From positions 62,001-126,000 of the forward strand of contig NZ_JAJOZT010000001.1 of NCBI RefSeq assembly GCF_021168475.1: DNA of 64,000 bases, given 5' to 3'. This document shows positions 1 to 64,000 of this stretch, piece by piece; the stretch's first letter is position 1, and every line of letters begins with the position of its first letter. The DNA is from Pseudoclavibacter sp. 13-3 (GTDB taxonomy: Bacteria; Actinomycetota; Actinomycetes; Actinomycetales; Microbacteriaceae). The notes below the pieces were generated by a model. It did no database searches, had not been told where the DNA came from, and saw only the letters and a list, made by a program, of their open reading frames with translations. The position numbers were made by a program, and so were the translations under genes.

Positions 1-275
1 TGCATAAGCTCCAGGGTGAGCGACGGCACCGTGATCTCGGTGATGTGGTCGACCACCAGCTGGGCGACGGGGCGTCGTGACCGGTAGTCGAGCAGATCGT
101 CGGGATCGAACTCGACGACCGTCTCTGGGTGCAGTCGCGACATCAGGTTCTCGGCGAACACCTCGACGACTGAGCCCGCGTCGGCATACCCCTTGAGTGC
201 TGCGACGAGCGGGATGCCACGGGGCAGATCCTGCAACTGGGCGCGCAGCGTATAGAGAGGGTGGCGGAAAGGCAT
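1..275 (-). CDS. PAC2 family protein (5' part; runs off the left edge)
   Basis: The reverse strand reads from an ATG at 275 and stays open to the window edge, giving the first 91 residues. They start MPFRHPLYTLRAQLQDLP and include an IPLVAALKGYADAG segment and a QLVVDHITEITVPSLTLELM stretch. This matches the start of actinobacterial PAC2 (proteasome assembly chaperone-like) proteins, which often stand head to head with lpdA. The rest of the gene, including its C-terminal end, is outside the window. The role of PAC2 proteins in actinobacteria without a certain proteasome partner is not settled. The family call rests on recognition of the N-terminal third only. Confidence 0.7.
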   Translation of the reverse strand, partial: MPFRHPLYTLRAQLQDLPRGIPLVAALKGYADAGSVVEVFAENLMSRLHPETVVEFDPDDLLDYRSRRPVAQLVVDHITEITVPSLTLELM

Positions 276-503
276 GTGGCGATTCTACCGGCTGACGGGC
301 TCCGAACGGCCGCTCAGATGTTCGCCAGCAGCGCACGACACCCGATGATGCGAGGTCGCATCAGTCTCGGTTCGACTCGGCATCGAATACGACTGGTCGC
401 CGGGCTGCGTCGTGTTCTGCGAGGCGCAACGCTCGTAGTAGGCTCGATCCAGGATGCGTACAGCGCCTCCCCCTTCAACACGGTGGAACGCAAGGAGCGA
501 AAC

Positions 504-1877
504 TTGTCTGAGCATGAATTTGACCTCGTGGTTCTCGGCGGTGGCAGTGGCGGTTACGCCGCAGCCCTGCGGGCACGTGAACTGGGCAGCACAGTTGCCC
601 TCATCGAGAAGGACAAGCTCGGCGGAACCTGTCTGCATCGCGGCTGTGTGCCGACGAAGGCGCTGCTGCACACCGCTGAGATCGCCGACGAGGTGCGCAC
701 CGCGGGCAAGTACGGCATCGAGGCCGCACTGCAGGGTGTCGACATCCAGGGTGTCAACTCATTCCGCGAGGGCATCATCTCTTCCAAGTTCAAGGGGCTG
801 CAGGGGCTGGTCCGGGCTCGAGGCGTCGAAGTCGTCGCCGGTGAGGGTCGTCTGACCAGCGAGAACACAGTCGCGGTCGGCTCTGAGACCTATCGGGGCA
901 AGAACGTCGTTCTCGCCACCGGCTCGTACTCGAAGTCGCTTCCCGGTCTCGAGATCGGCGGACGCATCATCACCTCGGAGCAGGCCCTGGCGCTCACCGA
1001 GATTCCCAAGCGCGTGATCGTGCTCGGCGGTGGCGTGATCGGGGTCGAGTTCGCGAGCGTGTGGAACTCCTGGGGTGCCGACGTCACGATCGTCGAGGGG
1101 TTCGACCACTTAGTGCCCAACGAAGAGCTCTCGATCAGCAAGTACCTCGAGCGCATCTACAAGCAGCGCGGCATCAAGCAGCACCTCGGCGTGCGCTTCA
1201 AGCAGGCCACGCAGACCGCCACCGGAGTCACCGTGGCGCTCGAAGACGGCACCTCGCTCGACGCTGACTACCTGCTCGTGGCGGTCGGCCGCGGTCCGGT
1301 CACCCAGGGCATGGGCTTCGAAGAGGTCGGGGTCACCCTCGATCGCGGATTCGTCCCAGTCGACGCGACGCTGCAGACCAGCGTCGCGGGGGTCTATGCC
1401 GTCGGCGACATCGTCCCCGGACTCCAACTCGCACATCGCGCCTATCAGCAGGGCATCTTCGTCGCCGAGCAGATCGCGGGTCTCAACCCGATTCCGATCG
1501 CCGATGTCAATGTGCCCAAGGTCACCTACTGCGAGCCTCAGGTCTTCTCGGTCGGACTGACCGAGGCGAAGGCCAAGGCCGAGTTCGGCGAAGACCAGGT
1601 CAGCGCCTATGAGTACAACCTCGCGGGCAACGCCAAGAGCTCGATCCTCGGAACCGGCGGCTTCGTCAAGCTCGTTCGTCGTGTCGACGGCCCGATCGTG
1701 GGTGTGCACGGCATCGGCGGGCGCCTCGGCGAGCTGGTCGGCGAGGCGCAGCTGATCGTAAACTGGGAGGCCTACCCTGAAGACGTCGCGCAACTCATCC
1801 ACGCGCACCCCACGCAGACCGAGACCATCGGTGAGGCGGCCCTGTACCTGGCCGGCAAACCACTGCACGCCATCTAG
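504..1877 (+). CDS. lpdA: Dihydrolipoyl dehydrogenase (E3 subunit)
   Basis: FAD-dependent enzyme that reoxidises dihydrolipoyl groups of 2-oxoacid dehydrogenase complexes using NAD+. The protein is 457 aa from the TTG at 504. It begins with an FAD dinucleotide motif (LGGGSGGYAAALRA), followed by the redox disulfide GGTCLHRGCVPTK, an NAD-binding segment VIVLGGGVIGVEFAS, and the C-terminal interface motif HAHPTQTETIGE with the catalytic His-Glu pair. The frame is open back to 261, but that leader resembles no E3 protein. The TTG has an AAGGAG ribosome binding site at 492-497 and gives the normal family length. It lies 35 bp before sucB and is probably cotranscribed with it. The stop is TAG. Confidence 0.93.
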   Translation: MSEHEFDLVVLGGGSGGYAAALRARELGSTVALIEKDKLGGTCLHRGCVPTKALLHTAEIADEVRTAGKYGIEAALQGVDIQGVNSFREGIISSKFKGLQGLVRARGVEVVAGEGRLTSENTVAVGSETYRGKNVVLATGSYSKSLPGLEIGGRIITSEQALALTEIPKRVIVLGGGVIGVEFASVWNSWGADVTIVEGFDHLVPNEELSISKYLERIYKQRGIKQHLGVRFKQATQTATGVTVALEDGTSLDADYLLVAVGRGPVTQGMGFEEVGVTLDRGFVPVDATLQTSVAGVYAVGDIVPGLQLAHRAYQQGIFVAEQIAGLNPIPIADVNVPKVTYCEPQVFSVGLTEAKAKAEFGEDQVSAYEYNLAGNAKSSILGTGGFVKLVRRVDGPIVGVHGIGGRLGELVGEAQLIVNWEAYPEDVAQLIHAHPTQTETIGEAALYLAGKPLHAI

Positions 1878-1912
1878 ACTGATCGACCAGAACCAACAAG
1901 GAGACACCACAT

Positions 1913-3688
1913 ATGAGTGAGCAGATCGTACTTCCGGCTCTGGGCGAGTCGGTCACCGAGGGCACCGTCACCCGCTGGCTGAAGCAGGTCGGCGATCACG
2001 TCGAGGTGGACGAGCCGCTGCTGGAGGTGTCGACTGACAAGGTCGACACCGAGGTTCCCTCCCCCATCTCAGGCACGCTCCAGCAGATCCTGGTTCAAGA
2101 AGACGAGACCGTCGATGTCGGCGCCGTGCTCGCGGTCGTCGGCGACGGCCCTGCCGCGGCAGAGGCTCCAGCGCAGCCTGCAGCCGCAGCTGCACCTGCG
2201 CAGGCCGAAGCCGCACCTGCTGCGCAGGCCGCGCCGGCTCCTGCCGCCGCAGCCGCACAGCCTCAGCCAGCCGCTGCAGCGCCCGCCGCCGGTGAGCAGA
2301 TCGTGCTTCCGGCTCTGGGCGAGTCGGTCACCGAGGGCACCGTCACCCGCTGGCTGAAGCAGGTCGGCGATCACGTCGAGGTGGACGAGCCGCTGCTGGA
2401 GGTGTCGACTGACAAGGTCGACACCGAGGTTCCCTCCCCCATCTCAGGCACGCTCCAGCAGATCCTGGTTCAAGAAGACGAGACCGTCGATGTCGGCGCC
2501 GTGCTCGCGGTCGTCGGCGACGGATCAGCCCCGGCTGCCGCCCCTGCAGCTCCTGCCACTGCCGCACCGGCCGCTGCAGCACCGGCCGCGCAGCCAGAGC
2601 CGGCTGCTGCTGCTGCTCCCCGGCCTGCAGCACCCACCCCGCAGACCGCCGCTGCGCAGCCGGCCCCGGCGCCTGCGGCAGCGACCGAGCCATCGACTCC
2701 GTTCGAAGAGCCGAGTTCGGCCGAGCGTCGCAGCGGACAGGTCGCCGCACTCAGCGGTCACGCCTACGTCACGCCGATCGTGCGCAAGCTCGCTTCACGC
2801 CTGGGCATCGACCTCGACCAGGTCACCGGAACCGGTGTCGGCGGTCGCATCCGCAAAGAAGACGTGCTCAACGCACAGGAGGCACAGGCCACCAGGCCCG
2901 CACCCGTTGCGGCCGATGGCGCGTCGTCCACGCCGCAGAACCGGAGCGGCTATGAGCTTCCAAAGCCCTCAGAGCTCCGTGGGCAGCGCGTTCCGCTGTC
3001 GCGTCTGCGTCAGGTGCTCGCGCGCAACCTGGTGCATTCGATGCAGACCGCAGCACAGCTCACCTCGGTGGTCGAGGTCGACCTGACCGCTGTCGCCGCA
3101 TTCCGGCAGCAGCACAAGGCCGAGTTCCAGCAGAAAACCGGGCAGAAGCTGTCGTACCTGCCGTTCTTCGCCTACGCCGTCGCACAGGCGCTGCCGGCGC
3201 ATCCTGCGGTGAACGCGTCGATCGACGGTGACGAGGTCGTGTATCACGATCGTGAGAACATCGCCTTCGCCGTCGACACCGACAAGGGTCTCTACGCGCC
3301 GGTCGTGCACGATGCCGGCACGCAGAGCCTCGCCGACTTGGCGAAGAGCATTGCCGAGGTGGCCGAGCGCTCGCGCGTCGGCTCGCTGAAGCCTGATGAC
3401 GTCAGCGGCGGCACGTTCACCATCACGAACACCGGGTCTCGCGGTTCGCTGCTCGACACCCCGATCTTCTCGCTGCCGCAGTCGGCGATTCTCGGAACCG
3501 GCGCCGTCACCAAGCAGCCGCGCGTGCTGACCGTCGACGGTCAGGACGTCATCGCCATTCGATCGGTGGCGTACCTGAGCCTCTCATACGATCACCGCAT
3601 CATCGACGGAGCAGACGCGGCTCGGTTCTTGGGCGAGGTCAAGGCCATCGTCGAGCAGGCCGACTTCTCGTCGGCGCTCGGCATCTGA
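1913..3688 (+). CDS. sucB: Dihydrolipoamide acyltransferase (E2 of 2-oxoglutarate/pyruvate dehydrogenase)
   Basis: 591-aa E2 component that carries acyl groups on lipoyl-lysine and transfers them to CoA. Two lipoyl domains (about residues 3-78 and 128-203) each hold the STDKVDTEV motif, so K43 and K168 are the expected lipoylation sites. They are joined by Ala/Pro-rich swinging linkers. A peripheral subunit-binding domain follows (YVTPIVRKLASRLGIDL, about 284-320), then the catalytic acyltransferase core ending in SYDHRIIDG (His561, Asp565). A good ribosome binding site (AAGGAG) precedes the ATG. Actinobacteria often share one E2 between pyruvate and 2-oxoglutarate dehydrogenases, so succinyl versus acetyl specificity is left open. 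aceE lies 38 kb away in this window. The two lipoyl domains are almost identical in DNA (see the repeat entries). Confidence 0.92.
   Translation: MSEQIVLPALGESVTEGTVTRWLKQVGDHVEVDEPLLEVSTDKVDTEVPSPISGTLQQILVQEDETVDVGAVLAVVGDGPAAAEAPAQPAAAAAPAQAEAAPAAQAAPAPAAAAAQPQPAAAAPAAGEQIVLPALGESVTEGTVTRWLKQVGDHVEVDEPLLEVSTDKVDTEVPSPISGTLQQILVQEDETVDVGAVLAVVGDGSAPAAAPAAPATAAPAAAAPAAQPEPAAAAAPRPAAPTPQTAAAQPAPAPAAATEPSTPFEEPSSAERRSGQVAALSGHAYVTPIVRKLASRLGIDLDQVTGTGVGGRIRKEDVLNAQEAQATRPAPVAADGASSTPQNRSGYELPKPSELRGQRVPLSRLRQVLARNLVHSMQTAAQLTSVVEVDLTAVAAFRQQHKAEFQQKTGQKLSYLPFFAYAVAQALPAHPAVNASIDGDEVVYHDRENIAFAVDTDKGLYAPVVHDAGTQSLADLAKSIAEVAERSRVGSLKPDDVSGGTFTITNTGSRGSLLDTPIFSLPQSAILGTGAVTKQPRVLTVDGQDVIAIRSVAYLSLSYDHRIIDGADAARFLGEVKAIVEQADFSSALGI
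1917..2148 (+). repeat. Direct repeat copy 1: first lipoyl domain of sucB
   Basis: This 232-bp segment matches 2292-2523 base for base apart from one difference (a at 1930, g at 2305, a silent Val codon change). The repeat covers the whole lipoyl domain and starts and stops at the domain borders, with unrelated Ala/Pro linker DNA on either side. Confidence 0.97.
2292..2523 (+). repeat. Direct repeat copy 2: second lipoyl domain of sucB
   Basis: Second copy of the 232-bp lipoyl domain repeat, 375 bp downstream of the first and in frame with it. Near identity at silent sites points to recent duplication or continuing gene conversion, because family-level conservation would leave synonymous differences. 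Confidence 0.97.
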
Positions 3689-3699
3689 CCCTGATTCAG

Positions 3700-3736
3700 A
3701 ACCGGTCGCCGGTTGAGGCGCCCTGAGCATTCAGGG
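3700..3736. terminator. Hairpins between convergent sucB and the kinase-like gene
   Basis: Two short perfect hairpins lie in tandem: AACCGG-tcg-CCGGTT (3700-3714) and CCCTGA-gcat-TCAGGG (3721-3736). They sit just after the sucB stop, and the second covers the stop codon of the opposing gene. There is no clear T-run, so a bidirectional terminator is likely but unproven. Confidence 0.5.
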
Positions 3737-4750
3737 TGCGAAGAGAGCGAAAAGCATGGCCACGGCTACCACAGCCGTGGCCATTGCTTTCGGCGTCACG
3801 AGTCGTAGCAGGAGCGGCTGGTCGGCGAGGTCTTCGCTGACCGCACGAGCGCGTCGTTCGCACCAGTCGACGCCACGCTGCAGCTGCTCGTCACAATGGC
3901 CGAGCATCGTCTGCAACCTGCCCAGCAGCGTGGCCAGGCCGACCAGACGGGCAGCCGCCCCACGGCGGCGTGCACGGTCGGTCTGGATCTGCCTCCTCGC
4001 TTTCGACGTCGATTCGCCCGACAGCTCGGCGATCTGGCCCGCTTCTCTTTGGCGACGACGGGATCGGCGACTTCGCCCGGGTTTGAGAGAATGTGACTGA
4101 CTGCGAGCCGACAGAGTCGTCGTTCGGCCGGCCTGCGTGCTGCGGTGGTCACCGATCGGCAGCACACGAGCCTGCGGCAGGCAGCGGCTGCGCAGAAACG
4201 CCTCGCGAAGCGGGACTCCGCGTTCGACCGTGTCGAACAGCGCCTGAAGCTCAGCATCGGCCTCTGGCGCATCTGCTCGCTCGTCACAGTCTGCGGCGAG
4301 AGTTGCGAGCAACCCTCGCACCAGCGCGAGGTCGGACTCATCGAACTGTCGGAAGCCCGCCGGCCTGAGCGCCTCTCGGGCGTCGAGCTGGATGCGTCCG
4401 GCTGCGTCGATCACCAGGCGATCGGCATCGAGAGCGGTGCACCTCCAGCCGTTCTGAGCCAGATAGTGCAGCGCGCTGAGCACCGCGAGAGCGACGTGGA
4501 AGAGCTGTGCCGACCGCAGCGGTCGCTGCTCCAGGGTCTCTCTCAACGTCTGCCTGCCTGTCGAGAGCAGCAGTCGAACCCTGCCGGTGCGATCGGGCTG
4601 CATCTCGACGTGCTCGTTCTGCGGCACCGGTGCGCCATCGAAGTTCAGGGCCTCGGCGCTGCGCAGGTGCGGGTGACGCAGAAACGCATACACCTGGTGC
4701 TGCGCTGACCCGGGCACGACGGCGATCACCCGCTCGGTCACCACGATCAT
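3731..4750 (-). CDS. Kinase-like protein with a C-terminal membrane anchor (possible pseudokinase)
   Basis: 339 aa from the ATG at 4750, which has a GGGAGG ribosome binding site five bases upstream; the frame extends further back to 4966 without support. The central part (LFHVALAVLSALHYLAQNGW, then LDADRLVIDAAGRIQLD) resembles the helix E / catalytic-loop region of serine/threonine kinase-like proteins. The usual HRD and DFG motifs are not visible, so activity is doubtful. Residues of about 215-285 are an Arg-rich linker region. The last 20 residues (AMATAVVAVAMLFALFAP) form one hydrophobic helix at the extreme C-terminus, which suggests a tail-anchored protein with a cytoplasmic N-terminus. 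It converges on sucB. No function is assigned. Confidence 0.6.
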   Translation of the reverse strand: MIVVTERVIAVVPGSAQHQVYAFLRHPHLRSAEALNFDGAPVPQNEHVEMQPDRTGRVRLLLSTGRQTLRETLEQRPLRSAQLFHVALAVLSALHYLAQNGWRCTALDADRLVIDAAGRIQLDAREALRPAGFRQFDESDLALVRGLLATLAADCDERADAPEADAELQALFDTVERGVPLREAFLRSRCLPQARVLPIGDHRSTQAGRTTTLSARSQSHSLKPGRSRRSRRRQREAGQIAELSGESTSKARRQIQTDRARRRGAAARLVGLATLLGRLQTMLGHCDEQLQRGVDWCERRARAVSEDLADQPLLLRLVTPKAMATAVVAVAMLFALFAP

Positions 4751-4993
4751 CGTTCCTCCCATCTCTCCGGCGCAGAGAGTCTTGTGGCAGAGCATGCCCA
4801 GATTGCACGCACGGTGGCCAATCGCATGCCTCCACTTCATCTCGAAAGCGGTGTCGAGACCACCTGCTGTGGAGTCATGTGAACGCGAACGGGGAGGTCT
4901 TCCGGCTGTGCAGAGAACGCAATCGACGTCTTCCGAGACGGCCCGCCCGCTCGGTGCCCACGGCATCCCCCGATTCTCGGTATCCTAGAAAGC

Positions 4994-5701
4994 ATGTCCA
5001 AGACCAAGTCCTCCACGAAATCTCCAGGGCGCCTGAAACAGCTCTGGCAGGTGCTCACCATGACGGTGAAAGCCGATAAAAGCACGATCGGCTGGCTGCT
5101 GCTGGCGTTCCTCGGCCCGCTCGCCGTGGGCATCGTCGTCGCCCTGCTGATCAGCCGGGACAACATCTTCGGACTGATCGCCTGGATGCTGCTGGGGCTA
5201 CTCACCGGCATCCTCGTCGCACTCATCGTGCTCGGGCGTCGGGCCGAAGCCGTCGCCTACAACCAGATCGAGGGCAAGCCCGGTGCTGTCGGCGCTGTGC
5301 TGCGCTCGACGCTGAAGCGCTCCTGGCAGGGTTCCGAGCTGCCCGTGGCTGTCAACCCGCGCACGCAGGACGCGGTCTATCGTGCGATCGGCCGCCCGGG
5401 CGTCGTGCTCATCGGCGAAGGAGACGCCACGCGTGTGCAGCGTCTGCTGAACGACGAGCAGGTCAAGATCCGTCGAGTCGTCCCGAACATCGAGGTGAAC
5501 CGCATCGTCGTCGGAGACGGCTCAGAGGGCACCGTCCGCCTGCGTCAGATCAACCGTCGCCTCGCCAAGTTCAAGCCGAAGCTGACCCGTGCCGAGGTCG
5601 CTGCGGTGGCCAATCGACTCGCTTCGCTCGAGCACGGCTACGGGGTGCCGAAGGGCATGGATCCCAACAAGGTGCGTCCCAGCCACAAAGGTCAGCGCTG
5701 A
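4994..5701 (+). CDS. DUF4191 family membrane protein
   Basis: 235 aa. An N-terminal basic segment (residues 1-30) precedes two adjacent transmembrane helices (about 33-80, containing GWLLLAFLGPLAVGIVVALL and MLLGLLTGILVALIVLG). A soluble C-terminal half follows with RPGVVLIGEGDATRVQRLL and a basic tail. This fits DUF4191, a conserved actinobacterial family often found beside lipoate or glutamine synthetase genes. Its function is not known. It converges on the RDD gene, and the two coding ends overlap by 10 bp (5692-5701). Confidence 0.8.
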   Translation: MSKTKSSTKSPGRLKQLWQVLTMTVKADKSTIGWLLLAFLGPLAVGIVVALLISRDNIFGLIAWMLLGLLTGILVALIVLGRRAEAVAYNQIEGKPGAVGAVLRSTLKRSWQGSELPVAVNPRTQDAVYRAIGRPGVVLIGEGDATRVQRLLNDEQVKIRRVVPNIEVNRIVVGDGSEGTVRLRQINRRLAKFKPKLTRAEVAAVANRLASLEHGYGVPKGMDPNKVRPSHKGQR

Positions 5702-6111
5702 GCCGATCTTCCAGCTAAGACGACGGCCGTTCCGGCTGCACGATCGTGCGCCGGGCGGCCGTCTTTGCCCCAGACGAGTCCAGGTACGAACAGCGCGAGC
5801 AGAACGGTGCGAATGATCACCTGAACGATGCCGGGGCGGCCGGCATTCGCGACGTTCACGACGCGCATGCCGAAGACGAGGTGGCCGAAGCCCATACCCA
5901 GCGTCGACACGAGAGTCAGCTGCATCACGATCCAGATGCCCATTGTGACCATTCCGCTGCCATGGGCGAACGCCCAAGAGATGAGGGTGGCGATCCCCCA
6001 GTCGAGCACCAGCCCGAGCAGCCGCCGAGGCAGGCCGGCCAATGCGTCGCCGGGCACCGCAGACGAGGGATCGACCGGTTCAGGTGTCGGGTTCGGGGCG
6101 TATTTCTGCAT
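5692..6111 (-). CDS. RDD family membrane protein
   Basis: 139 aa. After a short Pro-rich N-terminus it contains the family's characteristic LPRRLLGLVLDWGIATLI segment (an Arg and Asp at the membrane edge), then helices around MGIWIVMQLTLVSTLGMGFG and GIVQVIIRTVLLALFVPGLV, about three membrane spans in all. The start ATG at 6111 has an AGGGG ribosome binding site. RDD proteins are small integral membrane proteins of varied or unknown role, some linked to ion transport. The gene is divergent from glnA, so the 142-bp region between them serves both. Confidence 0.82.
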   Translation of the reverse strand: MQKYAPNPTPEPVDPSSAVPGDALAGLPRRLLGLVLDWGIATLISWAFAHGSGMVTMGIWIVMQLTLVSTLGMGFGHLVFGMRVVNVANAGRPGIVQVIIRTVLLALFVPGLVWGKDGRPAHDRAAGTAVVLAGRSAQR

Positions 6112-6141
6112 CCCCTGATTCTAACCGCCCACGCGCGCCTC

Positions 6142-6179
6142 GTAACATGCGTGAAATATTCGGGATACCGTTGAGTAAT
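6142..6179 (+). promoter_or_regulatory. GlnR-like operator upstream of glnA
   Basis: Four pentamers stand at exact 11-bp spacing: GTAAC (6142-6146), GAAAT (6153-6157), GATAC (6164-6168) and GTAAT (6175-6179), each separated by six bases. The actinobacterial nitrogen regulator GlnR binds alternating gTnAC and GaAAC boxes separated by six bases. The match in spacing and in most bases, directly upstream of glnA, supports a nitrogen-control operator. The end lies 74 bp before the glnA start. Confidence 0.6.
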
Positions 6180-6253
6180 GAGTGTTTCGTACGCTGAAGC
6201 TCACTGCTCCGGAGAACACCCGGGGTTTCCTTAAAGCACATGGAGTCGCAGGT

Positions 6254-7678
6254 ATGTTCAAAGATTCTTCAGAAGCTCTCAAATACATCAGAGACGAAGA
6301 CGTGAAGTTCATCGACGTCCGGTTCACTGATCTGCCCGGAGTGCAGCAGCATTTCAACCTGCCTGCCGAGTTCGTCGACGAGGACTACTTCGTCGACGGT
6401 CAGCTCTTCGACGGCAGCTCGATTCGTGGCTTCGCGAGCATCGACGAGTCTGACATGCAGCTGATCCCGGATGTCACGACGGCATACCTCGATCCCTTCC
6501 GCAAAGAGAAGACGCTGATCTTCAATCACGACATCTTCAACCCGCGCAATGGCGAGATCTACGCGAAGGATCCGCGCCAGACCGCGAAGAAGGCCGAGGA
6601 GTACCTCGCCTCGACCGGGCTCGCAGACACGGCGTTCTTCGCTTCAGAGGCCGAGTTCTTCATCTTCGACTCGGTGCGCTACGAAGTCTCGTCAGGGCGC
6701 AGCTTCTATGAAGTCGACTCGAACGAGGCCGCATGGAACAGCGGTCGCGAAGAAGAAGGCGGCAACCTCGGCAACAAGACTCCGTACAAGGGCGGATACT
6801 TCCCCGTCACCCCCGTCGACCAGCTGGTCGACATTCGTGACGAGATCGTCACCGAGCTGATCGCTGCCGGTCTCGAAGTCGAGCGCAGCCATCACGAGGT
6901 CGGCACGGCCGGCCAGTGCGAGATCAACTACAAGTTCAGCACGCTCACCAACGCCGCAGACGACCTGCTGAAGTTCAAGTACATCGTCAAGAACGTGGCC
7001 CACCGCAATGGCAAGACGGCGACGTTCATGCCGAAGCCGCTGTTCAACGACAACGGGTCGGGCATGCACACCCATCAGTCACTCTGGAATGCCGGCAAGC
7101 CGCTCTTCTACGATGAGGCCGGCTACGCAGGTCTGTCAGACGTCGCTCGCTGGTACATCGGCGGCATTCTGAAGCATGCTCCGGCGCTGCTCGCGTTCAC
7201 CAACCCGACGGTCAACTCGTACCACCGTCTGGTGCCCGGGTTCGAGGCTCCCGTGAACCTGGTCTACTCGGCTGGAAACCGCTCCGCTGCCATTCGCATT
7301 CCGATCACCGGCACGAATCCGAAGGCCAAGCGCCTCGAGTTCCGCGCTCCTGACGCCTCGGGCAACCCGTACTTCGCGTTCGCAGCGCAGCTGATGGCCG
7401 GTCTCGACGGCATCAAGAACAAGATCGAGCCGCACGAGCCGGTCGACAAAGATCTGTATGAGCTGCCGCCCGAGGAGGCGAAGAACATTCCTCAGGTTCC
7501 CGGTTCGCTTGACCGCGTGCTCGAGGCGCTCGAGGCCGACAACGAGTTCCTGCGTGCCGGTGACGTGTTCACCGACGACGTGCTGAGCTCGTGGATCGAG
7601 ATGAAGCGCGAGGGCGAGCTCAAGCCGCTCGCCCAGCGTCCGCATCCCTTCGAGTTCCAGCTCTACTACGGCTGCTGA
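6254..7678 (+). CDS. glnA: Glutamine synthetase type I (GlnA1, adenylylatable)
   Basis: ATP-dependent synthesis of glutamine from glutamate and ammonium; a dodecameric cytosolic enzyme. 474 aa from the ATG at 6254, the standard GSI-beta length; the 24 extra upstream residues open in frame are not used in the family. Visible motifs are [16 protein letters not shown] (early loop), the metal/substrate region [43 protein letters not shown] (His of the ammonium/glutamate site) and RSAAIRIP. The adenylylation loop DLYELPPEE carries Tyr402, the target of GlnE. GlnE is encoded next door on the opposite strand, so activity control is local to this neighbourhood. Transcription is probably controlled by the GlnR-like operator at 6142-6179. 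Confidence 0.96.
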
Positions 7679-7732
7679 CCTCGCGGCCTGAGACGAACCG
7701 CTGAACGGGTTCCTCGCACAGCGGAGTCACGG

Positions 7733-7771
7733 ACGCCGCCGTTGACCTTTCTCACGGGTCAGCGGCGGCGT
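7733..7771 (+). terminator. Strong hairpin after glnA (convergent with glnE)
   Basis: A 15-bp stem (ACGCCGCCGTTGACC pairing with GGTCAGCGGCGGCGT, one G-T wobble) and a 9-base loop lie 55 bp past the glnA stop and 60 bp before the end of glnE. The T-run is weak, as is common in high-GC genomes. It could serve both strands. Confidence 0.7.
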
Positions 7772-7830
7772 TCTGCGTCTGCAGAGACCGCTGAACAGAG
7801 ACCGCTCAGCACCGAGCGACGCCTCGTGCG

Positions 7831-10803
7831 TCACTCGCCGTAGAACAGCCGCTCGAAGACGCGCCGAGACCGACGGGTGGCGCGCAGATAGTCGTTGTCG
7901 AGGCGTGCGCTCTGCCCGCTCGGATAGCCGAGCACTCGTGCTGTGGGCTCCAGAGCGTTGCCCGGTTCGGCGAGCACGTCGCTGGCCGTTCCTGTTGCGA
8001 GGATGTTGGCGTCGCGTACTCGGGAGGCGAGCAGCCACGCGTGGCGCAGGGTCTCGGCGTCGCTCGGCGAGATGACCTCGGCCGTCTCGAGGGCCGAGAG
8101 CGCGGCGAGTGTCTGCGGCGTGCGCACGGTCACATCGTGCTCGGCGCGGCGAAGCTGGTCCAGCTGCACGATCCATTCGACGTCGGTGAGCGATCCTCGG
8201 CCGAGCTTCACATGGCGTGACGAGTCGACGCCTCGGGGCAGTCGCTCGGATTCCATGCGCGCTTTGATCCGTTTGATCTGGCGTTCGTCCTCGAGTGTGA
8301 GCGGCCGCTCCCAGCGCACGGCGTCGATGAGAGCGAAGCTCTTGTCGAGCAGCTCCGGGTCGCCGGCGACGGGCGCCGCCCGCAGCAGCGCGTGCCGTTC
8401 CCAGGGTTCGGCCCAGCGCTCGTAGTAGGCACCCAGCCCTTCAGGCGTGCGGGCGATTGCGCCCTTGCGCCCTTCTGGCCGCAGATCGAGATCGAGGTCG
8501 ACCGGCATGCGAAAATCCTGCACGGCCCTGCCGAGGGCCTGCACTGCAGCACGGATGTTGGCGGGCTCGGCGACGGGCTCATACACGTACATGACGTCGA
8601 GATCGGAGGAGAACCCGATCTCGGCCCCGCCGAAACGCCCGAGACCGATGATCGCCAAGCGCACGCCGAATCGCTCTTCGGCGTCGAGCCACTGCAGCAG
8701 TGCGGTGAGCAGTGCACGGTAGATGTCGGAGAGCGCCGGTGAGACGGTCTCGGCCGGGACTTCGTGCACGACGCTCCAGATGGCCAGTCGCAGAACCTCG
8801 CGGCGTCGCACCTGCTGCAGCAGTGCGACCACTCTGGCGTCGGCCTTCGGATGTCGAGCGACGATCGCGAGCATCTCGTGTCGCAGCACCGCGAAGGTGC
8901 GCGGCTGCACGCCGTCGTCGTCGTCGAACCATTTGGCGGCCTCGGGCTGACTTGCCAGCGCGTCGCCGATGAAGCGCGAACGCGACAGCGCCACGGCGAG
9001 TCGGCGGGCGGCGACCGGTGAGTCGCGCAGCATCCGCAGATACCAATAGGCCTCGCCGATCGACTCGCTGACGCGGGCAAAGGCCAACAGGCCGAAGTCT
9101 GGATCGGTGCCCTCGGCGAACAGCTCGAGCATCAGTGGCAGCAGATGCCGCTGGATCTCGGCACGCCGGCTGACCCCCGTCGTCAGCGCCGTGATGCGAT
9201 CGAGCGCGCCGCCGGGATCGCGATAGCCGATCGCACCGAGCCGTTCGCGGGCGTGCTGCTCGGTCAGCTGGAAGTCGGCACCCGGTATGCGGGCGACCGC
9301 CGCGAGCAGCGGGCTGTAGAAGATGCGGGTGTGCAGGTCGCGCACGGAGCGCTTGACTTCACTCCAGACGGTCAGCAGCGCGTCGGCGTCGGCGGCGAGC
9401 CCGCTGGCGCGGGCAAGCACCCGCAGCTCGTCGGCATCGGTCGGCATCAGATGGGTGCGCCGCATGCGCCGCACCTGCAGCCGGTGCTCGAGCACCCGCA
9501 GAGTGCGGTAGTCCTGAGCGAAGTCGTCTGCCTCACGTCGACCGATGTATCCGTTGTCTGCGAGCTGACGCAGCGCCTGCAGCGTGCCGCGCGCACGCAC
9601 GCGCTCATCGTACTGCCCGTGCACGAGCTGCAGCAGCTGCACGGTGAACTCGACGTCGCGCAGCCCTCCGGGGCCGAGCTTGATCTGTTGGGCCACCTGC
9701 TCAGACGGGATGTTGTCGCTCACCCGTTCACGCATCGCCTGCACAGACTCGACGAAGTTCTCCTGCTGCGCCGAGCGCCAGACCATGGGCCGCATCGCGT
9801 CGATGTACTCGCGGCCGAGCTCGACGTCACCTGCCATGGCCCGGGCCTTGAGCAGCGCCTGGAACTCCCAGCCCTTGGCCCAGCGTTCATAGTAGGCGCG
9901 ATGGGAGGCGACCGTGCGCACGAGCGCGCCGTCTCTGCCTTCGGGTCGCAGGTTCGCGTCGACCTCCCACAGGCCGGGCTCGATACCGCCGGACGAGATG
10001 ATGCGGGTCATCGACTGCACGATGCGCGTAGCGGTCACCATGGCCATTGTCGGGTCGGCGTCGCCCACGGGCTCGGCGACGTAGATGACGTCGACGTCGC
10101 TGAGATAGTTGAGTTCGCGTGCGCCGGTCTTGCCCATCGCGATCACCGCGATGCGCACCTGGTCGACGCGGTCGCCCTGTTGCGAGCGGCACTCGGCACG
10201 GGCCAGCTGCAGGGCCGCGTCCATCGCGGCGTCGGCGAGATCGGCCAACGCCGCGCTCACCCGTTCGACGACGTCTCGTGGATCGGGAGTCGCGAAGTCC
10301 CAATGCGCCAGCTGTCCGAGGTGGCGCCGGTACCGGGTGCGCAGGGCGAGCGCCGCGGCCGAGACGCCGTGTGCGGCGGATGCCCGGGGCGCGTCGACGG
10401 CATCGGTCGCTGCCCCGCGCCGGGCGGCGTCGACGGCCTCGATGAGACTCGTGCGGTACTGGTCACGGGTCAGCGGAGTCTCGTCGTGGGTGAGGAACCA
10501 GCGCAGCTCGGCGGGGTCGCGCAGCAGGAACGCGCTGAGCCCGAGCGATCCGCCGATCAGGCGCAGCAGACGGGTGAAGGCGGCTTCGTCGACCTCGAGC
10601 ACGGCGGGGTGCCTCTCAGCGATGTCGACGAACTCGGAGAGGGCCGCATCTGGATCGGCCGCCACTGAGAACACCGTCAGACGCCGGCGCACGAGGTCGG
10701 TCAGGGCCGTGTCCTGGCTGTGCAGCAGGTCGAACGCCGTGCTCGGCTCGGCGAAGCCGACGCGGGCGAGCTCGAGGCGGGTCAGCGTTCGGGCGTGAGT
10801 CAT
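7831..10803 (-). CDS. glnE: Bifunctional glutamine synthetase adenylyltransferase/adenylyl-removing enzyme
   Basis: 990 aa. It adds AMP to, and removes it from, the regulatory tyrosine of glutamine synthetase. The family's duplicated nucleotidyltransferase layout is visible: one NTase site near residue 234 (GARELNYLSDVDVIY) and a second near residue 730 (GGAEIGFSSDLDVMY), each with the GS-x8-DxD type acidic pair, joined by helical regions. Both active sites look intact. The start ATG at 10803 lies 16 bp after the glnA2 stop, so the two genes are an operon. The only synthetase in the window with a target tyrosine is GlnA1 (Tyr402), encoded convergently. Confidence 0.95.
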   Translation of the reverse strand: MTHARTLTRLELARVGFAEPSTAFDLLHSQDTALTDLVRRRLTVFSVAADPDAALSEFVDIAERHPAVLEVDEAAFTRLLRLIGGSLGLSAFLLRDPAELRWFLTHDETPLTRDQYRTSLIEAVDAARRGAATDAVDAPRASAAHGVSAAALALRTRYRRHLGQLAHWDFATPDPRDVVERVSAALADLADAAMDAALQLARAECRSQQGDRVDQVRIAVIAMGKTGARELNYLSDVDVIYVAEPVGDADPTMAMVTATRIVQSMTRIISSGGIEPGLWEVDANLRPEGRDGALVRTVASHRAYYERWAKGWEFQALLKARAMAGDVELGREYIDAMRPMVWRSAQQENFVESVQAMRERVSDNIPSEQVAQQIKLGPGGLRDVEFTVQLLQLVHGQYDERVRARGTLQALRQLADNGYIGRREADDFAQDYRTLRVLEHRLQVRRMRRTHLMPTDADELRVLARASGLAADADALLTVWSEVKRSVRDLHTRIFYSPLLAAVARIPGADFQLTEQHARERLGAIGYRDPGGALDRITALTTGVSRRAEIQRHLLPLMLELFAEGTDPDFGLLAFARVSESIGEAYWYLRMLRDSPVAARRLAVALSRSRFIGDALASQPEAAKWFDDDDGVQPRTFAVLRHEMLAIVARHPKADARVVALLQQVRRREVLRLAIWSVVHEVPAETVSPALSDIYRALLTALLQWLDAEERFGVRLAIIGLGRFGGAEIGFSSDLDVMYVYEPVAEPANIRAAVQALGRAVQDFRMPVDLDLDLRPEGRKGAIARTPEGLGAYYERWAEPWERHALLRAAPVAGDPELLDKSFALIDAVRWERPLTLEDERQIKRIKARMESERLPRGVDSSRHVKLGRGSLTDVEWIVQLDQLRRAEHDVTVRTPQTLAALSALETAEVISPSDAETLRHAWLLASRVRDANILATGTASDVLAEPGNALEPTARVLGYPSGQSARLDNDYLRATRRSRRVFERLFYGE

Positions 10804-10819
10804 CGGCGATCGCCTGCGA

Positions 10820-12157
10820 TCAGAGCCGGTTCAGGTTGTGCGCCAGCTCGTAGTCGGTGACCTGCGCCCGATAGTCGCGCCACTCCTGACGCTTGTTGAG
10901 CAGTACGTAGTTGAACACCTGTTCGCCCAGTGTCTCGGCGACGAGCTCGCTGTCTTCCATGAGGGAAAGCGCCTGCTCCAGGCTGCCGGGCAGATCTTTG
11001 ATGCCCAGTGCCCGACGTTCGGTGCGGGTGAGCTCCCACACGTTGTCTTCTGCCTCGGCGGGCAGCTCGTAGTCTTCTTCGATGCCTTTGAGACCTGCGG
11101 CCAGCAGCAGCGAGTATGCCAGGTACGGGTTTGCCGCAGAGTCGATGGCACGATACTCGATGCGCGTGCTCTGCCCCTTGCCGGGCTTGTAGAGCGGCAC
11201 GCGCAGCAGTGCCGAGCGGTTGTTGTGGCCCCAGGCGATGGAGCTCGGCGCTTCGTCCTCACCCCAGAGTCGCTTGTAGGAGTTCACGAACTGGTTCGTC
11301 ACCGCGGTGATCTCGGCTGCGTGTCGCAGAATACCGGCCATGAACTGGCGGGCGGTGTGCGAGAGCTCGTACTGCCCGCTCGGATCGTAGAAGGCGTTGT
11401 TGTCGCCCTCGAAGAGCGAGAAGTGCGTGTGCATGCCTGAACCGGGCTGATCTGGGAACGGCTTCGGCATGAAGGTGGCGTGCACCCCCTGCTCGATGCC
11501 GACCTCTTTGACGACGGTGCGGAAGGTCTGGATGTTGTCGGCCATCGTGAGCGCGTCGGCGTAGCGCAGGTCGATCTCGTTCTGGCCCGGGCCGACCTCA
11601 TGGTGCGAGTACTCGACCGAGATGCCGAGTTCTTCGAGCACGCTCACCGCCTGACGGCGGAAGTCGTTCGCGGTGCCTCCGGGTTCGTTGTCGAAGTAGC
11701 CGGCATGATCGGCGGGGCGCAGCGGCCAGCTGTCGACCGAGTCGCGCTCGAGCAGGTAGAACTCGATCTCGGGGTGCACGTAGAACGAGAACCCCTTCTC
11801 GGCGGCGTGCGCCAGAGTGCGGCGCAGCACATTGCGCGAGTCTGATGCGGCGGGCTGCCCGTCTGGCGTCGTGATGTCGCAGAACATGCGCGCAGTCGGA
11901 TCGATCTGACCGCGCCACGGCAGCAGCTGGAACGTGGTCGGATCGGGGAACGCCAGCATGTCTGACTCAGAGACACGCGAGAACCCCTGAATGGCCGACC
12001 CGTCGAAGCCGATGCCCTCTTCGAACGCACCCTCGATCTCGGCCGGCGAGACCGCGACCGATTTGAGCGAGCCCACGACGTCGGTGAACCAGAGCCGGAC
12101 GAAACGCACTCCGCGATCTTCGATGGTGCGGAGCACGAAGTCGATCTGCTTGTTCAT
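10820..12157 (-). CDS. glnA2: Glutamine synthetase family protein (GlnA2 type, no adenylylation tyrosine)
   Basis: 445 aa from the ATG at 12157 (AAAGGGA ribosome binding site); an open extension to 12331 is ignored because it has no family similarity. Motifs include LWFTDVVGSLKSV, GFDGSAIQGFSRVSESDM, the metal site VHPEIEFYLLE, HHEVGPGQNEIDLRY, FMPKPFPDQPGSGMHTHFS and RSALLRVPLY. Where GlnA1 has Tyr in DLYELPPEE, this protein has DNVWELTRTE, so GlnE cannot modify it there. Actinobacterial GlnA2 is a secondary synthetase; some GlnA-like paralogues act on D-isoforms or polyamines, but this close GlnA2 type most probably makes glutamine. Upstream of glnE in the same operon. Confidence 0.93.
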   Translation of the reverse strand: MNKQIDFVLRTIEDRGVRFVRLWFTDVVGSLKSVAVSPAEIEGAFEEGIGFDGSAIQGFSRVSESDMLAFPDPTTFQLLPWRGQIDPTARMFCDITTPDGQPAASDSRNVLRRTLAHAAEKGFSFYVHPEIEFYLLERDSVDSWPLRPADHAGYFDNEPGGTANDFRRQAVSVLEELGISVEYSHHEVGPGQNEIDLRYADALTMADNIQTFRTVVKEVGIEQGVHATFMPKPFPDQPGSGMHTHFSLFEGDNNAFYDPSGQYELSHTARQFMAGILRHAAEITAVTNQFVNSYKRLWGEDEAPSSIAWGHNNRSALLRVPLYKPGKGQSTRIEYRAIDSAANPYLAYSLLLAAGLKGIEEDYELPAEAEDNVWELTRTERRALGIKDLPGSLEQALSLMEDSELVAETLGEQVFNYVLLNKRQEWRDYRAQVTDYELAHNLNRL

Positions 12158-12294
12158 GGGGTCCCTTTCACACGACGACACCGGGTGCGCGCAGCGGCAA
12201 CAGTGACACGATAACTCTAGGCCATCGAGCCCGACGAGATCGGCCGCCACGCGACACGCCAACCGGACCGCGGCATCCGCCGTCGGATGCCGCG

Positions 12295-12480
12295 TCAGTT
12301 CTGGTCGTCGGCCTCGTCTTCGTCGTTCCACTGCTTGGCACGAGCCGCGACGATCTCGAGTGCGCGGGCGGCTTCGTCTCGCGTGGCGAACGGTCCGATG
12401 CGGTCTGTGCCCAGCGACTGCGGGCCTTCTTCGACCTCGCCAGTGCGTGTGCTGTACCAGAAGTTCTTCTGCTCGCTCAT
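12295..12480 (-). CDS. Small SPOR-domain-like protein
   Basis: 61 aa, starting MSEQKNFWYSTRTGEVEEG, with a following RIGPFATRDEAARALEIV segment that fits a SPOR-like fold; the tail is acidic (WNDEDEADDQN). A strong GGAGG ribosome binding site precedes the ATG. Orthologues with the same FWY...GPF.T..EA pattern are commonly found beside map in actinobacteria. No signal peptide or membrane helix is present, so it is cytosolic and a peptidoglycan role is not implied. Divergent from map with a 53-bp gap. Confidence 0.75.
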   Translation of the reverse strand: MSEQKNFWYSTRTGEVEEGPQSLGTDRIGPFATRDEAARALEIVAARAKQWNDEDEADDQN

Positions 12481-12533
12481 GGGTTCCTCCGTGATTTCTG
12501 CGGGGCTGTCACTGCTCAGCGTACAATCGTCTC

Positions 12534-13415
12534 ATGCCGAAAGATGCACAAGGCCATATGATTCCTGGTCTCCACAGTCCCCGTCTCACCGTACCCGCCG
12601 CCATCGAACGGCCGTTCTACGTCGATGTCAAAGACTTCGACGAGACGGGCTTCGGAGACACCTACGACGACGAAGAGATCGAGCGCATCCGCGAGTCGAG
12701 CCGCATCGCCGCCGGGGCTCTCGACGCGATCGCCGCCGAGATCCGTCCTGGAATCACCACCGACCACATCGACCGGGTCGGCCACGACTACATGGTGTCG
12801 CACGGCGCCTACCCTTCGACGCTCGGCTACAGCGGCTTTCAGAAGAGCCTGTGCACGTCGGTCAACGAGGTCATCTGTCATGGCATCCCCGACGACACCG
12901 TGCTTGAAGAAGGCGACATCGTGAACGTCGACGTGACCGCATTCAAGAATGGCATGCACGGCGACACCAACCGAACGTTCTTCGTCGGCGAGGTGAGTCA
13001 GGAGGCCCGCGATCTGGTCGATCGCACGCTGGAGGCCACACTGCGCGGCATTCGGGCGGCGAAGCCAGGCCGTCAGGTCTCGGTCATCGGCCGTACCATT
13101 GAGAAATACGCGAAGCGCTTCGGCTACAGCAGCGTGCGCGAGTACACCGGTCACGGGGTCGGGCGGCAGTTCCACTCGGGGCTGATCATCCCCCACTACG
13201 ACGACCCAGAGCGCTTCACCGATGTGATCGAAGAGAACATGGTCTTCACCGTCGAACCGATGCTCACCATCGGCAGCCCCCGCTGGACGACATGGCAGGA
13301 CGGCTGGACGGTGACCACTGCCGACAGATCGCTGACCGCGCAGTTCGAGCACACCATCGTCATCCATGCGGACGGCGCCGAGATCCTGACCGGCTCGCTG
13401 GTCGAGAACAGCTGA
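12534..13415 (+). CDS. map: Methionine aminopeptidase type I
   Basis: 293-aa cytosolic metalloenzyme that removes initiator methionine. It has an N-terminal extension typical of actinobacterial MetAP (about 40 residues), then the pita-bread fold. The five metal ligands are recognisable: Asp in NVDVTAF, Asp in GMHGDTNRTFF, His in EYTGHGVGRQFH, Glu in VFTVEPML, and Glu in TAQFEHTIVI. GYSGFQKSLCTSVNEVICHG is the conserved substrate region. ppgK begins two bases after the stop, so they are likely cotranscribed. Confidence 0.96.
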   Translation: MPKDAQGHMIPGLHSPRLTVPAAIERPFYVDVKDFDETGFGDTYDDEEIERIRESSRIAAGALDAIAAEIRPGITTDHIDRVGHDYMVSHGAYPSTLGYSGFQKSLCTSVNEVICHGIPDDTVLEEGDIVNVDVTAFKNGMHGDTNRTFFVGEVSQEARDLVDRTLEATLRGIRAAKPGRQVSVIGRTIEKYAKRFGYSSVREYTGHGVGRQFHSGLIIPHYDDPERFTDVIEENMVFTVEPMLTIGSPRWTTWQDGWTVTTADRSLTAQFEHTIVIHADGAEILTGSLVENS

Positions 13416-13417
13416 TC

Positions 13418-14239
13418 GTGGCGCAGGCGATCGGAATCGACGTCGGCGGCACCGGCATCAAGGCTGCCATCGTCGACACGACCACAGGAGACCTGCTGAG
13501 TGATCGGCTGACCGTCGAGACGCCGCAGCAGGCCACGCCGGAACAAGTGGTGAGCGCCGCCCAGCACTTGGTCGGCGCGCTGCTGGAGCAGCCGGCGGTG
13601 CTCGGCGCATTCGGCCTCGAAGGCGTCGCCGCACGAGATGCGGCCGCCGGCGGATGGAACATCGAGATGCCCATCGGCGTCGCGCTGCCCTCCGTCGTCG
13701 TCGACGGCATCACGCTCTCGGCGGCCAACGTCTCGGCCCAGTGGATCGGTCACGACGCTGCGGCGCACTTCAGCCGAGCCTTCGGCGTGCCGGTCGCGAT
13801 CGTCAACGACGCGGACGCCGCCGGGTGGGCCGAGGCGCACAGCGGCGTCGCTCGCGGACAGCGCGGTCTCACCATCGTGACCACTCTCGGCACCGGCATC
13901 GGCTCGGCGCTGATCCAGGACGGCCTGCTGATTCCGAACACGGAGCTGGGGCACCTTGAGATCGACGGTGAACCCGACTACGAACGCGTCGCCTCGCCCG
14001 TGGCACGCGAGCGCGACGGCGTCAGCTTCGCCGACTGGGGCGCGCGCCTCAGCCGCTTCTACCAGGTGTTGGAGCGTCTGTTCTCGCCGCGACTGTTCGT
14101 GATCGGCGGCGGCATCTCGAGTGCGCCGGAGCTCTTTCTGCCGCATCTCGATGTCAGGACGCCGGTGCGCATCGCCCGCTACGACCAGAACGCGGGCATC
14201 ATCGGCGCCGCCGAGTTCGCCGTGGTCACGATCGGCTGA
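13418..14239 (+). CDS. ppgK: Polyphosphate glucokinase (ROK family)
   Basis: 273 aa from a GTG at 13418, two bases past the map stop. It phosphorylates glucose using polyphosphate or ATP. The N-terminal phosphate-binding motif is IGIDVGGTGIKAAIVD. The glucose-binding and catalytic region is VAIVNDADAAGWAEA (catalytic Asp), followed by TIVTTLGTGIGSALI and the glutamate-containing NTELGHLEIDG. LFVIGGGISS lies near the C-terminus. No convincing ribosome binding site is visible, which suggests translational coupling to map. Polyphosphate use is inferred from family resemblance. Confidence 0.9.
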   Translation: MAQAIGIDVGGTGIKAAIVDTTTGDLLSDRLTVETPQQATPEQVVSAAQHLVGALLEQPAVLGAFGLEGVAARDAAAGGWNIEMPIGVALPSVVVDGITLSAANVSAQWIGHDAAAHFSRAFGVPVAIVNDADAAGWAEAHSGVARGQRGLTIVTTLGTGIGSALIQDGLLIPNTELGHLEIDGEPDYERVASPVARERDGVSFADWGARLSRFYQVLERLFSPRLFVIGGGISSAPELFLPHLDVRTPVRIARYDQNAGIIGAAEFAVVTIG

Positions 14240-14292
14240 CCGCAGACGCGCCGTCGACCTCTGAGGGCCGGCGGCGACCGACGATGGCCGGA

Positions 14293-14688
14293 GTGTGGAC
14301 GGGATGCTCGATACGCCGGGTTCTGTCGCCGGCCGCGGCGCACGAGGCGCCGTGACCGGGTGCGATCATCTCTCTCGGCGTGCCATTGCTGACACGCTCC
14401 AGCAACCTACCCGGAGGTACAGGCGGGCAGCCCACCTCCATGCTTGGTCTTGCTCCCGATGAGGTTTACCCAGCTGGGCATGTCACCATGCCCACTGGTG
14501 GTCTCTTACACCACCGTTTCACCCTTACCAGCGACGACCGGGGTCGACGCTGGCGGTCTGCTCTCTGCTGCACTTGCTCTCGGGTTGCCCCGGGTGGGCG
14601 TTACCCACCATCGTGCCCTGTGGAGCCCGGACGTTCCTCGGACCAGATCTCTCTGGCACGCGATCGCATGAGCATCCCGTCCAGCCAG
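14293..14688 (-). ncRNA. rnpB: RNase P RNA (class A)
   Basis: On the reverse strand the 5' segment GGACGGGATGCTC pairs with the 3' segment GAGCATCCCGTCC, forming helix P1. Downstream of the 5' arm is the universally conserved GAGGAACGTCCGGGCTCC block, followed by CACAGGGCACGATGGTGGG. Further on are GTGAAACGGTGG and the GAAACGG-type core, then the P15 region with GGT...TACCTCC. This catalytic RNA trims the 5' leader of tRNA precursors. Length about 396 nt fits the bacterial type A molecule. The exact ends are estimated from the P1 pairing. Confidence 0.9.
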
Positions 14689-14738
14689 AGAGTCTACTCC
14701 CCCGCTGAGCCGAATCCAGCATCGAGGTCGAAAACAGG

Positions 14739-15548
14739 TCACTGGGCGATCGCGAAGTCCCAGGGATCGGTGCGCAGGTGGCTGACCGTGAAGCGCACCT
14801 GGGGCAGGCGCTCCGCGAGCTGCCTTGCGGCGACCGGCAGCCACACCCATTCGCTCGCCCAGTGCGAGAGGTTCACGACTGCAGGCAGACCGGCTGCGCG
14901 CGCGTCAAGGGTCACGTGATGACGCAGATCGGCGGTCACGTACACGTCGGTTGCCTGAACCTGCGGAAGCTGCAGCAGGGAGTCTCCGGCGCCGCTGCAC
15001 AGCGACACAGTGCTCACCGTGCGGTCGAAGTCGCCCGAAACGCGCACCTGCGACGCCGTCGAGGGCAGCACACGCGCGATGTTCGAGGCGAACTCCCCCA
15101 GGGTCGTGTCAGCCGGCAGCCGGCCCAGTCGCCCGAGTCCGGCATCCGCATGCTCCTCGTCGGCGGCAATCAGTGGGCGCTGATCTCGCAGGCCGATGAG
15201 ATCGGCGAGCACGGCGTTGACGCCGCCCGGTGCGCTGTCGGCGTTGGTGTGCGCGCTGAAGAGGGCGATGCCGTCGCGGGCGGCGGCGAAGAGCAGCCCG
15301 CCGGCGGATGCCGCGTCGAGTGTGCGCACCGGGCGAAAGAGCGAGGGGTGATGGGTGAAGAGCATCTGCGCGCCCGCCGTTCGGGCCTCGGCCAGCGTCT
15401 CTGCGGTGACGTCGAGCGCGAGATGGACGTGGGTGACGTCGGCGGCGCGATCGCCCACGGCAAGGCCGGGGTTGTCCCATTCCTCGGCCAGCGCGGTCGG
15501 CCAGAGCGCCTCGGCGGCGTCGATGATCTGCTGCAGAGATGTGGGCAT
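14739..15548 (-). CDS. Nif3-like dinuclear metal centre protein
   Basis: 269 aa from the ATG at 15548 with a CAGGAGAG ribosome binding site. Metal-binding motifs of the Nif3/YbgI family are visible: EEWDNPGLAVGD, MLFTHHPSLFRP (His-His), SAHTNADSAPGG, and near the C-terminus NLSHWASEW (His, Glu). Nif3-like proteins form hexameric toroids with a di-metal site in each subunit; some act as GTP cyclohydrolase 1 type 2, but the substrate is generally unknown. It lies between rnpB and two FKBP-type genes on the same strand. Confidence 0.88.
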   Translation of the reverse strand: MPTSLQQIIDAAEALWPTALAEEWDNPGLAVGDRAADVTHVHLALDVTAETLAEARTAGAQMLFTHHPSLFRPVRTLDAASAGGLLFAAARDGIALFSAHTNADSAPGGVNAVLADLIGLRDQRPLIAADEEHADAGLGRLGRLPADTTLGEFASNIARVLPSTASQVRVSGDFDRTVSTVSLCSGAGDSLLQLPQVQATDVYVTADLRHHVTLDARAAGLPAVVNLSHWASEWVWLPVAARQLAERLPQVRFTVSHLRTDPWDFAIAQ

Positions 15549-15594
15549 GTGTCTCTCCTGACGACGTGCGGCGGACGTTTCGGCTTCGAGTGGG

Positions 15595-16593
15595 CTATCC
15601 GGTGGCCAGCGAGGTGCCGTCGATCGTGACGACGAAGACCAGCGTCTCATGCTTCAGCGCTTCGGGCAGCTGGTCTCGGATGCCCTCCGCGGGAGGGACC
15701 ACCGCCATGAGAGTCGTGCCGACCGCCTGCCCGCTCATCGCACTGCGGAGTCCCTCGGGCAGCGCAGAGAGCGCCCGTGAAGAGGCGCCGGTCGAGAAGT
15801 CGTCGCCGACCACGTCGCCGAGCCCCCACGTGGTCGTGTACGCGCGAAAGACCAAGTCGCCGCCCTCGCCGACCCGCGGGCCGGTGCCGGGCGTGAGCAC
15901 TTTGACCTGAGTCGTCTGAGGCGGCCGGCCGCTGCCCGGCGTCACCTCGACGGGACGCCCCGCCTGGAACGTGGCCTGGGGAAAATCGTCGTCGGCGAGG
16001 CTCTGCTGCGTGGGACGATCGTCGGTCGGCGGGACGGCGACGTCGAGCACCGTGACCACCCCATGGTCGGGCGCGAGACCGGTGGCGCCGAGACGCTCGT
16101 CGCCGTAGAAGCTCTGAGCGCTCCCTGTGACCACCACGCGGCTGCCGCCCTGCAGACCGGCGACCGCCTTGGCCACTCCGGGCTCGGCGTCTCTGACGGT
16201 CATCGTGAACGCACGAGGCCATGAACCTGGGGCGCTGATCGCAGCGTCGTCATCAGCGCTGATCACTTTGGCCTTCACTGCGACGGTCGTGTCGTCGGTG
16301 ATCTTCGGGCCGTCACCGCTGGTGACGACCGTGCGTTGCAGGCGGTCGACGGCCAGCGGTGCGTCGAAGTGCACGTCTGGTTCGAGGCCGAAGCCGGAGG
16401 AGACCTGCACTGCACGTGACGCCGAGCCGTCAGCGACCGCATTGGAGCATCCGCTGAGCGCCAGCACGATGCAGAGCAGAACGCAGAGCACGGCGATCAG
16501 GCGCGCGTCGGTGCCCGGCACGGGGCGGTTCGTCACAGACGGGCGCATCGCGGCGCTGGGTGAAGCTCGCCGAGACGACATGCGCGCGTGCAT
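15595..16593 (-). CDS. FKBP-like lipoprotein with degenerate isomerase domain
   Basis: About 332 aa. After a basic leader there is a hydrophobic stretch ending in the lipobox LALSGC, so it is probably an outer-leaflet lipoprotein. The middle repeats the layout of the upstream paralogue (RAVQVSSGFG...VVTSGDG...). The C-terminal domain corresponds to an FKBP peptidyl-prolyl isomerase but has lost the VHYxG and AYG landmarks (it has VFRAYTTTWG and VVPPAEGI), so isomerase activity is uncertain. The start ATG at 16593 shares one base with the upstream stop (TGATG), implying coupled translation. Confidence 0.78.
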   Translation of the reverse strand: MHARMSSRRASPSAAMRPSVTNRPVPGTDARLIAVLCVLLCIVLALSGCSNAVADGSASRAVQVSSGFGLEPDVHFDAPLAVDRLQRTVVTSGDGPKITDDTTVAVKAKVISADDDAAISAPGSWPRAFTMTVRDAEPGVAKAVAGLQGGSRVVVTGSAQSFYGDERLGATGLAPDHGVVTVLDVAVPPTDDRPTQQSLADDDFPQATFQAGRPVEVTPGSGRPPQTTQVKVLTPGTGPRVGEGGDLVFRAYTTTWGLGDVVGDDFSTGASSRALSALPEGLRSAMSGQAVGTTLMAVVPPAEGIRDQLPEALKHETLVFVVTIDGTSLATG

Positions 16594-17504
16594 CACTGGG
16601 CTGTGGCTGGGGCCGTGGACTCGATCTTGACCACGAAGATCAGCGCCTCATGCTGCAGCGCACTGCCCGAGGCGCTGCCGTAGGCGTCTGACGGGGGCAT
16701 CACGGCCAGCACGGTCGATCCGACCTGCTGCCCGACGAGTGCCTTCTGAAAGCCCGTAATCACGCCGGTGAGGGCGAACGACGTCGGGTCTGACCCGAAG
16801 TTGCCGTCGAAGTGCTGACCGTCGCGCCACTTCACGCCTTCGTAGTGCACGGTGACGGAGTCGGCGGCGGTCACCTGAGCGCCTGAGCCAGGCGTCAGCA
16901 CTTTGACCTTCGTCTCTGACGGCGGGTTGCCCTGTGCCGCAGCGATCGTGGGCACCCCCTGGGCATCGAACGTCACCGCCGGAAAGTCGGCGTCGGTGAA
17001 GTCGTCGCGGGTCGGCTGATCATCGGTGACCGCCTGGTCGACCAAGTCGAACACCGCGACCAGGGGCTGTGTCGGATCCATGCTGCTGCCGTTCAGGGCA
17101 TCGCTGCCGAAGAGCTTCGCCGCACTCGAGGTGACCACGACGCGCGAGTGCAGCGGAACACCGTCGAGTGCGGCGCCCAGCGCGGGATCGTACTGCGAGA
17201 AGTCGAGCGACATGGTCTGCTGCCAGCCGGAGTCGTCGGTGTACGCTGAGCCGTCGGTGCCGTTGTAGAGTGCGAAGCGCACAGAGACGGTGTCGTCTTT
17301 CGAGATCTTGTCTGCGTCGCCGGTGATCACGACATTCTTCTGAACGTCGTCGGCCTTCAGCGGCGTGTCGAACGTGACATCTGGCGTCGAACCGAAGTCG
17401 CCGCTCACCTTCACCGATCTGGCCACGCCGTCGCCTTGGGCGGAGCAGCCCGCGAGGCCGATCATGAGAGCGGCCGCAGCGAATGCGGCCAACAGCTTCT
17501 TCAC
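16593..17504 (-). CDS. FKBP-type peptidyl-prolyl cis-trans isomerase lipoprotein
   Basis: 303 aa from a GTG at 17504 with an AAAGGAT ribosome binding site. The signal peptide VKKLLAAFAAAALMIGLAGC ends in a lipobox, so the mature protein is membrane-anchored outside the cell. Two similar halves follow; the C-terminal half is a canonical FKBP domain with VTVHYEGVKWRDGQHFDGNF, VITGFQKALVGQQVGS and VMPPSDAYG. It should help fold secreted proteins at prolyl bonds. It is the first gene of a pair with the more degenerate paralogue downstream. Confidence 0.9.
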   Translation of the reverse strand: MKKLLAAFAAAALMIGLAGCSAQGDGVARSVKVSGDFGSTPDVTFDTPLKADDVQKNVVITGDADKISKDDTVSVRFALYNGTDGSAYTDDSGWQQTMSLDFSQYDPALGAALDGVPLHSRVVVTSSAAKLFGSDALNGSSMDPTQPLVAVFDLVDQAVTDDQPTRDDFTDADFPAVTFDAQGVPTIAAAQGNPPSETKVKVLTPGSGAQVTAADSVTVHYEGVKWRDGQHFDGNFGSDPTSFALTGVITGFQKALVGQQVGSTVLAVMPPSDAYGSASGSALQHEALIFVVKIESTAPATAQ

Positions 17505-17627
17505 GGAGTGATCCTTTCTCGCAGCCTGACTCGACTGCATCCCAACAGTATGACAGCGCCCTGACATACGGCGCCGAGTGCGCCCTCGGGAATCGATCCC
17601 AGGCGACTCGATCGCCGAGAGCAGGTC

Positions 17628-18164
17628 TCAGCCGCGCCCGACGCCGGCGCGGTGCAGAGCCCCGGCGACGACCCAGCCGAGCAGGGTGAAGAACAGTACT
17701 GAGACGACGGTCAGAGCAGCTTGGGTGACGTCGAGCCAGACCGAACTGGTCTTCCCGTGAAACACGAGCGCGAAGAGCAGGCCGAACAGCGCTCCGGAGA
17801 CGATCGCGCCGATGATCGCCGCAGTGCGCGTGCGTCGCCTGTAACCGGTCACCGCCCACGGCAGCTCCTGAAGCACGCCGATCAGCACGAGGTAGGCGAA
17901 GACGGCCCAGCCCAGAGACTGGATGGGAGAGATCGCGGTGAGAAGCCCGGCCAGAACGATGGTGATGAGACCCACGAGCGGCAGCCGATATGTTCCCTGC
18001 GCGATCGCTCCCGGCAGAAAATAGAGACCGATGAGAGCGCCGTATGCCCAGGGGGCGATCGTGATGAGCACGATGTGCAGCCCTCCCGTCAGCATGAAGA
18101 GCAGACCGGTGACGACACCGATGGCCGCGCAGCTGAGCAGGATTCTGGTGGTGAGGCGTGGCAT
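17628..18164 (-). CDS. YkoE-like ECF transporter S-component
   Basis: 178 aa from the ATG at 18164. Nearly all of it is hydrophobic, with five to six predicted membrane helices (for example LLSCAAIGVVTGLLFMLTGG and AAIIGAIVSGALFGLLFALV). The opening TTRILLSCAAIGVVTGLL and the pattern of a conserved Gly/Pro-rich first loop match YkoE-type substrate-binding subunits of energy-coupling factor transporters. A paralogue lies at 38565-39104. No EcfA ATPase or EcfT gene is nearby, so a shared energising module elsewhere is expected. YkoE proteins are usually linked to thiamine precursors; the substrate here is not known. Confidence 0.72.
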   Translation of the reverse strand: MPRLTTRILLSCAAIGVVTGLLFMLTGGLHIVLITIAPWAYGALIGLYFLPGAIAQGTYRLPLVGLITIVLAGLLTAISPIQSLGWAVFAYLVLIGVLQELPWAVTGYRRRTRTAAIIGAIVSGALFGLLFALVFHGKTSSVWLDVTQAALTVVSVLFFTLLGWVVAGALHRAGVGRG

Positions 18165-18275
18165 AGGAGCGATTCTAGTCTCTGCGAAGCCGATCTGACC
18201 CGGAAGTCCTTCGCCCAGGCCCGCCCGGTCCGATCGGCTCAAGGCCGTACCGGCGACCCGAAGGTCACGATCGAT

Positions 18276-18350
18276 GCGGTTTCGTTACCAAACCGCGTTG
18301 AGCCGCGTCAAGAGTCGCACCAGTATGGTTACTGGCCTCATCACCAGGCC
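18276..18350 (+). promoter_or_regulatory. Cluster of three inverted repeats upstream of the GT2 gene
   Basis: Three perfect palindromes lie in 75 bp: GCGGTTT-n7-AAACCGC (18276-18296), CCAGTA-tggt-TACTGG (18320-18335) and GGCCT-n7-AGGCC (18334-18350). They end 21 bp before the glycosyltransferase start. They may be protein binding sites or a structured 5' leader. No named regulator can be matched. Confidence 0.4.
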
Positions 18351-18371
18351 GTGTCGAGAGGATGACTGCTG

Positions 18372-20054
18372 ATGGACAACGAGCTTCCAGTCGGAGGGCG
18401 CACCCGCGGGTACCGCTTTCTCGAGATGCTTCCCGCCCTGTTGAGCTATGGCACCCTGCTCGGGCTGGTGGCCATCTCGTTCTTCAACCCCGTGGTCGCC
18501 GCCTGCGGCCTGCTCGTCATCGTGCTGATGATGCTCTTCAAGGCAGTGCGCTCGGGCGCTGAGATGATGATCGGCAACGCCCGCATGGAGTCTGCCGAAG
18601 ACGTCGACTGGGCGCATCGACTGGCTCAGCTCGAGTCGGCCGAGACCGCTGTCATCGATGAACCCCGCAGTGCGTTCCAGGTGCGTCGCCACCGTCGCAA
18701 CCTCGCAGCGGTCGCCGCCGACCCGCGTCTCTTTCCGAAGCCTTCTCAGCTGCGCAACGCCGTCATCGTGGCGGCATACAACGAGCCGTACGAGGTCATC
18801 GCGCCGACCTTCCAGGCACTGGCCGACACCACCTATGACAACGATCGTCTCATAGTGCTCTTCGCCTACGAAGAGCGTGGCGGTCAGGGCATGGAGCTCA
18901 CCGCGAAGCGAGTGCAGCGCGAGTTCGGCGACCGCTTCGGTCACTTTGAACTGGTACGTCATCCGGCCGAGCTGCTTGCCGGCGAGATGGCGGGCAAAGG
19001 TGCGAACATCACGTTCGCGGGTCGCCGACTGCAGCAGATCGTCGACGAGAGCGAGTTCGAGTACTCTGACGTCGTCGTGACGACACTCGACTGCGACAAC
19101 GTGCCGTTCCCGTCCTACTTCGACTACGTGAGCTACGAGTACATCGTGCACCCCGAACGCAAGCGCATGTCGTTCCAGCCGATCTCGCTGTTCTTGGGCA
19201 ACATCTGGGATGCTCCGGCGCCGAGCCGCGTCATCGCGAACGGCAACACCTTCTGGAACCTGATCAGCTCGATGCGCCCGCTCTCTCTGCGCAACTTCGC
19301 GTCGCACTCTCAGCCTCTTGACGCCCTCGTCGAGATGGACTTCTGGAGCACGCGCACGATCGTCGAAGACGGCCACCAGTACTGGCGCAGCTACTTCCAT
19401 TTCAACGGCGACTACAAGGTGATCAGCATCCACGTGCCGATCTACCAGGACGCCGTGCTGACCGAGTCGTACGGCCGCACCATCAAGGCGCAGTTCAAGC
19501 AGCTGAAGCGCTGGTCGTACGGCGCCTCAGACGTTCCCTACGTCGGCGTGCGCATCTTCGGCCGCACCGCGGGCACTCCACTGCTCAAAGACATGGTGCG
19601 CTTTCTGCAGCTGCTCGACAGCCACGTCAGCCTCGCCTGCATCGCGCCCCTGATCGCGTTCGGCGCGTGGATCCCCTTCGTCATGAGCATGCGTGCCGAC
19701 TTCATGGACACCTTGGTGCTCAAGCTTCCCTTCATCGTTGGAACCGTGCAGCAGGTCGCGCTGCTGGGCATCCTGCTGATGATGTGGCTGGGCTTCAACA
19801 TGCTGCCGAAGCGCCCCGCTCGGTACGGACGCATGCGCTCCTTCGGCATGATCCTGCAGTGGGTGCTGATGCCGGTGACCGGCATCGTCTTCAACTCGCT
19901 CTCGGCTCTCACCTCGCAGACACAGCTGCTCCTGGGGCACTACCGCGAATCGTTCGATGTCACCGAGAAGGCGACTCACGCGTCCATGGCGACTCATCCG
20001 GCACCGCCGACGCAGTCGATCGACATCTCGAAGATCACCGCGCGCGCCGCCTGA
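18372..20054 (+). CDS. Membrane-bound family 2 glycosyltransferase
   Basis: 560 aa. An N-terminal pair of membrane helices (about 20-60) precedes a GT-A catalytic domain with AVIVAAYNEPYEVIAPTF, the acidic VVVTTLDCDNVPFPSYFDY (DxD-like), HQYWRSYFHFNGDYKVIS and the acceptor/translocation motif QLKRWSYGASD (QxxRW type). Four or more helices follow at the C-terminus. This is the layout of processive polysaccharide synthases and related transferases that act at the membrane on nucleotide sugars. Start ATG at 18372 with a GAGAGGA site about nine bases upstream. The product is unknown. parA follows 40 bp downstream. Confidence 0.85.
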   Translation: MDNELPVGGRTRGYRFLEMLPALLSYGTLLGLVAISFFNPVVAACGLLVIVLMMLFKAVRSGAEMMIGNARMESAEDVDWAHRLAQLESAETAVIDEPRSAFQVRRHRRNLAAVAADPRLFPKPSQLRNAVIVAAYNEPYEVIAPTFQALADTTYDNDRLIVLFAYEERGGQGMELTAKRVQREFGDRFGHFELVRHPAELLAGEMAGKGANITFAGRRLQQIVDESEFEYSDVVVTTLDCDNVPFPSYFDYVSYEYIVHPERKRMSFQPISLFLGNIWDAPAPSRVIANGNTFWNLISSMRPLSLRNFASHSQPLDALVEMDFWSTRTIVEDGHQYWRSYFHFNGDYKVISIHVPIYQDAVLTESYGRTIKAQFKQLKRWSYGASDVPYVGVRIFGRTAGTPLLKDMVRFLQLLDSHVSLACIAPLIAFGAWIPFVMSMRADFMDTLVLKLPFIVGTVQQVALLGILLMMWLGFNMLPKRPARYGRMRSFGMILQWVLMPVTGIVFNSLSALTSQTQLLLGHYRESFDVTEKATHASMATHPAPPTQSIDISKITARAA

Positions 20055-20094
20055 CCACGACCGCCGTTCACTTCACGACACTAAGATGTGCCGC

Positions 20095-20838
20095 ATGAAG
20101 ACGATTGCGGTGTACAGCACCAAAGGCGGCGTCGGCAAGACGACCACGGCGGTCAACCTCGCATGGCTGGCCAGCCAGCAGGGGCGCGTGCTGCTCTGGG
20201 ACCTCGATCCCCAGGGCGCCACGACGTATCTGCTCTCCGTCAAGCCCAAGGTCAAAGGCGGCGTCGATCGGCTCATCCGCGGAGACGCAGACGTCGCGCG
20301 GAGCATTCGCCAGACCGAGTATCCAACGCTCGACGTGCTGCCGGCTGATGAGTCGTATCGCGATCTCGATCTGCATCTCGAAGACACGAAGAAGTCGACC
20401 AGCCGCGTGCACCGAGTGCTGAAACGACTCAGCGAAAGCTATGACACGGTCATCCTGGACTCCCCGCCCGGTGCCTCGCTGGTCGCCCGCAACGTGATCG
20501 ATGCGGCGGATGCGATCGTCGTTCCCCTGATTCCTGCGGCTCTGTCACTGCGTGCGTTCGATCAGGTCACCGACCTGGTGCAGACCCAGGACGCCAAGAC
20601 CCCGGTCATCGGCTTCTTCTCGATGGCTGATCGTCGGCGCAAGGCGCAGGCCACCGCAATCGATGAGCTTCCTGGTCTCGACCCGCGTATCGTGCCGGTC
20701 GTGGTGCCGTCGGCGTCGATCGTGGAGCAGATGGGGCTGCGCCGTGCACCGGTCGCGACCTTCGCGCCGCACTCCCCCGCAGCATCCGCCTACGACGACC
20801 TCTGGGCGGTCGTGGAGGGCACCGCCTCTCGGAGCTGA
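20095..20838 (+). CDS. ParA/MinD-family ATPase (orphan)
   Basis: 247 aa. Deviant Walker A box YSTKGGVGKTTTAVNLA near the start, then WDLDPQGAT (switch region) and the Walker B region VILDSPPGAS. These define a ParA-type partitioning or positioning ATPase. There is no parB or parS-like gene beside it, so a chromosome-segregation role is unlikely; orphan ParA proteins often position membrane complexes. Its place 40 bp behind a membrane glycosyltransferase suggests that it might localise that enzyme, which is an inference. Start ATG at 20095; the frame is open further upstream inside the glycosyltransferase, without support. Confidence 0.88.
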   Translation: MKTIAVYSTKGGVGKTTTAVNLAWLASQQGRVLLWDLDPQGATTYLLSVKPKVKGGVDRLIRGDADVARSIRQTEYPTLDVLPADESYRDLDLHLEDTKKSTSRVHRVLKRLSESYDTVILDSPPGASLVARNVIDAADAIVVPLIPAALSLRAFDQVTDLVQTQDAKTPVIGFFSMADRRRKAQATAIDELPGLDPRIVPVVVPSASIVEQMGLRRAPVATFAPHSPAASAYDDLWAVVEGTASRS

Positions 20839-20863
20839 CCTCGGGGCACTCCGCGGATGATAC

Positions 20864-20891
20864 TTGATCGAAACATCCGGTTGGTTACGAT
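20864..20891 (+). promoter_or_regulatory. Sigma-70-type promoter of the amino-acid ABC operon
   Basis: TTGATC (20864-20869) and TACGAT (20886-20891) are separated by 16 bases and lie about 100 bp before the substrate-binding protein start. Matches to the -35 and -10 consensus are good for an actinobacterial housekeeping promoter. Confidence 0.5.
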
Positions 20892-20993
20892 GAGGAGTCA
20901 GTTTTACAGAGTCTGTGCGAACACTTGCCGGATTCTGTCCATGATTCTGTGCGCGCAACGCCGCGTGCAGTCGAAGAGATGAGGCACACGCCC

Positions 20994-21773
20994 ATGAGAA
21001 CACGTTCGAAGCTCGTCGCCGCAGTCGCCCTCGCCGCCGTGGGCGGGCTCGCCCTCAGCGGATGCACCAGCACCGCAGGCGACGCCAAACTCAACGACAG
21101 CGCGTCGCTCACCGCCTGCTCCGAAGCGCAGTACCCGCCGTTCGAGCGGCCGGAAGGCGACAAGATCGTCGGCATCGACGCCGACATCTCGGCTGAGATC
21201 GCCAAAGACCTCGGTGTCGACCTCAAACAGGTCAACACCGCATTCGAGGGTCTGCAGTCGGGGCAGGATCTCGACAACAAGAAGTGTGACATCGCGATCA
21301 GCGCCATCACGATCAACGACGAGCGCAAGACCAAGATGGACTTCTCAGAGCCCTACTTCCACGACGATCTCGCCGTGGTCGTGAAAGAGGGCAGCACGGT
21401 GACCTCGGCCGATCAGGCTCTGGACGGCACGCACACCATCGCCGTGCAGGACGCCACCACGGGTCAGGAGTACGTCACAGACAAGGGCCTGCAGCCGCAG
21501 GGGTTCGAAGATGCCACGCTCGCCGCGACTCAGGTCAGCAACGGCTCGCTCGACGTGCTGATCGATCAGGTCGCGCCCGCCAGCGAACACCTGAAGAACT
21601 TCGCCAACCTGCGGATGGTCGACACCATTGCGACAGGCGAGTCATACGGCATCGCGGTGCGCAAGGGCAACAGCGAGCTGCTCGACTCGGTGAACAAGAC
21701 GCTCACGCGCATTCAGAGCGACGGCACACTGCAGTCGATCTTCGACAAGTACGGTGTGAAGGCGACGGCCTGA
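20994..21773 (+). CDS. Amino-acid ABC transporter substrate-binding lipoprotein
   Basis: 259 aa from the ATG at 20994. The signal peptide (LVAAVALAAVGGLALSGC) ends in a lipobox, so the mature protein is tethered outside the membrane. The body is a solute-binding family 3 fold: YPPFERPEGDKIVGIDADIS, FEGLQSGQDLDNKKCDIAIS and DERKTKMDFSEPYFHDDLAV are the usual conserved segments. It captures a polar amino acid such as glutamate, glutamine, arginine or cystine for the permease encoded next. The first gene of a run of four same-strand genes, with a 104-bp gap to the permease. Confidence 0.92.
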   Translation: MRTRSKLVAAVALAAVGGLALSGCTSTAGDAKLNDSASLTACSEAQYPPFERPEGDKIVGIDADISAEIAKDLGVDLKQVNTAFEGLQSGQDLDNKKCDIAISAITINDERKTKMDFSEPYFHDDLAVVVKEGSTVTSADQALDGTHTIAVQDATTGQEYVTDKGLQPQGFEDATLAATQVSNGSLDVLIDQVAPASEHLKNFANLRMVDTIATGESYGIAVRKGNSELLDSVNKTLTRIQSDGTLQSIFDKYGVKATA

Positions 21774-21877
21774 CCCGTGTTCGACGGGGTGTGCGGCACG
21801 ATGGCGTGTCGCGCACCGGTTCGACCGTGTAAAGATATCAGCGTGATCAGACGCTGAGAGAGAGCGATAAACAAGGT

Positions 21878-22681
21878 ATGTCTCCCGCAAAACGAGCACG
21901 CGTCTCGCGTGGCATTCAGTACGCCGTGCTGGTGGTGGTCGTGGTCATGCTGGCCGTCGTCACCGACTGGCCGAAGTTTCTCAGCACGTTCTTCAACCCA
22001 GCCGTGGCGGCGGCACAGTTTCCGCAGGTCATCAGCGTCGCACTGCTGAACACGCTGATCTACACGCTGATCTCGTTCTGGTTCGGTCTGCTGGGCGGTG
22101 CAGTGCTCGCGCTGATGCGGATGTCATCCGTCGCCCCCTATCGCTGGTTCGCCTCGGTCTACATCGAACTGTTCCGCGGCCTGCCCGCCCTGCTGGTCTT
22201 CATCGCGTTCGGGTACGGCATTCCGAGTGCGTTCTCGATCAATCTGAACATCTACGTGACCGTCATGCTGTCGCTCGGCATGGTGTCGGCGGCGTACATC
22301 GCCGAGACGTTCCGCGCCGGCCTGCAGGCGGTTCCACCGGGACAGCTCGAGGCGGCTCGCTCGCTGGGCATGTCGCAGTCGCGTGCGATGATCTCGATCG
22401 TCTTTCCTCAGGCCTTCCGCATGGTGCTGCCGCCGCTGACCAACGAGCTGATCCTGCTCACCAAAGACACCTCGCTGGTCTACCTGCTCGGCCTCTCGCT
22501 CGGCCAGTACGAGCTCAGCAAGTTCGGGCGTCAGGCGCTGACGGCTCCCGATGCCGGACTGACTCCGCTGGTCATCGCCGGTGCCTGCTACCTGATCATC
22601 ACACTGCCGCTGAGCTGGCTGGCCAGAAGGTTCGAGTTGCAGACGACGCGAAAGAGCTTCAAGACGAAGGCGGCGAAATGA
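21878..22681 (+). CDS. Amino-acid ABC transporter permease
   Basis: 267 aa, His/Glu/Gln/Arg/opine type permease. Helices include [38 protein letters not shown] and [20 protein letters not shown]. The EAA loop that docks the ATPase is [35 protein letters not shown] is the typical family segment. The stop overlaps the ATPase start by four bases (ATGA at 22678-22681). Confidence 0.94.
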
Positions 22682-23436
22682 GCGCGATCAGCATTCACGG
22701 CATCACGAAGTCGTTCGGCGACAACCAGGTGCTCAAAGGCATCGATCTGACTGTCGAGCCGGGCCAGGTCGTCTGTCTGATCGGCCCCTCGGGATCGGGC
22801 AAATCGACTGTGCTGCGCTGCGTCAACATGCTCGAGACTCCTGATGAGGGTGTCATCGAGGTCGATGGCGACACGATCACCGATCCCGACGTCGACATCG
22901 ATCGGGTGCGTCAGGGCATCGGTCTGGTGTTCCAGCAGTTCAACCTCTTTCCACACCTCACCGTGCTGAAGAACTGCATGATCTCGCAGGTGAAAGTGCT
23001 CGGTCGGCCGAAGGCCGAGGCAGAGCGCATCGCGCTCGAGAATCTGGCGAAGGTCGGACTGGCCGATCGCGGCGACGCGCTGCCCGCTCAGCTCTCCGGC
23101 GGTCAGCAGCAGCGTGTGGCCATCGCCCGAGCCCTGAGCATGAACCCGAAGCTGATGCTCTTCGACGAGCCCACCAGCGCGCTCGACCCCGAGCTCGTCG
23201 GCGATGTGCTCGCCGTCATGCGTGAGCTCGCCGGCGCCGGCATGACGATGCTCGTCGTGACCCATGAGATGGCCTTCGCACGCGACGTGGCCGACGTCGT
23301 CGCATTCATGGACGATGGGGTCATCGTCGAGCACGGACCGGCCGAGCAGGTCATCACCGCGCCGCAGCATCCGCGCACACGGCAGTTCCTCGAGCGAGTC
23401 CTGCACCCCACCGAGGTGAGTCTCGACCCGTCATGA
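22678..23436 (+). CDS. Amino-acid ABC transporter ATP-binding protein
   Basis: 252 aa. Walker A is [16 protein letters not shown], the Q-loop [14 protein letters not shown], the ABC signature [14 protein letters not shown], Walker [15 protein letters not shown] and the H-loop VVTHEM. It is the cytosolic engine of the polar amino-acid importer encoded by the two preceding genes. Start and stop codons overlap neighbouring genes by four bases on both sides, so synthesis is coupled. Confidence 0.95.
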
Positions 23437-23888
23437 GCCGTCGTCTGCACCTGAGCGTGCCGCTGCGCTGGAGCGACGCGGACGCCTACGGGCACATCAA
23501 CAACGTGGCAGTGCTCGCTCTGGTCGAACAGGCACGAGTGCTCTTCTTCGCCCAGGCGGAGTGCGACGGCGAAACGCTGCCCCGTCTCGACGGCGAGAAT
23601 CTCGGCCGCAGCCCGATCTTCCTGACCGGTCAGCGGGTCGAGTACCTGATGCCGCTGCGTCTTGAGATCGAACCGGTCAGCATCGACATGTGGGTGAGCC
23701 ATATCGGTGGGGCGGACTGCGAGCTGAGCTATGAGATCAGGCAGCAGCCCTCCTCCCCCGTCGCGGCGACCGGTCTGAACGGTCTTGTGTTCATGAATCC
23801 CGAGACCGGTCGTCCGAGGCGTCTCTCTGCAGGCCAGCGACAGGTGCTCGACAGTCTGTTCGGCGAACAGGTGCGGCTGCGTCACTGA
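23433..23888 (+). CDS. Acyl-CoA thioesterase of the hot-dog (4HBT) family
   Basis: 151 aa. The active-site segment is [24 protein letters not shown], in which Asp of [10 protein letters not shown] is the catalytic residue in 4HBT enzymes; LFFAQAE and a short beta-rich C-terminus complete the single hot-dog domain. It hydrolyses acyl-CoA thioesters; the chain length cannot be told. Its start overlaps the ABC ATPase stop by four bases (23433-23436), so it is translated with the importer even though the two activities are not obviously related. Confidence 0.86.
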
Positions 23889-24102
23889 CTGTCTTGCGGC
23901 AGCCGGGCGCGCCTGCAGCAGTGTGGCCGGGCAGGCACAGCACCCGAGTCTCGCCTGTGCAGGGGCGCAGCTTTCAGACGCGCGGAATGGACATAATCGC
24001 GGGCATCGCGCAAGATAGTCATCAAGGGGCTGTAACCAGACGTGCAGCAGTGCCTGCAGAGTCGCAGACACGCTGTGCGTCCCGACAGCGACTGGGGGCT
24101 GC

Positions 24103-27078
24103 GTGAGAACGCCGAATACTCTCTTCACATCAAGCGACGTCGATGCCGTGCTGGCATCGTTGCGGGCGACGTCGATTCCACGGTCTGCCGCCGGGGCCAA
24201 CGTCCTCGGCGTGCATGGACTGCTGCTTGATGCAGACGGCGACTGTGCGCGAGGGCGGCTGATTCTGTCCATGGTGATCGAGGCCCTGCCAGACGACCAG
24301 TGTGTGGTGCAAGTGCGCCGGGCCGATGCCGAGGAGTCGCCTGCCGAGGTTGCCGCTCGAATCGCTCCCGCCACGTCTGTGACCGGTTCGACTGTCGTTG
24401 AACTCGGCCGGAGCGTCGCCGATGCGCTGCAGAGCACTGCCGACGGACGCACCACGGTTCTTGCCGTCGACGATCTGAACTCGTTGAATGCCGACGTCGT
24501 TGCCCTGCTTGCCGAGACGGCTCGGGCCGGCGACGGGTCGGTGCGTCTGCTGGCGGTCTCGACGAACGGAGACTCCCCGCCCGCGTTGGCCGGGCTGCAG
24601 CGGATGCGGCTGAGCCCTCTGACTCCGCGGGAGCAACTGAGTCTGGCGCACCGGCACGGTGTACGGGCAGACCCGGCCGTCGTTCAGATCGTCGGATATC
24701 TCAGCGACGGCGATGGAGACTGCATGCTCCGACTCTTCGATCGCGTCGATGCCTCGCAACTGCAGGGCACCCGGTCGCTGGCGCGAATTGAGCGTGTCTT
24801 GTCTGCGAACCACGTCGGACGACCGGAGTGCGAGGCAGCTTCGACCTGCGCTGCATCAGAGCATGCTCTCGAGGGCGGCATCGTGACCTGCGACGTCGTT
24901 CGTCTGCTCGCCTGCTCGCGCTATCTGCCGGTCGCACTGATCAGCGATCTGCAGCCGGGAGGATGGCCCGCGGTCCAGGAACTCATCGCAAAACGGATCG
25001 TCTCATCCTCCGGCGGCCTCGTCGCTCTGGTGAGTCAGCGGCTGCGAGCCGAGACCTATTGGGGACTCACTGCGGTTGAGCGACAGGAGACCCTGCAACG
25101 TCTGGCAGACGCGACGGCCGACGGCCAGGAACTCCTGCATCTCTGGTTTCGGCTGCGCGGCTCCGAAGAGGCCGCTGAATCCATCTCACTCTCGCATCGG
25201 CTGATCGCGAGCCTGCCCGGTGCGCTGGCGGCGGCAGCCGATGGCCCGGCTGCCGATGTCAAGCTGATTCAGGTGCTTGAAGTCGCTGAACATGTCGCCG
25301 ATCTCGTGAATGCTGACGAGTCGCTCGTGCACGACTGGCTGGAGACGCTCCGTCTCTTGTGCGCGCGTGGATACTTCGCGATCTCACGGAGGTACCTGCA
25401 CATGCTGCCGACGACACTGTCTGATCCCCAGACGTCGGTCGCGAGAGCCCACCTCGAGCTCAAACTCGAACTGCTGGAAGAAGGCCGCATCGATCTGTCG
25501 AACGTCTATGCCACCGTGCATCTGTACGGTGAACTGGCGCCAGCGCCAACCTTGCGCATGCTTGCCGAGCTCAGCGCACGGTCACTGCTGCTCTGTCATG
25601 TCAGCGATGCCCGCCAGCTCGTGCACCTTGCCGATCAGCTCCCCCAGACTGACACGGTCGCGGCGCGTATCCTGCAGCGCTCGCGGGCTCTGATCGAGCA
25701 GCTCACACTGCAAGAGACGATCGCCGCAGATGAACCGGCAACGCCCGCGGCATCCCCGGCAACGCCCGCGGCATCCCCGGCAGCGCCCGTTCAGTTGCGC
25801 CGCACGACACCGAAGACCCTGTCTGCCGCGGCTGTCTCACCAGCGGCGTCTGCGCAGCCGACGAAGGCGACCACGGCGCCGACGACCGCACGGTCAGCTG
25901 CCGGCCGTGCCCCGCGCATCCTCAGCCGGCGACGAACGCTCAGCGTCTTGGAACTGCTGCTCCAGGCACAGGAGCATCGCCTGGCCGAGCGCTGGCAGCA
26001 AGCACGGCAGACCTGTGCTCTGGCCTTCGAAACCGCTGACGGACTGCGCCTGCACGTCGAGTCGACGCTCTATCTGCTGATCGAGATCGAAGTCGCAGCC
26101 GGCAACTTCTCAGCGATGCGATCGACACTCCAGAGGCTCGAGCAGCACCCGACCTCGCGGCTGCGCCACTGGCAGCACACATGGGGGGCAGCATGGGAGG
26201 CCGCCTCTCTGGGGGATTCCGCCCGTGCCCGACGGCTGCTTGATGAGATCATCGACCCGGCCACCGACCCTGGCAGCGCGGTGCAGCTGGCGCGCTCACA
26301 GGCTCTGCTGGGCAGGCTTCTGCTCGCTCATGATCCACGCAGGGCCCTGCGCCTGCTGCAGAGCGCTCGTGCGGCGACAGCCGATATCGCCTTGCCCGGC
26401 GTCATGCGTCTGCACGGCGACGTGATCGAGGCAGCCCTGCAATGCGGCCGATTCGCGGCTGCTCAGGATGCCTTGGCCGAGCTCGTCATCGCAGAGGCGC
26501 GCTCGCCGCAGCAGTGGACGTCTCAGGTGATCGATCATGTCGTGGCAGATCTGCAGATGGTCGGCATCGACATCAGCGGCATCTGCCCCGTCGCCCCGAC
26601 TGTGGGTGAGCAGTGGCAGATTGCATTGGGTCCGCGGCACAACGCCGCCGGGCCCGTGCAGCTTGCGATCACTGCCGTGGGCTATGCGCGCTGGCTCTTC
26701 GTGACCGGTGACGAGAACGCCGGCCGGCACGCGATCGAGTACGCAGTCACAGCGTTCGAACAGGGCGGGATCGTCACCGATGAGAGCTCTCTGGAACAGG
26801 ACGTGCTCGCCAGCGCTCGGCTGATCCGCGAGGCCGAACCAGAGGCCGAGGGATTTCTGATCAGACAGCGCGAGACAGCCTCGCACGGGCTCTCCAGACT
26901 CGATGACGAGCAGCGCCGAGTCCTGGAGTACGTGCGTGCCGGGCTGCGCACGAAAGACATCGCCCAGCGTCTCTTTCTGTCGGTGCGCAGCGTCGAGCTT
27001 CGGCTTACCGCGATCTACCGGTTGCTCGGCGTGCGTTCGCGCCGAGAGCTGCTCACCCTTCTGTCTGAACAGCAGTAG
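24103..27078 (+). CDS. Large LuxR-type (LAL-like) transcriptional regulator with a degenerate P-loop
   Basis: 991 aa from a GTG at 24103. The N-terminal 250 residues look like an AAA/NB-ARC-type ATPase relic: the Walker A position reads GLLLDADGD with no GK[ST], while a Walker B-like TTVLAVDDLNSLN remains. Residues 300-850 are Leu/Ala-rich helical repeats like the TPR-type arms of LAL regulators, with an Ala/Pro linker at about 545-570. The C-terminal 65 residues are a LuxR helix-turn-helix (LRTKDIAQRLFLSVRSVELRL). Its end overlaps the opposing glycosyltransferase end by 26 bp. Placed at an exopolysaccharide locus it may control it, but the effector is unknown. Confidence 0.8.
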   Translation: MRTPNTLFTSSDVDAVLASLRATSIPRSAAGANVLGVHGLLLDADGDCARGRLILSMVIEALPDDQCVVQVRRADAEESPAEVAARIAPATSVTGSTVVELGRSVADALQSTADGRTTVLAVDDLNSLNADVVALLAETARAGDGSVRLLAVSTNGDSPPALAGLQRMRLSPLTPREQLSLAHRHGVRADPAVVQIVGYLSDGDGDCMLRLFDRVDASQLQGTRSLARIERVLSANHVGRPECEAASTCAASEHALEGGIVTCDVVRLLACSRYLPVALISDLQPGGWPAVQELIAKRIVSSSGGLVALVSQRLRAETYWGLTAVERQETLQRLADATADGQELLHLWFRLRGSEEAAESISLSHRLIASLPGALAAAADGPAADVKLIQVLEVAEHVADLVNADESLVHDWLETLRLLCARGYFAISRRYLHMLPTTLSDPQTSVARAHLELKLELLEEGRIDLSNVYATVHLYGELAPAPTLRMLAELSARSLLLCHVSDARQLVHLADQLPQTDTVAARILQRSRALIEQLTLQETIAADEPATPAASPATPAASPAAPVQLRRTTPKTLSAAAVSPAASAQPTKATTAPTTARSAAGRAPRILSRRRTLSVLELLLQAQEHRLAERWQQARQTCALAFETADGLRLHVESTLYLLIEIEVAAGNFSAMRSTLQRLEQHPTSRLRHWQHTWGAAWEAASLGDSARARRLLDEIIDPATDPGSAVQLARSQALLGRLLLAHDPRRALRLLQSARAATADIALPGVMRLHGDVIEAALQCGRFAAAQDALAELVIAEARSPQQWTSQVIDHVVADLQMVGIDISGICPVAPTVGEQWQIALGPRHNAAGPVQLAITAVGYARWLFVTGDENAGRHAIEYAVTAFEQGGIVTDESSLEQDVLASARLIREAEPEAEGFLIRQRETASHGLSRLDDEQRRVLEYVRAGLRTKDIAQRLFLSVRSVELRLTAIYRLLGVRSRRELLTLLSEQQ
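25737..25778 (+). repeat. Two tandem 21-bp copies in the LuxR-type gene linker
   Basis: Two exact 21-bp copies, unit GGCAACGCCCGCGGCATCCCC, followed by a partial third. In frame they encode ATPAASP repeats in the linker between the helical arm halves. Copy number could vary without shifting the frame. Confidence 0.85.
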
Positions 27079-28369
27079 GCTCACGGCGGCTCTTCGTGCT
27101 CGACGAGGCCTCGACGGTCTCAGGGCGGCGATCCGGACTGATCCAGCTGCCGCTGGAACGTCTGCGAGTGAGCGCTCGAGCAAGAGAACGCAGACAGCGA
27201 CTCGCGTCGTAGATGCGCATGAACGGGTAGAAGGGCGCGAACAGCAGCATGCCCCAGCGGCGCCCCAGCACACTGCTGATGAGCGTGACCAACAGGTCTG
27301 GGAGCCAGAGCCCGGCGAGCAGCAGCACCGGCGGAAACTGACTGGCGACCACTGCCCCCCAGCTGTTGCCGTCGAGATGCAGCCAGACGGCGGCAGTGCA
27401 GATGGCCGAGACCATGAACAGCGGCAGCCAGAGCAGGGTGATCAGCGAGCTGAGCACCAGCTCGAGGGCGTGCACCAGCACAGTTGCCCAGAACAGGCTC
27501 GGCCGCGGTCTGTGTCGCAGCAGAGTCTGCCAGAATCCGAGCGTCCACCGGCTGAGCTGTCGCGTGTAGTCGACGAGCGTGTCTGGATCCTGTGTGTAGG
27601 CGATCGCGGCATGCGGATGGAATGCCACACGGCCGAGCCGACGAGCATGCACCTCGAAAGTCATGTTGTAGTCTTCGATGACCAGACCGGGAGCGTCGAT
27701 GTCGATCTGCCGAATGGCCCGCGAACGATAGAGACTGGCGAAACCGGGCACGATGTACACCGCGTTGATCCAAGACGCCGCCTGGCCGTATTTGTGCAGG
27801 TACTGAACCACTGTGTAGACGCGCTCGCGGTACCAGACCAGCAGACGCCCCAGCAGTGACCCGGCTGCCTCGGGATGCAGAGTGCGCGCGCGCCCGGCGA
27901 CCGCTGCAACGTCGTCGTCATCGGCGAGGCGAAGCGCGGTGATCGAGTAATCGTCGGCCAGGTGCGTGTCGGCATCGAGCAGCAGCACGAACTCGTAGCG
28001 GTCGGTGAGACGAAAGTGCGTGATGCCGGCGCTCAGCGCACCGGCCTTTCCACGATTCGGATTCAGCTCAAGCACCCGCACGCCGAGTCGACGCGCGATG
28101 TCTGCCGTGCGGTCGGCTGATCCGTCTGAGACCACATGGATCTGCTCTGGCGAGAACTGGCTCAGAGCGCGTCGAAGCGATGCCTCGAGCACAGCCTCCT
28201 CGTTGTGCGCTGCCATGAGCACGGCGATGTCGCTGCTCGACCACTTCGGCACGGTCGGCCTTCGCCGCTGGTCACGCTCGGTCAGCCAGCGTATGAGACC
28301 GATAGCGCCCCAGATCATCGTGGTCACCCCCACGATCGCCAGCATGAACACGACCAGTCCCCAAGTCAT
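27053..28369 (-). CDS. Processive membrane glycosyltransferase, family 2 (poly-N-acetylglucosamine synthase-like)
   Basis: 438 aa from the ATG at 28369. One N-terminal membrane helix (VFMLAIVGVTTMIWGAIGLI), then a GT-A domain with AVLMAAHNEEAVLEASL, the first acidic pair ELNPNRGKAGAL region, DADTH (DxD), VVIEDYNMTFE (catalytic base ED) and RQLSRWTLGFWQ (QxxRW motif), then at least two more membrane helices. All four D,D,D,QxxRW elements of processive synthases are present. This resembles PgaC/IcaA-type enzymes that polymerise N-acetylglucosamine while exporting it. Its neighbours (UDP-sugar dehydrogenase, epimerase, NodB deacetylase, divergent) support an exopolysaccharide role; the exact sugar is inferred only. 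Confidence 0.85.
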   Translation of the reverse strand: MTWGLVVFMLAIVGVTTMIWGAIGLIRWLTERDQRRRPTVPKWSSSDIAVLMAAHNEEAVLEASLRRALSQFSPEQIHVVSDGSADRTADIARRLGVRVLELNPNRGKAGALSAGITHFRLTDRYEFVLLLDADTHLADDYSITALRLADDDDVAAVAGRARTLHPEAAGSLLGRLLVWYRERVYTVVQYLHKYGQAASWINAVYIVPGFASLYRSRAIRQIDIDAPGLVIEDYNMTFEVHARRLGRVAFHPHAAIAYTQDPDTLVDYTRQLSRWTLGFWQTLLRHRPRPSLFWATVLVHALELVLSSLITLLWLPLFMVSAICTAAVWLHLDGNSWGAVVASQFPPVLLLAGLWLPDLLVTLISSVLGRRWGMLLFAPFYPFMRIYDASRCLRSLARALTRRRSSGSWISPDRRPETVEASSSTKSRREPTAVQTEG

Positions 28370-28750
28370 GAGTGAACTCTCCCCTCTCGCGCACCGCCCG
28401 CTCGGCATCAGACTGCGTCGTCGTCAGTGCGATGCTTGTCACGTTACGGGCATCGACGAGGCACGAGAACCGCCTTCTCCGCACGCTCACCGCACCGTCG
28501 TGCGGGCGCGCGCATATCGAGCGGGTCAGTCACAGCGCATCCGCAGAGCACACGCATCCCCTCCGCAACCGGCGCATGGCCGCTCCGCAGGGGCTGCCGG
28601 CGGTCTCCGCAGTGTGGCCGAAGAAGAGCGCCTCACCGGTTGCATGCCGGCCACTCCGAGTCGCACCATCGGGACAGCAAGACGCAACGGTGCGTGAAGG
28701 GCGGGGAACATCTCTCCGGCGGAACGCCCCCAGACGGAGAGTGGACCACC
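28370..28750. other. Divergent promoter region of the exopolysaccharide genes
   Basis: 381 bp between the divergent glycosyltransferase and UDP-sugar dehydrogenase. I see no conserved gene; the short open frames match nothing recognisable. The right end holds the GGAGAG site used by the dehydrogenase. The region is expected to hold promoters for both directions, but none could be placed with confidence. Confidence 0.5.
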
Positions 28751-30124
28751 GTGGAACTCACAACGACAAGACAGCAACTCAGTGAACAGCGCGCTCGGCT
28801 GTCGCTCAGCGCACTCGAAGCCGCCGCCGGCCGCGCCGGTGAAGCCACCGCAGCCTCCGGCCATGCCTTTGACTACGACGTCGCCATCTTGGGCCTTGGC
28901 TACGTGGGCCTGCCCACAGCGCTCGCATACCGTGCCGCAGGGCATCGCATCGCTGGAATCGATGTCTCTGCGCAGCGCGTCGACGCGATTCGACGCGGCG
29001 ATGTCGACCTGATCCCCAGTGACCGCGTGCTGTTGGAATCGCATCGAGACAGTGACGGGCTGCTGCTCACGACCGATCCGTCGCAGCTGCAGCGTGCGGC
29101 AGCGGTGATCATCTGCGTGCCGACACCGGTGAGCGAGGATCTCAGCCCACAGCTGGACATTCTGCGCAACGCCTGTCTGACCGTCGTGACCAACGCGGTG
29201 ACGGGGCAGCTCATCGTGCTGACCTCGACGACCTACGTCGGCTGCACCGAGGAGCTGGTCGTGCAGCCGCTGCGCGACCGTGGGCTGAAGCCTGGTGAGG
29301 ACGTTCACGTGGTGTTCAGCCCCGAGCGCATCGACCCGGGCAACGTGCAGTTCGGCCATGAGGCCGTGCCGCGCGTCATCGGCGGAGTCAGCCCTGCCTG
29401 TGCAGCGCGTGCCGTCGACCTGCTCGGATCGGCGGTCGAGCAGATCCACGTGGTCTCGTCGCCTGGCCACGCCGAGATGACCAAGCTGCTCGAGAACACC
29501 TTTCGCGCCGTGAACATCGCGCTGGCGAACGAGTTCGCCGACATCTGCCGTGAACTCGAACTCGACGTCAGCGCCGTGATCGACGCAGCTGCCACCAAGC
29601 CCTACGGCTTCATGAAGTTCACGCCGGGGCCCGGGGTCGGTGGGCACTGCATTCCCTGCGACCCGCATTACCTGCTCTGGCAGCTGCGTCGCCAACGTGT
29701 CGCTGCTCCGATGATCACGCAGGCAATGCACGAGATCAGCCACCGCCCCGGCCGCGTCGTCGATCGTGCCAAAGACCTGCTCGCCGAGAACGGTATTCCG
29801 CTCAACGGCGCACGCGTACTGATCGTCGGAGTCGCCTACAAACCGAATGTGGCAGATGCCCGGGAATCGCCGGCCATCGAGATCTTGCAGCGGTTCTGGA
29901 GTGCAGGCGCGCTGTCACGTTACTACGATCCGCTGTTCCCGTCAGTGACCCTGCCAGACGGGCACACCCTCACGTCGGTGGCGAATCCCGGCGCCCACGA
30001 GCCAGACATCGTCGTGCTGCACACCCTGCATCGCAACGTCGACCTCTCATGGATCGGGCCGAAGACACTGGTACTCGACGCGACCTATGCCGCCACCGAC
30101 ATCGCCCACCGCAGCGTGCTCTGA
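28751..30124 (+). CDS. Nucleotide sugar dehydrogenase (UDP-N-acetyl-mannosamine/glucosamine 6-dehydrogenase type)
   Basis: 457 aa from a GTG at 28751 (GGAGAG ribosome binding site). NAD-dependent four-electron oxidation of a UDP-sugar to a UDP-uronic acid. The N-terminal Rossmann motif is VAILGLGYVGLPTALAYR. The catalytic Cys lies in PGVGGHCIPCDPHYL, and the lysine region is TKLLENTFRAVNIALANEF. The GGHCIP[CV]DP form with a short C-terminal domain fits the VipA/WecC/TviB group rather than UDP-glucose dehydrogenase of capsule loci. It makes a uronic acid precursor for a polymer. The epimerase gene follows 117 bp later. Confidence 0.9.
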   Translation: MELTTTRQQLSEQRARLSLSALEAAAGRAGEATAASGHAFDYDVAILGLGYVGLPTALAYRAAGHRIAGIDVSAQRVDAIRRGDVDLIPSDRVLLESHRDSDGLLLTTDPSQLQRAAAVIICVPTPVSEDLSPQLDILRNACLTVVTNAVTGQLIVLTSTTYVGCTEELVVQPLRDRGLKPGEDVHVVFSPERIDPGNVQFGHEAVPRVIGGVSPACAARAVDLLGSAVEQIHVVSSPGHAEMTKLLENTFRAVNIALANEFADICRELELDVSAVIDAAATKPYGFMKFTPGPGVGGHCIPCDPHYLLWQLRRQRVAAPMITQAMHEISHRPGRVVDRAKDLLAENGIPLNGARVLIVGVAYKPNVADARESPAIEILQRFWSAGALSRYYDPLFPSVTLPDGHTLTSVANPGAHEPDIVVLHTLHRNVDLSWIGPKTLVLDATYAATDIAHRSVL

Positions 30125-30204
30125 GCCTGCTCCGGGCAACGCGGCGCACCGAAGCATCCCCCGATGACCCTGAGCCGGCGCCTGCGGCGCAGGCGCTGTG
30201 ACAC

Positions 30205-30228
30205 CGAACACGAACACGAACACGAACA
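30205..30228 (+). repeat. Four tandem CGAACA hexamers just upstream of the epimerase start
   Basis: Four perfect copies of CGAACA followed at once by CGAAGG, which supplies the AAGGA ribosome binding site. Slippage in the repeat would change the distance between promoter and gene, or the leader length, in 6-bp steps. The upstream frame could encode a run of Glu-His pairs if translated. Confidence 0.9.
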
Positions 30229-30241
30229 CGAAGGAATGCAC

Positions 30242-31303
30242 ATGCACACTCTCATCACCGGCGGAGCCGGTTTCATCGGGAGCCACTTGGCTGAGCACCT
30301 GATCGGTCAGGGCGACGACGTCACCGTGCTCGACAACCTCAGCACGGGCCGGCTCGCCAACCTCGGTCAGCTCAGCCGCGACCCCAGGCTCGGCTTCGTC
30401 GAAGGCGACGTTCGTGACGCCGAACTCGTCGACAGCCTGGTCGCACAGTCAGACCGAGTCTTCCATCTGGCGGCCGCCGTCGGGGTGCACATCATTCTGG
30501 ACGATCCGTTGGGCAGCCTGCGCACGAATCTGCACGGAACCGAGAACGTGCTTGCTGCGGCCGACCGGCATGAGACCCGGGTGCTGCTGGCATCGACGAG
30601 TGAGATCTACGGCAAGAACACCGCCGACCGGCTGCACGAGACCTCGGATCGCATCCTGGGGTCTCCCCTGCTGAGTCGCTGGACATATGCCGCTGCGAAG
30701 GGCATCGACGAGGCTTTTGCACACGCCTACTGGCGCAAGAACGATCTGCAGGTGTCGATCGTCAGGCTGTTCAACACGGTGGGCCCGCGACAGACGGGCC
30801 GATACGGCATGGTGGTGCCTCGACTCGTGCGTCAGGCGCTGAACGATGAGCCGCTCACGGTCTATGGCGACGGTGAGCAGACGAGGTGCTTCTCATACGT
30901 CGGCGATGTGGTGCCCGCACTCGTGGCGGTCGAGGAGCACCCTCGGTCAGCGGGCAGGGCCTTCAACCTCGGCGGTGCCCAAGAGATATCGATCAAGGCG
31001 CTCGCTCAACAGATCATCGATGTGACTGGCAGCCGGAGCATCATCGAGTACATCCCGTACGATCAGGCCTACGCGGAGGGCTATGAAGACATGAGACGCC
31101 GTGTGCCAGACAACACTGCCGCCAACGAGCTGGTCGGCTTCGTCCCCAAGACCGGGGTGCGTCGCATCATCGAGCTGGTGGCTCAGGCGATGCTGCGTGA
31201 TCAGACCGATCGAGCCGGTGCGCTGAGAACCACGCGCGGAGGCGTTCCGTCGACTGCTGAAGTCACGCACCGCTCTCTGGCCGCCGAGGGGTCGGCGACG
31301 TGA
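30242..31303 (+). CDS. NAD-dependent epimerase/dehydratase (extended SDR)
   Basis: 353 aa from the ATG at 30242 (AAGGA site six bases upstream; an earlier ATG at 30236 abuts that site and is a less likely start). The NAD-binding motif is TGGAGFIGSHLAEHL. The catalytic Tyr-Lys pair is in YAAAKG, and Ser lies in ASTSEIYGKN. RLFNTVGPRQTG and YGDGEQTRCFSYVGDVV are typical of UDP-GlcNAc/UDP-glucuronate 4-epimerases and decarboxylases. It probably makes or interconverts a UDP-sugar for the same polymer. The last four bases overlap the deacetylase start (GTGA at 31300). Confidence 0.88.
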   Translation: MHTLITGGAGFIGSHLAEHLIGQGDDVTVLDNLSTGRLANLGQLSRDPRLGFVEGDVRDAELVDSLVAQSDRVFHLAAAVGVHIILDDPLGSLRTNLHGTENVLAAADRHETRVLLASTSEIYGKNTADRLHETSDRILGSPLLSRWTYAAAKGIDEAFAHAYWRKNDLQVSIVRLFNTVGPRQTGRYGMVVPRLVRQALNDEPLTVYGDGEQTRCFSYVGDVVPALVAVEEHPRSAGRAFNLGGAQEISIKALAQQIIDVTGSRSIIEYIPYDQAYAEGYEDMRRRVPDNTAANELVGFVPKTGVRRIIELVAQAMLRDQTDRAGALRTTRGGVPSTAEVTHRSLAAEGSAT

Positions 31304-32841
31304 GCCAGCCGGGGGTGCGAAACCACCCGCACCCGCGCCGTCGTCTGGCCCTGACGGCAGCCGTCACCCTCTTCGGCAGCGCGGCATTGGGGGTCGGCGT
31401 CGTGGCGCTGCCTGAGCCGAACGGCCTCAGCGCGACGAGCGACGCAGTCGCGGCGATCGCCGAAGACGGCCTCAGCCCGCATGCAACCGATGTGCCGCTG
31501 CTCGGCCCCCAAGAAGCACGGGTGCCGCGACTGCAGAACGCCGCGCCGGCGGTCGTGAGTCTGACCTTCGACGATGGCACGCAGGATCAGGTGCTGGCGG
31601 CGAACATCCTGGCCAAGCGCGGCCTGGTCGCGACCTACTACGTCACGACCGGGCAGACCGAGGCGCCCGGGTTTCTCACCCGCGATCAGCTGCACGGCCT
31701 CGTCGACCTCGGCAACGAGATCGGCGGGCACACCGTGCACCACTTGAACCTGCCGACAGTGACCGAGAACGAGGCGCGCAGGCAGATCTGCCAGGATCGC
31801 GAGAATCTGCGCCGCTGGGGGCTGCCGGCGCAGAGCTTCGCATACCCGTATGCTGCGCACGACGAGGCCGTTCAGCGCGCAGTGCGCGACTGCGGATACG
31901 CTTCAGGGCGCGGTCTCGGCGGGGCCATCGGCTCGGGAGAGGCAATGCGACTGGCGGGTCAGACCGACCTGTCAGACCTGCCGGTGGTCGAGTCTGTGCG
32001 ACCGGAGAACCCGGCTGTGACGCTTGCGCTCAAGATGTTCGAACGGCAAACCGGCACGGCGGTCTATCAGAAAGACGTCGAGGCCGCCGCACGCCTGGGC
32101 GCCGGCTGGACGCAGCTCACGTTCCACGGCATCTGCGAGCGAGATGCGCCGGAGTGCCAGGACATCTCGATCTATGAACAAGAGCTCGAGCAGTTCGCCG
32201 ACTGGCTCGCCGTGCAGGTCAGTGCGGGGCGCATCTCAGTCAAGACCGTCGCCGAAGTCGTCAACGGTGATTCGGCGGTGCCGGTGCCTCGGGAGCATCT
32301 CTCGACCGGGGCGGCAGCCGATCCGAACGAGGCTCACGCGGCGTTCACTCCAGGTCAGAGCGCTGAACCAGGACGCCGAGTCAGCGACTTCACCCATCGG
32401 AACGCCCAGGGGTCGCCGATCTGCTGGAACGGATTCACGTATGGGGCCAACACCGCGGACTTCACCATCACTGAGAAGAAGGGGAAGGATGATGAGACTG
32501 CACTCCGTCTCGACCTGACGGCGAACGGTGCCGGCGAGGCGAAGTGGCTGCCCGTCATGGATCTCGGAGAATGCGCGCTCAAAGCCGAAGGCGGGCAGAG
32601 CAGAGAGGTCACGTACACCGCACGAGGCGGTGGGGCGCAGAGTCAGCCGGTGGCCTTCGTTCGGGATGAATCTGGCAGGTGGACGTACTTCAGCGCCGGC
32701 CGATTCACTCCACTGGGCGAGGAATGGTCTGAGCACACTTGGAAGACCCCCGACCTGCCCGCAGGCACGACAGCGCTCGCAGTGGGACTCGCCCTGCAGC
32801 AGAGCGGCTGGAACGAGGTGCGTCAGATCGCCGTGGAATGA
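31300..32841 (+). CDS. Secreted polysaccharide deacetylase (NodB domain)
   Basis: 513 aa. A basic N-terminus and a hydrophobic stretch (LALTAAVTLFGSAALGVGVVAL) form a signal peptide or single anchor. The NodB catalytic motifs are all visible: motif 1 VSLTFDDGTQDQ (catalytic and metal Asp), motif 2 GGHTVHHLN (metal His pair) and motif 3 FAYPYAAHD. Roughly the last 150 residues are a separate beta-rich module (SPICWNGFTYG onward) that may bind carbohydrate. It removes N-acetyl groups from a polymer outside the membrane, as IcaB/PgaB do. GTG start overlaps the epimerase stop by four bases. Confidence 0.85.
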   Translation: MSQPGVRNHPHPRRRLALTAAVTLFGSAALGVGVVALPEPNGLSATSDAVAAIAEDGLSPHATDVPLLGPQEARVPRLQNAAPAVVSLTFDDGTQDQVLAANILAKRGLVATYYVTTGQTEAPGFLTRDQLHGLVDLGNEIGGHTVHHLNLPTVTENEARRQICQDRENLRRWGLPAQSFAYPYAAHDEAVQRAVRDCGYASGRGLGGAIGSGEAMRLAGQTDLSDLPVVESVRPENPAVTLALKMFERQTGTAVYQKDVEAAARLGAGWTQLTFHGICERDAPECQDISIYEQELEQFADWLAVQVSAGRISVKTVAEVVNGDSAVPVPREHLSTGAAADPNEAHAAFTPGQSAEPGRRVSDFTHRNAQGSPICWNGFTYGANTADFTITEKKGKDDETALRLDLTANGAGEAKWLPVMDLGECALKAEGGQSREVTYTARGGGAQSQPVAFVRDESGRWTYFSAGRFTPLGEEWSEHTWKTPDLPAGTTALAVGLALQQSGWNEVRQIAVE

Positions 32842-32884
32842 CGGTGATTTGCCAGAAGGCCGGCTCAGCTGAGACTGTTGTCGA

Positions 32885-33490
32885 ATGACCTCCCCCGAAG
32901 CGCCCCGTTCCGATTCCCCGTCAGACGGAGGCGACCGGCACTCTTCGGGGCCTGGCGACGCAGCGGCCCAGTTGACTGTCTTTGACTCGGCGTCGCCGGT
33001 GCTCGGGCTGCACCCTCGCGCGCTGAGTCATCCGGTGTGCCCACGAGCCAAGTCCATGTGGCGGCTCAACGCACTCATCACGAACATCGTCATCCTCGCT
33101 GTGCTCGTCATGGCGACGCTGCTCTGGGAGCCCGTGCGCATCTGGTCGCTGATCCTGGCCGCCGTTACGATCGTCTCAGCACTCGTCGAGATCTTTCTCG
33201 CGCCGAGCATCCGCTATCGGGTGCACCGCTGGGATCTGACCGATCAAGCCGTCTATGCCCGATCCGGCTGGATCACACAGCACTGGCAGGTCGCTCCGTT
33301 CTCCCGGATTCAGACGGTCGAGGCCAAACGCGGACCGGTGCAGCGCATGTTCCGTCTCGCGTCGGTCAAGGTGACGACGGCCAGTGCGAGTGCCGACGTG
33401 ACCATCGTGGGGCTCGATGAGCAGGATGCCGACAACTTGGTGCAGTCGCTGACCGAAGCCACCCAGTCGACCCTCGGCGACGCGACATGA
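32885..33490 (+). CDS. Bacterial PH-domain membrane protein (YdbS-like)
   Basis: 201 aa. A disordered Ser/Pro-rich N-terminus (1-45), two membrane helices (about 68-108) and one bacterial PH (bPH2) domain with YRVHRWDLTDQAVYARSGW, PFSRIQTVEAKRGPVQRMFRLASVKV and an AD.VTI.GLDE ending. This pattern fits YdbS, which forms a pair with a larger YdbT. The function is not known; a role in membrane stress or lipid organisation is suspected in Bacillus. Its stop overlaps the next start by four bases. Confidence 0.82.
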   Translation: MTSPEAPRSDSPSDGGDRHSSGPGDAAAQLTVFDSASPVLGLHPRALSHPVCPRAKSMWRLNALITNIVILAVLVMATLLWEPVRIWSLILAAVTIVSALVEIFLAPSIRYRVHRWDLTDQAVYARSGWITQHWQVAPFSRIQTVEAKRGPVQRMFRLASVKVTTASASADVTIVGLDEQDADNLVQSLTEATQSTLGDAT

Positions 33491-35226
33491 GGGGCGAGAG
33501 CGAGCATCCGACGACAGGACGCGTCGAACCGGAGTGGCATCGGCTGAACCCCCGCACGGCTCTGGTCGGGGTCGTCAATCTGCTGCTGCGCGGCGTACCG
33601 GTCGCGATCGCGGCGATCGTGCTGAAGAACGCAGGTGACGGCTTTCCCTTCGCATTCGTGGCGCTGATGGTCGGCCTGCTGCTGCAGCCGGTGAGCTATC
33701 TCGTTCGGTATGCGACGTTCCGGTATCGCTTCACCGAGCGTGAATTCGAGGTCACGTCGGGGCTGCTCTCGCGAACGCGACATCGGGTGCCGCTCGAGCG
33801 CATCCGCACGGTCGAGATCGAGTCGCGGCTGCTGCACCGGCTGCTTCGGGTCTCGGTGGTGAACATCGCGACGGGTGAGGCCAAGGCCGATCAGCGGATC
33901 AAGCTCGACGCCGTCGACCAGAATCATGCCGAGACGCTCCGAGGCCTGCTGCTGCGCCAGCGTGCTCCGCAGGATCGGCAGATCGTGCCCGCCGGCGGGC
34001 GGCCGAACGCAGCCGGGGGTGCGGAGACGTCTCGCTCAGAGCCGGGGCATCCATCGACACTGCAGCGTAGCGTGGACGAGCGTGGTGTCTCGAACACGGC
34101 GCGCGACGACGTTGAGACCCCGATCGTCGCGCTGCACGGGCGCTGGGCGTTCTACGAGATCTTCACGGTGCGCACGCTGACGATCCCGCTGATTCTGTTC
34201 GGTGCCTTCTGGCAGCTCGTCGAGAACTTCAACCTGCTGAGCGGTGAGCAGATCGAGGGTCTGTACACGTCTGCGCAGCGTGCGTTCGTCGGGCTCGCGC
34301 TCGCGGCGCCGCTCGTGGTCACCGTGCTCGTGCTGATGAGTCTTGGCGCGATCACACTCTTCTTCGTGAACTGGTGGGGCTTCACCCTGGTGCGCAGCGG
34401 TCACCGGTTCGTCTCGCGTCGCGGTCTGCTGACGACGAAGACCTCGGCCGTCGACGCACGACGGATCCGGGGCATCACAATGAGCGATTCGATCGTGATG
34501 CGGCTGGTGCGGGGCGTACAGCTGGTGCCCATCACGACCGGTCTCGGCGGGCTCGGCACGTCGAGCGGCACAGGCGGCGGGCCAGCCTCGAACGACGCGC
34601 GGCTGCTGCCGACGGTCGGTCGTGCCGAGGCGCACACCCTCGCCGAGATTCTGCTGGGTGACTGCGATGGCGGACGCGACGGCGACCTTGTCACGGATCT
34701 GCCGGGGAACCGCATGCCGACCGATGATCAGCTGTTTCGCGGAGGATGGCTGCATCGGCACCCCCTCGTTGCGCTGCGGCGGCGGCTGATTCGGCTCTGG
34801 ATCTGGGACCTCGTTCTCGCGGCGGTCTGTGCAGTGTTCGTCTTCGGTCTGGGGTGGTCGGCCAGTCTGCTCTGGGCGCCTGCGGCTCTCGCGGTGCTGC
34901 ACATCGGCGTTGCGATCGGTGACTACCGCCAGCTCGGACACCGGCTGATCGTCGTTGACGCTCGCGGAGCATCTGGAAGAACCCTCGAGAGACCGACGAT
35001 CTGTGTGCGGCACGGCTTCGTGCTGCGCAAGGTGCACCTGCTGCAGCTGCGAGGTGTCTGCGGCGTCGCCGTCGATCAGTCCTGGCTGCAGCGACGTGCC
35101 GGAGTTGCCACGGTCACCTTCAGCACCGCGGCCGGCGAGCACGCCTACCGTGTGCGCGACTGCAGTGAACGTCAGGCTGCCGAGATCCTGCGTGCAGCCG
35201 CCGGCGACGAAGCGCTGAGCCGCTGA
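33487..35226 (+). CDS. Multi-PH-domain membrane protein (YdbT-like)
   Basis: 579 aa. Several membrane helices (LLLRGVPVAIAAIVL, LLLQPVSYLV, LVVTVLVLMSLGAITLFFVNW and another pair near 435-470) alternate with three repeats of the bPH2 pattern, for example YRFTEREFEVTSGLLSRTRH followed by RVPLERIRTVEI, and FTLVRSGHRFVSRRGLLTTK with RRIRGI. This three-domain layout matches YdbT, the partner of the YdbS-like protein encoded just upstream (ATGA overlap). The complex's function is not known. Confidence 0.82.
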   Translation: MRGESEHPTTGRVEPEWHRLNPRTALVGVVNLLLRGVPVAIAAIVLKNAGDGFPFAFVALMVGLLLQPVSYLVRYATFRYRFTEREFEVTSGLLSRTRHRVPLERIRTVEIESRLLHRLLRVSVVNIATGEAKADQRIKLDAVDQNHAETLRGLLLRQRAPQDRQIVPAGGRPNAAGGAETSRSEPGHPSTLQRSVDERGVSNTARDDVETPIVALHGRWAFYEIFTVRTLTIPLILFGAFWQLVENFNLLSGEQIEGLYTSAQRAFVGLALAAPLVVTVLVLMSLGAITLFFVNWWGFTLVRSGHRFVSRRGLLTTKTSAVDARRIRGITMSDSIVMRLVRGVQLVPITTGLGGLGTSSGTGGGPASNDARLLPTVGRAEAHTLAEILLGDCDGGRDGDLVTDLPGNRMPTDDQLFRGGWLHRHPLVALRRRLIRLWIWDLVLAAVCAVFVFGLGWSASLLWAPAALAVLHIGVAIGDYRQLGHRLIVVDARGASGRTLERPTICVRHGFVLRKVHLLQLRGVCGVAVDQSWLQRRAGVATVTFSTAAGEHAYRVRDCSERQAAEILRAAAGDEALSR

Positions 35227-35255
35227 CTCGGTGAGCAGCACGACGAGCAGACCGA

Positions 35256-35594
35256 TCAGGCGTTGCCTTCCACCCAGTCGCGCAGGTGTTTCAAAGGTAC
35301 CGCCGCGCTCTGCCCGAGCTCGGTCAGCGCGTACTCGACGCGGGAGGGAACCTCAGCGTAGACCGTGCGTGTGACCAGGCCGTGCGCTTCGAGTCGCTTG
35401 AGTGTCTGCGACAGCACCTTCGGGCTGATGCCCTCAAGGCGACGTTTGAGCTCGCCGTTGCGCAGCGCGCCGTCTTCGAGGGCGCCGATCGCCAACGCGC
35501 TCCACTTGTTCGCGAGCAGATCGAGCATGTCTCGACAGGGGCACATCGTTGCATAGACGTCGTTGCGTGCGCATTGGAGCTCAGTGACGGTCAT
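35256..35594 (-). CDS. HxlR (DUF24)-family transcriptional regulator, QorR-like
   Basis: 112 aa from the ATG at 35594. A winged helix-turn-helix protein with the family hallmark CPCRDMLDLLANKWSALAIGALEDG, where Cys18 is the conserved redox cysteine of QorR/YodB-type regulators; Cys8 and Cys20 are further thiols. GELKRRLEGISPKVLSQTLKRL is the recognition region. Divergent from a zinc-free quinone oxidoreductase-type gene with a perfect palindrome between them (35603-35619). This arrangement matches QorR and qor2 in Corynebacterium, where oxidation of the cysteine releases DNA and induces the oxidoreductase. Expected to repress both genes. Confidence 0.85.
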   Translation of the reverse strand: MTVTELQCARNDVYATMCPCRDMLDLLANKWSALAIGALEDGALRNGELKRRLEGISPKVLSQTLKRLEAHGLVTRTVYAEVPSRVEYALTELGQSAAVPLKHLRDWVEGNA

Positions 35595-35602
35595 GAATCC
35601 AT

Positions 35603-35619
35603 GGTATCTCAAAGATACC
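35603..35619. promoter_or_regulatory. HxlR operator palindrome
   Basis: GGTATCT-caa-AGATACC is a perfect 7-bp inverted repeat with a 3-bp spacer in the 70-bp gap between the HxlR regulator and the oxidoreductase. It starts nine bases from the regulator start. Size and place fit an operator controlling both divergent genes. Confidence 0.7.
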
Positions 35620-35664
35620 TGATGACCTTGACGGTAACCACTGCGTTTGCGTCAGTATGATCCC

Positions 35665-36687
35665 ATGATTACGACGACAGCCATCGGCTACGAGAAAAAC
35701 CTGCCCGTCACCGACCCAGAGGCGCTGACCGAACGTGAGGTCGGCGTGCCCGAGCCCGGCCCGCATGATCTGCTGATCGCGGTGGATGCCGTATCGGTGA
35801 ACCCGGTCGATGTGAAGCTGCGTGCGGGCGCCCCTGCAGAGGTTTTCAGAGTGCTCGGGTTCGACGCCGTCGGCACCGTTCGCGCAGTGGGGGCGGAAAC
35901 GACGCTCTTCTCAACGGGTGACCACGTCTTCTATGCCGGAAGCATCGATCGTCCCGGCAGCAACCAGCGTCTGCAGGTGGTCGACGAGCGCATCGTCGGG
36001 CACGCCCCGAAGAGGCTGTCACCCGAAGACGCCGCAGCCCTCCCGCTCACGGCACTCACGGCATGGGAGACGCTCTTCGACCACTTCGGTCTGACGGCGC
36101 AGTCGGCGGGCTCGTTGCTGATCGTCGGTGCGACGGGCGGTGTCGGATCGATCATGGTGCAGCTGGCCGAGGCGCTGCTGCCCGACGTTCAGGTGATCGC
36201 GACGGCTTCAGACGACGAGCGTGCCGAGTGGGTGCGCGAGCTCGGCGCCGAGCACATCGTGAACCATCATCAGAACCTGATCGACCAGGTCACTGCCATC
36301 GCTCCTGAAGGTGTCCACTGGCTGTTCACCGCACATTCGCAGGGGCAGATGGAGACCTACGCGAAGCTCGTCCGCTCCTTCGGACACATCGTGGCGGTCG
36401 ACGACGGGCCTCGAGAGGTGTCGCCACTCAAGAGCAGGAGCATCGCCTGGCACTGGGAGTTCATGTTCACCCGCGCCATGCGCCGTGCGCCAGACATGAT
36501 TCGCCAGCATCGCATCCTCGAGCGGGTCGCCGATCTGGTCGATCGCGGCCTCATCAAGTCAACTGCGGCCGTCAGGCTCTCCCCCATCTCAGCATCCACG
36601 CTGCGCGAGGCGCACGAGATCGTCGAGGCCGGTCATGTGATGGGCAAGGTGGTCGTCAGCGGGTGGGGCGACGAAGTCGAGGGTTGA
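35665..36687 (+). CDS. NADPH-dependent quinone oxidoreductase/zinc-type alcohol dehydrogenase-like protein
   Basis: 340 aa from the ATG at 35665; the frame is open a little upstream (to 35647) without a ribosome binding site. A MDR-superfamily protein: N-terminal GroES-like part (AVSVNPVDVKLRAGAP), nucleotide-binding LLIVGATGGVGSIMVQLAEAL, then AEWVRELGAEHIVNH. Structural zinc cysteines are absent, which fits quinone/enone reductases that detoxify electrophiles using NADPH. Divergent from the redox-sensing HxlR regulator, so it is probably induced by thiol stress. Confidence 0.88.
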   Translation: MITTTAIGYEKNLPVTDPEALTEREVGVPEPGPHDLLIAVDAVSVNPVDVKLRAGAPAEVFRVLGFDAVGTVRAVGAETTLFSTGDHVFYAGSIDRPGSNQRLQVVDERIVGHAPKRLSPEDAAALPLTALTAWETLFDHFGLTAQSAGSLLIVGATGGVGSIMVQLAEALLPDVQVIATASDDERAEWVRELGAEHIVNHHQNLIDQVTAIAPEGVHWLFTAHSQGQMETYAKLVRSFGHIVAVDDGPREVSPLKSRSIAWHWEFMFTRAMRRAPDMIRQHRILERVADLVDRGLIKSTAAVRLSPISASTLREAHEIVEAGHVMGKVVVSGWGDEVEG

Positions 36688-37046
36688 GGGGCACTGACTG
36701 AGTACGTTATTGGACAGGCAAACTCAGCGTGTATGGGGCCAGACGAATCAGTCCGAGACGGACTTGCTGGACACCTCTGCCTAGATCTCGCGTATCGTCA
36801 CAGCGAGTACTCGCGATACCAGGAGTCCGGTGGGACAGCGGCCCGGGTGAGTGCTCTGCGAGCAAGCGCAGACCCGCCAGCACCGTACGAACTGTGGGCG
36901 TCATGTGGTCGGCTTACCGCGAGGCGAAGTGGCCTTGGCCGTGTGGGCCGCGCCCGGCGTCGTCGAGTGTCTGCGTGAAAGGCATAAATCGATTCGCTCA
37001 GCTCGTTAAACCTCGACTGCAAGACGCGTGGCAGCTCTTTCGCGTT
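36688..37046. other. Intergenic stretch without recognisable gene
   Basis: 359 bp between the oxidoreductase and the GyrI-like gene, whose coding directions converge. Short open frames run on both strands but none has a credible ribosome binding site plus family resemblance. Base composition is uneven and slightly lower in GC than its neighbours. It may hold gene remnants or a terminator; none is clear. Confidence 0.4.
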
Positions 37047-37673
37047 CTACACCGAGGCTCGGGTGACGGGTTGGCGGAGGATGGTGCGGAGTCTGTCAGG
37101 GGCGACCTTGCGGAAGTCGCTGAGGTAAATCTCGTGGTGCTTTCCGCTCAGGCTGAGCCCCTGACTGGGAACGAACTCATGATGGAGCTCTTCCAGCACG
37201 GCTGCTTCATCATCGAAAGAACCGACGTGCAGCGTCTGGACGCACAGCCCCTCGGCGAGCGTCTCGATCCGTACCTCTTCCAGACGATCGACCGGCCCTT
37301 TGGCTTTGACGGTCTCAACGGCCGCGGCGAACATCGCCTCGTCGATCCAGTCGGGAACCATGAGCATCAGCGTCCAGTCCCACTGCGATTTGTCTCTGGC
37401 CGTGGTGAACGCATCCATGTCCTCCGCCCACCACAAGCCCTCCAACGGCGGCACCACGTAGTCGCGGCTGAGTTCGCGTTTGCTGGCGAACTTCAGCTTG
37501 TAGGCTACAGGGTACAGCGCCCGCAAGGCCTGTGCGTATGCCCGCGAGGTGTTGGGGTCGCCGTGCCCGTCGATCATGAGATACCGCATCACGGGTATCT
37601 GGATGACTCTGAACTGGCCGCGCTTGGCCTGGTAGCTGTCGAGGGTCTTCTTGAAGTCGATCTTCTCAGTCAT
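37047..37673 (-). CDS. GyrI-like small-molecule-binding domain protein
   Basis: 208 aa from an ATG at 37673 with a GGGGAG ribosome binding site. The opening MTEKIDFKKTLDSYQAKRG and the following IQIPVMRYLMIDGHGDPN, ALRALYPVAYKLKF and GLWWAEDMDAF match stand-alone GyrI-like proteins. The fold binds small hydrophobic molecules in the AraC/BmrR family; stand-alone members may be drug binding or hydrolase-like proteins. No DNA-binding domain is present. The substrate is unknown. Confidence 0.8.
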   Translation of the reverse strand: MTEKIDFKKTLDSYQAKRGQFRVIQIPVMRYLMIDGHGDPNTSRAYAQALRALYPVAYKLKFASKRELSRDYVVPPLEGLWWAEDMDAFTTARDKSQWDWTLMLMVPDWIDEAMFAAAVETVKAKGPVDRLEEVRIETLAEGLCVQTLHVGSFDDEAAVLEELHHEFVPSQGLSLSGKHHEIYLSDFRKVAPDRLRTILRQPVTRASV

Positions 37674-37841
37674 GCTGCTCCCCTACTCGCGCCGCAATCC
37701 ATGCTCTCTCAGTCTGCAGCAGAAGCAGCGAAGACGAGAAAACAAGCTTCCACCTCGCAGAATCGCCATCGCTTCGAGTCGCCGCGCTCGCCCAACGTGC
37801 GGGGAGAACACCCATGATAGGGGTTCAGACTACGTCTGAAA

Positions 37842-37918
37842 TGGTGGGCCCAGAGGGACTCGAACCCCCGACCCCCTCGGTGTAAACGAGGTGCTCTAAC
37901 CAACTGAGCTATAGGCCC
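37842..37918 (-). tRNA. tRNA-Val (anticodon TAC)
   Basis: The reverse strand folds into a full cloverleaf. The acceptor stem is GGGCCTA with TGGGCCC, the D-arm AGCTCAGTTGGTTAGAGC, the anticodon loop TTTACAC with TAC at the centre, the T-arm GGGGGTTCGAGTCCC, the discriminator A, and an encoded CCA end. The 77-nt count includes the encoded CCA. It reads GTA and other valine codons. Confidence 0.97.
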
Positions 37919-38080
37919 GCGACACCCAACTGTAGCCGAAGTCGCCCCGCATGAGGGCTGGATTCGCACCGGTGGCCACCACCGATTGCTCGAAATAGAC
38001 GCTGTTCGCTCAAAGTCAGCCGTTCTTAAGCGATCCGCGGGGGTGTCGAGCGATCCGTGGTTATCCACCCCACACCCGGT

Positions 38081-38554
38081 TCATAGCTGCCGCGCCCACT
38101 CCTCGTACCACGTCAGCGGCCGCGCTTGCCCCGAGGCGGTCTCGATGCGCGCGCGAACAGCGCCTTCAGCATCCACCGCAAGCGCCGCGCGCCGCGCCGC
38201 GCCTGAGAGATCGTCGAAGGCTTCGCAAGCCTGTGCGAACTCTCCGTGCGGCCAATAGTCAGCCAAAAGGTCGAAGGGTCGCGGCCGTTGGGCCTGCCAG
38301 GCGGCAAGGGTCGGCTGCGGGTCAGTGCTGACGGCCACGATGCGGATGCCCAAGGCCAGCGACGCTCCCGTGAGCTGATCGAGCTCTCCAGCGCACACTG
38401 GCGTGAACGCATGCGGGTAGAACACCACGAACGCAGGCGCACCGAGCAGATCAGACCGACGCACAGACTCCCCATGCTGATTCAGCAGGTCGAAATCCGG
38501 CAGCGCCGCGAGGTGCGGGGCATCGGGTGTCTCAGGGGCGCAGTCGTCAGTCAC
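38081..38554 (-). CDS. Peroxiredoxin (AhpC/TSA family, AhpE/BCP-like)
   Basis: 157 aa from a GTG at 38554. The thioredoxin fold with FVVFYPHAFTPVCAGELDQL carries the peroxidatic Cys in the P-x-x-x-T-x-x-C pattern. It opens with LPDFDLLNQHGESVRRSDLLG, the usual peroxiredoxin N-terminus. It reduces peroxides using a thiol reductant. No second obvious resolving cysteine is visible, so it may be a 1-Cys enzyme like AhpE. Located between tRNA-Val and the ECF S-component. Confidence 0.85.
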   Translation of the reverse strand: MTDDCAPETPDAPHLAALPDFDLLNQHGESVRRSDLLGAPAFVVFYPHAFTPVCAGELDQLTGASLALGIRIVAVSTDPQPTLAAWQAQRPRPFDLLADYWPHGEFAQACEAFDDLSGAARRAALAVDAEGAVRARIETASGQARPLTWYEEWARQL

Positions 38555-38564
38555 GCGCCCAAGC

Positions 38565-39104
38565 CTAGCGCCGCACCGCTCGGGCAACACCGGCACGGGC
38601 CAGCCGGTCTGCGACGCTGATGCCGAGCCAGGTGCCGGCGAGGCTGCTCGCAAGACAGAGCGCGAAGAACACGATCTGCAGACTCACCGGTAGAGTCCAC
38701 AGGTGATAGACCTCGGCCGCGAGTACCGGGTAGAGCACGCCGACGAGGGCAGCTCCCACATAGTGCTGCCACGTGTGCCAACGGCGGTAGGCCAAGATGA
38801 GAAAGCCGATCTCGGCGAAGAACGCCCACCAGACGTTGGTCGCGACACTGGCGAACCCGTAGCCAGAGGTCGGAATGAGTGCGATTCCGGAGACGAGCCC
38901 GGTGAGCACTCCTGCCGCGGGCCGCCGCATCAGACGCAGCGCGATGACCGAAGGCAGCAGCCAGACGCCGGCCAAAGCCATACCAGTCACCGGGGCCGCG
39001 GCGAACAAAACGGTTGAGACCCAGTTCGCCGGAAGCAGGATCAATGCCCCGGCCACGCCGATCGCCGCACAGATGAGCAGGTAGGTCGTCGAGACGCGCT
39101 TCAT
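38565..39104 (-). CDS. YkoE-like ECF transporter S-component (second copy)
   Basis: 179 aa from the ATG at 39104, which shares one base with the stop of the siderophore-interacting protein gene (TGATG), so translation is coupled. It is almost wholly hydrophobic, with about five or six helices (ICAAIGVAGALILLPANWVS, LFAAAPVTGMALAGVWLLPS, AAGVLTGLVSGIALI and IVFFALCLASSLAGTWLG). It is a paralogue of 17628-18164. Energy-coupling proteins EcfA/EcfT are not encoded here. Coupling to an iron-siderophore reductase suggests that its ligand could be linked to iron or to a siderophore, which is an inference. Confidence 0.75.
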   Translation of the reverse strand: MKRVSTTYLLICAAIGVAGALILLPANWVSTVLFAAAPVTGMALAGVWLLPSVIALRLMRRPAAGVLTGLVSGIALIPTSGYGFASVATNVWWAFFAEIGFLILAYRRWHTWQHYVGAALVGVLYPVLAAEVYHLWTLPVSLQIVFFALCLASSLAGTWLGISVADRLARAGVARAVRR

Positions 39105-39970
39105 CACTTCTGCTTCGCGGGCATGCGCCAATAGCCGACGAAGCTGATGTGCTCTTTGGGCACTCCCGCTTCGACGAGGTGACGGCGTGCGGAGGTGGGC
39201 AGCGCCTGCTCCCCCACGATGAACGCGTGTACGGGTGGTGCTGGCACCTCGATCTCGCGCAGAGCGGCGAGCGCCAGTGTGCCTGGTTTGGCGTGTGGGT
39301 CGTCGGATGTCTCACGCACGACCCAGTGCACGGTCAGGCCGGCCGGGTGTGCGAATTCGAGAGCGTCATCTGCGGTGGGGACTTCGGCGATGAGTGTGCC
39401 GACGGCATCGTCCGGCAGTGACTCGCAGATGCTCGATACCGCTGGCAGTCCGGTCTCGTCGCTGACGAGCAGCACACGGTCGGTGCCCTGCTCGGGGGTG
39501 AAGACGATGCCCTCGTCGATCAGTGCGACGGGGTCGCCGGGCTGGCAGGTCTGCGCCCACGTGCTGGCGGGGCCTGCGGTGCCGTCTTCGGCTGAGCCGT
39601 GCAGTACGAAGTCGACATCGATCTCTGCGGTGCGGCCGGTCCGCGAATCTGCGGGGCGGAACGCACGCACGGAGTAATTGCGCATGATGGGCCGCACACT
39701 CTGCGGAATCGTCGCGAAGAACTTGAGATACCCCATGGTCTTGTTGGCGTTGGCTGGCACTCGGTCGAGCGCCTCACGCGCATCGTCGGTCGCAGCGGCC
39801 GGTATGAACAGACGGAACCATTGGTCGAATCTCATCGGCTCGAAGAGCGCGCTCTGCCCGCCGCCGAGCGTCACACGCATCCAGTGTGCCGAGATCTGCT
39901 CGGTGCGAACGACTTCGAGACGCAGCAGCTGCTGCCGAGTGGGTTTTCTCATCGTGCTGTATCTGGCCAT
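39104..39970 (-). CDS. Siderophore-interacting protein (FAD-dependent ferric-siderophore reductase)
   Basis: 288 aa from the ATG at 39970 (an ATG at 39982 is an alternative; neither has a strong ribosome binding site). It opens with QQLLRLEVVRTEQISAHWMR, a ferredoxin-reductase-like beta barrel. The FAD motif RNYSVRAFRP (R-x-Y-S) binds flavin, and the NAD(P)H-binding half contains VLLVSDETGLPAVSSI. Such proteins use NADPH or ferredoxin to release iron from ferric siderophores inside the cell. It is immediately upstream of an ECF S-component and coupled to it. The adjacent APC permease is divergent. Confidence 0.85.
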   Translation of the reverse strand: MARYSTMRKPTRQQLLRLEVVRTEQISAHWMRVTLGGGQSALFEPMRFDQWFRLFIPAAATDDAREALDRVPANANKTMGYLKFFATIPQSVRPIMRNYSVRAFRPADSRTGRTAEIDVDFVLHGSAEDGTAGPASTWAQTCQPGDPVALIDEGIVFTPEQGTDRVLLVSDETGLPAVSSICESLPDDAVGTLIAEVPTADDALEFAHPAGLTVHWVVRETSDDPHAKPGTLALAALREIEVPAPPVHAFIVGEQALPTSARRHLVEAGVPKEHISFVGYWRMPAKQK

Positions 39971-40094
39971 GGCAGCAATCATCTGACATTGCTGAGCAAA
40001 GCGGAACCCCGGAGGTCGTCCGCGCCCGGCGATACAATGTAGCGGCTCGGCGTCGTCGCAGGGCAATCCCCACTCTCCTGTCGAAAGGCCCTGC

Positions 40095-41702
40095 GTGATT
40101 TCGTCGCCTCAACTCGATACTGGCAGGCTCAGCACGGTTGATTCGAAACTCGGTACCGGGCCGTCACACGGGCTGCGTCGTCACTTGGGGCGCCTCGACA
40201 TGGTGCTGCTCACGATCGCCGCAACCCTCGGCATCGACACCATTGCCGAGATCGCTACCGGCGGTGGGCTTGAATCACTCACGTGGGTGGTCATTCTTGC
40301 GGTCACATTTCTGTTTCCCTACGGCCTCCTCATCAGCGAGGCCGGCAGCACCTTCCGTCAAGAGGGTGGGCCCTACGTGTGGGTGCGCTTGGCCTTCGGA
40401 CGCTATGCCGGTGGGCTCGCCTCTCTGCTCTACTGGGTCACGAACCCGATCTGGCTCGGCGGTTCGCTCGCATTCATCGCGGCTGCCACGTGGAACGCAC
40501 ACATAGCGCCGCTGCCAGCCGGCAGCCTGCCCGACATCCTGTTCAAACTCTCGTTCGTCTGGCTGGCGATCGGCATCGCGATCATCAGCATTCGATTCGG
40601 CAAGATCCTGATCAACATCGGCGCCATCGTGAAGGTCGGTCTGCTGGCTGTGCTGGTCGTCACTGCTGCGCTCTATGCGCTGCAGCACGGCGTGCAGCCG
40701 ATGGATGCGTCACTTCTGCGACCGACGGCTGGCGGCTTCTTGACCATCGCCCCGGTGCTGTTGTTCGCTCTGTTGGGTTTCGAGGCCGCCAACGGCGCAG
40801 CCGAAGAGATGCGCAACCCGAAACGCGATGTGCCGAGGGCCATCGGTGCGGCTGGCCTGACCTCGGCCGTGTGCCACCTGCTGCCGATTCTGGCTCTTCT
40901 GGCGGTGCTGCCGGCTGAAACGCTGAGTGGCGATTCAGGCATTCTCGACGCACTGGGCGAGGCCTTCACCGTGTACGGACCAGCTCAGCCGGTGCTGCTC
41001 TGGGGCTCGGCCGTCGCCCTGCTGTACATCGTGCTCACGCAGGGCAGCGCGTGGATGATCGCCTCCGACCGTGTGCAGGCCGTCTCTGGGGCGGACGGTG
41101 CCTTTCCCCAGTATTTCGGGCGTTTCAACACGGCGCTGGGCACACCGTTGAGAGTGAACATGCTCTCAGGCGTCATCTCGACGGCGTTCACTCTGGTGGC
41201 GACGTGGGTGGCGACCAGCTCGTCAAACTCTGCGTTCTCCGTCGTGCTCTCAGTCGCGACCACCACACTGCTTCTGAGCTACCTACTCATTCTGCCGTCG
41301 GTGTTGCGGCTGCGTCGTCGGTTCCCAGATATCGAACGCCCCTACGTCGTACCCGGCGGTCGGTGGGGTGCCGTGGGAGCAACCGTCATCACGCTCTTCT
41401 GGATCATCATCGGCTCGTTCGTGGCGCTGGCACCCGGGGTGCTCGAACAGATGTTGGGGCTGCCGTACGACTTTGGCGAGCAGTGGGGCGTCTCCCGTCT
41501 CGCTGTGGAATCACTCACGCTCGGAACGCTGGGTGTCCTGCTGGCCGCACACACCATCGGATACCTGATCGCACGAGGTCATCGGCGTGTGAACCATGAC
41601 GGGCTCACTGCCGAGCAGCTGTTGGAGAACGGGTTCTCTGAGGTCACACGGACGGTGCGCCTCGCCAGAGCGTCTGCTCCGGAAGGCGCACCGCGTCGCT
41701 GA
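40095..41702 (+). CDS. APC family amino-acid permease
   Basis: 535 aa from a GTG at 40095 (GAAAGG site six bases upstream). Twelve-helix amino acid/polyamine/organocation transporter. Signature segments are DMVLLTIAATLGIDTIAEIA (helix 1, glycine-poor form), PYVWVRLAFGRYAGGLASLL, FLTIAPVLLFALLGFEAANG and AEEMRNPKRDVPRAIG, which marks the APC group. It imports an amino acid by proton symport or exchange. The substrate is not apparent; neighbours give no further clue. A basic soluble tail ends the protein. Confidence 0.85.
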   Translation: MISSPQLDTGRLSTVDSKLGTGPSHGLRRHLGRLDMVLLTIAATLGIDTIAEIATGGGLESLTWVVILAVTFLFPYGLLISEAGSTFRQEGGPYVWVRLAFGRYAGGLASLLYWVTNPIWLGGSLAFIAAATWNAHIAPLPAGSLPDILFKLSFVWLAIGIAIISIRFGKILINIGAIVKVGLLAVLVVTAALYALQHGVQPMDASLLRPTAGGFLTIAPVLLFALLGFEAANGAAEEMRNPKRDVPRAIGAAGLTSAVCHLLPILALLAVLPAETLSGDSGILDALGEAFTVYGPAQPVLLWGSAVALLYIVLTQGSAWMIASDRVQAVSGADGAFPQYFGRFNTALGTPLRVNMLSGVISTAFTLVATWVATSSSNSAFSVVLSVATTTLLLSYLLILPSVLRLRRRFPDIERPYVVPGGRWGAVGATVITLFWIIIGSFVALAPGVLEQMLGLPYDFGEQWGVSRLAVESLTLGTLGVLLAAHTIGYLIARGHRRVNHDGLTAEQLLENGFSEVTRTVRLARASAPEGAPRR

Positions 41703-42026
41703 CCTGATCGGTTCGTGCCGGTAGGCGTTGACGCGACGGCAAGCACTGGCACGGCACGCCCACAGCGAGCAGGTGCATGAACACGGCATCGTACACCGTG
41801 TCAGGGAAGCCACCTTCACCCCGTACACTGAGAGGGTCTTTCCACAGTGGAGTGGTGGCGCGCTGTTCGACACGCTCCGGCACCTGCTGTGGCGTTCCCG
41901 TCGGCGCGAGCCGTGCACTCCCGAAGCGATCCAGATCGTATTCGGTCGCTCGGTAAATCCACTGGGTTGCTTGTTGCTTCCCTTACACTGATCTGTGGTC
42001 AACAACCAAACGAAGGTGAGGAACTG
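41703..42026. other. Leader region of aceE
   Basis: 324 bp between the APC permease and aceE. No open frame here looks like a real gene; the frames seen on both strands lack family resemblance. The right end carries GGTGAGGA as the aceE ribosome binding site and a TACACT at 41984-41989 that could be a -10 element, with no good -35 at the usual distance. It may hold the aceE promoter and regulator sites. Confidence 0.4.
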
Positions 42027-44753
42027 ATGGCGGTCAACAGCCAGGATCCGTACGAGCCCGACTACGTCGACAGCGACGCAGGAGAGACGAGCGAATGGCA
42101 GCAGTCACTGGACGAACTGGTGGTGGCTCGTGGTCGTGGCCGCGCGCGCGAGATCATGATGAGTCTGATCAAGCGTTCGAAAGATCTTCAGCTGAACGTG
42201 CCGATGATCCCCACCACCGACTACATCAACACGATTGCTCCGGAGAACGAGCCGTCCTTCCCCGGTGACGAAGAGCTGGAGCGCAAGTACCGTCGCTGGA
42301 TCCGCTGGAATGCTGCCGTGCTCGTGCACCGCGCGCAGCGCCCCGGTATCGAGGTCGGCGGGCACATCTCGACCTATGCGTCCTCCGCGGCGCTCTACGA
42401 GGTCGGGTTCAACCACTTCTTCCGCGGCCCCAACCACCCGGGTGGCGGCGACCAGGTCTACTTCCAGGGGCATGCCTCCCCGGGCATCTACGCTCGTTCG
42501 TTCCTCGAGGGGCGTCTGAGCGGTGAGGAGCTGGACGGCTTCCGCCAGGAGCACTCCGTGCCCGGTGGACTCCCCTCCTACCCGCACCCCCGCCACTTGG
42601 ACAACTACTGGCAGTTCCCCACCGTGTCGATGGGCATCGGGCCGATGAACGCCATCTACCAGGCGCAGGTCAACCGATACCTGCACAACCACGGCATCAA
42701 AGACACCTCTCAGCAGCATGTCTGGGCATTCCTGGGTGACGGCGAGATGGACGAGCCGCAGGCTCGCGGCTTGCTGCAGGTGGCGGCCAACGACCAGCTC
42801 GACAATCTCACCTTCGTGATCAACTGCAACCTGCAGCGTCTCGACGGCCCGGTTCGCGGCAACACGAAGATCATCCAGGAGCTGGAGTCGTTCTTCCGCG
42901 GTGCCGGCTGGAACGTCATCAAGGTCGTCTGGAGCCGCGAGTGGGACGAGCTTCTCTCCCGCGACTCCGAGGGCGCGCTCGTCCGCCTGATGAACGACAC
43001 CCCCGACGGCGACTTCCAGACGTACAAGACCGAAGACGGCGCCTACGTCCGCGAGAACTTCTTCGCCAGAGATCCCCGTGCCCTCGAACTGGTCAAGGAC
43101 TACACCGACGACCAGATCTGGGCGCTGCAGCGCGGCGGCCACGACTACCGCAAGGTCTACGCCGCCTACAAGGCAGCGATGGAGCACAAGGGATCGCCCA
43201 CGGTGATCCTCGCGCACACCATCAAGGGCTACGGGCTCGGCCCCTCGTTCGAGGGGCGCAACGCCACCCACCAGATGAAGAAGCTCACCGTCGACGATCT
43301 GAAGACCTTCCGCGATCACATGCGCATTCCGATCAGCGACGAGCAGATCGAGGCACAGAACCACTGGGCACCGCCGTACTACCACCCCGGCAACGACGCG
43401 CCCGAGATTCAGTACATGCGTGAGCGTCGCGCCGAGCTGGGCGGCTACATCCCCGATCGCCAGAACGCCCCCACCTACATCGACCTGCCCCCGCAGAAGG
43501 CCTACGCGTCGGTGAAGAAGGGGTCGGGCAAGCAGAAGGTCGCCACCACGATGGCCTTCGTGCGCCTGCTCAAAGATCTGCTCGCGCAGAAGGGCTGGGA
43601 GAAGCGGTTCGTGCCGATCGTCCCCGACGAGGCGCGCACCTTCGGACTCGACTCGTTCTTCCCGTCGAAGAAGATCTACAACCCGCACGGCCAGCACTAC
43701 ATCTCGGTCGACCGTGAGCTGCTGCTGGCCTACAAAGAGAGCCCGCAGGGACTCATCTACCACGTGGGCATCAACGAGGACGGCGCCGCTTCGGCGTTCA
43801 CCGCGCTCGGCAGCTCGTACTCGACGCATGGCGAGATCATGGTGCCGGTCTACCTCTTCTACTCGATGTTCGGCTTCCAGCGCACGGGCGACGTGCTCTG
43901 GGCCGCAGCGGATCAGCGCGCCCGCGGCTTCCTGCTCGGCGCGACGGCCGGGCGCACCACGCTGACCGGCGAGGGGCTGCAGCACGCCGACGGGCATTCG
44001 CCGCTGCTGGCGTCGACCAACCCGGCGGTTGTCGCATACGACCCGGCGTACTCGTACGAGATCGCGCACATCGTCGAGAGCGGACTCGAGCGCATGTACG
44101 GCGGCACACACCCGAACCCGGACGTCATCTACTACCTGACGGTGTACAACGAGCCGATTCATCAGCCGGCAGAACCGGACGACGTCGACGTCGAGGGCAT
44201 CATCAAGGGCATCCATCGCGTCTCTCCGGCATCGCGCGGTGCGGCTCAAGGGCAGATCCTGGCCTCCGGAGTCGCTGTGCCGTGGGCGCTGCAGGCACAG
44301 CGGATGCTCGCCGACGACTGGAACATCAACGTCGACGTGTGGTCGGTGACCAGCTGGAACGAGCTGCGTCGTGACGGTGTCGCCGCCGAAGAGCACAACT
44401 TCCTGCACCCCGAGCAGCCGAAGCAGACGCCCTACCTCACGCAGAAGCTGCATGACGTCGCCGGACCGATCGTCGCGGTCACCGACTTCACCAAGGCCGT
44501 GCCTGATCAGATCCGCCAATTCGTCGACCAGCCCTTCGCCACGCTGGGCGCTGACGACTTCGGCTTCAGCGACACCCGCGCCGCAGCGCGCCGCTACTTC
44601 AAGATCGACGCGGAGTCGATCGTGGTGCGCATGCTCCAGCAGCTCTCCGAGCAGGGCGTCGTCAGCCGGCAGGTGGCCGCGGAGGCGATCACGCGCTACG
44701 ATCTGCTGAGCATCCCGTCACCTGAGATCGAGGCTGAATCAGCGCATGAATGA
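42027..44753 (+). CDS. aceE: Pyruvate dehydrogenase E1 component, homodimeric
   Basis: 908 aa from the ATG at 42027 (GGTGAGGA site). It decarboxylates pyruvate on thiamine diphosphate and passes the acetyl group to lipoyl-E2. The ThDP motif is [24 protein letters not shown]... ending in [29 protein letters not shown] and [19 protein letters not shown]-type segments match AceE. The gene overlaps the next regulator start by eight bases. E2 and E3 subunits are supplied by sucB and lpdA at the left of the window. Confidence 0.96.
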
Positions 44754-46011
44754 TCACACCGTCTCAGGCGGTGGCAGTCGGGCCGGTGATCGTGCACAGA
44801 CCCTGGCCCGACTGCGCTCGGTGAGCGGCGAGATGGCGACGGCCACTCTGCAGCGCCTCGACGAGACCCTGCCGTGGTACGCCGCTCTGCCGCCCGCCCG
44901 GCGCTCGGCGATCGGTCTGGTCGCCCAGTCGGGCATCCAGTCGTTCATCAACTGGTTCGCCGGTCGAGGCCGCCCGAGCGACACCGGGGCCGCCGAGAGC
45001 GCCTCGGCGACGGTCGACCCGTCTTCGCATCCTCATGCGGATGCGTGGGTTGCAGCCGACATCTTCGGCAACGCCCCGAGAGAGCTGATTCGGTCAGTCT
45101 CACTGCAACAGACGCTGCAACTGGTGCAGGTCGTGATCTCGGTCGTGCAAGAGCAGTTCACCTCTGACGACCCCGAGCTGCGGCTCGCCTTTCTCACCTA
45201 CTCGCGAGACGTCGCTTTCGCGGCTGCCGACGTCTATGCCAAGGCGGCAGAGGCGCGCGGTCAGTGGGACGACCGCCTTGAGGCGCTGGTGGTCGACTCG
45301 GTGCTGAACGGCGAGTCGGCCGACGAGCTGCCGAGCCGCGTGGCCGCACTCGGCTGGCAGGCCGTCGGCGAGGTGAGCGCCGTGATCGCCTCGGCGCACG
45401 GGGTTCCCGATCTCGACCAGCTGCGACGTCAAGCCCGTCAGCTGGGCGCCGAACTGCTCGTGGGCGTGCAGGCCGATCGACTGGTGCTGGTGCTTGCCGA
45501 ATCCGAGCATGAAGACAGTGCAGAACGTCTGGCGGCGTTCTCGGTGCAACGGGTCGTCAGCGGCCTGATGCCGCACTTCGGCGAAGGCCCGATCATGATC
45601 GGCCCCCCGGTGCCGACAGTTCTCGAGGCGAGTACCTCGGCGCAGGCGGCTCAGGCCGGTTTCACCGCCGTTGCCGGCTGGCAGTCAGCTCCACGACCGA
45701 CGCTCGCCGACGACGTGCTGCCCGAACGCGCGTTGGCCGGAGACCCTCTGGCGCGCGTCACGCTGATTCAGCGTGCCTATGTGCCGCTGGCACAGCAGAC
45801 CACCGATCTGCTCGGCACGCTGCGCGCCTACCTCGAGAACGGCCGGTCGCTCGAAGGCACGGCTCGGGCACTCTACGTGCATCCGAACACCGTGCGCTAT
45901 CGACTGCGCCGCATCGCCGAGGTCGTGGGGTGGGATCCGACCGAACCGCGCGATGCGCTCATTCTGCAGACCGCATTGATTCTCGGTGCGATTAACGATG
46001 CGCATGAGTGA
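44746..46011 (+). CDS. PucR-family transcriptional regulator, FasR-like
   Basis: 421 aa. N-terminal region with SIQSFINWF-type helices ([11 protein letters not shown]) and a domain ending in [30 protein letters not shown], then a GGDEF-like middle, and a C-terminal PucR helix-turn-helix ([20 protein letters not shown]). Streptomyces FasR, located at the same spot directly before fabD-fabH-acpP-fabF, activates fatty acid synthesis genes. The start overlaps the aceE stop by eight bases, so this regulator is probably made together with pyruvate dehydrogenase E1. The ligand is unknown. Confidence 0.88.
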
Positions 46012-46095
46012 GTGCCGCCCTTTATGCAGTTCCACTAAAGTGATTCAAACCTTTTCGTGCGGAGTCTCCACACGGCACTGGGGTATGCGTCGACG

Positions 46096-47046
46096 ATGAT
46101 GGAAATGATGATTCTTCTCGCCTGCCCTGGACAGGGCTCACAGAAGCCCGGCTTTCTGACGCCGTGGCTCGAACGTCCCGAACTTCGCGAACTGGCCGAA
46201 CAGCTCTCGTCGGCGACCGGCATCGATCTCATCGAAGCTGGAACCGTCTCTGACGCCGATGCCATTCGCGACACCGCGATCGCACAGCCGCTCATCGTGG
46301 CGGCCGGTCTGATCAGCGCGCAGGCGCTCACCGCCGAACTCGCCGCGCGCGGGGTCGATTCCGCACCGTTCGGCTACGCCGGGCACTCCGTCGGCGAGAT
46401 CACCGCTGCGGCGCTGGCTGGAGTGTTCACAGCAGAGACCGCCGCTCGTCTCGTGCGAGAGCGCAGCCAGGCGATGGCGCAGGCTGCAGCCGCGACCCCG
46501 ACCACGATGGCGGCCGTGATCGGCGGCGATCGCACCGAGGTGCTCGCTCGCCTCGATGCGCTCGGGCTGACCGCCGCGAACTTCAACAGCGCGGCTCAGC
46601 TGGTGGCCGCTGGGTCGGTGGATGCCGTGGCGCAGCTCGTCGAAGAGCCGCCGGCCCGCACCCGGGTGATTCCGCTCTCGGTCGCCGGAGCCTTCCACAC
46701 CGCCTACATGCAGTCAGCGCGTGAGCACCTGCTGAGCGTGCGCGACACCTTCGGCACCAGCGACCCCGCCGGGCCGCTCTGGACCAACGCCGACGGCACC
46801 ATCGTGCCCGACGGGCAGCGCTACCTCGACCTGCTGATCAGCCAGGTCGCCTCGCCCGTGCACTGGGACGCCGATCAGGCCTCTTTCGTCGAGAACGGCG
46901 TGACGGCGATGGTCGAGCTGCTGCCCGGGGGCACCCTCGTGGGGCTGGCGAAGCGCGAGCTGCGCGGTCTGCCGACCAAGGCGATCGTGACTCCCGACGA
47001 TCTGGCTCCAGCAGCCGACCTCATCGCCGACCACCTCGACGACTGA
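46096..47046 (+). CDS. fabD: ACP S-malonyltransferase
   Basis: 316 aa from the ATG at 46096 (46105 and 46108 are alternative starts). It moves malonyl from CoA to acyl carrier protein. The family opening ACPGQGSQKPGFL and the nucleophile elbow YAGHSVGEITAAALAG with active-site Ser are clear. Active-site His lies in SVAGAFHTAYM. QAAAATPTTMAAVIGG is the conserved mid-region. First enzyme of the fab run. Confidence 0.94.
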   Translation: MMEMMILLACPGQGSQKPGFLTPWLERPELRELAEQLSSATGIDLIEAGTVSDADAIRDTAIAQPLIVAAGLISAQALTAELAARGVDSAPFGYAGHSVGEITAAALAGVFTAETAARLVRERSQAMAQAAAATPTTMAAVIGGDRTEVLARLDALGLTAANFNSAAQLVAAGSVDAVAQLVEEPPARTRVIPLSVAGAFHTAYMQSAREHLLSVRDTFGTSDPAGPLWTNADGTIVPDGQRYLDLLISQVASPVHWDADQASFVENGVTAMVELLPGGTLVGLAKRELRGLPTKAIVTPDDLAPAADLIADHLDD

Positions 47047-47084
47047 TCACCGCAACTGCAGAACACGAAGTGAGGAACACGGCA

Positions 47085-48134
47085 TTGAGCACAGTCATGC
47101 GCACCGCTGAAGGGGCCAAGTACGCTCGCATCCGCGGCATCGGAGCAGCTCGCGGCGACCAGGTCGTCACGAACGACGATCTCGTCGAGGCCATCGAGTC
47201 GTCGGACGAGTGGATCCGCCAGCGCACTGGCATCATCGACCGTCGCCGCGCCTCTGATGAGATCAGCCTGAGCGATCTCACGCTCGCCGCCTCGAAGCAG
47301 GCCATCGAGCATGCCGGCATCGACCCGACCGACATCGATGCGGTCATCGTCGCCACCGTGACGCATCCGTATCAGACACCGTCACTGGCCGCCTGGCTCG
47401 CCGAGCAGATCGGCTCGACCCCGGCAGCCGCCTATGACATCTCGGCCGCCTGCGCCGGCTACTGCTACGGCATCGGGCAGGCCGACGCGCTGGTTCGCAG
47501 CGGCCTCGCGCACAACGTGCTGGTGGTCGGTGCTGAGAAGCTCAGCGACATCATCGATCCGACCGACCGCTCAATCTCTTTCCTGCTCGGCGACGGCGCC
47601 GGCGCTGCGGTGGTCGGTCCCAGCGAGACTCCGGGCATCTCGCCGACGGTGTGGGGCTCAGACGGCTCGCACTGGAAGACCATCCACATGACCAACTCGC
47701 TGCTCGAGTACCGCGACGGTGCCGCATACGGCGAGGCGACCGGCTTCGGCGAGCACGACGGCGATCAGATCAACCGCTGGCCGACCCTGCGCCAAGAGGG
47801 GCGCACAGTCTTTCGCTGGGCGGTCTGGGACATGGCGAAGATCGCCCGCCAGGCGATCGAGGCCGCCGGGCTCACCCCCGACGACATCGACGTGTTCATT
47901 CCGCACCAGGCGAACATGCGTATCATCGATGAGTTCGCCAAACAGCTGAAGCTGCCCGAGCGTGTGGTCATCGCGCGCGACATCGCCCACAGCGGCAACA
48001 CCTCGGCGGCGTCGATCCCGATCGCGACACGTGCGCTGATCGACGCCGGTGAGGTGAAGAGCGGCGACCTCGCCCTTGAGATCGGCTTCGGTGCGGGGCT
48101 CGTCTACGGCGCACAGGTCGTGGCACTCCCCTAG
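47085..48134 (+). CDS. fabH: Beta-ketoacyl-ACP synthase III
   Basis: 349 aa from the TTG at 47085, placed eight bases after TGAGGA; an ATG at 47097 is also possible. It starts fatty acid chains by condensing an acyl-CoA with malonyl-ACP. Catalytic Cys is in DISAACAGYCYG, His in IPHQANMRIID and Asn in AHSGNTSAASIP. Actinobacterial enzymes often accept branched starters. The stop is TAG. Confidence 0.95.
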   Translation: MSTVMRTAEGAKYARIRGIGAARGDQVVTNDDLVEAIESSDEWIRQRTGIIDRRRASDEISLSDLTLAASKQAIEHAGIDPTDIDAVIVATVTHPYQTPSLAAWLAEQIGSTPAAAYDISAACAGYCYGIGQADALVRSGLAHNVLVVGAEKLSDIIDPTDRSISFLLGDGAGAAVVGPSETPGISPTVWGSDGSHWKTIHMTNSLLEYRDGAAYGEATGFGEHDGDQINRWPTLRQEGRTVFRWAVWDMAKIARQAIEAAGLTPDDIDVFIPHQANMRIIDEFAKQLKLPERVVIARDIAHSGNTSAASIPIATRALIDAGEVKSGDLALEIGFGAGLVYGAQVVALP

Positions 48135-48159
48135 CTTCAACAGGCGACATTCGCAGACA

Positions 48160-48179
48160 GGCCGCCCGACCGGGCGGCC
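48160..48179 (+). promoter_or_regulatory. Perfect GC hairpin before acpP
   Basis: GGCCGCCC-gacc-GGGCGGCC is a perfect 8-bp stem with a 4-base loop in the 68-bp fabH-acpP gap, 23 bp before the acpP start. It could stop ribosomal or RNA polymerase passage, or shield the 5' end of a processed acpP mRNA. No T-run follows. Confidence 0.6.
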
Positions 48180-48202
48180 GTCACACACAGAAGGAGAAGA
48201 AA

Positions 48203-48451
48203 ATGGCACACACTCAGGATGAGGTTCTCAAGGGCCTGGCCGAGCTGATCAACGAGGAGACCGGCGTTCCCGCTGAGAACGTCGAGATGGGCAAGTCGTT
48301 CACCGACGACCTCGACATCGACTCGATCTCGCTGACCACCATCGTCGTGAACGCCGAAGACAAGTTCGACGTGAAGATTCCGGACGAAGAGATCGAGAAC
48401 CTGAAGACCGTCGGCGACGCCGTCACCTTCATCGTCAACGCCAGCAAGTAG
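48203..48451 (+). CDS. acpP: Acyl carrier protein
   Basis: 82 aa acidic carrier. The phosphopantetheine serine lies in DDLDIDSISLTTIV (the Ser after DID). A very strong AGAAGGAGA ribosome binding site fits the high amounts needed. It shuttles growing acyl chains between FabD, FabH and FabF. The stop is TAG. Confidence 0.97.
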   Translation: MAHTQDEVLKGLAELINEETGVPAENVEMGKSFTDDLDIDSISLTTIVVNAEDKFDVKIPDEEIENLKTVGDAVTFIVNASK

Positions 48452-48586
48452 GCTCGGCTGACGCCGGCCGTCACCACAGGTGCAACGGCCGCCCACTCGC
48501 GGCGCCGGCGACGCGCATCCGCACCCAGACGCGTCGCCGCGCCCGCCGCCAGCATTCCCCACAGACATCTGAGACACGGAGAGACC

Positions 48587-49828
48587 ATGAACAAGAAGAT
48601 CGTCGTCACAGGCATGGGCACGACCAATCCGCTCGGCGGAGACGTCGCCTCGACCTGGCAGGCGCTGCTCAACGGTGAATCCGGAGTCTCGACCATCGAC
48701 CAGCCCTGGGTCGAGAAGTTCGACCTGCCGGTGCGCTTCGCCGGTCAGGCCAAGGTGCGCCCTTCAGAGGTGCTCACCCCTGTCGAGGTCAAGCGCAACG
48801 ATCCGTCGACGCAGCTCGCGATCGTCGCAGCGCGGGAGGCCTGGCAGGACGCCGGCGCACCCGAGGTCGATCCGACCCGCTTGGGCGTCGACTTCGCCAC
48901 CGGCATCGGCGGCGTGTGGACGCTGTTCGATTCCTATGACGCGCTGCGGGAGCGCGGCCCTCGCCGCGTGATGCCGCTGACCGTGCCGATGCTGATGGCC
49001 AACGCCTCAGCCGCGGCCATCTCGCTGGAGTTCCAGGCTCAGGCCTTCGCCCGCACCGTGCTCTCGGCGTGCGCATCGTCGGTCGAGTCGATCGTCAACG
49101 CCTATGACCACCTGCAGCAGGGCTACGCAGACGTGGTCATCGCCGGTGGCACCGAGTCGACGATCCATCCCCTGCCGCTCGCCGCGTTCGCATCGATGCG
49201 CGCGCTGAGCAAGAGCAACGACGACCCGCAGCATGCCTCGCGGCCGCTCGACGTGAACCGCAACGGCTTCGTCATGGGCGAGGGTGCCGCGGTGCTCGTT
49301 CTCGAGAGCGAAGAGCATGCCCTGGCTCGAGGTGCGCATATCTACGCCGAGATCACCGGTGGTGCCGTCACCGCCGATTCGTACCACATCACTTCGCCCG
49401 ACCCCGAGGGGCTGGGCGCGGCTCGCGCCGTTCGGGCGACTCTCGAGCACTCGGGCGAGACTCCCGAGGGCGTCAGCCACATCAACCTGCACGCGACCTC
49501 GACACCGGTCGGCGATCCTGCCGAGTACAAGGCTCTGCACGCCGTGCTGGGCGATGCGCTCGACAGCATTCCCGTTGCCGCGACGAAGGGCAACACCGGG
49601 CACCTGCTCGGCGGCACCGGAGCACTCGAGACGGTGTTCACCATCAAGGCGGTGCAGGATCGGGTCACTCCCCCGCTCATCAACCTCGACGAGCAGGATC
49701 CCGAGACGCCGTTCTTCGCACCGACGGGCGCACCTCATCAGCTCCCCGACGAAGGCCAGCTGTTCGCGATCTCGAACTCGTTCGGATTCGGCGGGCACAA
49801 TGCCGTCGTCGGCGTGCGCAGCGTCTGA
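48587..49828 (+). CDS. fabF: Beta-ketoacyl-ACP synthase II
   Basis: 413 aa. Elongates acyl-ACP with malonyl-ACP. Catalytic Cys is in VLSACASSVESIV, His in NLHATSTPVGD and second His in KGNTGHLLGGTGALE. A CGGAGAG site lies just ahead of the ATG. End of the fab run; no further fab gene follows on this strand. Confidence 0.95.
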   Translation: MNKKIVVTGMGTTNPLGGDVASTWQALLNGESGVSTIDQPWVEKFDLPVRFAGQAKVRPSEVLTPVEVKRNDPSTQLAIVAAREAWQDAGAPEVDPTRLGVDFATGIGGVWTLFDSYDALRERGPRRVMPLTVPMLMANASAAAISLEFQAQAFARTVLSACASSVESIVNAYDHLQQGYADVVIAGGTESTIHPLPLAAFASMRALSKSNDDPQHASRPLDVNRNGFVMGEGAAVLVLESEEHALARGAHIYAEITGGAVTADSYHITSPDPEGLGAARAVRATLEHSGETPEGVSHINLHATSTPVGDPAEYKALHAVLGDALDSIPVAATKGNTGHLLGGTGALETVFTIKAVQDRVTPPLINLDEQDPETPFFAPTGAPHQLPDEGQLFAISNSFGFGGHNAVVGVRSV

Positions 49829-49951
49829 TCGCCCACATGGAGTGAGCACCGGGCGGCCGTGCGCCGTCGCCGGTCTGTGTACTGACAGCCTGTGTCACAG
49901 CAGGAACGCCGCACTCACCCGGTATCATTGACTGCTGGATGAGGAGGAGAC

Positions 49952-50500
49952 ATGGTCGTACGCTTCGGCATCCTCGGCATCCTTGCTGAGTCGCCCTGTT
50001 ACGGCACGCAGCTGCGCAGTGAGCTGCTGCGGCGCACGGCGGGCCTGATGGATGTCAACGCCGGGCAGATCTACTCGACTCTCGACCGTCTCGGCCGAGA
50101 CCACCTCGTGCAGCAGTTCGGTGCGCCTCAGAACGGCCGGGTGCTCTACGAGCCCACCGATGCCGGTCGTGAGGCCTTCGCCCGATGGCTCGAATCGGTG
50201 GATGACGGGGCCTCGGCGATCGACACCATTCGCAAAGTGTCGCTCGCCCTCTCGCTGCCCTCGGTCGACGGCCGGGCCGTCGCAGAACGTCATCTCGCGG
50301 CCTGCCTGCAGCGTTCGACCGCACCGCTTGATGGCCTGCCAGAGCCGATCACCAGCATGGTCTGGTTGGGGTATCACAGCATGCTCAATGCTGAGACGAA
50401 CTGGCTGCGTCAGGTCATTCAGCAGGCGGCACGCACGCCCACGGCGTTCCCGATCGATCAGGAGCGCCCGCGGCGCGGTCGGCCGCCCAAGCGCGTCTGA
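49952..50500 (+). CDS. PadR family transcriptional regulator
   Basis: 182 aa with a GAGGAGGAG ribosome binding site. Winged-helix N-terminus (RFGILGILAESPCYGTQLRSEL) with INAGQIYSTLDRLGRDHLV-like recognition helix, and GRVLYEPTDAGREAF wing. The C-terminal half is a helical dimerisation domain and the tail is basic. PadR repressors answer to small toxic molecules. No divergent partner is obvious, so the target is unknown. It lies just before the immunity-type genes. Confidence 0.85.
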   Translation: MVVRFGILGILAESPCYGTQLRSELLRRTAGLMDVNAGQIYSTLDRLGRDHLVQQFGAPQNGRVLYEPTDAGREAFARWLESVDDGASAIDTIRKVSLALSLPSVDGRAVAERHLAACLQRSTAPLDGLPEPITSMVWLGYHSMLNAETNWLRQVIQQAARTPTAFPIDQERPRRGRPPKRV

Positions 50501-50558
50501 GCGCACGCTGTGTGGTGCGTTCTGCTGTGGGGTCGCCGGTGGTGGCGGGTTCTGGTGC

Positions 50559-51158
50559 TCAGCGGTAGAGGATGTTGCCGATGGTGCGTGCGGTGCCGAA
50601 GTCGACGGCCACGGCTGTGGCTGTACCTGTGGAGTCTCGGCCGACGAACAGCGGGTACACGCCGTCACCATATCCAGCGGTGAGGCTGACGACATGGCCG
50701 TGCGGCGTGGTCGTCACGAGCGTGCCGAAGTCATCCGTGGTCGAAGAATCGATCACGGCCTCCACCAGGTCGGTATCGGCCTGCAGCGCACGAACCGCGG
50801 CTACAGTGCCGAACCCGATCACGCCAGCATCCACTGATACACCAACCGGCACCTTCTCACTGGTCAACGCGTCTTCCCAGACCAACTCGTCGATGGTGGC
50901 GTTCTCATGCACGGCCACGGCCACGGCTGGCACGCTGCCGCCGACCACGTGCACGACATAGTCGCCCGCAGCGAGATCTGCCTCGACCTCGGGCGCATGC
51001 ACATCTGCAAGCACGTCACAGACACACAGCCCCTGCCCGGCAGGCACAGCGAACCGGCCCGCGACCATGCGAGTGCCGTGCCCGGCAGCCAGCCGGCCGT
51101 CACCGGCGAACCCCTCACCGAGCACACGTGTCACCACAGCAGCAGGGCTTCTCACCAT
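50559..51158 (-). CDS. DUF4241 domain protein (immunity-type)
   Basis: 199 aa. The C-terminal half carries VSLTAGYGDGVYPLFVGRDSTG and ATAVAVDFG, the DUF4241 signature. DUF4241 proteins often sit beside toxin and immunity genes. No signal or membrane segment is visible. The start (ATG at 51158, or GTG at 51155) overlaps the Tdi1-like stop at 51152, so the two are translated together. The cognate toxin is not present in the window. Confidence 0.7.
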   Translation of the reverse strand: MVRSPAAVVTRVLGEGFAGDGRLAAGHGTRMVAGRFAVPAGQGLCVCDVLADVHAPEVEADLAAGDYVVHVVGGSVPAVAVAVHENATIDELVWEDALTSEKVPVGVSVDAGVIGFGTVAAVRALQADTDLVEAVIDSSTTDDFGTLVTTTPHGHVVSLTAGYGDGVYPLFVGRDSTGTATAVAVDFGTARTIGNILYR

Positions 51159-51742
51159 TTCGCAGGCCCCGCGAACTGGGCGATGATCAGCAGATGCGTG
51201 CGCATATCGAGGCGCTCCAGATGCGAGACGTCTTCAGGCCCGCCGGCCGCGAGAATCGGCACATACCCGAAGCACTCGTCAACCCCCGGAACACCCAACC
51301 GCTCCGCCGCCTCAGGAAACGGCGACCACCCCAACTGCTCTTCCGAAACTGCCCAAGAAGGCTCGTCACGAAGTCCCTTTGTAAAGTAGTCAACATCCTT
51401 AGCGGTCAGGGTGCGGATCTCACCATGCCTGTAGTCAATGACCAACAGATGCCCGCGCCCATCGGCCTCGAGTTGCCAGGCGAGGACGTCGCCCATGCCA
51501 GTGGTTGCGACAGGGATCACATCTCCCAGGGTCTGCGCGGTCTGGGCGACCAGCTCGCCCCACCCGTCCAACGGGTCGATCAGTCGCAGAAACCCGTCAA
51601 AGGCGACACCTTGCCCATAGCCTTCCCACCACTGCAACACACCGGGCGGCAGCACCTTGCGAAATCGACGCCTGGCCTTCTTCGACACCGCCACCCCTGA
51701 CGGCACGAACCCTGGCAACACGTACTGAGCATCTACAGGCAA
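51152..51742 (-). CDS. Tdi1/GAD-like immunity-type protein
   Basis: 196 aa from a TTG at 51742; the start is uncertain and GTG codons about 40-60 bp inside are alternatives. The region LPPGVLQWWEGYGQGVAFDG followed by FLRLIDP, VIPVATTGMGDVLAWQ and VIDYRHGEIRTL matches GAD-like and Tdi1 immunity domains, which neutralise toxins of secretion systems. The protein is soluble and cytosolic in appearance. Its partner toxin is missing here, as often occurs with immunity genes kept to resist neighbours. Coupled to DUF4241. Confidence 0.65.
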   Translation of the reverse strand: MPVDAQYVLPGFVPSGVAVSKKARRRFRKVLPPGVLQWWEGYGQGVAFDGFLRLIDPLDGWGELVAQTAQTLGDVIPVATTGMGDVLAWQLEADGRGHLLVIDYRHGEIRTLTAKDVDYFTKGLRDEPSWAVSEEQLGWSPFPEAAERLGVPGVDECFGYVPILAAGGPEDVSHLERLDMRTHLLIIAQFAGPAKW

Positions 51743-51884
51743 TTCTCTGCTATCCCTTCACCACGCCGAAACGCACATCCAAAAACGAATGCTGCGCCTG
51801 CCACTGGGTCAAGTCTTCCATCTGCTCTGCCACGTGAGCATCCACACGCTCAATATTCGGCAGACCATGATTTCCGGGCCGTGG

Positions 51885-52436
51885 TCAGGAGTCGGCGGCG
51901 ATGCAATCTGCGGGTACGTAATCGGTGAGAATGACGCTATCGGACCCGTTCCTGAACTGCACGCCGTGGCCTGCCGCACGTGCAGTGTCGATGCGCAAGA
52001 GGACCGGTCGCTGGGCGTGGCGTCGTCCCACGATCATGGCCTGTTCTGCGCTGGTGGCCAAATGCACGAACTGGCGTCCCATCGGCTTCAGGCCTTCCCG
52101 AAGAATGTGCCCCCACGCCTCAGGCGACGTCGCGTGGAACAGCACCGGAGGTGGTGTCGAGACGACAACGTGATCGACGACCGTCGACAACGAATGCCCG
52201 TACGCGCCACGGATCCGATCCCCGCTGATCTCCAGACGAGTCTTCGTCTGATGGGCGACCAGTTCGCGCACCGTGGAATCTTCCACACCGGTGAAACCTA
52301 CTCGGCCGATAGCAGCGACCACGTCAGACAGCTTCGCCCACACCTAGTCGTCGAGCACGAGCCCGAACTCGCCGGGCACATGCCTCAGCGCCTGCGTCAG
52401 CAGCTGAGACAGGCGCAGCCGGTTCACCCCGCTCAT
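51885..52436 (-). pseudogene. kptA: RNA 2'-phosphotransferase (KptA/Tpt1), broken by one in-frame TAG
   Basis: The conserved body reads IRGAYGHSLSTVV, PPPVLFHATSPEAWGHIL, LKPMGRQFVHLATSAEQA and VLLRIDTARAAGHGVQF, matching KptA, which removes 2'-phosphate from RNA using NAD. In the same frame upstream, from an ATG at 52436, is the family's N-terminal lobe (LRHVPGEFGLVLDD), but codon 31 is TAG (52346-52344). Aligned with other KptA proteins it stands where LDxEGW has a Glu, so one G-to-T change explains it. The residual open frame (GTG at 52343, 152 aa) lacks the conserved catalytic Arg in LRH (Arg18). Other genes here use TAG as a true stop, so read-through is not expected. The ATG overlaps the upstream immunity fragment stop (ATGA). 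Confidence 0.85.
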
Positions 52437-52735
52437 GACCGCCTCCACCACCTGCGGCGGCGCGGCGGCGCCTTCCACGCCTCGTCGTACAACGGGACAT
52501 CCCACTCCAGATACCGGTCATCATCCGCGACGAACAACGCATGCAACTGCTCCGCACGCTCCAACCACGCCGCATAATTCGGCCAATGCCCCCGATACTC
52601 CCACCCCGGATCACAAAACGTATGAATCACCAACACCGCCGGATCGCCCGACAAATCAGCACCATCAAAACAAAACACATCATCAGTACCATTCATGACC
52701 GCAAATGGAACCAACGCACGGTACGGAAACGGGTG
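52433..52735 (-). pseudogene. SMI1/KNR4-like immunity gene, 3' fragment cut by the IS
   Basis: About 100 C-terminal residues remain (FPYRALVPFAVMNGTDDVFCF, then DPAVLVIHTFCDPGWEYRG and RYLEWDVPLYDEAW). The pattern V.PFA.....D.FCFD.......VVI is typical of SMI1/KNR4 immunity proteins. The 5' part is missing where the IS3-family element begins at 52736, so this is an insertion remnant. Its stop overlaps the kptA start. Confidence 0.65.
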
Positions 52736-52798
52736 TGCTGTGGGTTTGGTTGACTCCAAGGTTGTGTGTCTTTCGGGGCATACGGAAGGATGTTGATC

Positions 52799-53089
52799 AT
52801 GCCGAAGAAGTACACGGACGAGTTCAAGAAGGACGCTGCCGGGCTGGTGGAGTCGGGGATGTCGCAGAAGCAGGTGTGTGCTGACCTGGGGGTCTCGAAG
52901 TCTGCCCTGCAATCCTGGGTCGCGAAGGCTCAGTACGCGACGCACGGGCTGCCGACGAGTGGGGACGCGGAGACGATGAGAGCGTCCGCGCAGGCGTTGA
53001 AACGCATTCGTGAGCTGGAGATGGAGAACGAGGTGCTGCGTCGCGCGGCGGCGTATCTGTCGCAGGCGAATCTCAAGTTCCCAAAATGA
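52799..53089 (+). CDS. IS3-family transposase OrfA
   Basis: 96 aa from the ATG at 52799. A helix-turn-helix of the IS3/IS911 OrfA type (KYTDEFKKDAAGLVESGMSQ, then DLGVSKSALQSWVAK) and a C-terminal leucine zipper-like coil (RIRELEMENEVLRRAAAYL). It binds the terminal repeats. It overlaps orfB by four bases (ATGA at 53086-53089). Confidence 0.93.
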   Translation: MPKKYTDEFKKDAAGLVESGMSQKQVCADLGVSKSALQSWVAKAQYATHGLPTSGDAETMRASAQALKRIRELEMENEVLRRAAAYLSQANLKFPK

Positions 53090-53970
53090 TCTACCCGCTC
53101 GTCCAGGAGCTGGCCGTGACCGGTACCCGCTTGCGGGTGCCGGTCACGGTGACGTGCCGGGTATTGAAGATCACGAAGCAGGGCTACTTCAAATGGCTGG
53201 CTGTAGGAGTGTCGCAGCGTGATTGGGACGATGCCCATCTGGCCAATCAAGCTTTCGATATGCACCAGGAGGACCCGGAGTACGGGTATCGGCAGATCGC
53301 CTGGGAGCTGGAGGCCACCGGTGCGACCAGCGCATCAGAGCGGCGGATCTGGCGGGTGTGCTCTGAGAACGGGATCCGGTCGGTCATCGTCGGTACCGGC
53401 AGGCGCACAGGCTCGTGGGGTCCGCCGACGGCCGAGGCCCAAGTCCGGCGAGACTTCACCGCTGACGGCCCGAACCAGTTGTGGTTGACCGACATCACCG
53501 AGCACTGGACGCGCGAAGGCAAGCTCTACCTCTGCACGCTCAAAGACGTGTTCTCCAACCGGATCGTGGGCTACTCCATCGACTCTAGAATGAAAGCCAG
53601 CCTCGCTGTCGCAGCACTCACCGACGCGATCAATCGGCGATCCCCCGCGCCCGGTCTGATCGTCCATAGCGATAGAGGCAGTCAATTTCGGGCACGGAAA
53701 TTTCGTCGCGTTCTCGACTCCAACGGGCTGGCGCAGTCGATGGGTGCGGTCGGGACCTGCGCGGACAACGCCGCCATGGAATCGTTCTTCAACCTCGTGC
53801 AGACCAACGTTCTCGACCGCAAGAAATGGGCCACCAGACAAGAGCTCCGCCTCGCGCTGGTCCGCTGGATCAACGGCACCTACAACAGACGACGCAGACA
53901 ACGAGCACTCGGAAAACTCACCCCACTCGAATACGAGATAACCTATCAACCCACTGCACAAGCAGCATAA
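53086..53970 (+). CDS. IS3-family transposase OrfB (integrase core)
   Basis: 294 aa. The DDE catalytic triad is intact: Asp in QLWLTDITEHW, Asp in LIVHSDRGSQF and Glu in NAAMESFFNLVQ. GYRQIAWELEATG matches the usual HTH_21 region. Because orfB starts by ATGA overlap rather than an obvious frameshift site, separate translation is possible. The element appears able to move. Confidence 0.94.
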   Translation: MIYPLVQELAVTGTRLRVPVTVTCRVLKITKQGYFKWLAVGVSQRDWDDAHLANQAFDMHQEDPEYGYRQIAWELEATGATSASERRIWRVCSENGIRSVIVGTGRRTGSWGPPTAEAQVRRDFTADGPNQLWLTDITEHWTREGKLYLCTLKDVFSNRIVGYSIDSRMKASLAVAALTDAINRRSPAPGLIVHSDRGSQFRARKFRRVLDSNGLAQSMGAVGTCADNAAMESFFNLVQTNVLDRKKWATRQELRLALVRWINGTYNRRRRQRALGKLTPLEYEITYQPTAQAA

Positions 53971-54001
53971 GGAAAACAGTCAACCAAAGCTGCAGCAGAC
54001 C

Positions 54002-54312
54002 CTTTCTCCCACCAAGAGTCCGCGGGGATCGCACTGTCGGTCGCGGCCTGCAGACGCCCGGCCGTGGTGTGTGCGTCTTCTTGGTACGACTGCTTGGCCG
54101 AGGCCACCAAACGCCTCGCCGCGTCCAGGCGGGATTGCGCGTCACCGACCTGGGTCGACGCCGACCCGACACGGCCTGCGGCGTCTTGCTGCTGCCGGTA
54201 CAGTGAGCGCACCACAGACCCCGACGGCACACTCAACCCCCGACGGCACCTGATCAGCCTGCGCCGCCACCGCAGCAGCCAGACCCTGATCAGCTGTCGA
54301 GACCGTGCTCAT
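54002..54312 (-). pseudogene. Fragment of a T7SS toxin gene, cut by the IS and frameshifted
   Basis: Reading from the ATG at 54312, which overlaps the stop of the membrane gene, the start is MSTVSTADQGLAAAVAAQAD, related to the intact toxin's QSTADQGLASAVAAQAD segment. A segment coding QQDAAGRVGSASTQVGDAQS is nearly identical in DNA to the intact gene (54003-54239). One extra G just before that repeat (after the VPSG codons) breaks the frame, and the other end is cut by the IS right end. Only 100 or so codons are left. It probably derives from the neighbouring toxin or a second allele. Confidence 0.8.
54003..54239 (-). repeat. Duplicated toxin segment, copy 1 (in the fragment)
   Basis: 237 bp, identical to 56333-56569 apart from one base (c at 54117 against g). 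Its left end meets the IS right end at 54001/54002. The other end falls just before the LSVPSG coding region of the intact gene. Confidence 0.95.
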
Positions 54313-54689
54313 CCCAGCGCACCACCCGCACGCAAGAACTCAACCCCCAAATACACCTGCCCCGCACTCAGCACGAGGACGAATGGGACGGCTAGTAGCA
54401 TGGCCAGCAGGAGGATAGGTAAGGGCCAATGGCGACCCCTATGTACATCCTTCTGCGCCCCCCGCCACAGCTGCCACAGCACGAATGGGGATATCAGCAG
54501 GACCAGCAGTGGGGCGCCTCCGCGGAAGTGGCGCATCCCGCCCGAAATGGTGGTTGTCAGTGGCACCTGTGTGGGCACGTAGATCACGACGGCAACGGAC
54601 ACCAGGAAGCAGATGAGCGTGACCCACCACACGATCCTCGGCCAGACGGGTTGGCGTTGGTCGGGTTGCTTCACTTCCTCCGCCATCAC
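54309..54689 (-). CDS. Three-helix membrane protein, candidate immunity to the 787-aa toxin
   Basis: 126 aa. Three strongly hydrophobic segments: WPRIVWWVTLICFLVSVAVV, APLLVLLISPFVLWQLW and PLPILLLAMLLAVPFVLVLS. The GTG start at 54689 overlaps the toxin stop (54686-54688), and its own stop overlaps the start of the toxin fragment, so both junctions are coupled. No known family is recognised. A small integral membrane protein translated directly behind a toxin is the usual layout for immunity to pore-forming toxins. This role is inferred from position and topology. Confidence 0.65.
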   Translation of the reverse strand: MMAEEVKQPDQRQPVWPRIVWWVTLICFLVSVAVVIYVPTQVPLTTTISGGMRHFRGGAPLLVLLISPFVLWQLWRGAQKDVHRGRHWPLPILLLAMLLAVPFVLVLSAGQVYLGVEFLRAGGALG

Positions 54690-57049
54690 TGGGGGTCTCC
54701 AGGAGCACCTTCTTCAGACGGTGGGGGTGGTGCAGGAGCGGGTTCAGGGTCCGGGCTGACATCCTTCTGGGCCACCTGGTCGATGACGTACTTGATCGCG
54801 TCGACACCGAGGCCCGCGTGCTCGCCTGCATAGGCCGCAGCCACGTGCGCACCAAAGGAAGGCACACCGGACGCGAGATCTTCAGCACCCGGGAACTTGG
54901 CCAAGGCCGCACCACCAAGCGCATCCAGAAGGCCTTGTTGCACCGTATACGGGTCGTCGGAATCGTCCAGACCAGCCTGCACCAGACCACCAGCGACTTC
55001 CGCAGCAGCAGGAACACCGTATTCCACAAAGTCCTTCACAAACTCAGACTTGTCTTGGAGTGGTTTGGCGAGGTGTCCGCCTTGTGCTCCGGCTGCTCCT
55101 GCGACGGCTCCGCCGGCGGCTGCGGCTGCGGCTCCTTGGACGGACCAGTCCTGCTGATCAGTCGTGGCGAGATAGACGCCGGTGTTGCCCACCGCGCCGA
55201 ACGCCCCATTCGAGACCGCTGACATGCCCATCTGCCCCCACTCCACTGACTGGCGGCTGCTCCCGCCATCACCAGGCACGCTACCACCAACACCACCCGA
55301 TCCACCGGGTTCATCACCGCCAGGCCCGTCTCCACCGCGTCTGCCCGTGCTGTCGCCAGGGCCACCGTCGCTCGTGCCGTCGCCGCTGGTGCTGCCGCTG
55401 TCGCCAGGGGTGTCGCCGTGCCCGTCGGTGTCACTGTGGGCCGACGTGTTCTCGGGCTTCTCGGAGCGTGCGGCAGGCGCATCCCCGGCGTGCGGTGTGT
55501 CCGGGGCCGCCGGAGCGTGTGCCGGGTCTGGTGTGCCCGCCTGTGGCGTGTCACCGCGGGGCATGTCGCCGTGAAGTGTGTCGCCGCGCGGCGAAGAATG
55601 GGTGCCGTCATGGCCTGCGGGCGAGCCTGCGTCAGAACCCCCGGACGCCGAATGCCTGCCAGCACCAGTGCTCGTGCCAGTGCCGGTGTCTGGGGTGGTG
55701 GCCTGTCTGGTGTGTGCTCCGTCGTGGAGGTCGCCGGTGATCCGTGATGTTGAGCGCTCGGCGTCGGCGCCGGCGTGTGCCAACGAGGGCCGCCCACTCG
55801 CGCGGGCCACCAGATCCGTGACGTTGTCGATCGCGCGCTTGCCCGAGGCGAGCACGCCCTGATAGATCGGGTCGCTGCGAACCGACCGTTTCGCACCATC
55901 CCACGCACGCTGCGACGCGGCAGACACCCGGTCACCCGCACGCTGGGCGGCACTCCACGCCTTCTTCGACCCGGACACAACAGCGTCTGCGGCGTGGGTC
56001 GCGACCTGCCCGACACGACCAGACGCGGAAGCCACCCTGCCCGCGCCACGAGCGATCGCCCCGACACCCTTTGCCAGGGCCTTGCCGCCCTTGGCGATCG
56101 CCCCGCCCGGGATGAAGTTCAGCCCCATCGCCAGCAGGAACTGCCCGGTCGACATGTTGCCCTTCGCGTACTCCGCGATATCGTCAGCCGTCAACAACGC
56201 CCCAGCACCGAACGCGATACCGGCAGCGATCCACCCCGCAGGCCCCGACAGGAACAGCCCCGCTACCGCAGCGACCACGACCACGACCGTCGCGACCGTG
56301 ACCAGCACTTTCCACGCATCCGAGTTGGTGAGTTTCTCCCACCAAGAGTCCGCGGGGATCGCACTGTCGGTCGCGGCCTGCAGACGCCCGGCCGTGGTGT
56401 GTGCGTCTTCTTGGTACGACTGCTTGGCCGAGGCCACCAAACGCCTGGCCGCGTCCAGGCGGGATTGCGCGTCACCGACCTGGGTCGACGCCGACCCGAC
56501 ACGGCCTGCGGCGTCTTGCTGCTGCCGGTACAGTGAGCGCACCACAGACCCCGACGGCACACTCAACCCAGCAGGCACCTGACCGGCGGGTGCAGATCCC
56601 CACTGCTGGAATACCCTGTTCTGCTGCGAGTACTCGGCCTGCGCAGACTGCTGAGCAGACTGCGCGGAGGCCAGCGAGGCCTGCGCCGAGGCGAGATCAG
56701 CCTGCGCCGCAACAGCGGAAGCCAGACCTTGGTCGGCCGTTGACTGGTGAGACTCCATCACTGACGCCCACCAGTTCAACGCGTCACGGGCCTGTGAGAA
56801 CGAATCCCGCACCCGCCAAACCTGATCCGGGAAATCCCCGAGCTTGTCACGAAACACATCACCGGCCTGACCAACCCACACGCCAGAACCCGAAGCCGAG
56901 CGTACCTGCTCGAGCGTGGCCTGCACATCAGCGGCCACTGACGCTACCCGATCCCACCGCGACGCCAACCCCCGCACACCAAACGCATCACCCGGGGTCG
57001 GGTCCCCCGACTGGTCAGCCGGCGACCAATCACTGAACCTGCCCATCAC
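54686..57049 (-). CDS. T7SS-type polymorphic toxin with glycine-zipper-like C-terminus
   Basis: 787 aa from a GTG at 57049 (ATG at 57046 alternative). Residues 1-110 resemble a WXG100-like helical hairpin (VWVGQAGDVFRDKLGDFPDQ). A coiled-coil stretch follows (LASAQASLASAQSAQQSAQ, about 115-150), then a membrane-like segment (about 250-290, VLVTVATVVVVVAAVAGLFL). Residues 430-600 are a low-complexity linker rich in Gly, Asp, His and Thr. The C-terminal module (600-787) has Gly/Ala-rich VQGAAAAAAGGAVAGAAGAQ, a glycine-zipper-like pattern. No nuclease or ADP-ribosyltransferase motif is visible, so membrane disruption is a reasonable guess. It ends in a Pro/Glu-rich tail and overlaps the membrane gene. 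Confidence 0.8.
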   Translation of the reverse strand: MMGRFSDWSPADQSGDPTPGDAFGVRGLASRWDRVASVAADVQATLEQVRSASGSGVWVGQAGDVFRDKLGDFPDQVWRVRDSFSQARDALNWWASVMESHQSTADQGLASAVAAQADLASAQASLASAQSAQQSAQAEYSQQNRVFQQWGSAPAGQVPAGLSVPSGSVVRSLYRQQQDAAGRVGSASTQVGDAQSRLDAARRLVASAKQSYQEDAHTTAGRLQAATDSAIPADSWWEKLTNSDAWKVLVTVATVVVVVAAVAGLFLSGPAGWIAAGIAFGAGALLTADDIAEYAKGNMSTGQFLLAMGLNFIPGGAIAKGGKALAKGVGAIARGAGRVASASGRVGQVATHAADAVVSGSKKAWSAAQRAGDRVSAASQRAWDGAKRSVRSDPIYQGVLASGKRAIDNVTDLVARASGRPSLAHAGADAERSTSRITGDLHDGAHTRQATTPDTGTGTSTGAGRHSASGGSDAGSPAGHDGTHSSPRGDTLHGDMPRGDTPQAGTPDPAHAPAAPDTPHAGDAPAARSEKPENTSAHSDTDGHGDTPGDSGSTSGDGTSDGGPGDSTGRRGGDGPGGDEPGGSGGVGGSVPGDGGSSRQSVEWGQMGMSAVSNGAFGAVGNTGVYLATTDQQDWSVQGAAAAAAGGAVAGAAGAQGGHLAKPLQDKSEFVKDFVEYGVPAAAEVAGGLVQAGLDDSDDPYTVQQGLLDALGGAALAKFPGAEDLASGVPSFGAHVAAAYAGEHAGLGVDAIKYVIDQVAQKDVSPDPEPAPAPPPPSEEGAPGDPQ
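56333..56569 (-). repeat. Duplicated toxin segment, copy 2 (in the intact toxin gene)
   Basis: 237 bp, matching 54003-54239 apart from one base (g at 56447). It lies inside the coding region for the QQDAAGRV...SWWEK part of the toxin, between the coiled coil and the membrane-like segment. Confidence 0.95.
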
Positions 57050-57342
57050 ATGCCCCCGCCGCTGGTCTGCGTGGTCAGTGAGGCTGCGATCTGCTGGTCG
57101 GTGTCTTGGTATGACGTGGCCGAGTCGGAGAGCATGCCAGACAGAGAGTCGATGTTCGTGTCGATCTTCTCGGTGACTTCACCCCAGTGGGAATCGAACT
57201 CACCAGCTGCTGCACCGACCTGCCCGTCACCGAGGGCGCCGTGGTCTATGCCGCCGCCGAAACCGTGCAGTCGATTCGACGTGCCACGCATCTGCCCGGC
57301 CAGGCCTGTCAGCGCACTGATGTCTACCTGAAGATCAGGCAT
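57046..57342 (-). CDS. WXG100-family secreted protein
   Basis: 98 aa with a GGGGGAGA ribosome binding site. Two helices with FDSHWGEV in the turn, and a C-terminal YQDTD that fits the YxxxD secretion signal. It likely forms the helical export partner of the toxin or of the other WXG100 protein. Its stop overlaps the toxin start. No signal peptide, as expected for type VII substrates. Confidence 0.85.
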   Translation of the reverse strand: MPDLQVDISALTGLAGQMRGTSNRLHGFGGGIDHGALGDGQVGAAAGEFDSHWGEVTEKIDTNIDSLSGMLSDSATSYQDTDQQIAASLTTQTSGGGM

Positions 57343-57476
57343 ATGTGTCTCCCCCTCGACCAGAGAACTATGAGTCTGCGGCCACGACCTGCCAGCTGCG
57401 TGTTCGACCGGTCAGGCGTGGCATCGGTGCATAGGCGCTGCGGCCCGCACACCGGTATGAGCTGCTACTGCGCGGC

Positions 57477-57773
57477 TCAGTTGCCGAGTGATGAGGCCAG
57501 CGAAGAATCAGTCTGCTGGAACTGGTCAGCAGCGCGGGTGAGGAACTGGGAAAGCCCGTCGAGGCCGTGCAGCACATTTCTTGTTCCGGTGTCGAATTCG
57601 GTGTATGAAGCACCGAACGCCCCTGAGGCGGTGTCAGTGACGAACCCTTCTTCGATGAGGTTGTCAACCAGGTTCTTCAGCTGTGTGAGCTGGTCTTCGA
57701 GCTGGCCCTTGCCTGTGGTGAGCTGGCTTGCGACAGTGCTGAGCTCGTCATAGGTGACCTTGACATTTGCCAT
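57477..57773 (-). CDS. WXG100-family secreted protein (second copy)
   Basis: 98 aa from the ATG at 57773 (GGAGGGG site). Helical hairpin with VKVTYDELSTVASQLTTGKG, then GAFGASYTEFDTG in the turn where a W-x-G would be, and C-terminal FQQTD close to the YxxxD secretion signal. The Trp of WXG is replaced, but length and pattern fit the family. 134 bp from the next WXG100 gene. Divergent from the FtsK-type ATPase. Confidence 0.85.
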   Translation of the reverse strand: MANVKVTYDELSTVASQLTTGKGQLEDQLTQLKNLVDNLIEEGFVTDTASGAFGASYTEFDTGTRNVLHGLDGLSQFLTRAADQFQQTDSSLASSLGN

Positions 57774-57795
57774 GGGGATTCCCCTCCAGTGTTCT

Positions 57796-57904
57796 CCCGT
57801 GCACCGATCTGGGCACACGGGAACCTTATCGCCGCGTGGCCTTCCCGCACAACTGAGTATTCGCAACGTTACGTATTGTTCACCGAAGCACCAGTAGTCT
57901 GGTG
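57796..57904. promoter_or_regulatory. Divergent promoter region with inverted repeats between WXG100 and the T7SS ATPase
   Basis: The 164-bp gap between the WXG100 gene and the ATPase start contains CCCGTG...CACGGG (57796-57801 with 57816-57821) and CACCAG-tagt-CTGGTG (57889-57904), the second immediately before the ATPase start. They could be operators for both sides or a hairpin at the 5' end of the ATPase mRNA. No regulator is known. Confidence 0.4.
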
Positions 57905-57937
57905 TCGTTCGTTTTCAAGCAGAAACTCGGGGGCCCG

Positions 57938-60900
57938 ATGCGTGTGCTGGTGAGTGTGCTGGACGTCGCCGCCGGTGCGAGTTCGACGGTCTTTCTGGAT
58001 GTCGAGGCAGAGTCTTCGGTCGCAGCCATTGTGCCGACTCTGCTCAACGTCACGGCGAGTGAGGCGTCGCCCGATCAGGTGCAAGTCGCTGTGGACGGCG
58101 TTGTCTTCCCTCCCGATGCCGTTTTGGGCGAGACCGGGTTGCACGAGGGGTCGTGGGTGTCGCTCCTGGGCATCGCGGACAGGCCTCAGCCCGGGCCCAC
58201 GATCCCTGATGCGGGTGTGCAGGTGCGTGTGGTCTCCGGCATTGGAGCTGGCCGTGTTCATTATTTGACTGCAGGCTTTCTCGTATTGGGTGCCGACGCT
58301 GGGGCGCATGTACGCACTCGACAACAGGGTGTTTTCGGGTGTGACGTGGTCTTGGTCGTCGAAGGCCATGGGAGCGTGGCTGCGATACCACAGGGTGCCT
58401 CTTCTGCGGCGACGCTGTGGGGAGCCCCGCTTTCCGAGCGCACAGTGCTTGCGTGGGGTGATCAGCTCTCCTACGACGATGTGGTCGTCGAGGTGCAGCC
58501 GGCGGGTGTTGAGCGCGCTGCTGTGGACTATGTACCCGAGCGTGGTGTCGCTGCGTTCAACAGGCCGCCGAGAATCGTGCCTCCTGCTGTCGAGGGAAGG
58601 TTTCGTCTGCCGCCTCGGCCGCAGGAGGAGTCGAAACGCTCGATCCCGTGGCTGACAGCGCTGCTGCCACTGGTCATGGGAGTCACCATGGCTCTGGTGT
58701 ATCAGCGGGCAACGATGCTGCTGTTCGGTCTGTTCTCGCCACTGATGCTGGTGGGCAACTGGTTTGCCTCGAAACGGTCAGGGCGGGCGCAGTACCAGAA
58801 ACGTCTGGGCGAGTACGAGCATGATCGCACCGAGATCGAGGCCGACACCTTGACAGCTGTCGCCGCGGATCGACGGTTGCGACACGACAGGTTTCCTGAT
58901 CCCGCGGCCGTGTCAGTGATCGCCGCTGGGCCGACGCCACGACTGTGGGAGCGGCGTCCGAGAGACACTGACTATCTGCAGTTGCGGGTCGGTACGCAGA
59001 CCGCACCATCTGTCGTGAGTCTGGACGACCCCGAACAGCTTGAGCATAGGCGTACCAAGCATTGGGATGTGCAGGATGCCCCGGTGACGGTTTCGTTGGC
59101 TGATGTCGGGGTTGTCGGGGTCTCTGGCGATGAGAGCGCGGACGCCATGATCGCCTGGTGGCTGGCGCAGGTCGCAGTACTGCATTCTCCACGCGACACG
59201 CAGTTGTATCTCTTGGCCGCTCCGGAACCGGGTGACCGCGGGGCTGTGACACGGTGGGGAACGACCCGGTGGCTGCCTTCGCTGCGCCCTGCTCTCGGCC
59301 AGCCCGTGATGCGCACGGTGGGCTTCGGGGCCACGGACATCGCGGCACGCATCGCCGAACTGATCTCGCTGATCGATCAGCGGCACGAGGCCGCAGGCAC
59401 TCAGCGCACGTCACCAGTCGGCTTCGGGTCGACGGTGGTGGTGTTCATCGCCGACGCGCACAGGCTGCGCACGATGCCGGGCCTGCTCAGGGTGTTGCGC
59501 GACGGCCCTGCTGTCGGGGTGTTCTGCGTGTGTACAGAGACGGATCCCAGGCTGCTGCCAGAAGAGTGCCAGACTGTCGTCGACTGCCGTCGTGCTCGCG
59601 TGCGAGTGCAGCGGCAGGCGGAGGAGACACTGGTCGACGTGCGACAGGATCTCGTGGATGGCGCTTGGACCGATTTCACCTGCCGTGCTGTGGCCGGTGT
59701 CGAGGATGTCAGCCCGAGCGTGACGGATTCGGCCGTGCCCGACTCGTCAAGGCTGCTGGACGTGCTCGATCTCGATACTCCGACCAGCCAGGCAGTCGCC
59801 GCGAGGTGGGCGCTGGATCCGGCTTCGACATCGGCTGTGATCGGAGAGTCCTTGGACGGCCCGTTTGCCATCGACATTCGAGCGGACGGCCCCCACGGCC
59901 TGATCGCAGGCACGACCGGTTCGGGAAAGTCCGAGCTGCTGCAGACGATCGTGGCCTCACTCGCCGTCGCAAACACACCAGACTGGATGACCTTTGTGCT
60001 CGTCGACTACAAGGGGGGAGCTGCGTTCAAGGACTGCGTGGGTCTGCCTCACACGGTCGGCATGGTCACCGACCTGGACTCCCACCTGGTGGAGCGTGCC
60101 CTGGCCTCCCTCGGTGCCGAGTTGGCGTTCCGGGAGCGGGTGCTCTCCGGCGCTGGTGCGAAAGACCTCGAAGACTATGTGGAGCAGAGGGAGCGTCAGC
60201 AGTCGCTGCCGGTGCTGCCGCGACTGCTGATCGTCATCGACGAGTTCGCCTCTCTGGTGCGTGAACTCCCGGATTTCGTCGACGGTCTCGTGAACATCGC
60301 CCAGCGTGGACGCTCTCTCGGCATTCACCTGCTGCTCGCCACCCAGCGGCCCAGCGGAGTCATCTCACCGGCGATTCGGGCCAACACGAACTTGCGCATC
60401 GCCCTGCGTGTGACAGACTCTGCGGAATCCACTGACGTCATCGATGCAGATGACGCTGCGCAGATCTCCAAAGCTACCCCTGGGCGAGCTTTCGCGAGAC
60501 TCGGATCGACTTCGTTGGTGCCCTTTCAATCGGGTCGTGTCGGAGGTCGGCGACCGGTGCATGGCGACTCCGGGCCGACCGAGCCGTTGATCACCACCAT
60601 TGGCCTCGACGATCTTGCCGCGCCGTCGCCCGTGCGAAGGCGCGCCGATGACGGTAGGGACGCGGGGTCTGCAACCGATCTTGCCGACCTTGTGGGAGCA
60701 ATCAGTGAGGCGTGGCAGGCGCTGGAGGGCCGCGCGCCCCGCCGTCCATGGCTGCCAGCACTGCCCCAGATCGTCACCCTCGACCAAATCCAGCCTCCAT
60801 CTGGACGCCACTCGGGTACGGGCGCTGCGGGGACTTCACCCGCAGGATTCGCACTCTCAGACCAGCCGGATCAGCAGCAGCAGAGCACAGAGACCATCGA

Positions 60901-62407
60901 CTTCGCCGACTTCGCCCACCTGTTCATCGTCGGTGCCCCTCGTTCGGGGAGAACGACCGCACTGCGCACCATCGCTGCGTCGGTGAGTGCGCGATTCCCC
61001 TCGAATCGCGTACACCTCCACGCCATTGACTGTGGCGCTGGCGGGCTCGCTGCCCTGCGAGCTCTGCCCAATGTGGGCTCGGTCATTGCCCGCCTTGAGA
61101 CTGATGGCATGGTGCGATTGCTGGCCCGCGTGCAAGAGACGATTCGTCAGCGGCAACGACTGCTGACCAGTGTCGGAGTCGCCAACCTCACCGAGCTTGA
61201 ACAGCTCGACCTCGGCGAGGCACCGCCGCGACTGATGATGCTCATCGACGGGTGGGAGGCATTCACCGCGATGTTCGCCGACGTCAACGCCGGACAGGTC
61301 GTCGAGGCCGTGCACACGATGCTGCGCGAAGCGGCATCCGTCGGTGTGCACTTCGTCATCGCCGGCGACCGACAGCTGCTGGTCGGACGGACTGCGGCGC
61401 TCACCGACCGTAAGATCCTGCTCAACCTCACCGACCGTAACGACTACGGATTCGCCGGCCTCACCCCACGCAAAATGCCGGAGTCCATTCCTCCGGGGCG
61501 GGCCTTCACCGCAGGGGATGGCACCGAACTGCAGATCGCGCTCGTCAGCGCCGACGCATCCTCAAGGGCGCAGGCAGACGCCGTCTCCGCACTCGCCACC
61601 AGGCTCGCAGACCGGGACCGCAGCATCCCGAGCGACCAGCGCCCCCACGCCGTGCGGCTCATGCCAGAAAGCCTGACCTGGCAGCAGCTCATCGACGAGG
61701 CAGACGGCCTGGCCGGGCTGCCACTCGGGCTCGGCGGTCAAGACGTCACCGTGCAGCAGTTCTCCCCGGAGCTCACCCCGACTCTGCTGGTGGCCGGGCC
61801 TGCCCGATCGGGCCGCACCAACACACTGCGCACCATCGCTGCGGCCGCTGCAGCACGGGGATGGCAGTTGACGGTGATCACACCACGCAGCAACGCGCTT
61901 ACCGACCACGCTGCAGCGCTTGGCGCCACGGTGTTGACCGACCCTGCCACGATCACCGAGGAGTCGCTCACACCGCTGATCGACGACGCGCACCATCTGC
62001 TGCTCGTCGACGACGTGGAACTCACCCGCGACATGCCTGCCGAGGCGTGGCTCAAACAGATCATCCCGACCCTGATCGACCACCAGGCGGCGATCGTCAT
62101 CGCCGGCACCCTCGCAGACGTCGCGACCGGGTTCAGCTCATGGAGAGTGGACATCAGAAAGAACCAGCAGGGCATTCTGCTCGACCCGCAGCAGCTGACC
62201 GATGGCGACCTCATCGGCACACGCATCACCCGAGCAGAGATCAACGCCGACACACCGGCAGGGCGCGGCTGGGCCAACCTCGCCGGCACCGGACTGCGCC
62301 CCGTGCAGATCCCCCTGGCCCCAGCGTCCACGGCCAACACCGAGAACACTGAACAGGCACACCGAACGGCAGCAGGCCACACGCCCGGCAGAGAGGCACA
62401 CTCATGA
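57938..62407 (+). CDS. Type VII secretion ATPase (EssC/EccC-like, FtsK/SpoIIIE domains)
   Basis: 1,489 aa from the ATG at 57938 (a GTG at 57902 is an alternative). Residues 90-190 resemble an FHA-like domain (VRVVSGIGAGRVHYLTAGF). Two membrane helices lie near 230-275 (IPWLTALLPLVMGVTMALVY). Then three ATPase modules: module 1 with IAGTTGSGKSELLQ (residue 658) and LLIVIDEFASLV; module 2 with GAPRSGRTT (about 998) and module 3 with GPARSGRTN (about 1287), both with Arg in place of the P-loop Lys. It powers export of WXG100 proteins and toxins across the membrane. FHA plus three modules fits EssC; EccB/D/E are not encoded here. Confidence 0.92.
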   Translation: MRVLVSVLDVAAGASSTVFLDVEAESSVAAIVPTLLNVTASEASPDQVQVAVDGVVFPPDAVLGETGLHEGSWVSLLGIADRPQPGPTIPDAGVQVRVVSGIGAGRVHYLTAGFLVLGADAGAHVRTRQQGVFGCDVVLVVEGHGSVAAIPQGASSAATLWGAPLSERTVLAWGDQLSYDDVVVEVQPAGVERAAVDYVPERGVAAFNRPPRIVPPAVEGRFRLPPRPQEESKRSIPWLTALLPLVMGVTMALVYQRATMLLFGLFSPLMLVGNWFASKRSGRAQYQKRLGEYEHDRTEIEADTLTAVAADRRLRHDRFPDPAAVSVIAAGPTPRLWERRPRDTDYLQLRVGTQTAPSVVSLDDPEQLEHRRTKHWDVQDAPVTVSLADVGVVGVSGDESADAMIAWWLAQVAVLHSPRDTQLYLLAAPEPGDRGAVTRWGTTRWLPSLRPALGQPVMRTVGFGATDIAARIAELISLIDQRHEAAGTQRTSPVGFGSTVVVFIADAHRLRTMPGLLRVLRDGPAVGVFCVCTETDPRLLPEECQTVVDCRRARVRVQRQAEETLVDVRQDLVDGAWTDFTCRAVAGVEDVSPSVTDSAVPDSSRLLDVLDLDTPTSQAVAARWALDPASTSAVIGESLDGPFAIDIRADGPHGLIAGTTGSGKSELLQTIVASLAVANTPDWMTFVLVDYKGGAAFKDCVGLPHTVGMVTDLDSHLVERALASLGAELAFRERVLSGAGAKDLEDYVEQRERQQSLPVLPRLLIVIDEFASLVRELPDFVDGLVNIAQRGRSLGIHLLLATQRPSGVISPAIRANTNLRIALRVTDSAESTDVIDADDAAQISKATPGRAFARLGSTSLVPFQSGRVGGRRPVHGDSGPTEPLITTIGLDDLAAPSPVRRRADDGRDAGSATDLADLVGAISEAWQALEGRAPRRPWLPALPQIVTLDQIQPPSGRHSGTGAAGTSPAGFALSDQPDQQQQSTETIDFADFAHLFIVGAPRSGRTTALRTIAASVSARFPSNRVHLHAIDCGAGGLAALRALPNVGSVIARLETDGMVRLLARVQETIRQRQRLLTSVGVANLTELEQLDLGEAPPRLMMLIDGWEAFTAMFADVNAGQVVEAVHTMLREAASVGVHFVIAGDRQLLVGRTAALTDRKILLNLTDRNDYGFAGLTPRKMPESIPPGRAFTAGDGTELQIALVSADASSRAQADAVSALATRLADRDRSIPSDQRPHAVRLMPESLTWQQLIDEADGLAGLPLGLGGQDVTVQQFSPELTPTLLVAGPARSGRTNTLRTIAAAAAARGWQLTVITPRSNALTDHAAALGATVLTDPATITEESLTPLIDDAHHLLLVDDVELTRDMPAEAWLKQIIPTLIDHQAAIVIAGTLADVATGFSSWRVDIRKNQQGILLDPQQLTDGDLIGTRITRAEINADTPAGRGWANLAGTGLRPVQIPLAPASTANTENTEQAHRTAAGHTPGREAHS

Positions 62408-63009
62408 CCGAATTCGCCATCACGATCCCTTCCGACTGGAGCGAACTCGACGTGCGCCCGAACACCAGAGACGCGTCGATCACCGCACTCGTAGCAAAAC
62501 GCATCGACGAGAACCCCGAACTACGACCGCTGCGCGCAGACCTCACCAGATACCTGCGCACCACCGCGAGACAGGCATGGGATGCCGGAGCCCGATACTG
62601 CGCATGCTTCGCCATACCCGCAGACGGCGCACTGATCCCAGGCTCAGTCACCGTCTCATCACTGCCAAGACCACCGAGAACACCCGGCACAGACGCCGAG
62701 ACTGCCATCATCACCCAGATTCAAAGCATCAAAGACACCGAAGACTCACCCGACACCCCACTGACGCTCTCGACCGCCGTCCTGCCCAAAGCAGGCCTCG
62801 CACCACGCCTCACCGGAATCCGAGACATGCTCATCGACCACGACCACACAATCGTGCGCAGCCTCATCATGCAGACCTTCGTACCCGCAGGCGACCAGAT
62901 CGCACTGATCAGCTGCGCCTCGCCCGCCCTCGACCTCGCAGACCCGCTCACCGAACTGTTCGACACCGTCACCGCCACACTCGAGCTCACCGAGACCGCA
63001 GATGCGTAA
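62404..63009 (+). CDS. Unknown T7SS-linked protein
   Basis: 201 aa. No domain is recognised. It opens TEFAITIPSDWSELDVRPN and includes ARRYCACFAIPADG-like segments (AGARYCACFAIPADGALIPG) and LMQTFVPAGDQIALIS-like beta-strand (SLIMQTFVPAGDQIALIS), so it may be mixed alpha/beta. The gene overlaps the ATPase stop by four bases and the FHA start by eight bases, so it is made with them. It may be a chaperone or adaptor such as EspG analogues, but nothing supports this beyond position. Confidence 0.6.
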   Translation: MTEFAITIPSDWSELDVRPNTRDASITALVAKRIDENPELRPLRADLTRYLRTTARQAWDAGARYCACFAIPADGALIPGSVTVSSLPRPPRTPGTDAETAIITQIQSIKDTEDSPDTPLTLSTAVLPKAGLAPRLTGIRDMLIDHDHTIVRSLIMQTFVPAGDQIALISCASPALDLADPLTELFDTVTATLELTETADA

Positions 63010-63586
63010 ACGCCACACTCCCAAGAAGACCGGGCAAAACCTCGTCACAGCTGTTACATCCAATGCGCCCATCGGCACCGGGCATTTCGATCTGAGAGCG
63101 CTCGAAGCCGCCTATGGCACCAGCACACACGTCACCACCCCCTACACCCTGCCTCGGCGTTCACAAGACATCGTCAGCGCACCCCCACGAATCCCCGCCG
63201 CACCTGGCCGCACCTCGCCCCCGCCGCGCCTCTCGCAGACCAGCGCACCCAGGGCGCACGAAAACAGGTGGAAGCTGATCATCTCGAATCACACCGAACA
63301 CACCATCACCAGCCCCACCATCATCGGACGCCGCCCCGATCAGACCTCCCCCTCGCAGCACACCATCACAATCGACGACCCACAGCACATCATCTCCCGC
63401 AACCACGTCGAAATCGCACCAACGACGGACGGCAGACTCTGGGCAGCCGACCTCGATTCAGGAAACGGCACCTACCTCACACACGACGGCCACACCACAC
63501 GCCTACACCCACACACACGCACCATCATCACCACCGGCGACACCCTGCGCATCGGCCCCCACAGCATCCACATCAGCGCCGCCTAA
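63002..63586 (+). CDS. FHA-domain protein
   Basis: 194 aa. The C-terminal half is an FHA domain, with SPTIIGRRPDQTSP, the core ISRNHVEI and DLDSGNGTYL (phosphothreonine-binding loop residues), preceded by a Pro-rich disordered region. FHA proteins bind phosphothreonine and often sit in T7SS loci as assembly or control factors. It overlaps the unknown protein's stop by eight bases. Confidence 0.85.
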   Translation: MRKRHTPKKTGQNLVTAVTSNAPIGTGHFDLRALEAAYGTSTHVTTPYTLPRRSQDIVSAPPRIPAAPGRTSPPPRLSQTSAPRAHENRWKLIISNHTEHTITSPTIIGRRPDQTSPSQHTITIDDPQHIISRNHVEIAPTTDGRLWAADLDSGNGTYLTHDGHTTRLHPHTRTIITTGDTLRIGPHSIHISAA

Positions 63587-63610
63587 CCCGGCACCGCGCA
63601 CATCATCATC

Positions 63611-63838
63611 ATGACTTCACCGCATGACTTCACCCGCCTCGAAATCGGGACTCCACTCTGGATGGATGTGCCTCACCTGCGTTACCGGGAGCGTGTACTC
63701 GTGCAGCGTCTGACCGCGACTCAGGTCATCGTGCACCGTGGAGGAATCGTCTACCGCTTCCGCCGTGGCGACGGCACACAAGTGGGAGGCAAACGCCGCC
63801 TGCGTGTGATCCAAGACGCCGAGGCGGAAGCCCGATGA
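63611..63838 (+). CDS. Small unknown protein
   Basis: 75 aa, beta-rich and basic (RYRERVLVQRLTATQVIVHR, then GGIVYRFRRGDGTQVGGKRR). No family is recognised. No signal or membrane helix. It overlaps the next gene by four bases (ATGA at 63835-63838). It may be a DNA- or RNA-binding accessory, but evidence is lacking. Confidence 0.5.
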   Translation: MTSPHDFTRLEIGTPLWMDVPHLRYRERVLVQRLTATQVIVHRGGIVYRFRRGDGTQVGGKRRLRVIQDAEAEAR

Positions 63839-64000
63839 GGGTGGTCGTTGTCGAATCTCCATACGCCGGTACTGTCTATGAGAATGTCACCTACGCCAGG
63901 GAGTGCCTTGCAGACTGCCTGTCGCGCGGTGAGGCACCGTTTGCCAGCCACCTGCTGTACACGCAAGATGGTGTCCTCGACGACCATGACCCCTTCCAAC
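63835..64000 (+). CDS. DUF7768-like protein (5' part; runs off the right edge)
   Basis: The first 55 residues start MRVVVVESPYAG and include YARECLADCLSRGEAPFASH, then LLYTQDGVLDDHDP. This matches a family of nucleoside 2-deoxyribosyltransferase-like domain proteins common in phages and mobile regions. The gene continues past the window. It overlaps the 75-aa gene by four bases. Confidence 0.65.
   Translation, partial: MRVVVVESPYAGTVYENVTYARECLADCLSRGEAPFASHLLYTQDGVLDDHDPFQ

What the first reader, a model, noticed from the sequence alone, without database searches (positions are those of the whole stretch)
52344..52346. KptA gene inactivated by a single in-frame TAG
Seen: the frame runs from ATG 52436 with an intact N-terminal lobe (LRHVPGEFGLVLDD), TAG at codon 31, then the rest of KptA. 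TAG sits where the family has Glu in LDxEGW, so one base change explains it. lpdA, fabH, acpP and the LuxR-type gene in this window end in TAG, so the codon is not reassigned. A truncated product from the following GTG would lack the catalytic Arg. KptA belongs to the ADP-ribosyltransferase superfamily and lies among immunity genes, so its loss may reflect a conflict.
Basis: partly seen in the sequence, partly recalled or inferred. Interest (0 to 1): 0.6.

Follow-up and report, generated by a model that had tools for sequence, protein, structure and literature searches.

The report
Decayed KptA in a toxin cassette
A soil bacterium carries a dead copy of an RNA-repair gene (kptA) that, in relatives and in some unrelated bacteria, sits as a third gene beside a bacterial warfare toxin and its antidote, which gives a testable idea of what this puzzling bacterial enzyme may be for.

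Summary
The in-frame TAG is real. The intact Pseudoclavibacter soli copy has Gln there, not Glu. The window allele also carries changes at two positions invariant in 75 of 75 other KptA rows (codons 32, 77), so this is a decaying pseudogene, not a one-base slip. The upstream overlapping SUKH immunity gene has lost its start to an IS3-type element.

The wider result: in P. soli and two other actinobacterial genera KptA ends a [ParB-like domain]-[SUKH]-[KptA] cassette. A second cassette, [toxin domain with NTR motif]-[immunity]-[KptA], occurs in Actinomycetota, Pseudomonadota and unverified Listeria contigs (Bacillota). Starting from that toxin domain alone, KptA lies within 1 kb in 4 of 5 independent loci. 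The link is not universal: 5 of 8 ParB-like/SUKH loci lack KptA.

Best reading: KptA is an accessory immunity (RNA-repair) gene that removes RNA 2'-phosphates caused by the toxin. When the toxin side was lost, KptA lost its use and decayed. Pseudogene about 0.9; cassette link about 0.85; repair role about 0.5; toxin as a 2'-kinase about 0.2. In print I found only RHS-KptA adjacency in Listeria.

The parts
51885..52436 (-). kptA pseudogene (RNA 2'-phosphotransferase, Tpt1/KptA family), Y-type lineage
   Evidence: PF01885; trees
52344..52346 (-). in-frame TAG, codon 31
52206..52208 (-). codon 77, Gly where 75 of 75 other rows have Ala
52074..52346 (-). mosaic patch: holds all 19 differences between this kptA and the P. 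soli copy
52433..52729 (-). 3' part of a SUKH-1-like (SMI1/KNR4) immunity gene whose stop overlaps the kptA start; 5' part missing
   Evidence: 98 of 164 residues of the P. soli protein, 100% identical; PF09346 below cut-off
52732..54001 (+). IS3-type element (orfA 52766-53089, orfB 53086-53970), terminal inverted repeats 20 of 24, no target duplication seen by eye
   Evidence: (rve on orfB)
54003..54253 (-). duplicated fragment of the T7SS-type toxin gene (98% identical to 56333-56582), remnant of an orphan toxin cassette
54686..57049 (-). large gene read as a T7SS-type polymorphic toxin (787 aa; T7SS_signal match below cut-off)
57046..57342 (-). WXG100-like gene
   Evidence: below cut-off
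57477..57866 (-). WXG100 gene
   Evidence: above cut-off
51152..51742 (-). Tdi1/GAD-like immunity gene
   Evidence: Tdi1_C above cut-off
50559..51158 (-). DUF4241 gene, array neighbour
   Evidence: above cut-off

Best explanation
The TAG marks a decaying pseudogene of kptA that once was the last gene of a polymorphic-toxin cassette: a ParB-like toxin domain, its SUKH immunity protein and KptA. Shown: the stop, the further changes at invariant positions, the truncated SUKH gene, the IS3-type element, and the intact cassette in P. soli and two other genera. Shown for a second toxin-domain type: toxin domain, immunity gene and KptA side by side in three phyla (KptA on the opposite strand in the proteobacterial cases). 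Inferred: KptA protects or repairs the producer by taking 2'-phosphates off RNA with NAD+, after the toxin has either phosphorylated RNA 2'-OH groups or cut RNA in a way that leaves 2'-phosphates; the immunity protein blocks the toxin and KptA cleans up what leaks through. Inferred for the window: an IS-linked rearrangement removed the toxin domain and the start of the SUKH gene, selection on kptA stopped, and it gained a nonsense codon and missense changes.
For: Pseudogene. Type 1 cassette: ParB-like, SUKH, KptA in that order in P. soli (L027) and G447; in G012 the ParB-like/SUKH pair is doubled and then KptA follows. In 51 KptA neighbourhoods scanned with the cassette profiles, 9 of 22 Y-lineage loci and 0 of 29 others have a hit within 6 kb (the profiles were built mainly from those Y loci). 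Of 299 same-family genomes only G002 and G012 hold this ParB-like domain, both next to KptA (same caveat, and at most 13 candidates per genome were scored). Type 2: toxin domain - partner A - KptA in G1153, G521 and two identical contigs labelled Listeria phage (partner A profile E 6.9e-15 in the latter); toxin domain - immunity - KptA in Burkholderia ambifaria, B. multivorans, Duffyella. Toxin-first tblastn in plasmids and phages: KptA within 1 kb in 5 of 7 records, 4 of 5 independent loci, while 57 of 72,556 plasmid records match P. soli KptA. In a tree with these sequences the Y and Q lineages split with 100/100 support; the Listeria KptA falls in the Y lineage, the proteobacterial ones in the Q lineage, so KptA joined such cassettes at least twice. 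The catalytic Arg, His, Arg, Arg positions are invariant in 75 of 75 rows. KptA erases a tRNA 2'-phosphate written by a kinase (PMC9095486, abstract and passages).
Against: KptA is not obligate: 5 of 8 full-length type-1 domain-plus-SUKH loci have none in the stretch scanned (G868, G900, G828, G801, Streptococcus); the Mesorhizobium type-2 loci lack it. 12 of 22 Y-lineage loci show no toxin or immunity gene by my method, three Curtobacterium megaplasmids among them. Of 14 plasmid KptA records picked without knowing their neighbours, 1 (Rahnella) lies in a polymorphic-toxin array (one unannotated). A QGHS-type KptA (G585) also has a SUKH gene nearby. That the window itself once held the ParB-like gene is not shown: its toxin fragment ends at another point than that of P. 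soli. Homology of the two toxin types is weak (hhalign 1-2%; 31-81% only with a bridging sequence put into one profile). No PDB match for type 1; the structure model failed (pLDDT 38). The Listeria records are marked unverified. No activity was tested.
Confidence: 0.55

Rival explanations
1. Plain decay: a horizontally acquired, dispensable kptA that happened to lie in a mobile, IS-ridden region was lost by drift, with no functional tie to the toxins.
For: KptA is patchy (12 of 299 genomes of the family) and E. coli kptA is dispensable (PMC6333775 passages); 12 of 22 Y-lineage loci show no toxin or immunity neighbour by my method.
Against: Toxin, immunity and KptA genes recur together in three phyla with two KptA lineages, and toxin-first searches find KptA in 4 of 5 loci.
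Confidence: 0.25
2. KptA in these cassettes is itself a toxin or an effector-side enzyme (an ADP-ribosyltransferase), as suggested for Listeria ST121; losing it would cost attack, not defence.
For: ART fold; PMC4412001 (passage) suggests a toxin-like role next to RHS; PMC11833690 (passages) speaks of Tpt1/KptA-like toxins.
Against: A separate gene after toxin and immunity genes, on the other strand in B. ambifaria, B. multivorans, Duffyella and Rahnella; no secretion part recognised on it; residues of the RNA 2'-phosphotransferase active site kept.
Confidence: 0.12
3. The TAG is a sequencing or assembly error and the gene is intact.
For: No reads and no second strain could be seen.
Against: 18 further kptA differences from P. 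soli, two of them at otherwise invariant positions, and a truncated coupled upstream gene.
Confidence: 0.04
4. The locus still makes a useful product by read-through of TAG, or by restart at the GTG next to it.
For: GTG directly follows TAG; 10 synonymous against 9 non-synonymous differences in the patch (pN/pS about 0.33).
Against: The patch is a mosaic, so that ratio mostly reflects older selection. A restarted protein lacks the invariant LRH Arg-His; TAG is a normal stop here; no Shine-Dalgarno-like run is seen directly before the GTG (by eye); Gly32 and Ala77 are also changed.
Confidence: 0.04

Closest known systems
KptA/Tpt1 RNA 2'-phosphotransferase (PF01885)
   Same: Family match, both lobes and the Arg-His-Arg-Arg tetrad in the intact P. 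soli copy; its PDB matches are all KptA/Tpt1 chains (12 sequences).
   Different: The window copy is broken; its lineage (YGHS in 21 of 22 members, QGHS in most others) is partly tied to toxin loci.
Tox-ParBL1 polymorphic toxin with Imm-SUKH (Zhang et al. 2012, PMC3482391)
   Same: P. soli, G447 and G012 pair a ParB-like domain with a SUKH protein; the paper gives SUKH as a ParBL1 partner, and Neisseria gonorrhoeae, whose protein typifies ParBL1, is hit.
   Different: A third gene, KptA; the held part of that paper has no word beginning 'Kpt'. ParB fold not confirmed here.
RHS-KptA insert of Listeria monocytogenes ST121 (PMC4412001, PMC5417603)
   Same: RHS protein with kptA next to it; two Listeria-labelled contigs here show toxin domain - partner A relative - KptA. 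Whether they are the same insert was not tested.
   Different: Those papers (passages) treat KptA as a possible toxin-like partner; the passages do not describe a cassette shared across phyla.
ArkI/KptA reversible tRNA 2'-phosphorylation (PMC9095486)
   Same: KptA as eraser of an internal RNA 2'-phosphate.
   Different: There the writer is a cellular RNA kinase; here a secreted toxin is proposed as the source, untested.

Membership tests
Functional KptA/Tpt1 (window copy) | PF01885 match over its length | tested here: met
   106.5 bits, positions 3-176 of 177, across the stop
Functional KptA/Tpt1 (window copy) | one open reading frame holding both lobes and the Arg-His-Arg-Arg tetrad | tested here: not met
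   TAG at codon 31 parts Arg18-His19 from the other two
Functional KptA/Tpt1 (P. soli copy) | intact frame and tetrad | tested here: met
[quoted passage not shown]
   needs an enzyme assay
Polymorphic-toxin immunity array | large secreted toxin gene with exchangeable ends and diverse immunity genes | tested here: met
   duplicated toxin-gene fragment and a toxin end that lies in an orphan cassette of P. soli; Tdi1_C, DUF4241 and one WXG100 above Pfam cut-offs, T7SS_signal and SUKH below them
Tox-ParBL1 (the P. soli neighbour, not in the window) | [ST] and [NT][RT][RT] motifs, SUKH partner | tested here: met
   by eye against the table in PMC3482391: P. soli has RFSQ and NTR; G447 (NSR) and G012 (NAR) fit less exactly; the 13-row consensus has N-r-R
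Tox-ParBL1 (the P. soli neighbour, not in the window) | ParB fold | tested here: inconclusive
   no PDB sequence match, no Pfam ParB match, failed model
Stop-codon reassignment or read-through | TAG read as an amino acid in this genome | tested here: not met
   5 of 28 long ORFs end in TAG; the one tRNA in the window is Val; tRNAs of the whole genome were not scanned

The most novel reading that the evidence does not exclude
A polymorphic toxin class with a ParB/sulfiredoxin-like domain poisons rivals by phosphorylating RNA 2'-OH groups, and KptA is the enzymatic antidote that erases the mark with NAD+. This would be a writer-eraser toxin-immunity system carried in three phyla, and an answer to why bacteria without tRNA splicing keep KptA.
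Probability: 0.2. Interest if true: 0.9.

Novelty: new variant of a known kind. Interest (0 to 1): 0.6.

Why it matters
Why bacteria keep KptA, with no known source of RNA 2'-phosphate in E. coli, is called a longstanding conundrum in the structural literature (PMC6333775, passages). A recurrent toxin-immunity-KptA cassette names a concrete candidate source of that phosphate and makes the question testable with three small genes. It also shows how one nonsense codon in a draft genome can point to a partner that was lost beside it.

Tried and rejected
A housekeeping-kptA reading was dropped after the trees and neighbour survey. A Dcm-type origin of the stop (the P. soli site reads CCAGG) was not pursued: the genome holds one C5 methylase of unknown specificity. 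The Curtobacterium plasmid KptAs, nearest in the plasmid search, have hypothetical and GIY-YIG genes around them (the third record is unannotated), and none of the cassette profiles hits there. Viral contigs gave no ParB-like relative. Partner A of G1153 has no match in plasmids. A beta-lactamase resemblance of the second toxin type is far below cut-offs and was taken as chance. SUKH or immunity relatives in Pantoea dispersa, Streptococcus and a second Duffyella plasmid have no KptA in the stretches scanned. The single-sequence structure was too poor to search with. My hand ORF caller missed the G521 cassette; a six-frame profile scan found it. The 51 loci are a chosen set (the Y-lineage members known to me plus controls), not a random sample.

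Full report
WHAT IS THERE. On the - strand, the frame from ATG 52436 runs 30 codons to TAG at 52346-52344 and then on to TGA at 51887-51885. PF01885 (Tpt1/KptA) matches across the stop and the downstream part alone matches strongly. It is the genome's only match to this family. Two further same-genus genomes have no kptA match. That the family is Microbacteriaceae is recalled.

COMPARISON WITH THE INTACT COPY. P. soli kptA is intact. Over 849 aligned bases there are 23 differences, 19 of them in kptA, all between codons 31 and 121, none in codons 1-30 or 122-183. So short a span arose in 2 of 200,000 random placements, so the allele is a mosaic, probably from recombination. The patch holds 10 synonymous and 9 non-synonymous differences, the stop included (pN/pS 0.33), so most of its divergence arose under constraint; the damaging changes look recent. 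Codon 31 is Gln in P. soli. In 75 other rows codon 32 is always Gly and codon 77 always Ala; the window has Val and Gly.

THE LOCUS. kptA overlaps by four bases the end of a SUKH-1-like gene, of which the window keeps 98 of 164 codons, identical in protein to P. soli. The missing part is replaced by an IS3-type element, 52732-54001, with terminal repeats matching at 20 of 24 positions and no target duplication seen by eye. Beyond it lies a 250-base fragment of the large toxin gene, 98% identical to part of the full gene at 54686-57049, and WXG100-type genes. Downstream of kptA are Tdi1/GAD and DUF4241 genes. I read this as a T7SS-type polymorphic-toxin locus with orphan cassettes; the T7SS signal match itself is below its cut-off. 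The end of the window's toxin gene corresponds to an orphan cassette in P. soli.

A KPTA LINEAGE PARTLY IN TOXIN LOCI. A tree of 79 KptA sequences places the Pseudoclavibacter gene in a 22-member lineage (support 93/86). A second tree of 48 rows, chosen to include cassette KptAs from other phyla and leaving out the most divergent branches, splits this Y lineage from the Q lineage with 100/100 support. YGHS stands in 21 of 22 members; it also occurs in some divergent rows outside. In an all-against-all comparison of neighbours in 51 loci (22 of the lineage, 29 others), the families found only beside this lineage include a ParB-like domain, an uncharacterised 'partner A', RHS-type toxins and array genes, besides families explained by close kinship of the genomes. 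Six-frame scans with the four cassette profiles (two toxin-domain types, SUKH, partner A) hit 9 of 22 lineage loci and 0 of 29 others within 6 kb; the profiles were built mainly from those loci. A tenth, G1152, shares only a DUF4265-like gene with the G061 array and is a weaker case. The remaining 12 show none by this method, though not all were inspected gene by gene.

CASSETTE TYPE 1. P. soli and G447 have ParB-like domain, SUKH, KptA in that order; G012 has the pair twice and then KptA. The motifs fit Tox-ParBL1, one of whose known partners is SUKH (PMC3482391; passages and one section read; motif fit by eye). Of 299 genomes of the family, 2 hold the domain and both have it by KptA, but the profile came from them. 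In a class-wide sample 11 of 296 genomes match (at most 13 candidates per genome scored); none of these loci has KptA in the stretch scanned (G815 only). Of 8 full-length domain-plus-SUKH loci, 3 have KptA.

CASSETTE TYPE 2. In G1153 an RHS-type toxin ends in a different domain with an NTR motif, overlapping partner A, followed by KptA. A six-frame scan showed the same order in G521. Searching with the toxin domain alone gave 5 plasmid records and 2 identical contigs labelled Listeria phage and marked unverified. KptA lies within 1 kb in B. ambifaria, B. multivorans, Duffyella and both Listeria contigs, not in the two plasmids of one Mesorhizobium strain: 5 of 7 records, 4 of 5 independent loci. 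The first query was itself taken from a KptA-linked cassette. In the Listeria contigs the order is toxin domain, partner A relative, KptA, on one strand; in the three proteobacterial loci KptA is on the other strand. 57 of 72,556 plasmid records match P. soli KptA. The Listeria KptA falls within the Y lineage, the proteobacterial ones within the Q lineage, so KptA joined such cassettes at least twice, and one cassette seems to have moved between phyla. In Rahnella, KptA abuts a SUKH-like gene inside a contact-dependent inhibition array; that SUKH sequence was put into my profile by eye. Of 14 KptA plasmid records picked without knowing their neighbours it is the only one in such an array; one of the 14 has no annotation.

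LINK BETWEEN THE TYPES. Profile comparison gives 1-2%. One sequence (G882) hits both profiles at one place, and adding it to one profile raises the score to 31-81%, which is partly circular. Common ancestry is plausible, not shown.

MECHANISM. Intact cassette KptAs keep the catalytic tetrad (actinobacterial rows), so they should be working 2'-phosphotransferases. KptA removes an internal 2'-phosphate from tRNA that a kinase wrote (PMC9095486, abstract and passages). PMC3482391 (section read) argues that the ParB superfamily does phosphotransfer and that some members may be nucleases. Either way RNA 2'-phosphate is a reasonable product, and KptA a reasonable repair enzyme. This is inference. 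In the window the toxin domain is absent and the SUKH gene broken, so KptA would have no task. The other KptA with an in-frame stop, G061, also sits in an array with partner A and without the toxin domain in the 15 kb fetched; two cases are too few for a test.

PRIOR WORK. Library searches listed no paper that, from titles, abstracts and the passages I opened, describes a ParB-like toxin, immunity and KptA cassette. Two Listeria ST121 papers note RHS with KptA adjacent (passages). Most listed papers were not opened, and the library is open-access only, so absence is not proof.

Noticed in passing
L009 / L017 (G061) kptA: A second kptA with an in-frame TAG, at a different codon, also inside an immunity array without the toxin domain in the stretch fetched.
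   Followed up: partly
window 54003-54253 and 56333-56582: 98% identical duplicated toxin-gene segment, a trace of toxin-end exchange.
   Followed up: partly
window 54111-55303 against L027 12087-13244: The end of the window's main toxin matches an orphan cassette in P. soli (79%), suggesting exchange of toxin ends within the genus.
   Followed up: no
L021, L022, L023 (G037, G239, G295); also G882 and G830: KptA domains near the C-terminal end of proteins of about 700-1,060 aa (open frames of over 1,000 aa in G882, G830) with an uncharacterised N-terminal part; a divergent KptA branch.
   Followed up: no
L174 (Duffyella plasmid, 184702-185301 of the record): A second KptA copy, 98% identical to the one beside the toxin, next to VENN pre-toxin and SMI1 genes.
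   Followed up: no
L178 (Acidovorax plasmid): KptA next to ADP-ribosylglycohydrolase and NUDIX genes, a possible separate NAD/ADP-ribose repair operon.
   Followed up: no
G802, G1056, G1076: KptA matches broken into two pieces, probably further pseudogenes.
   Followed up: no
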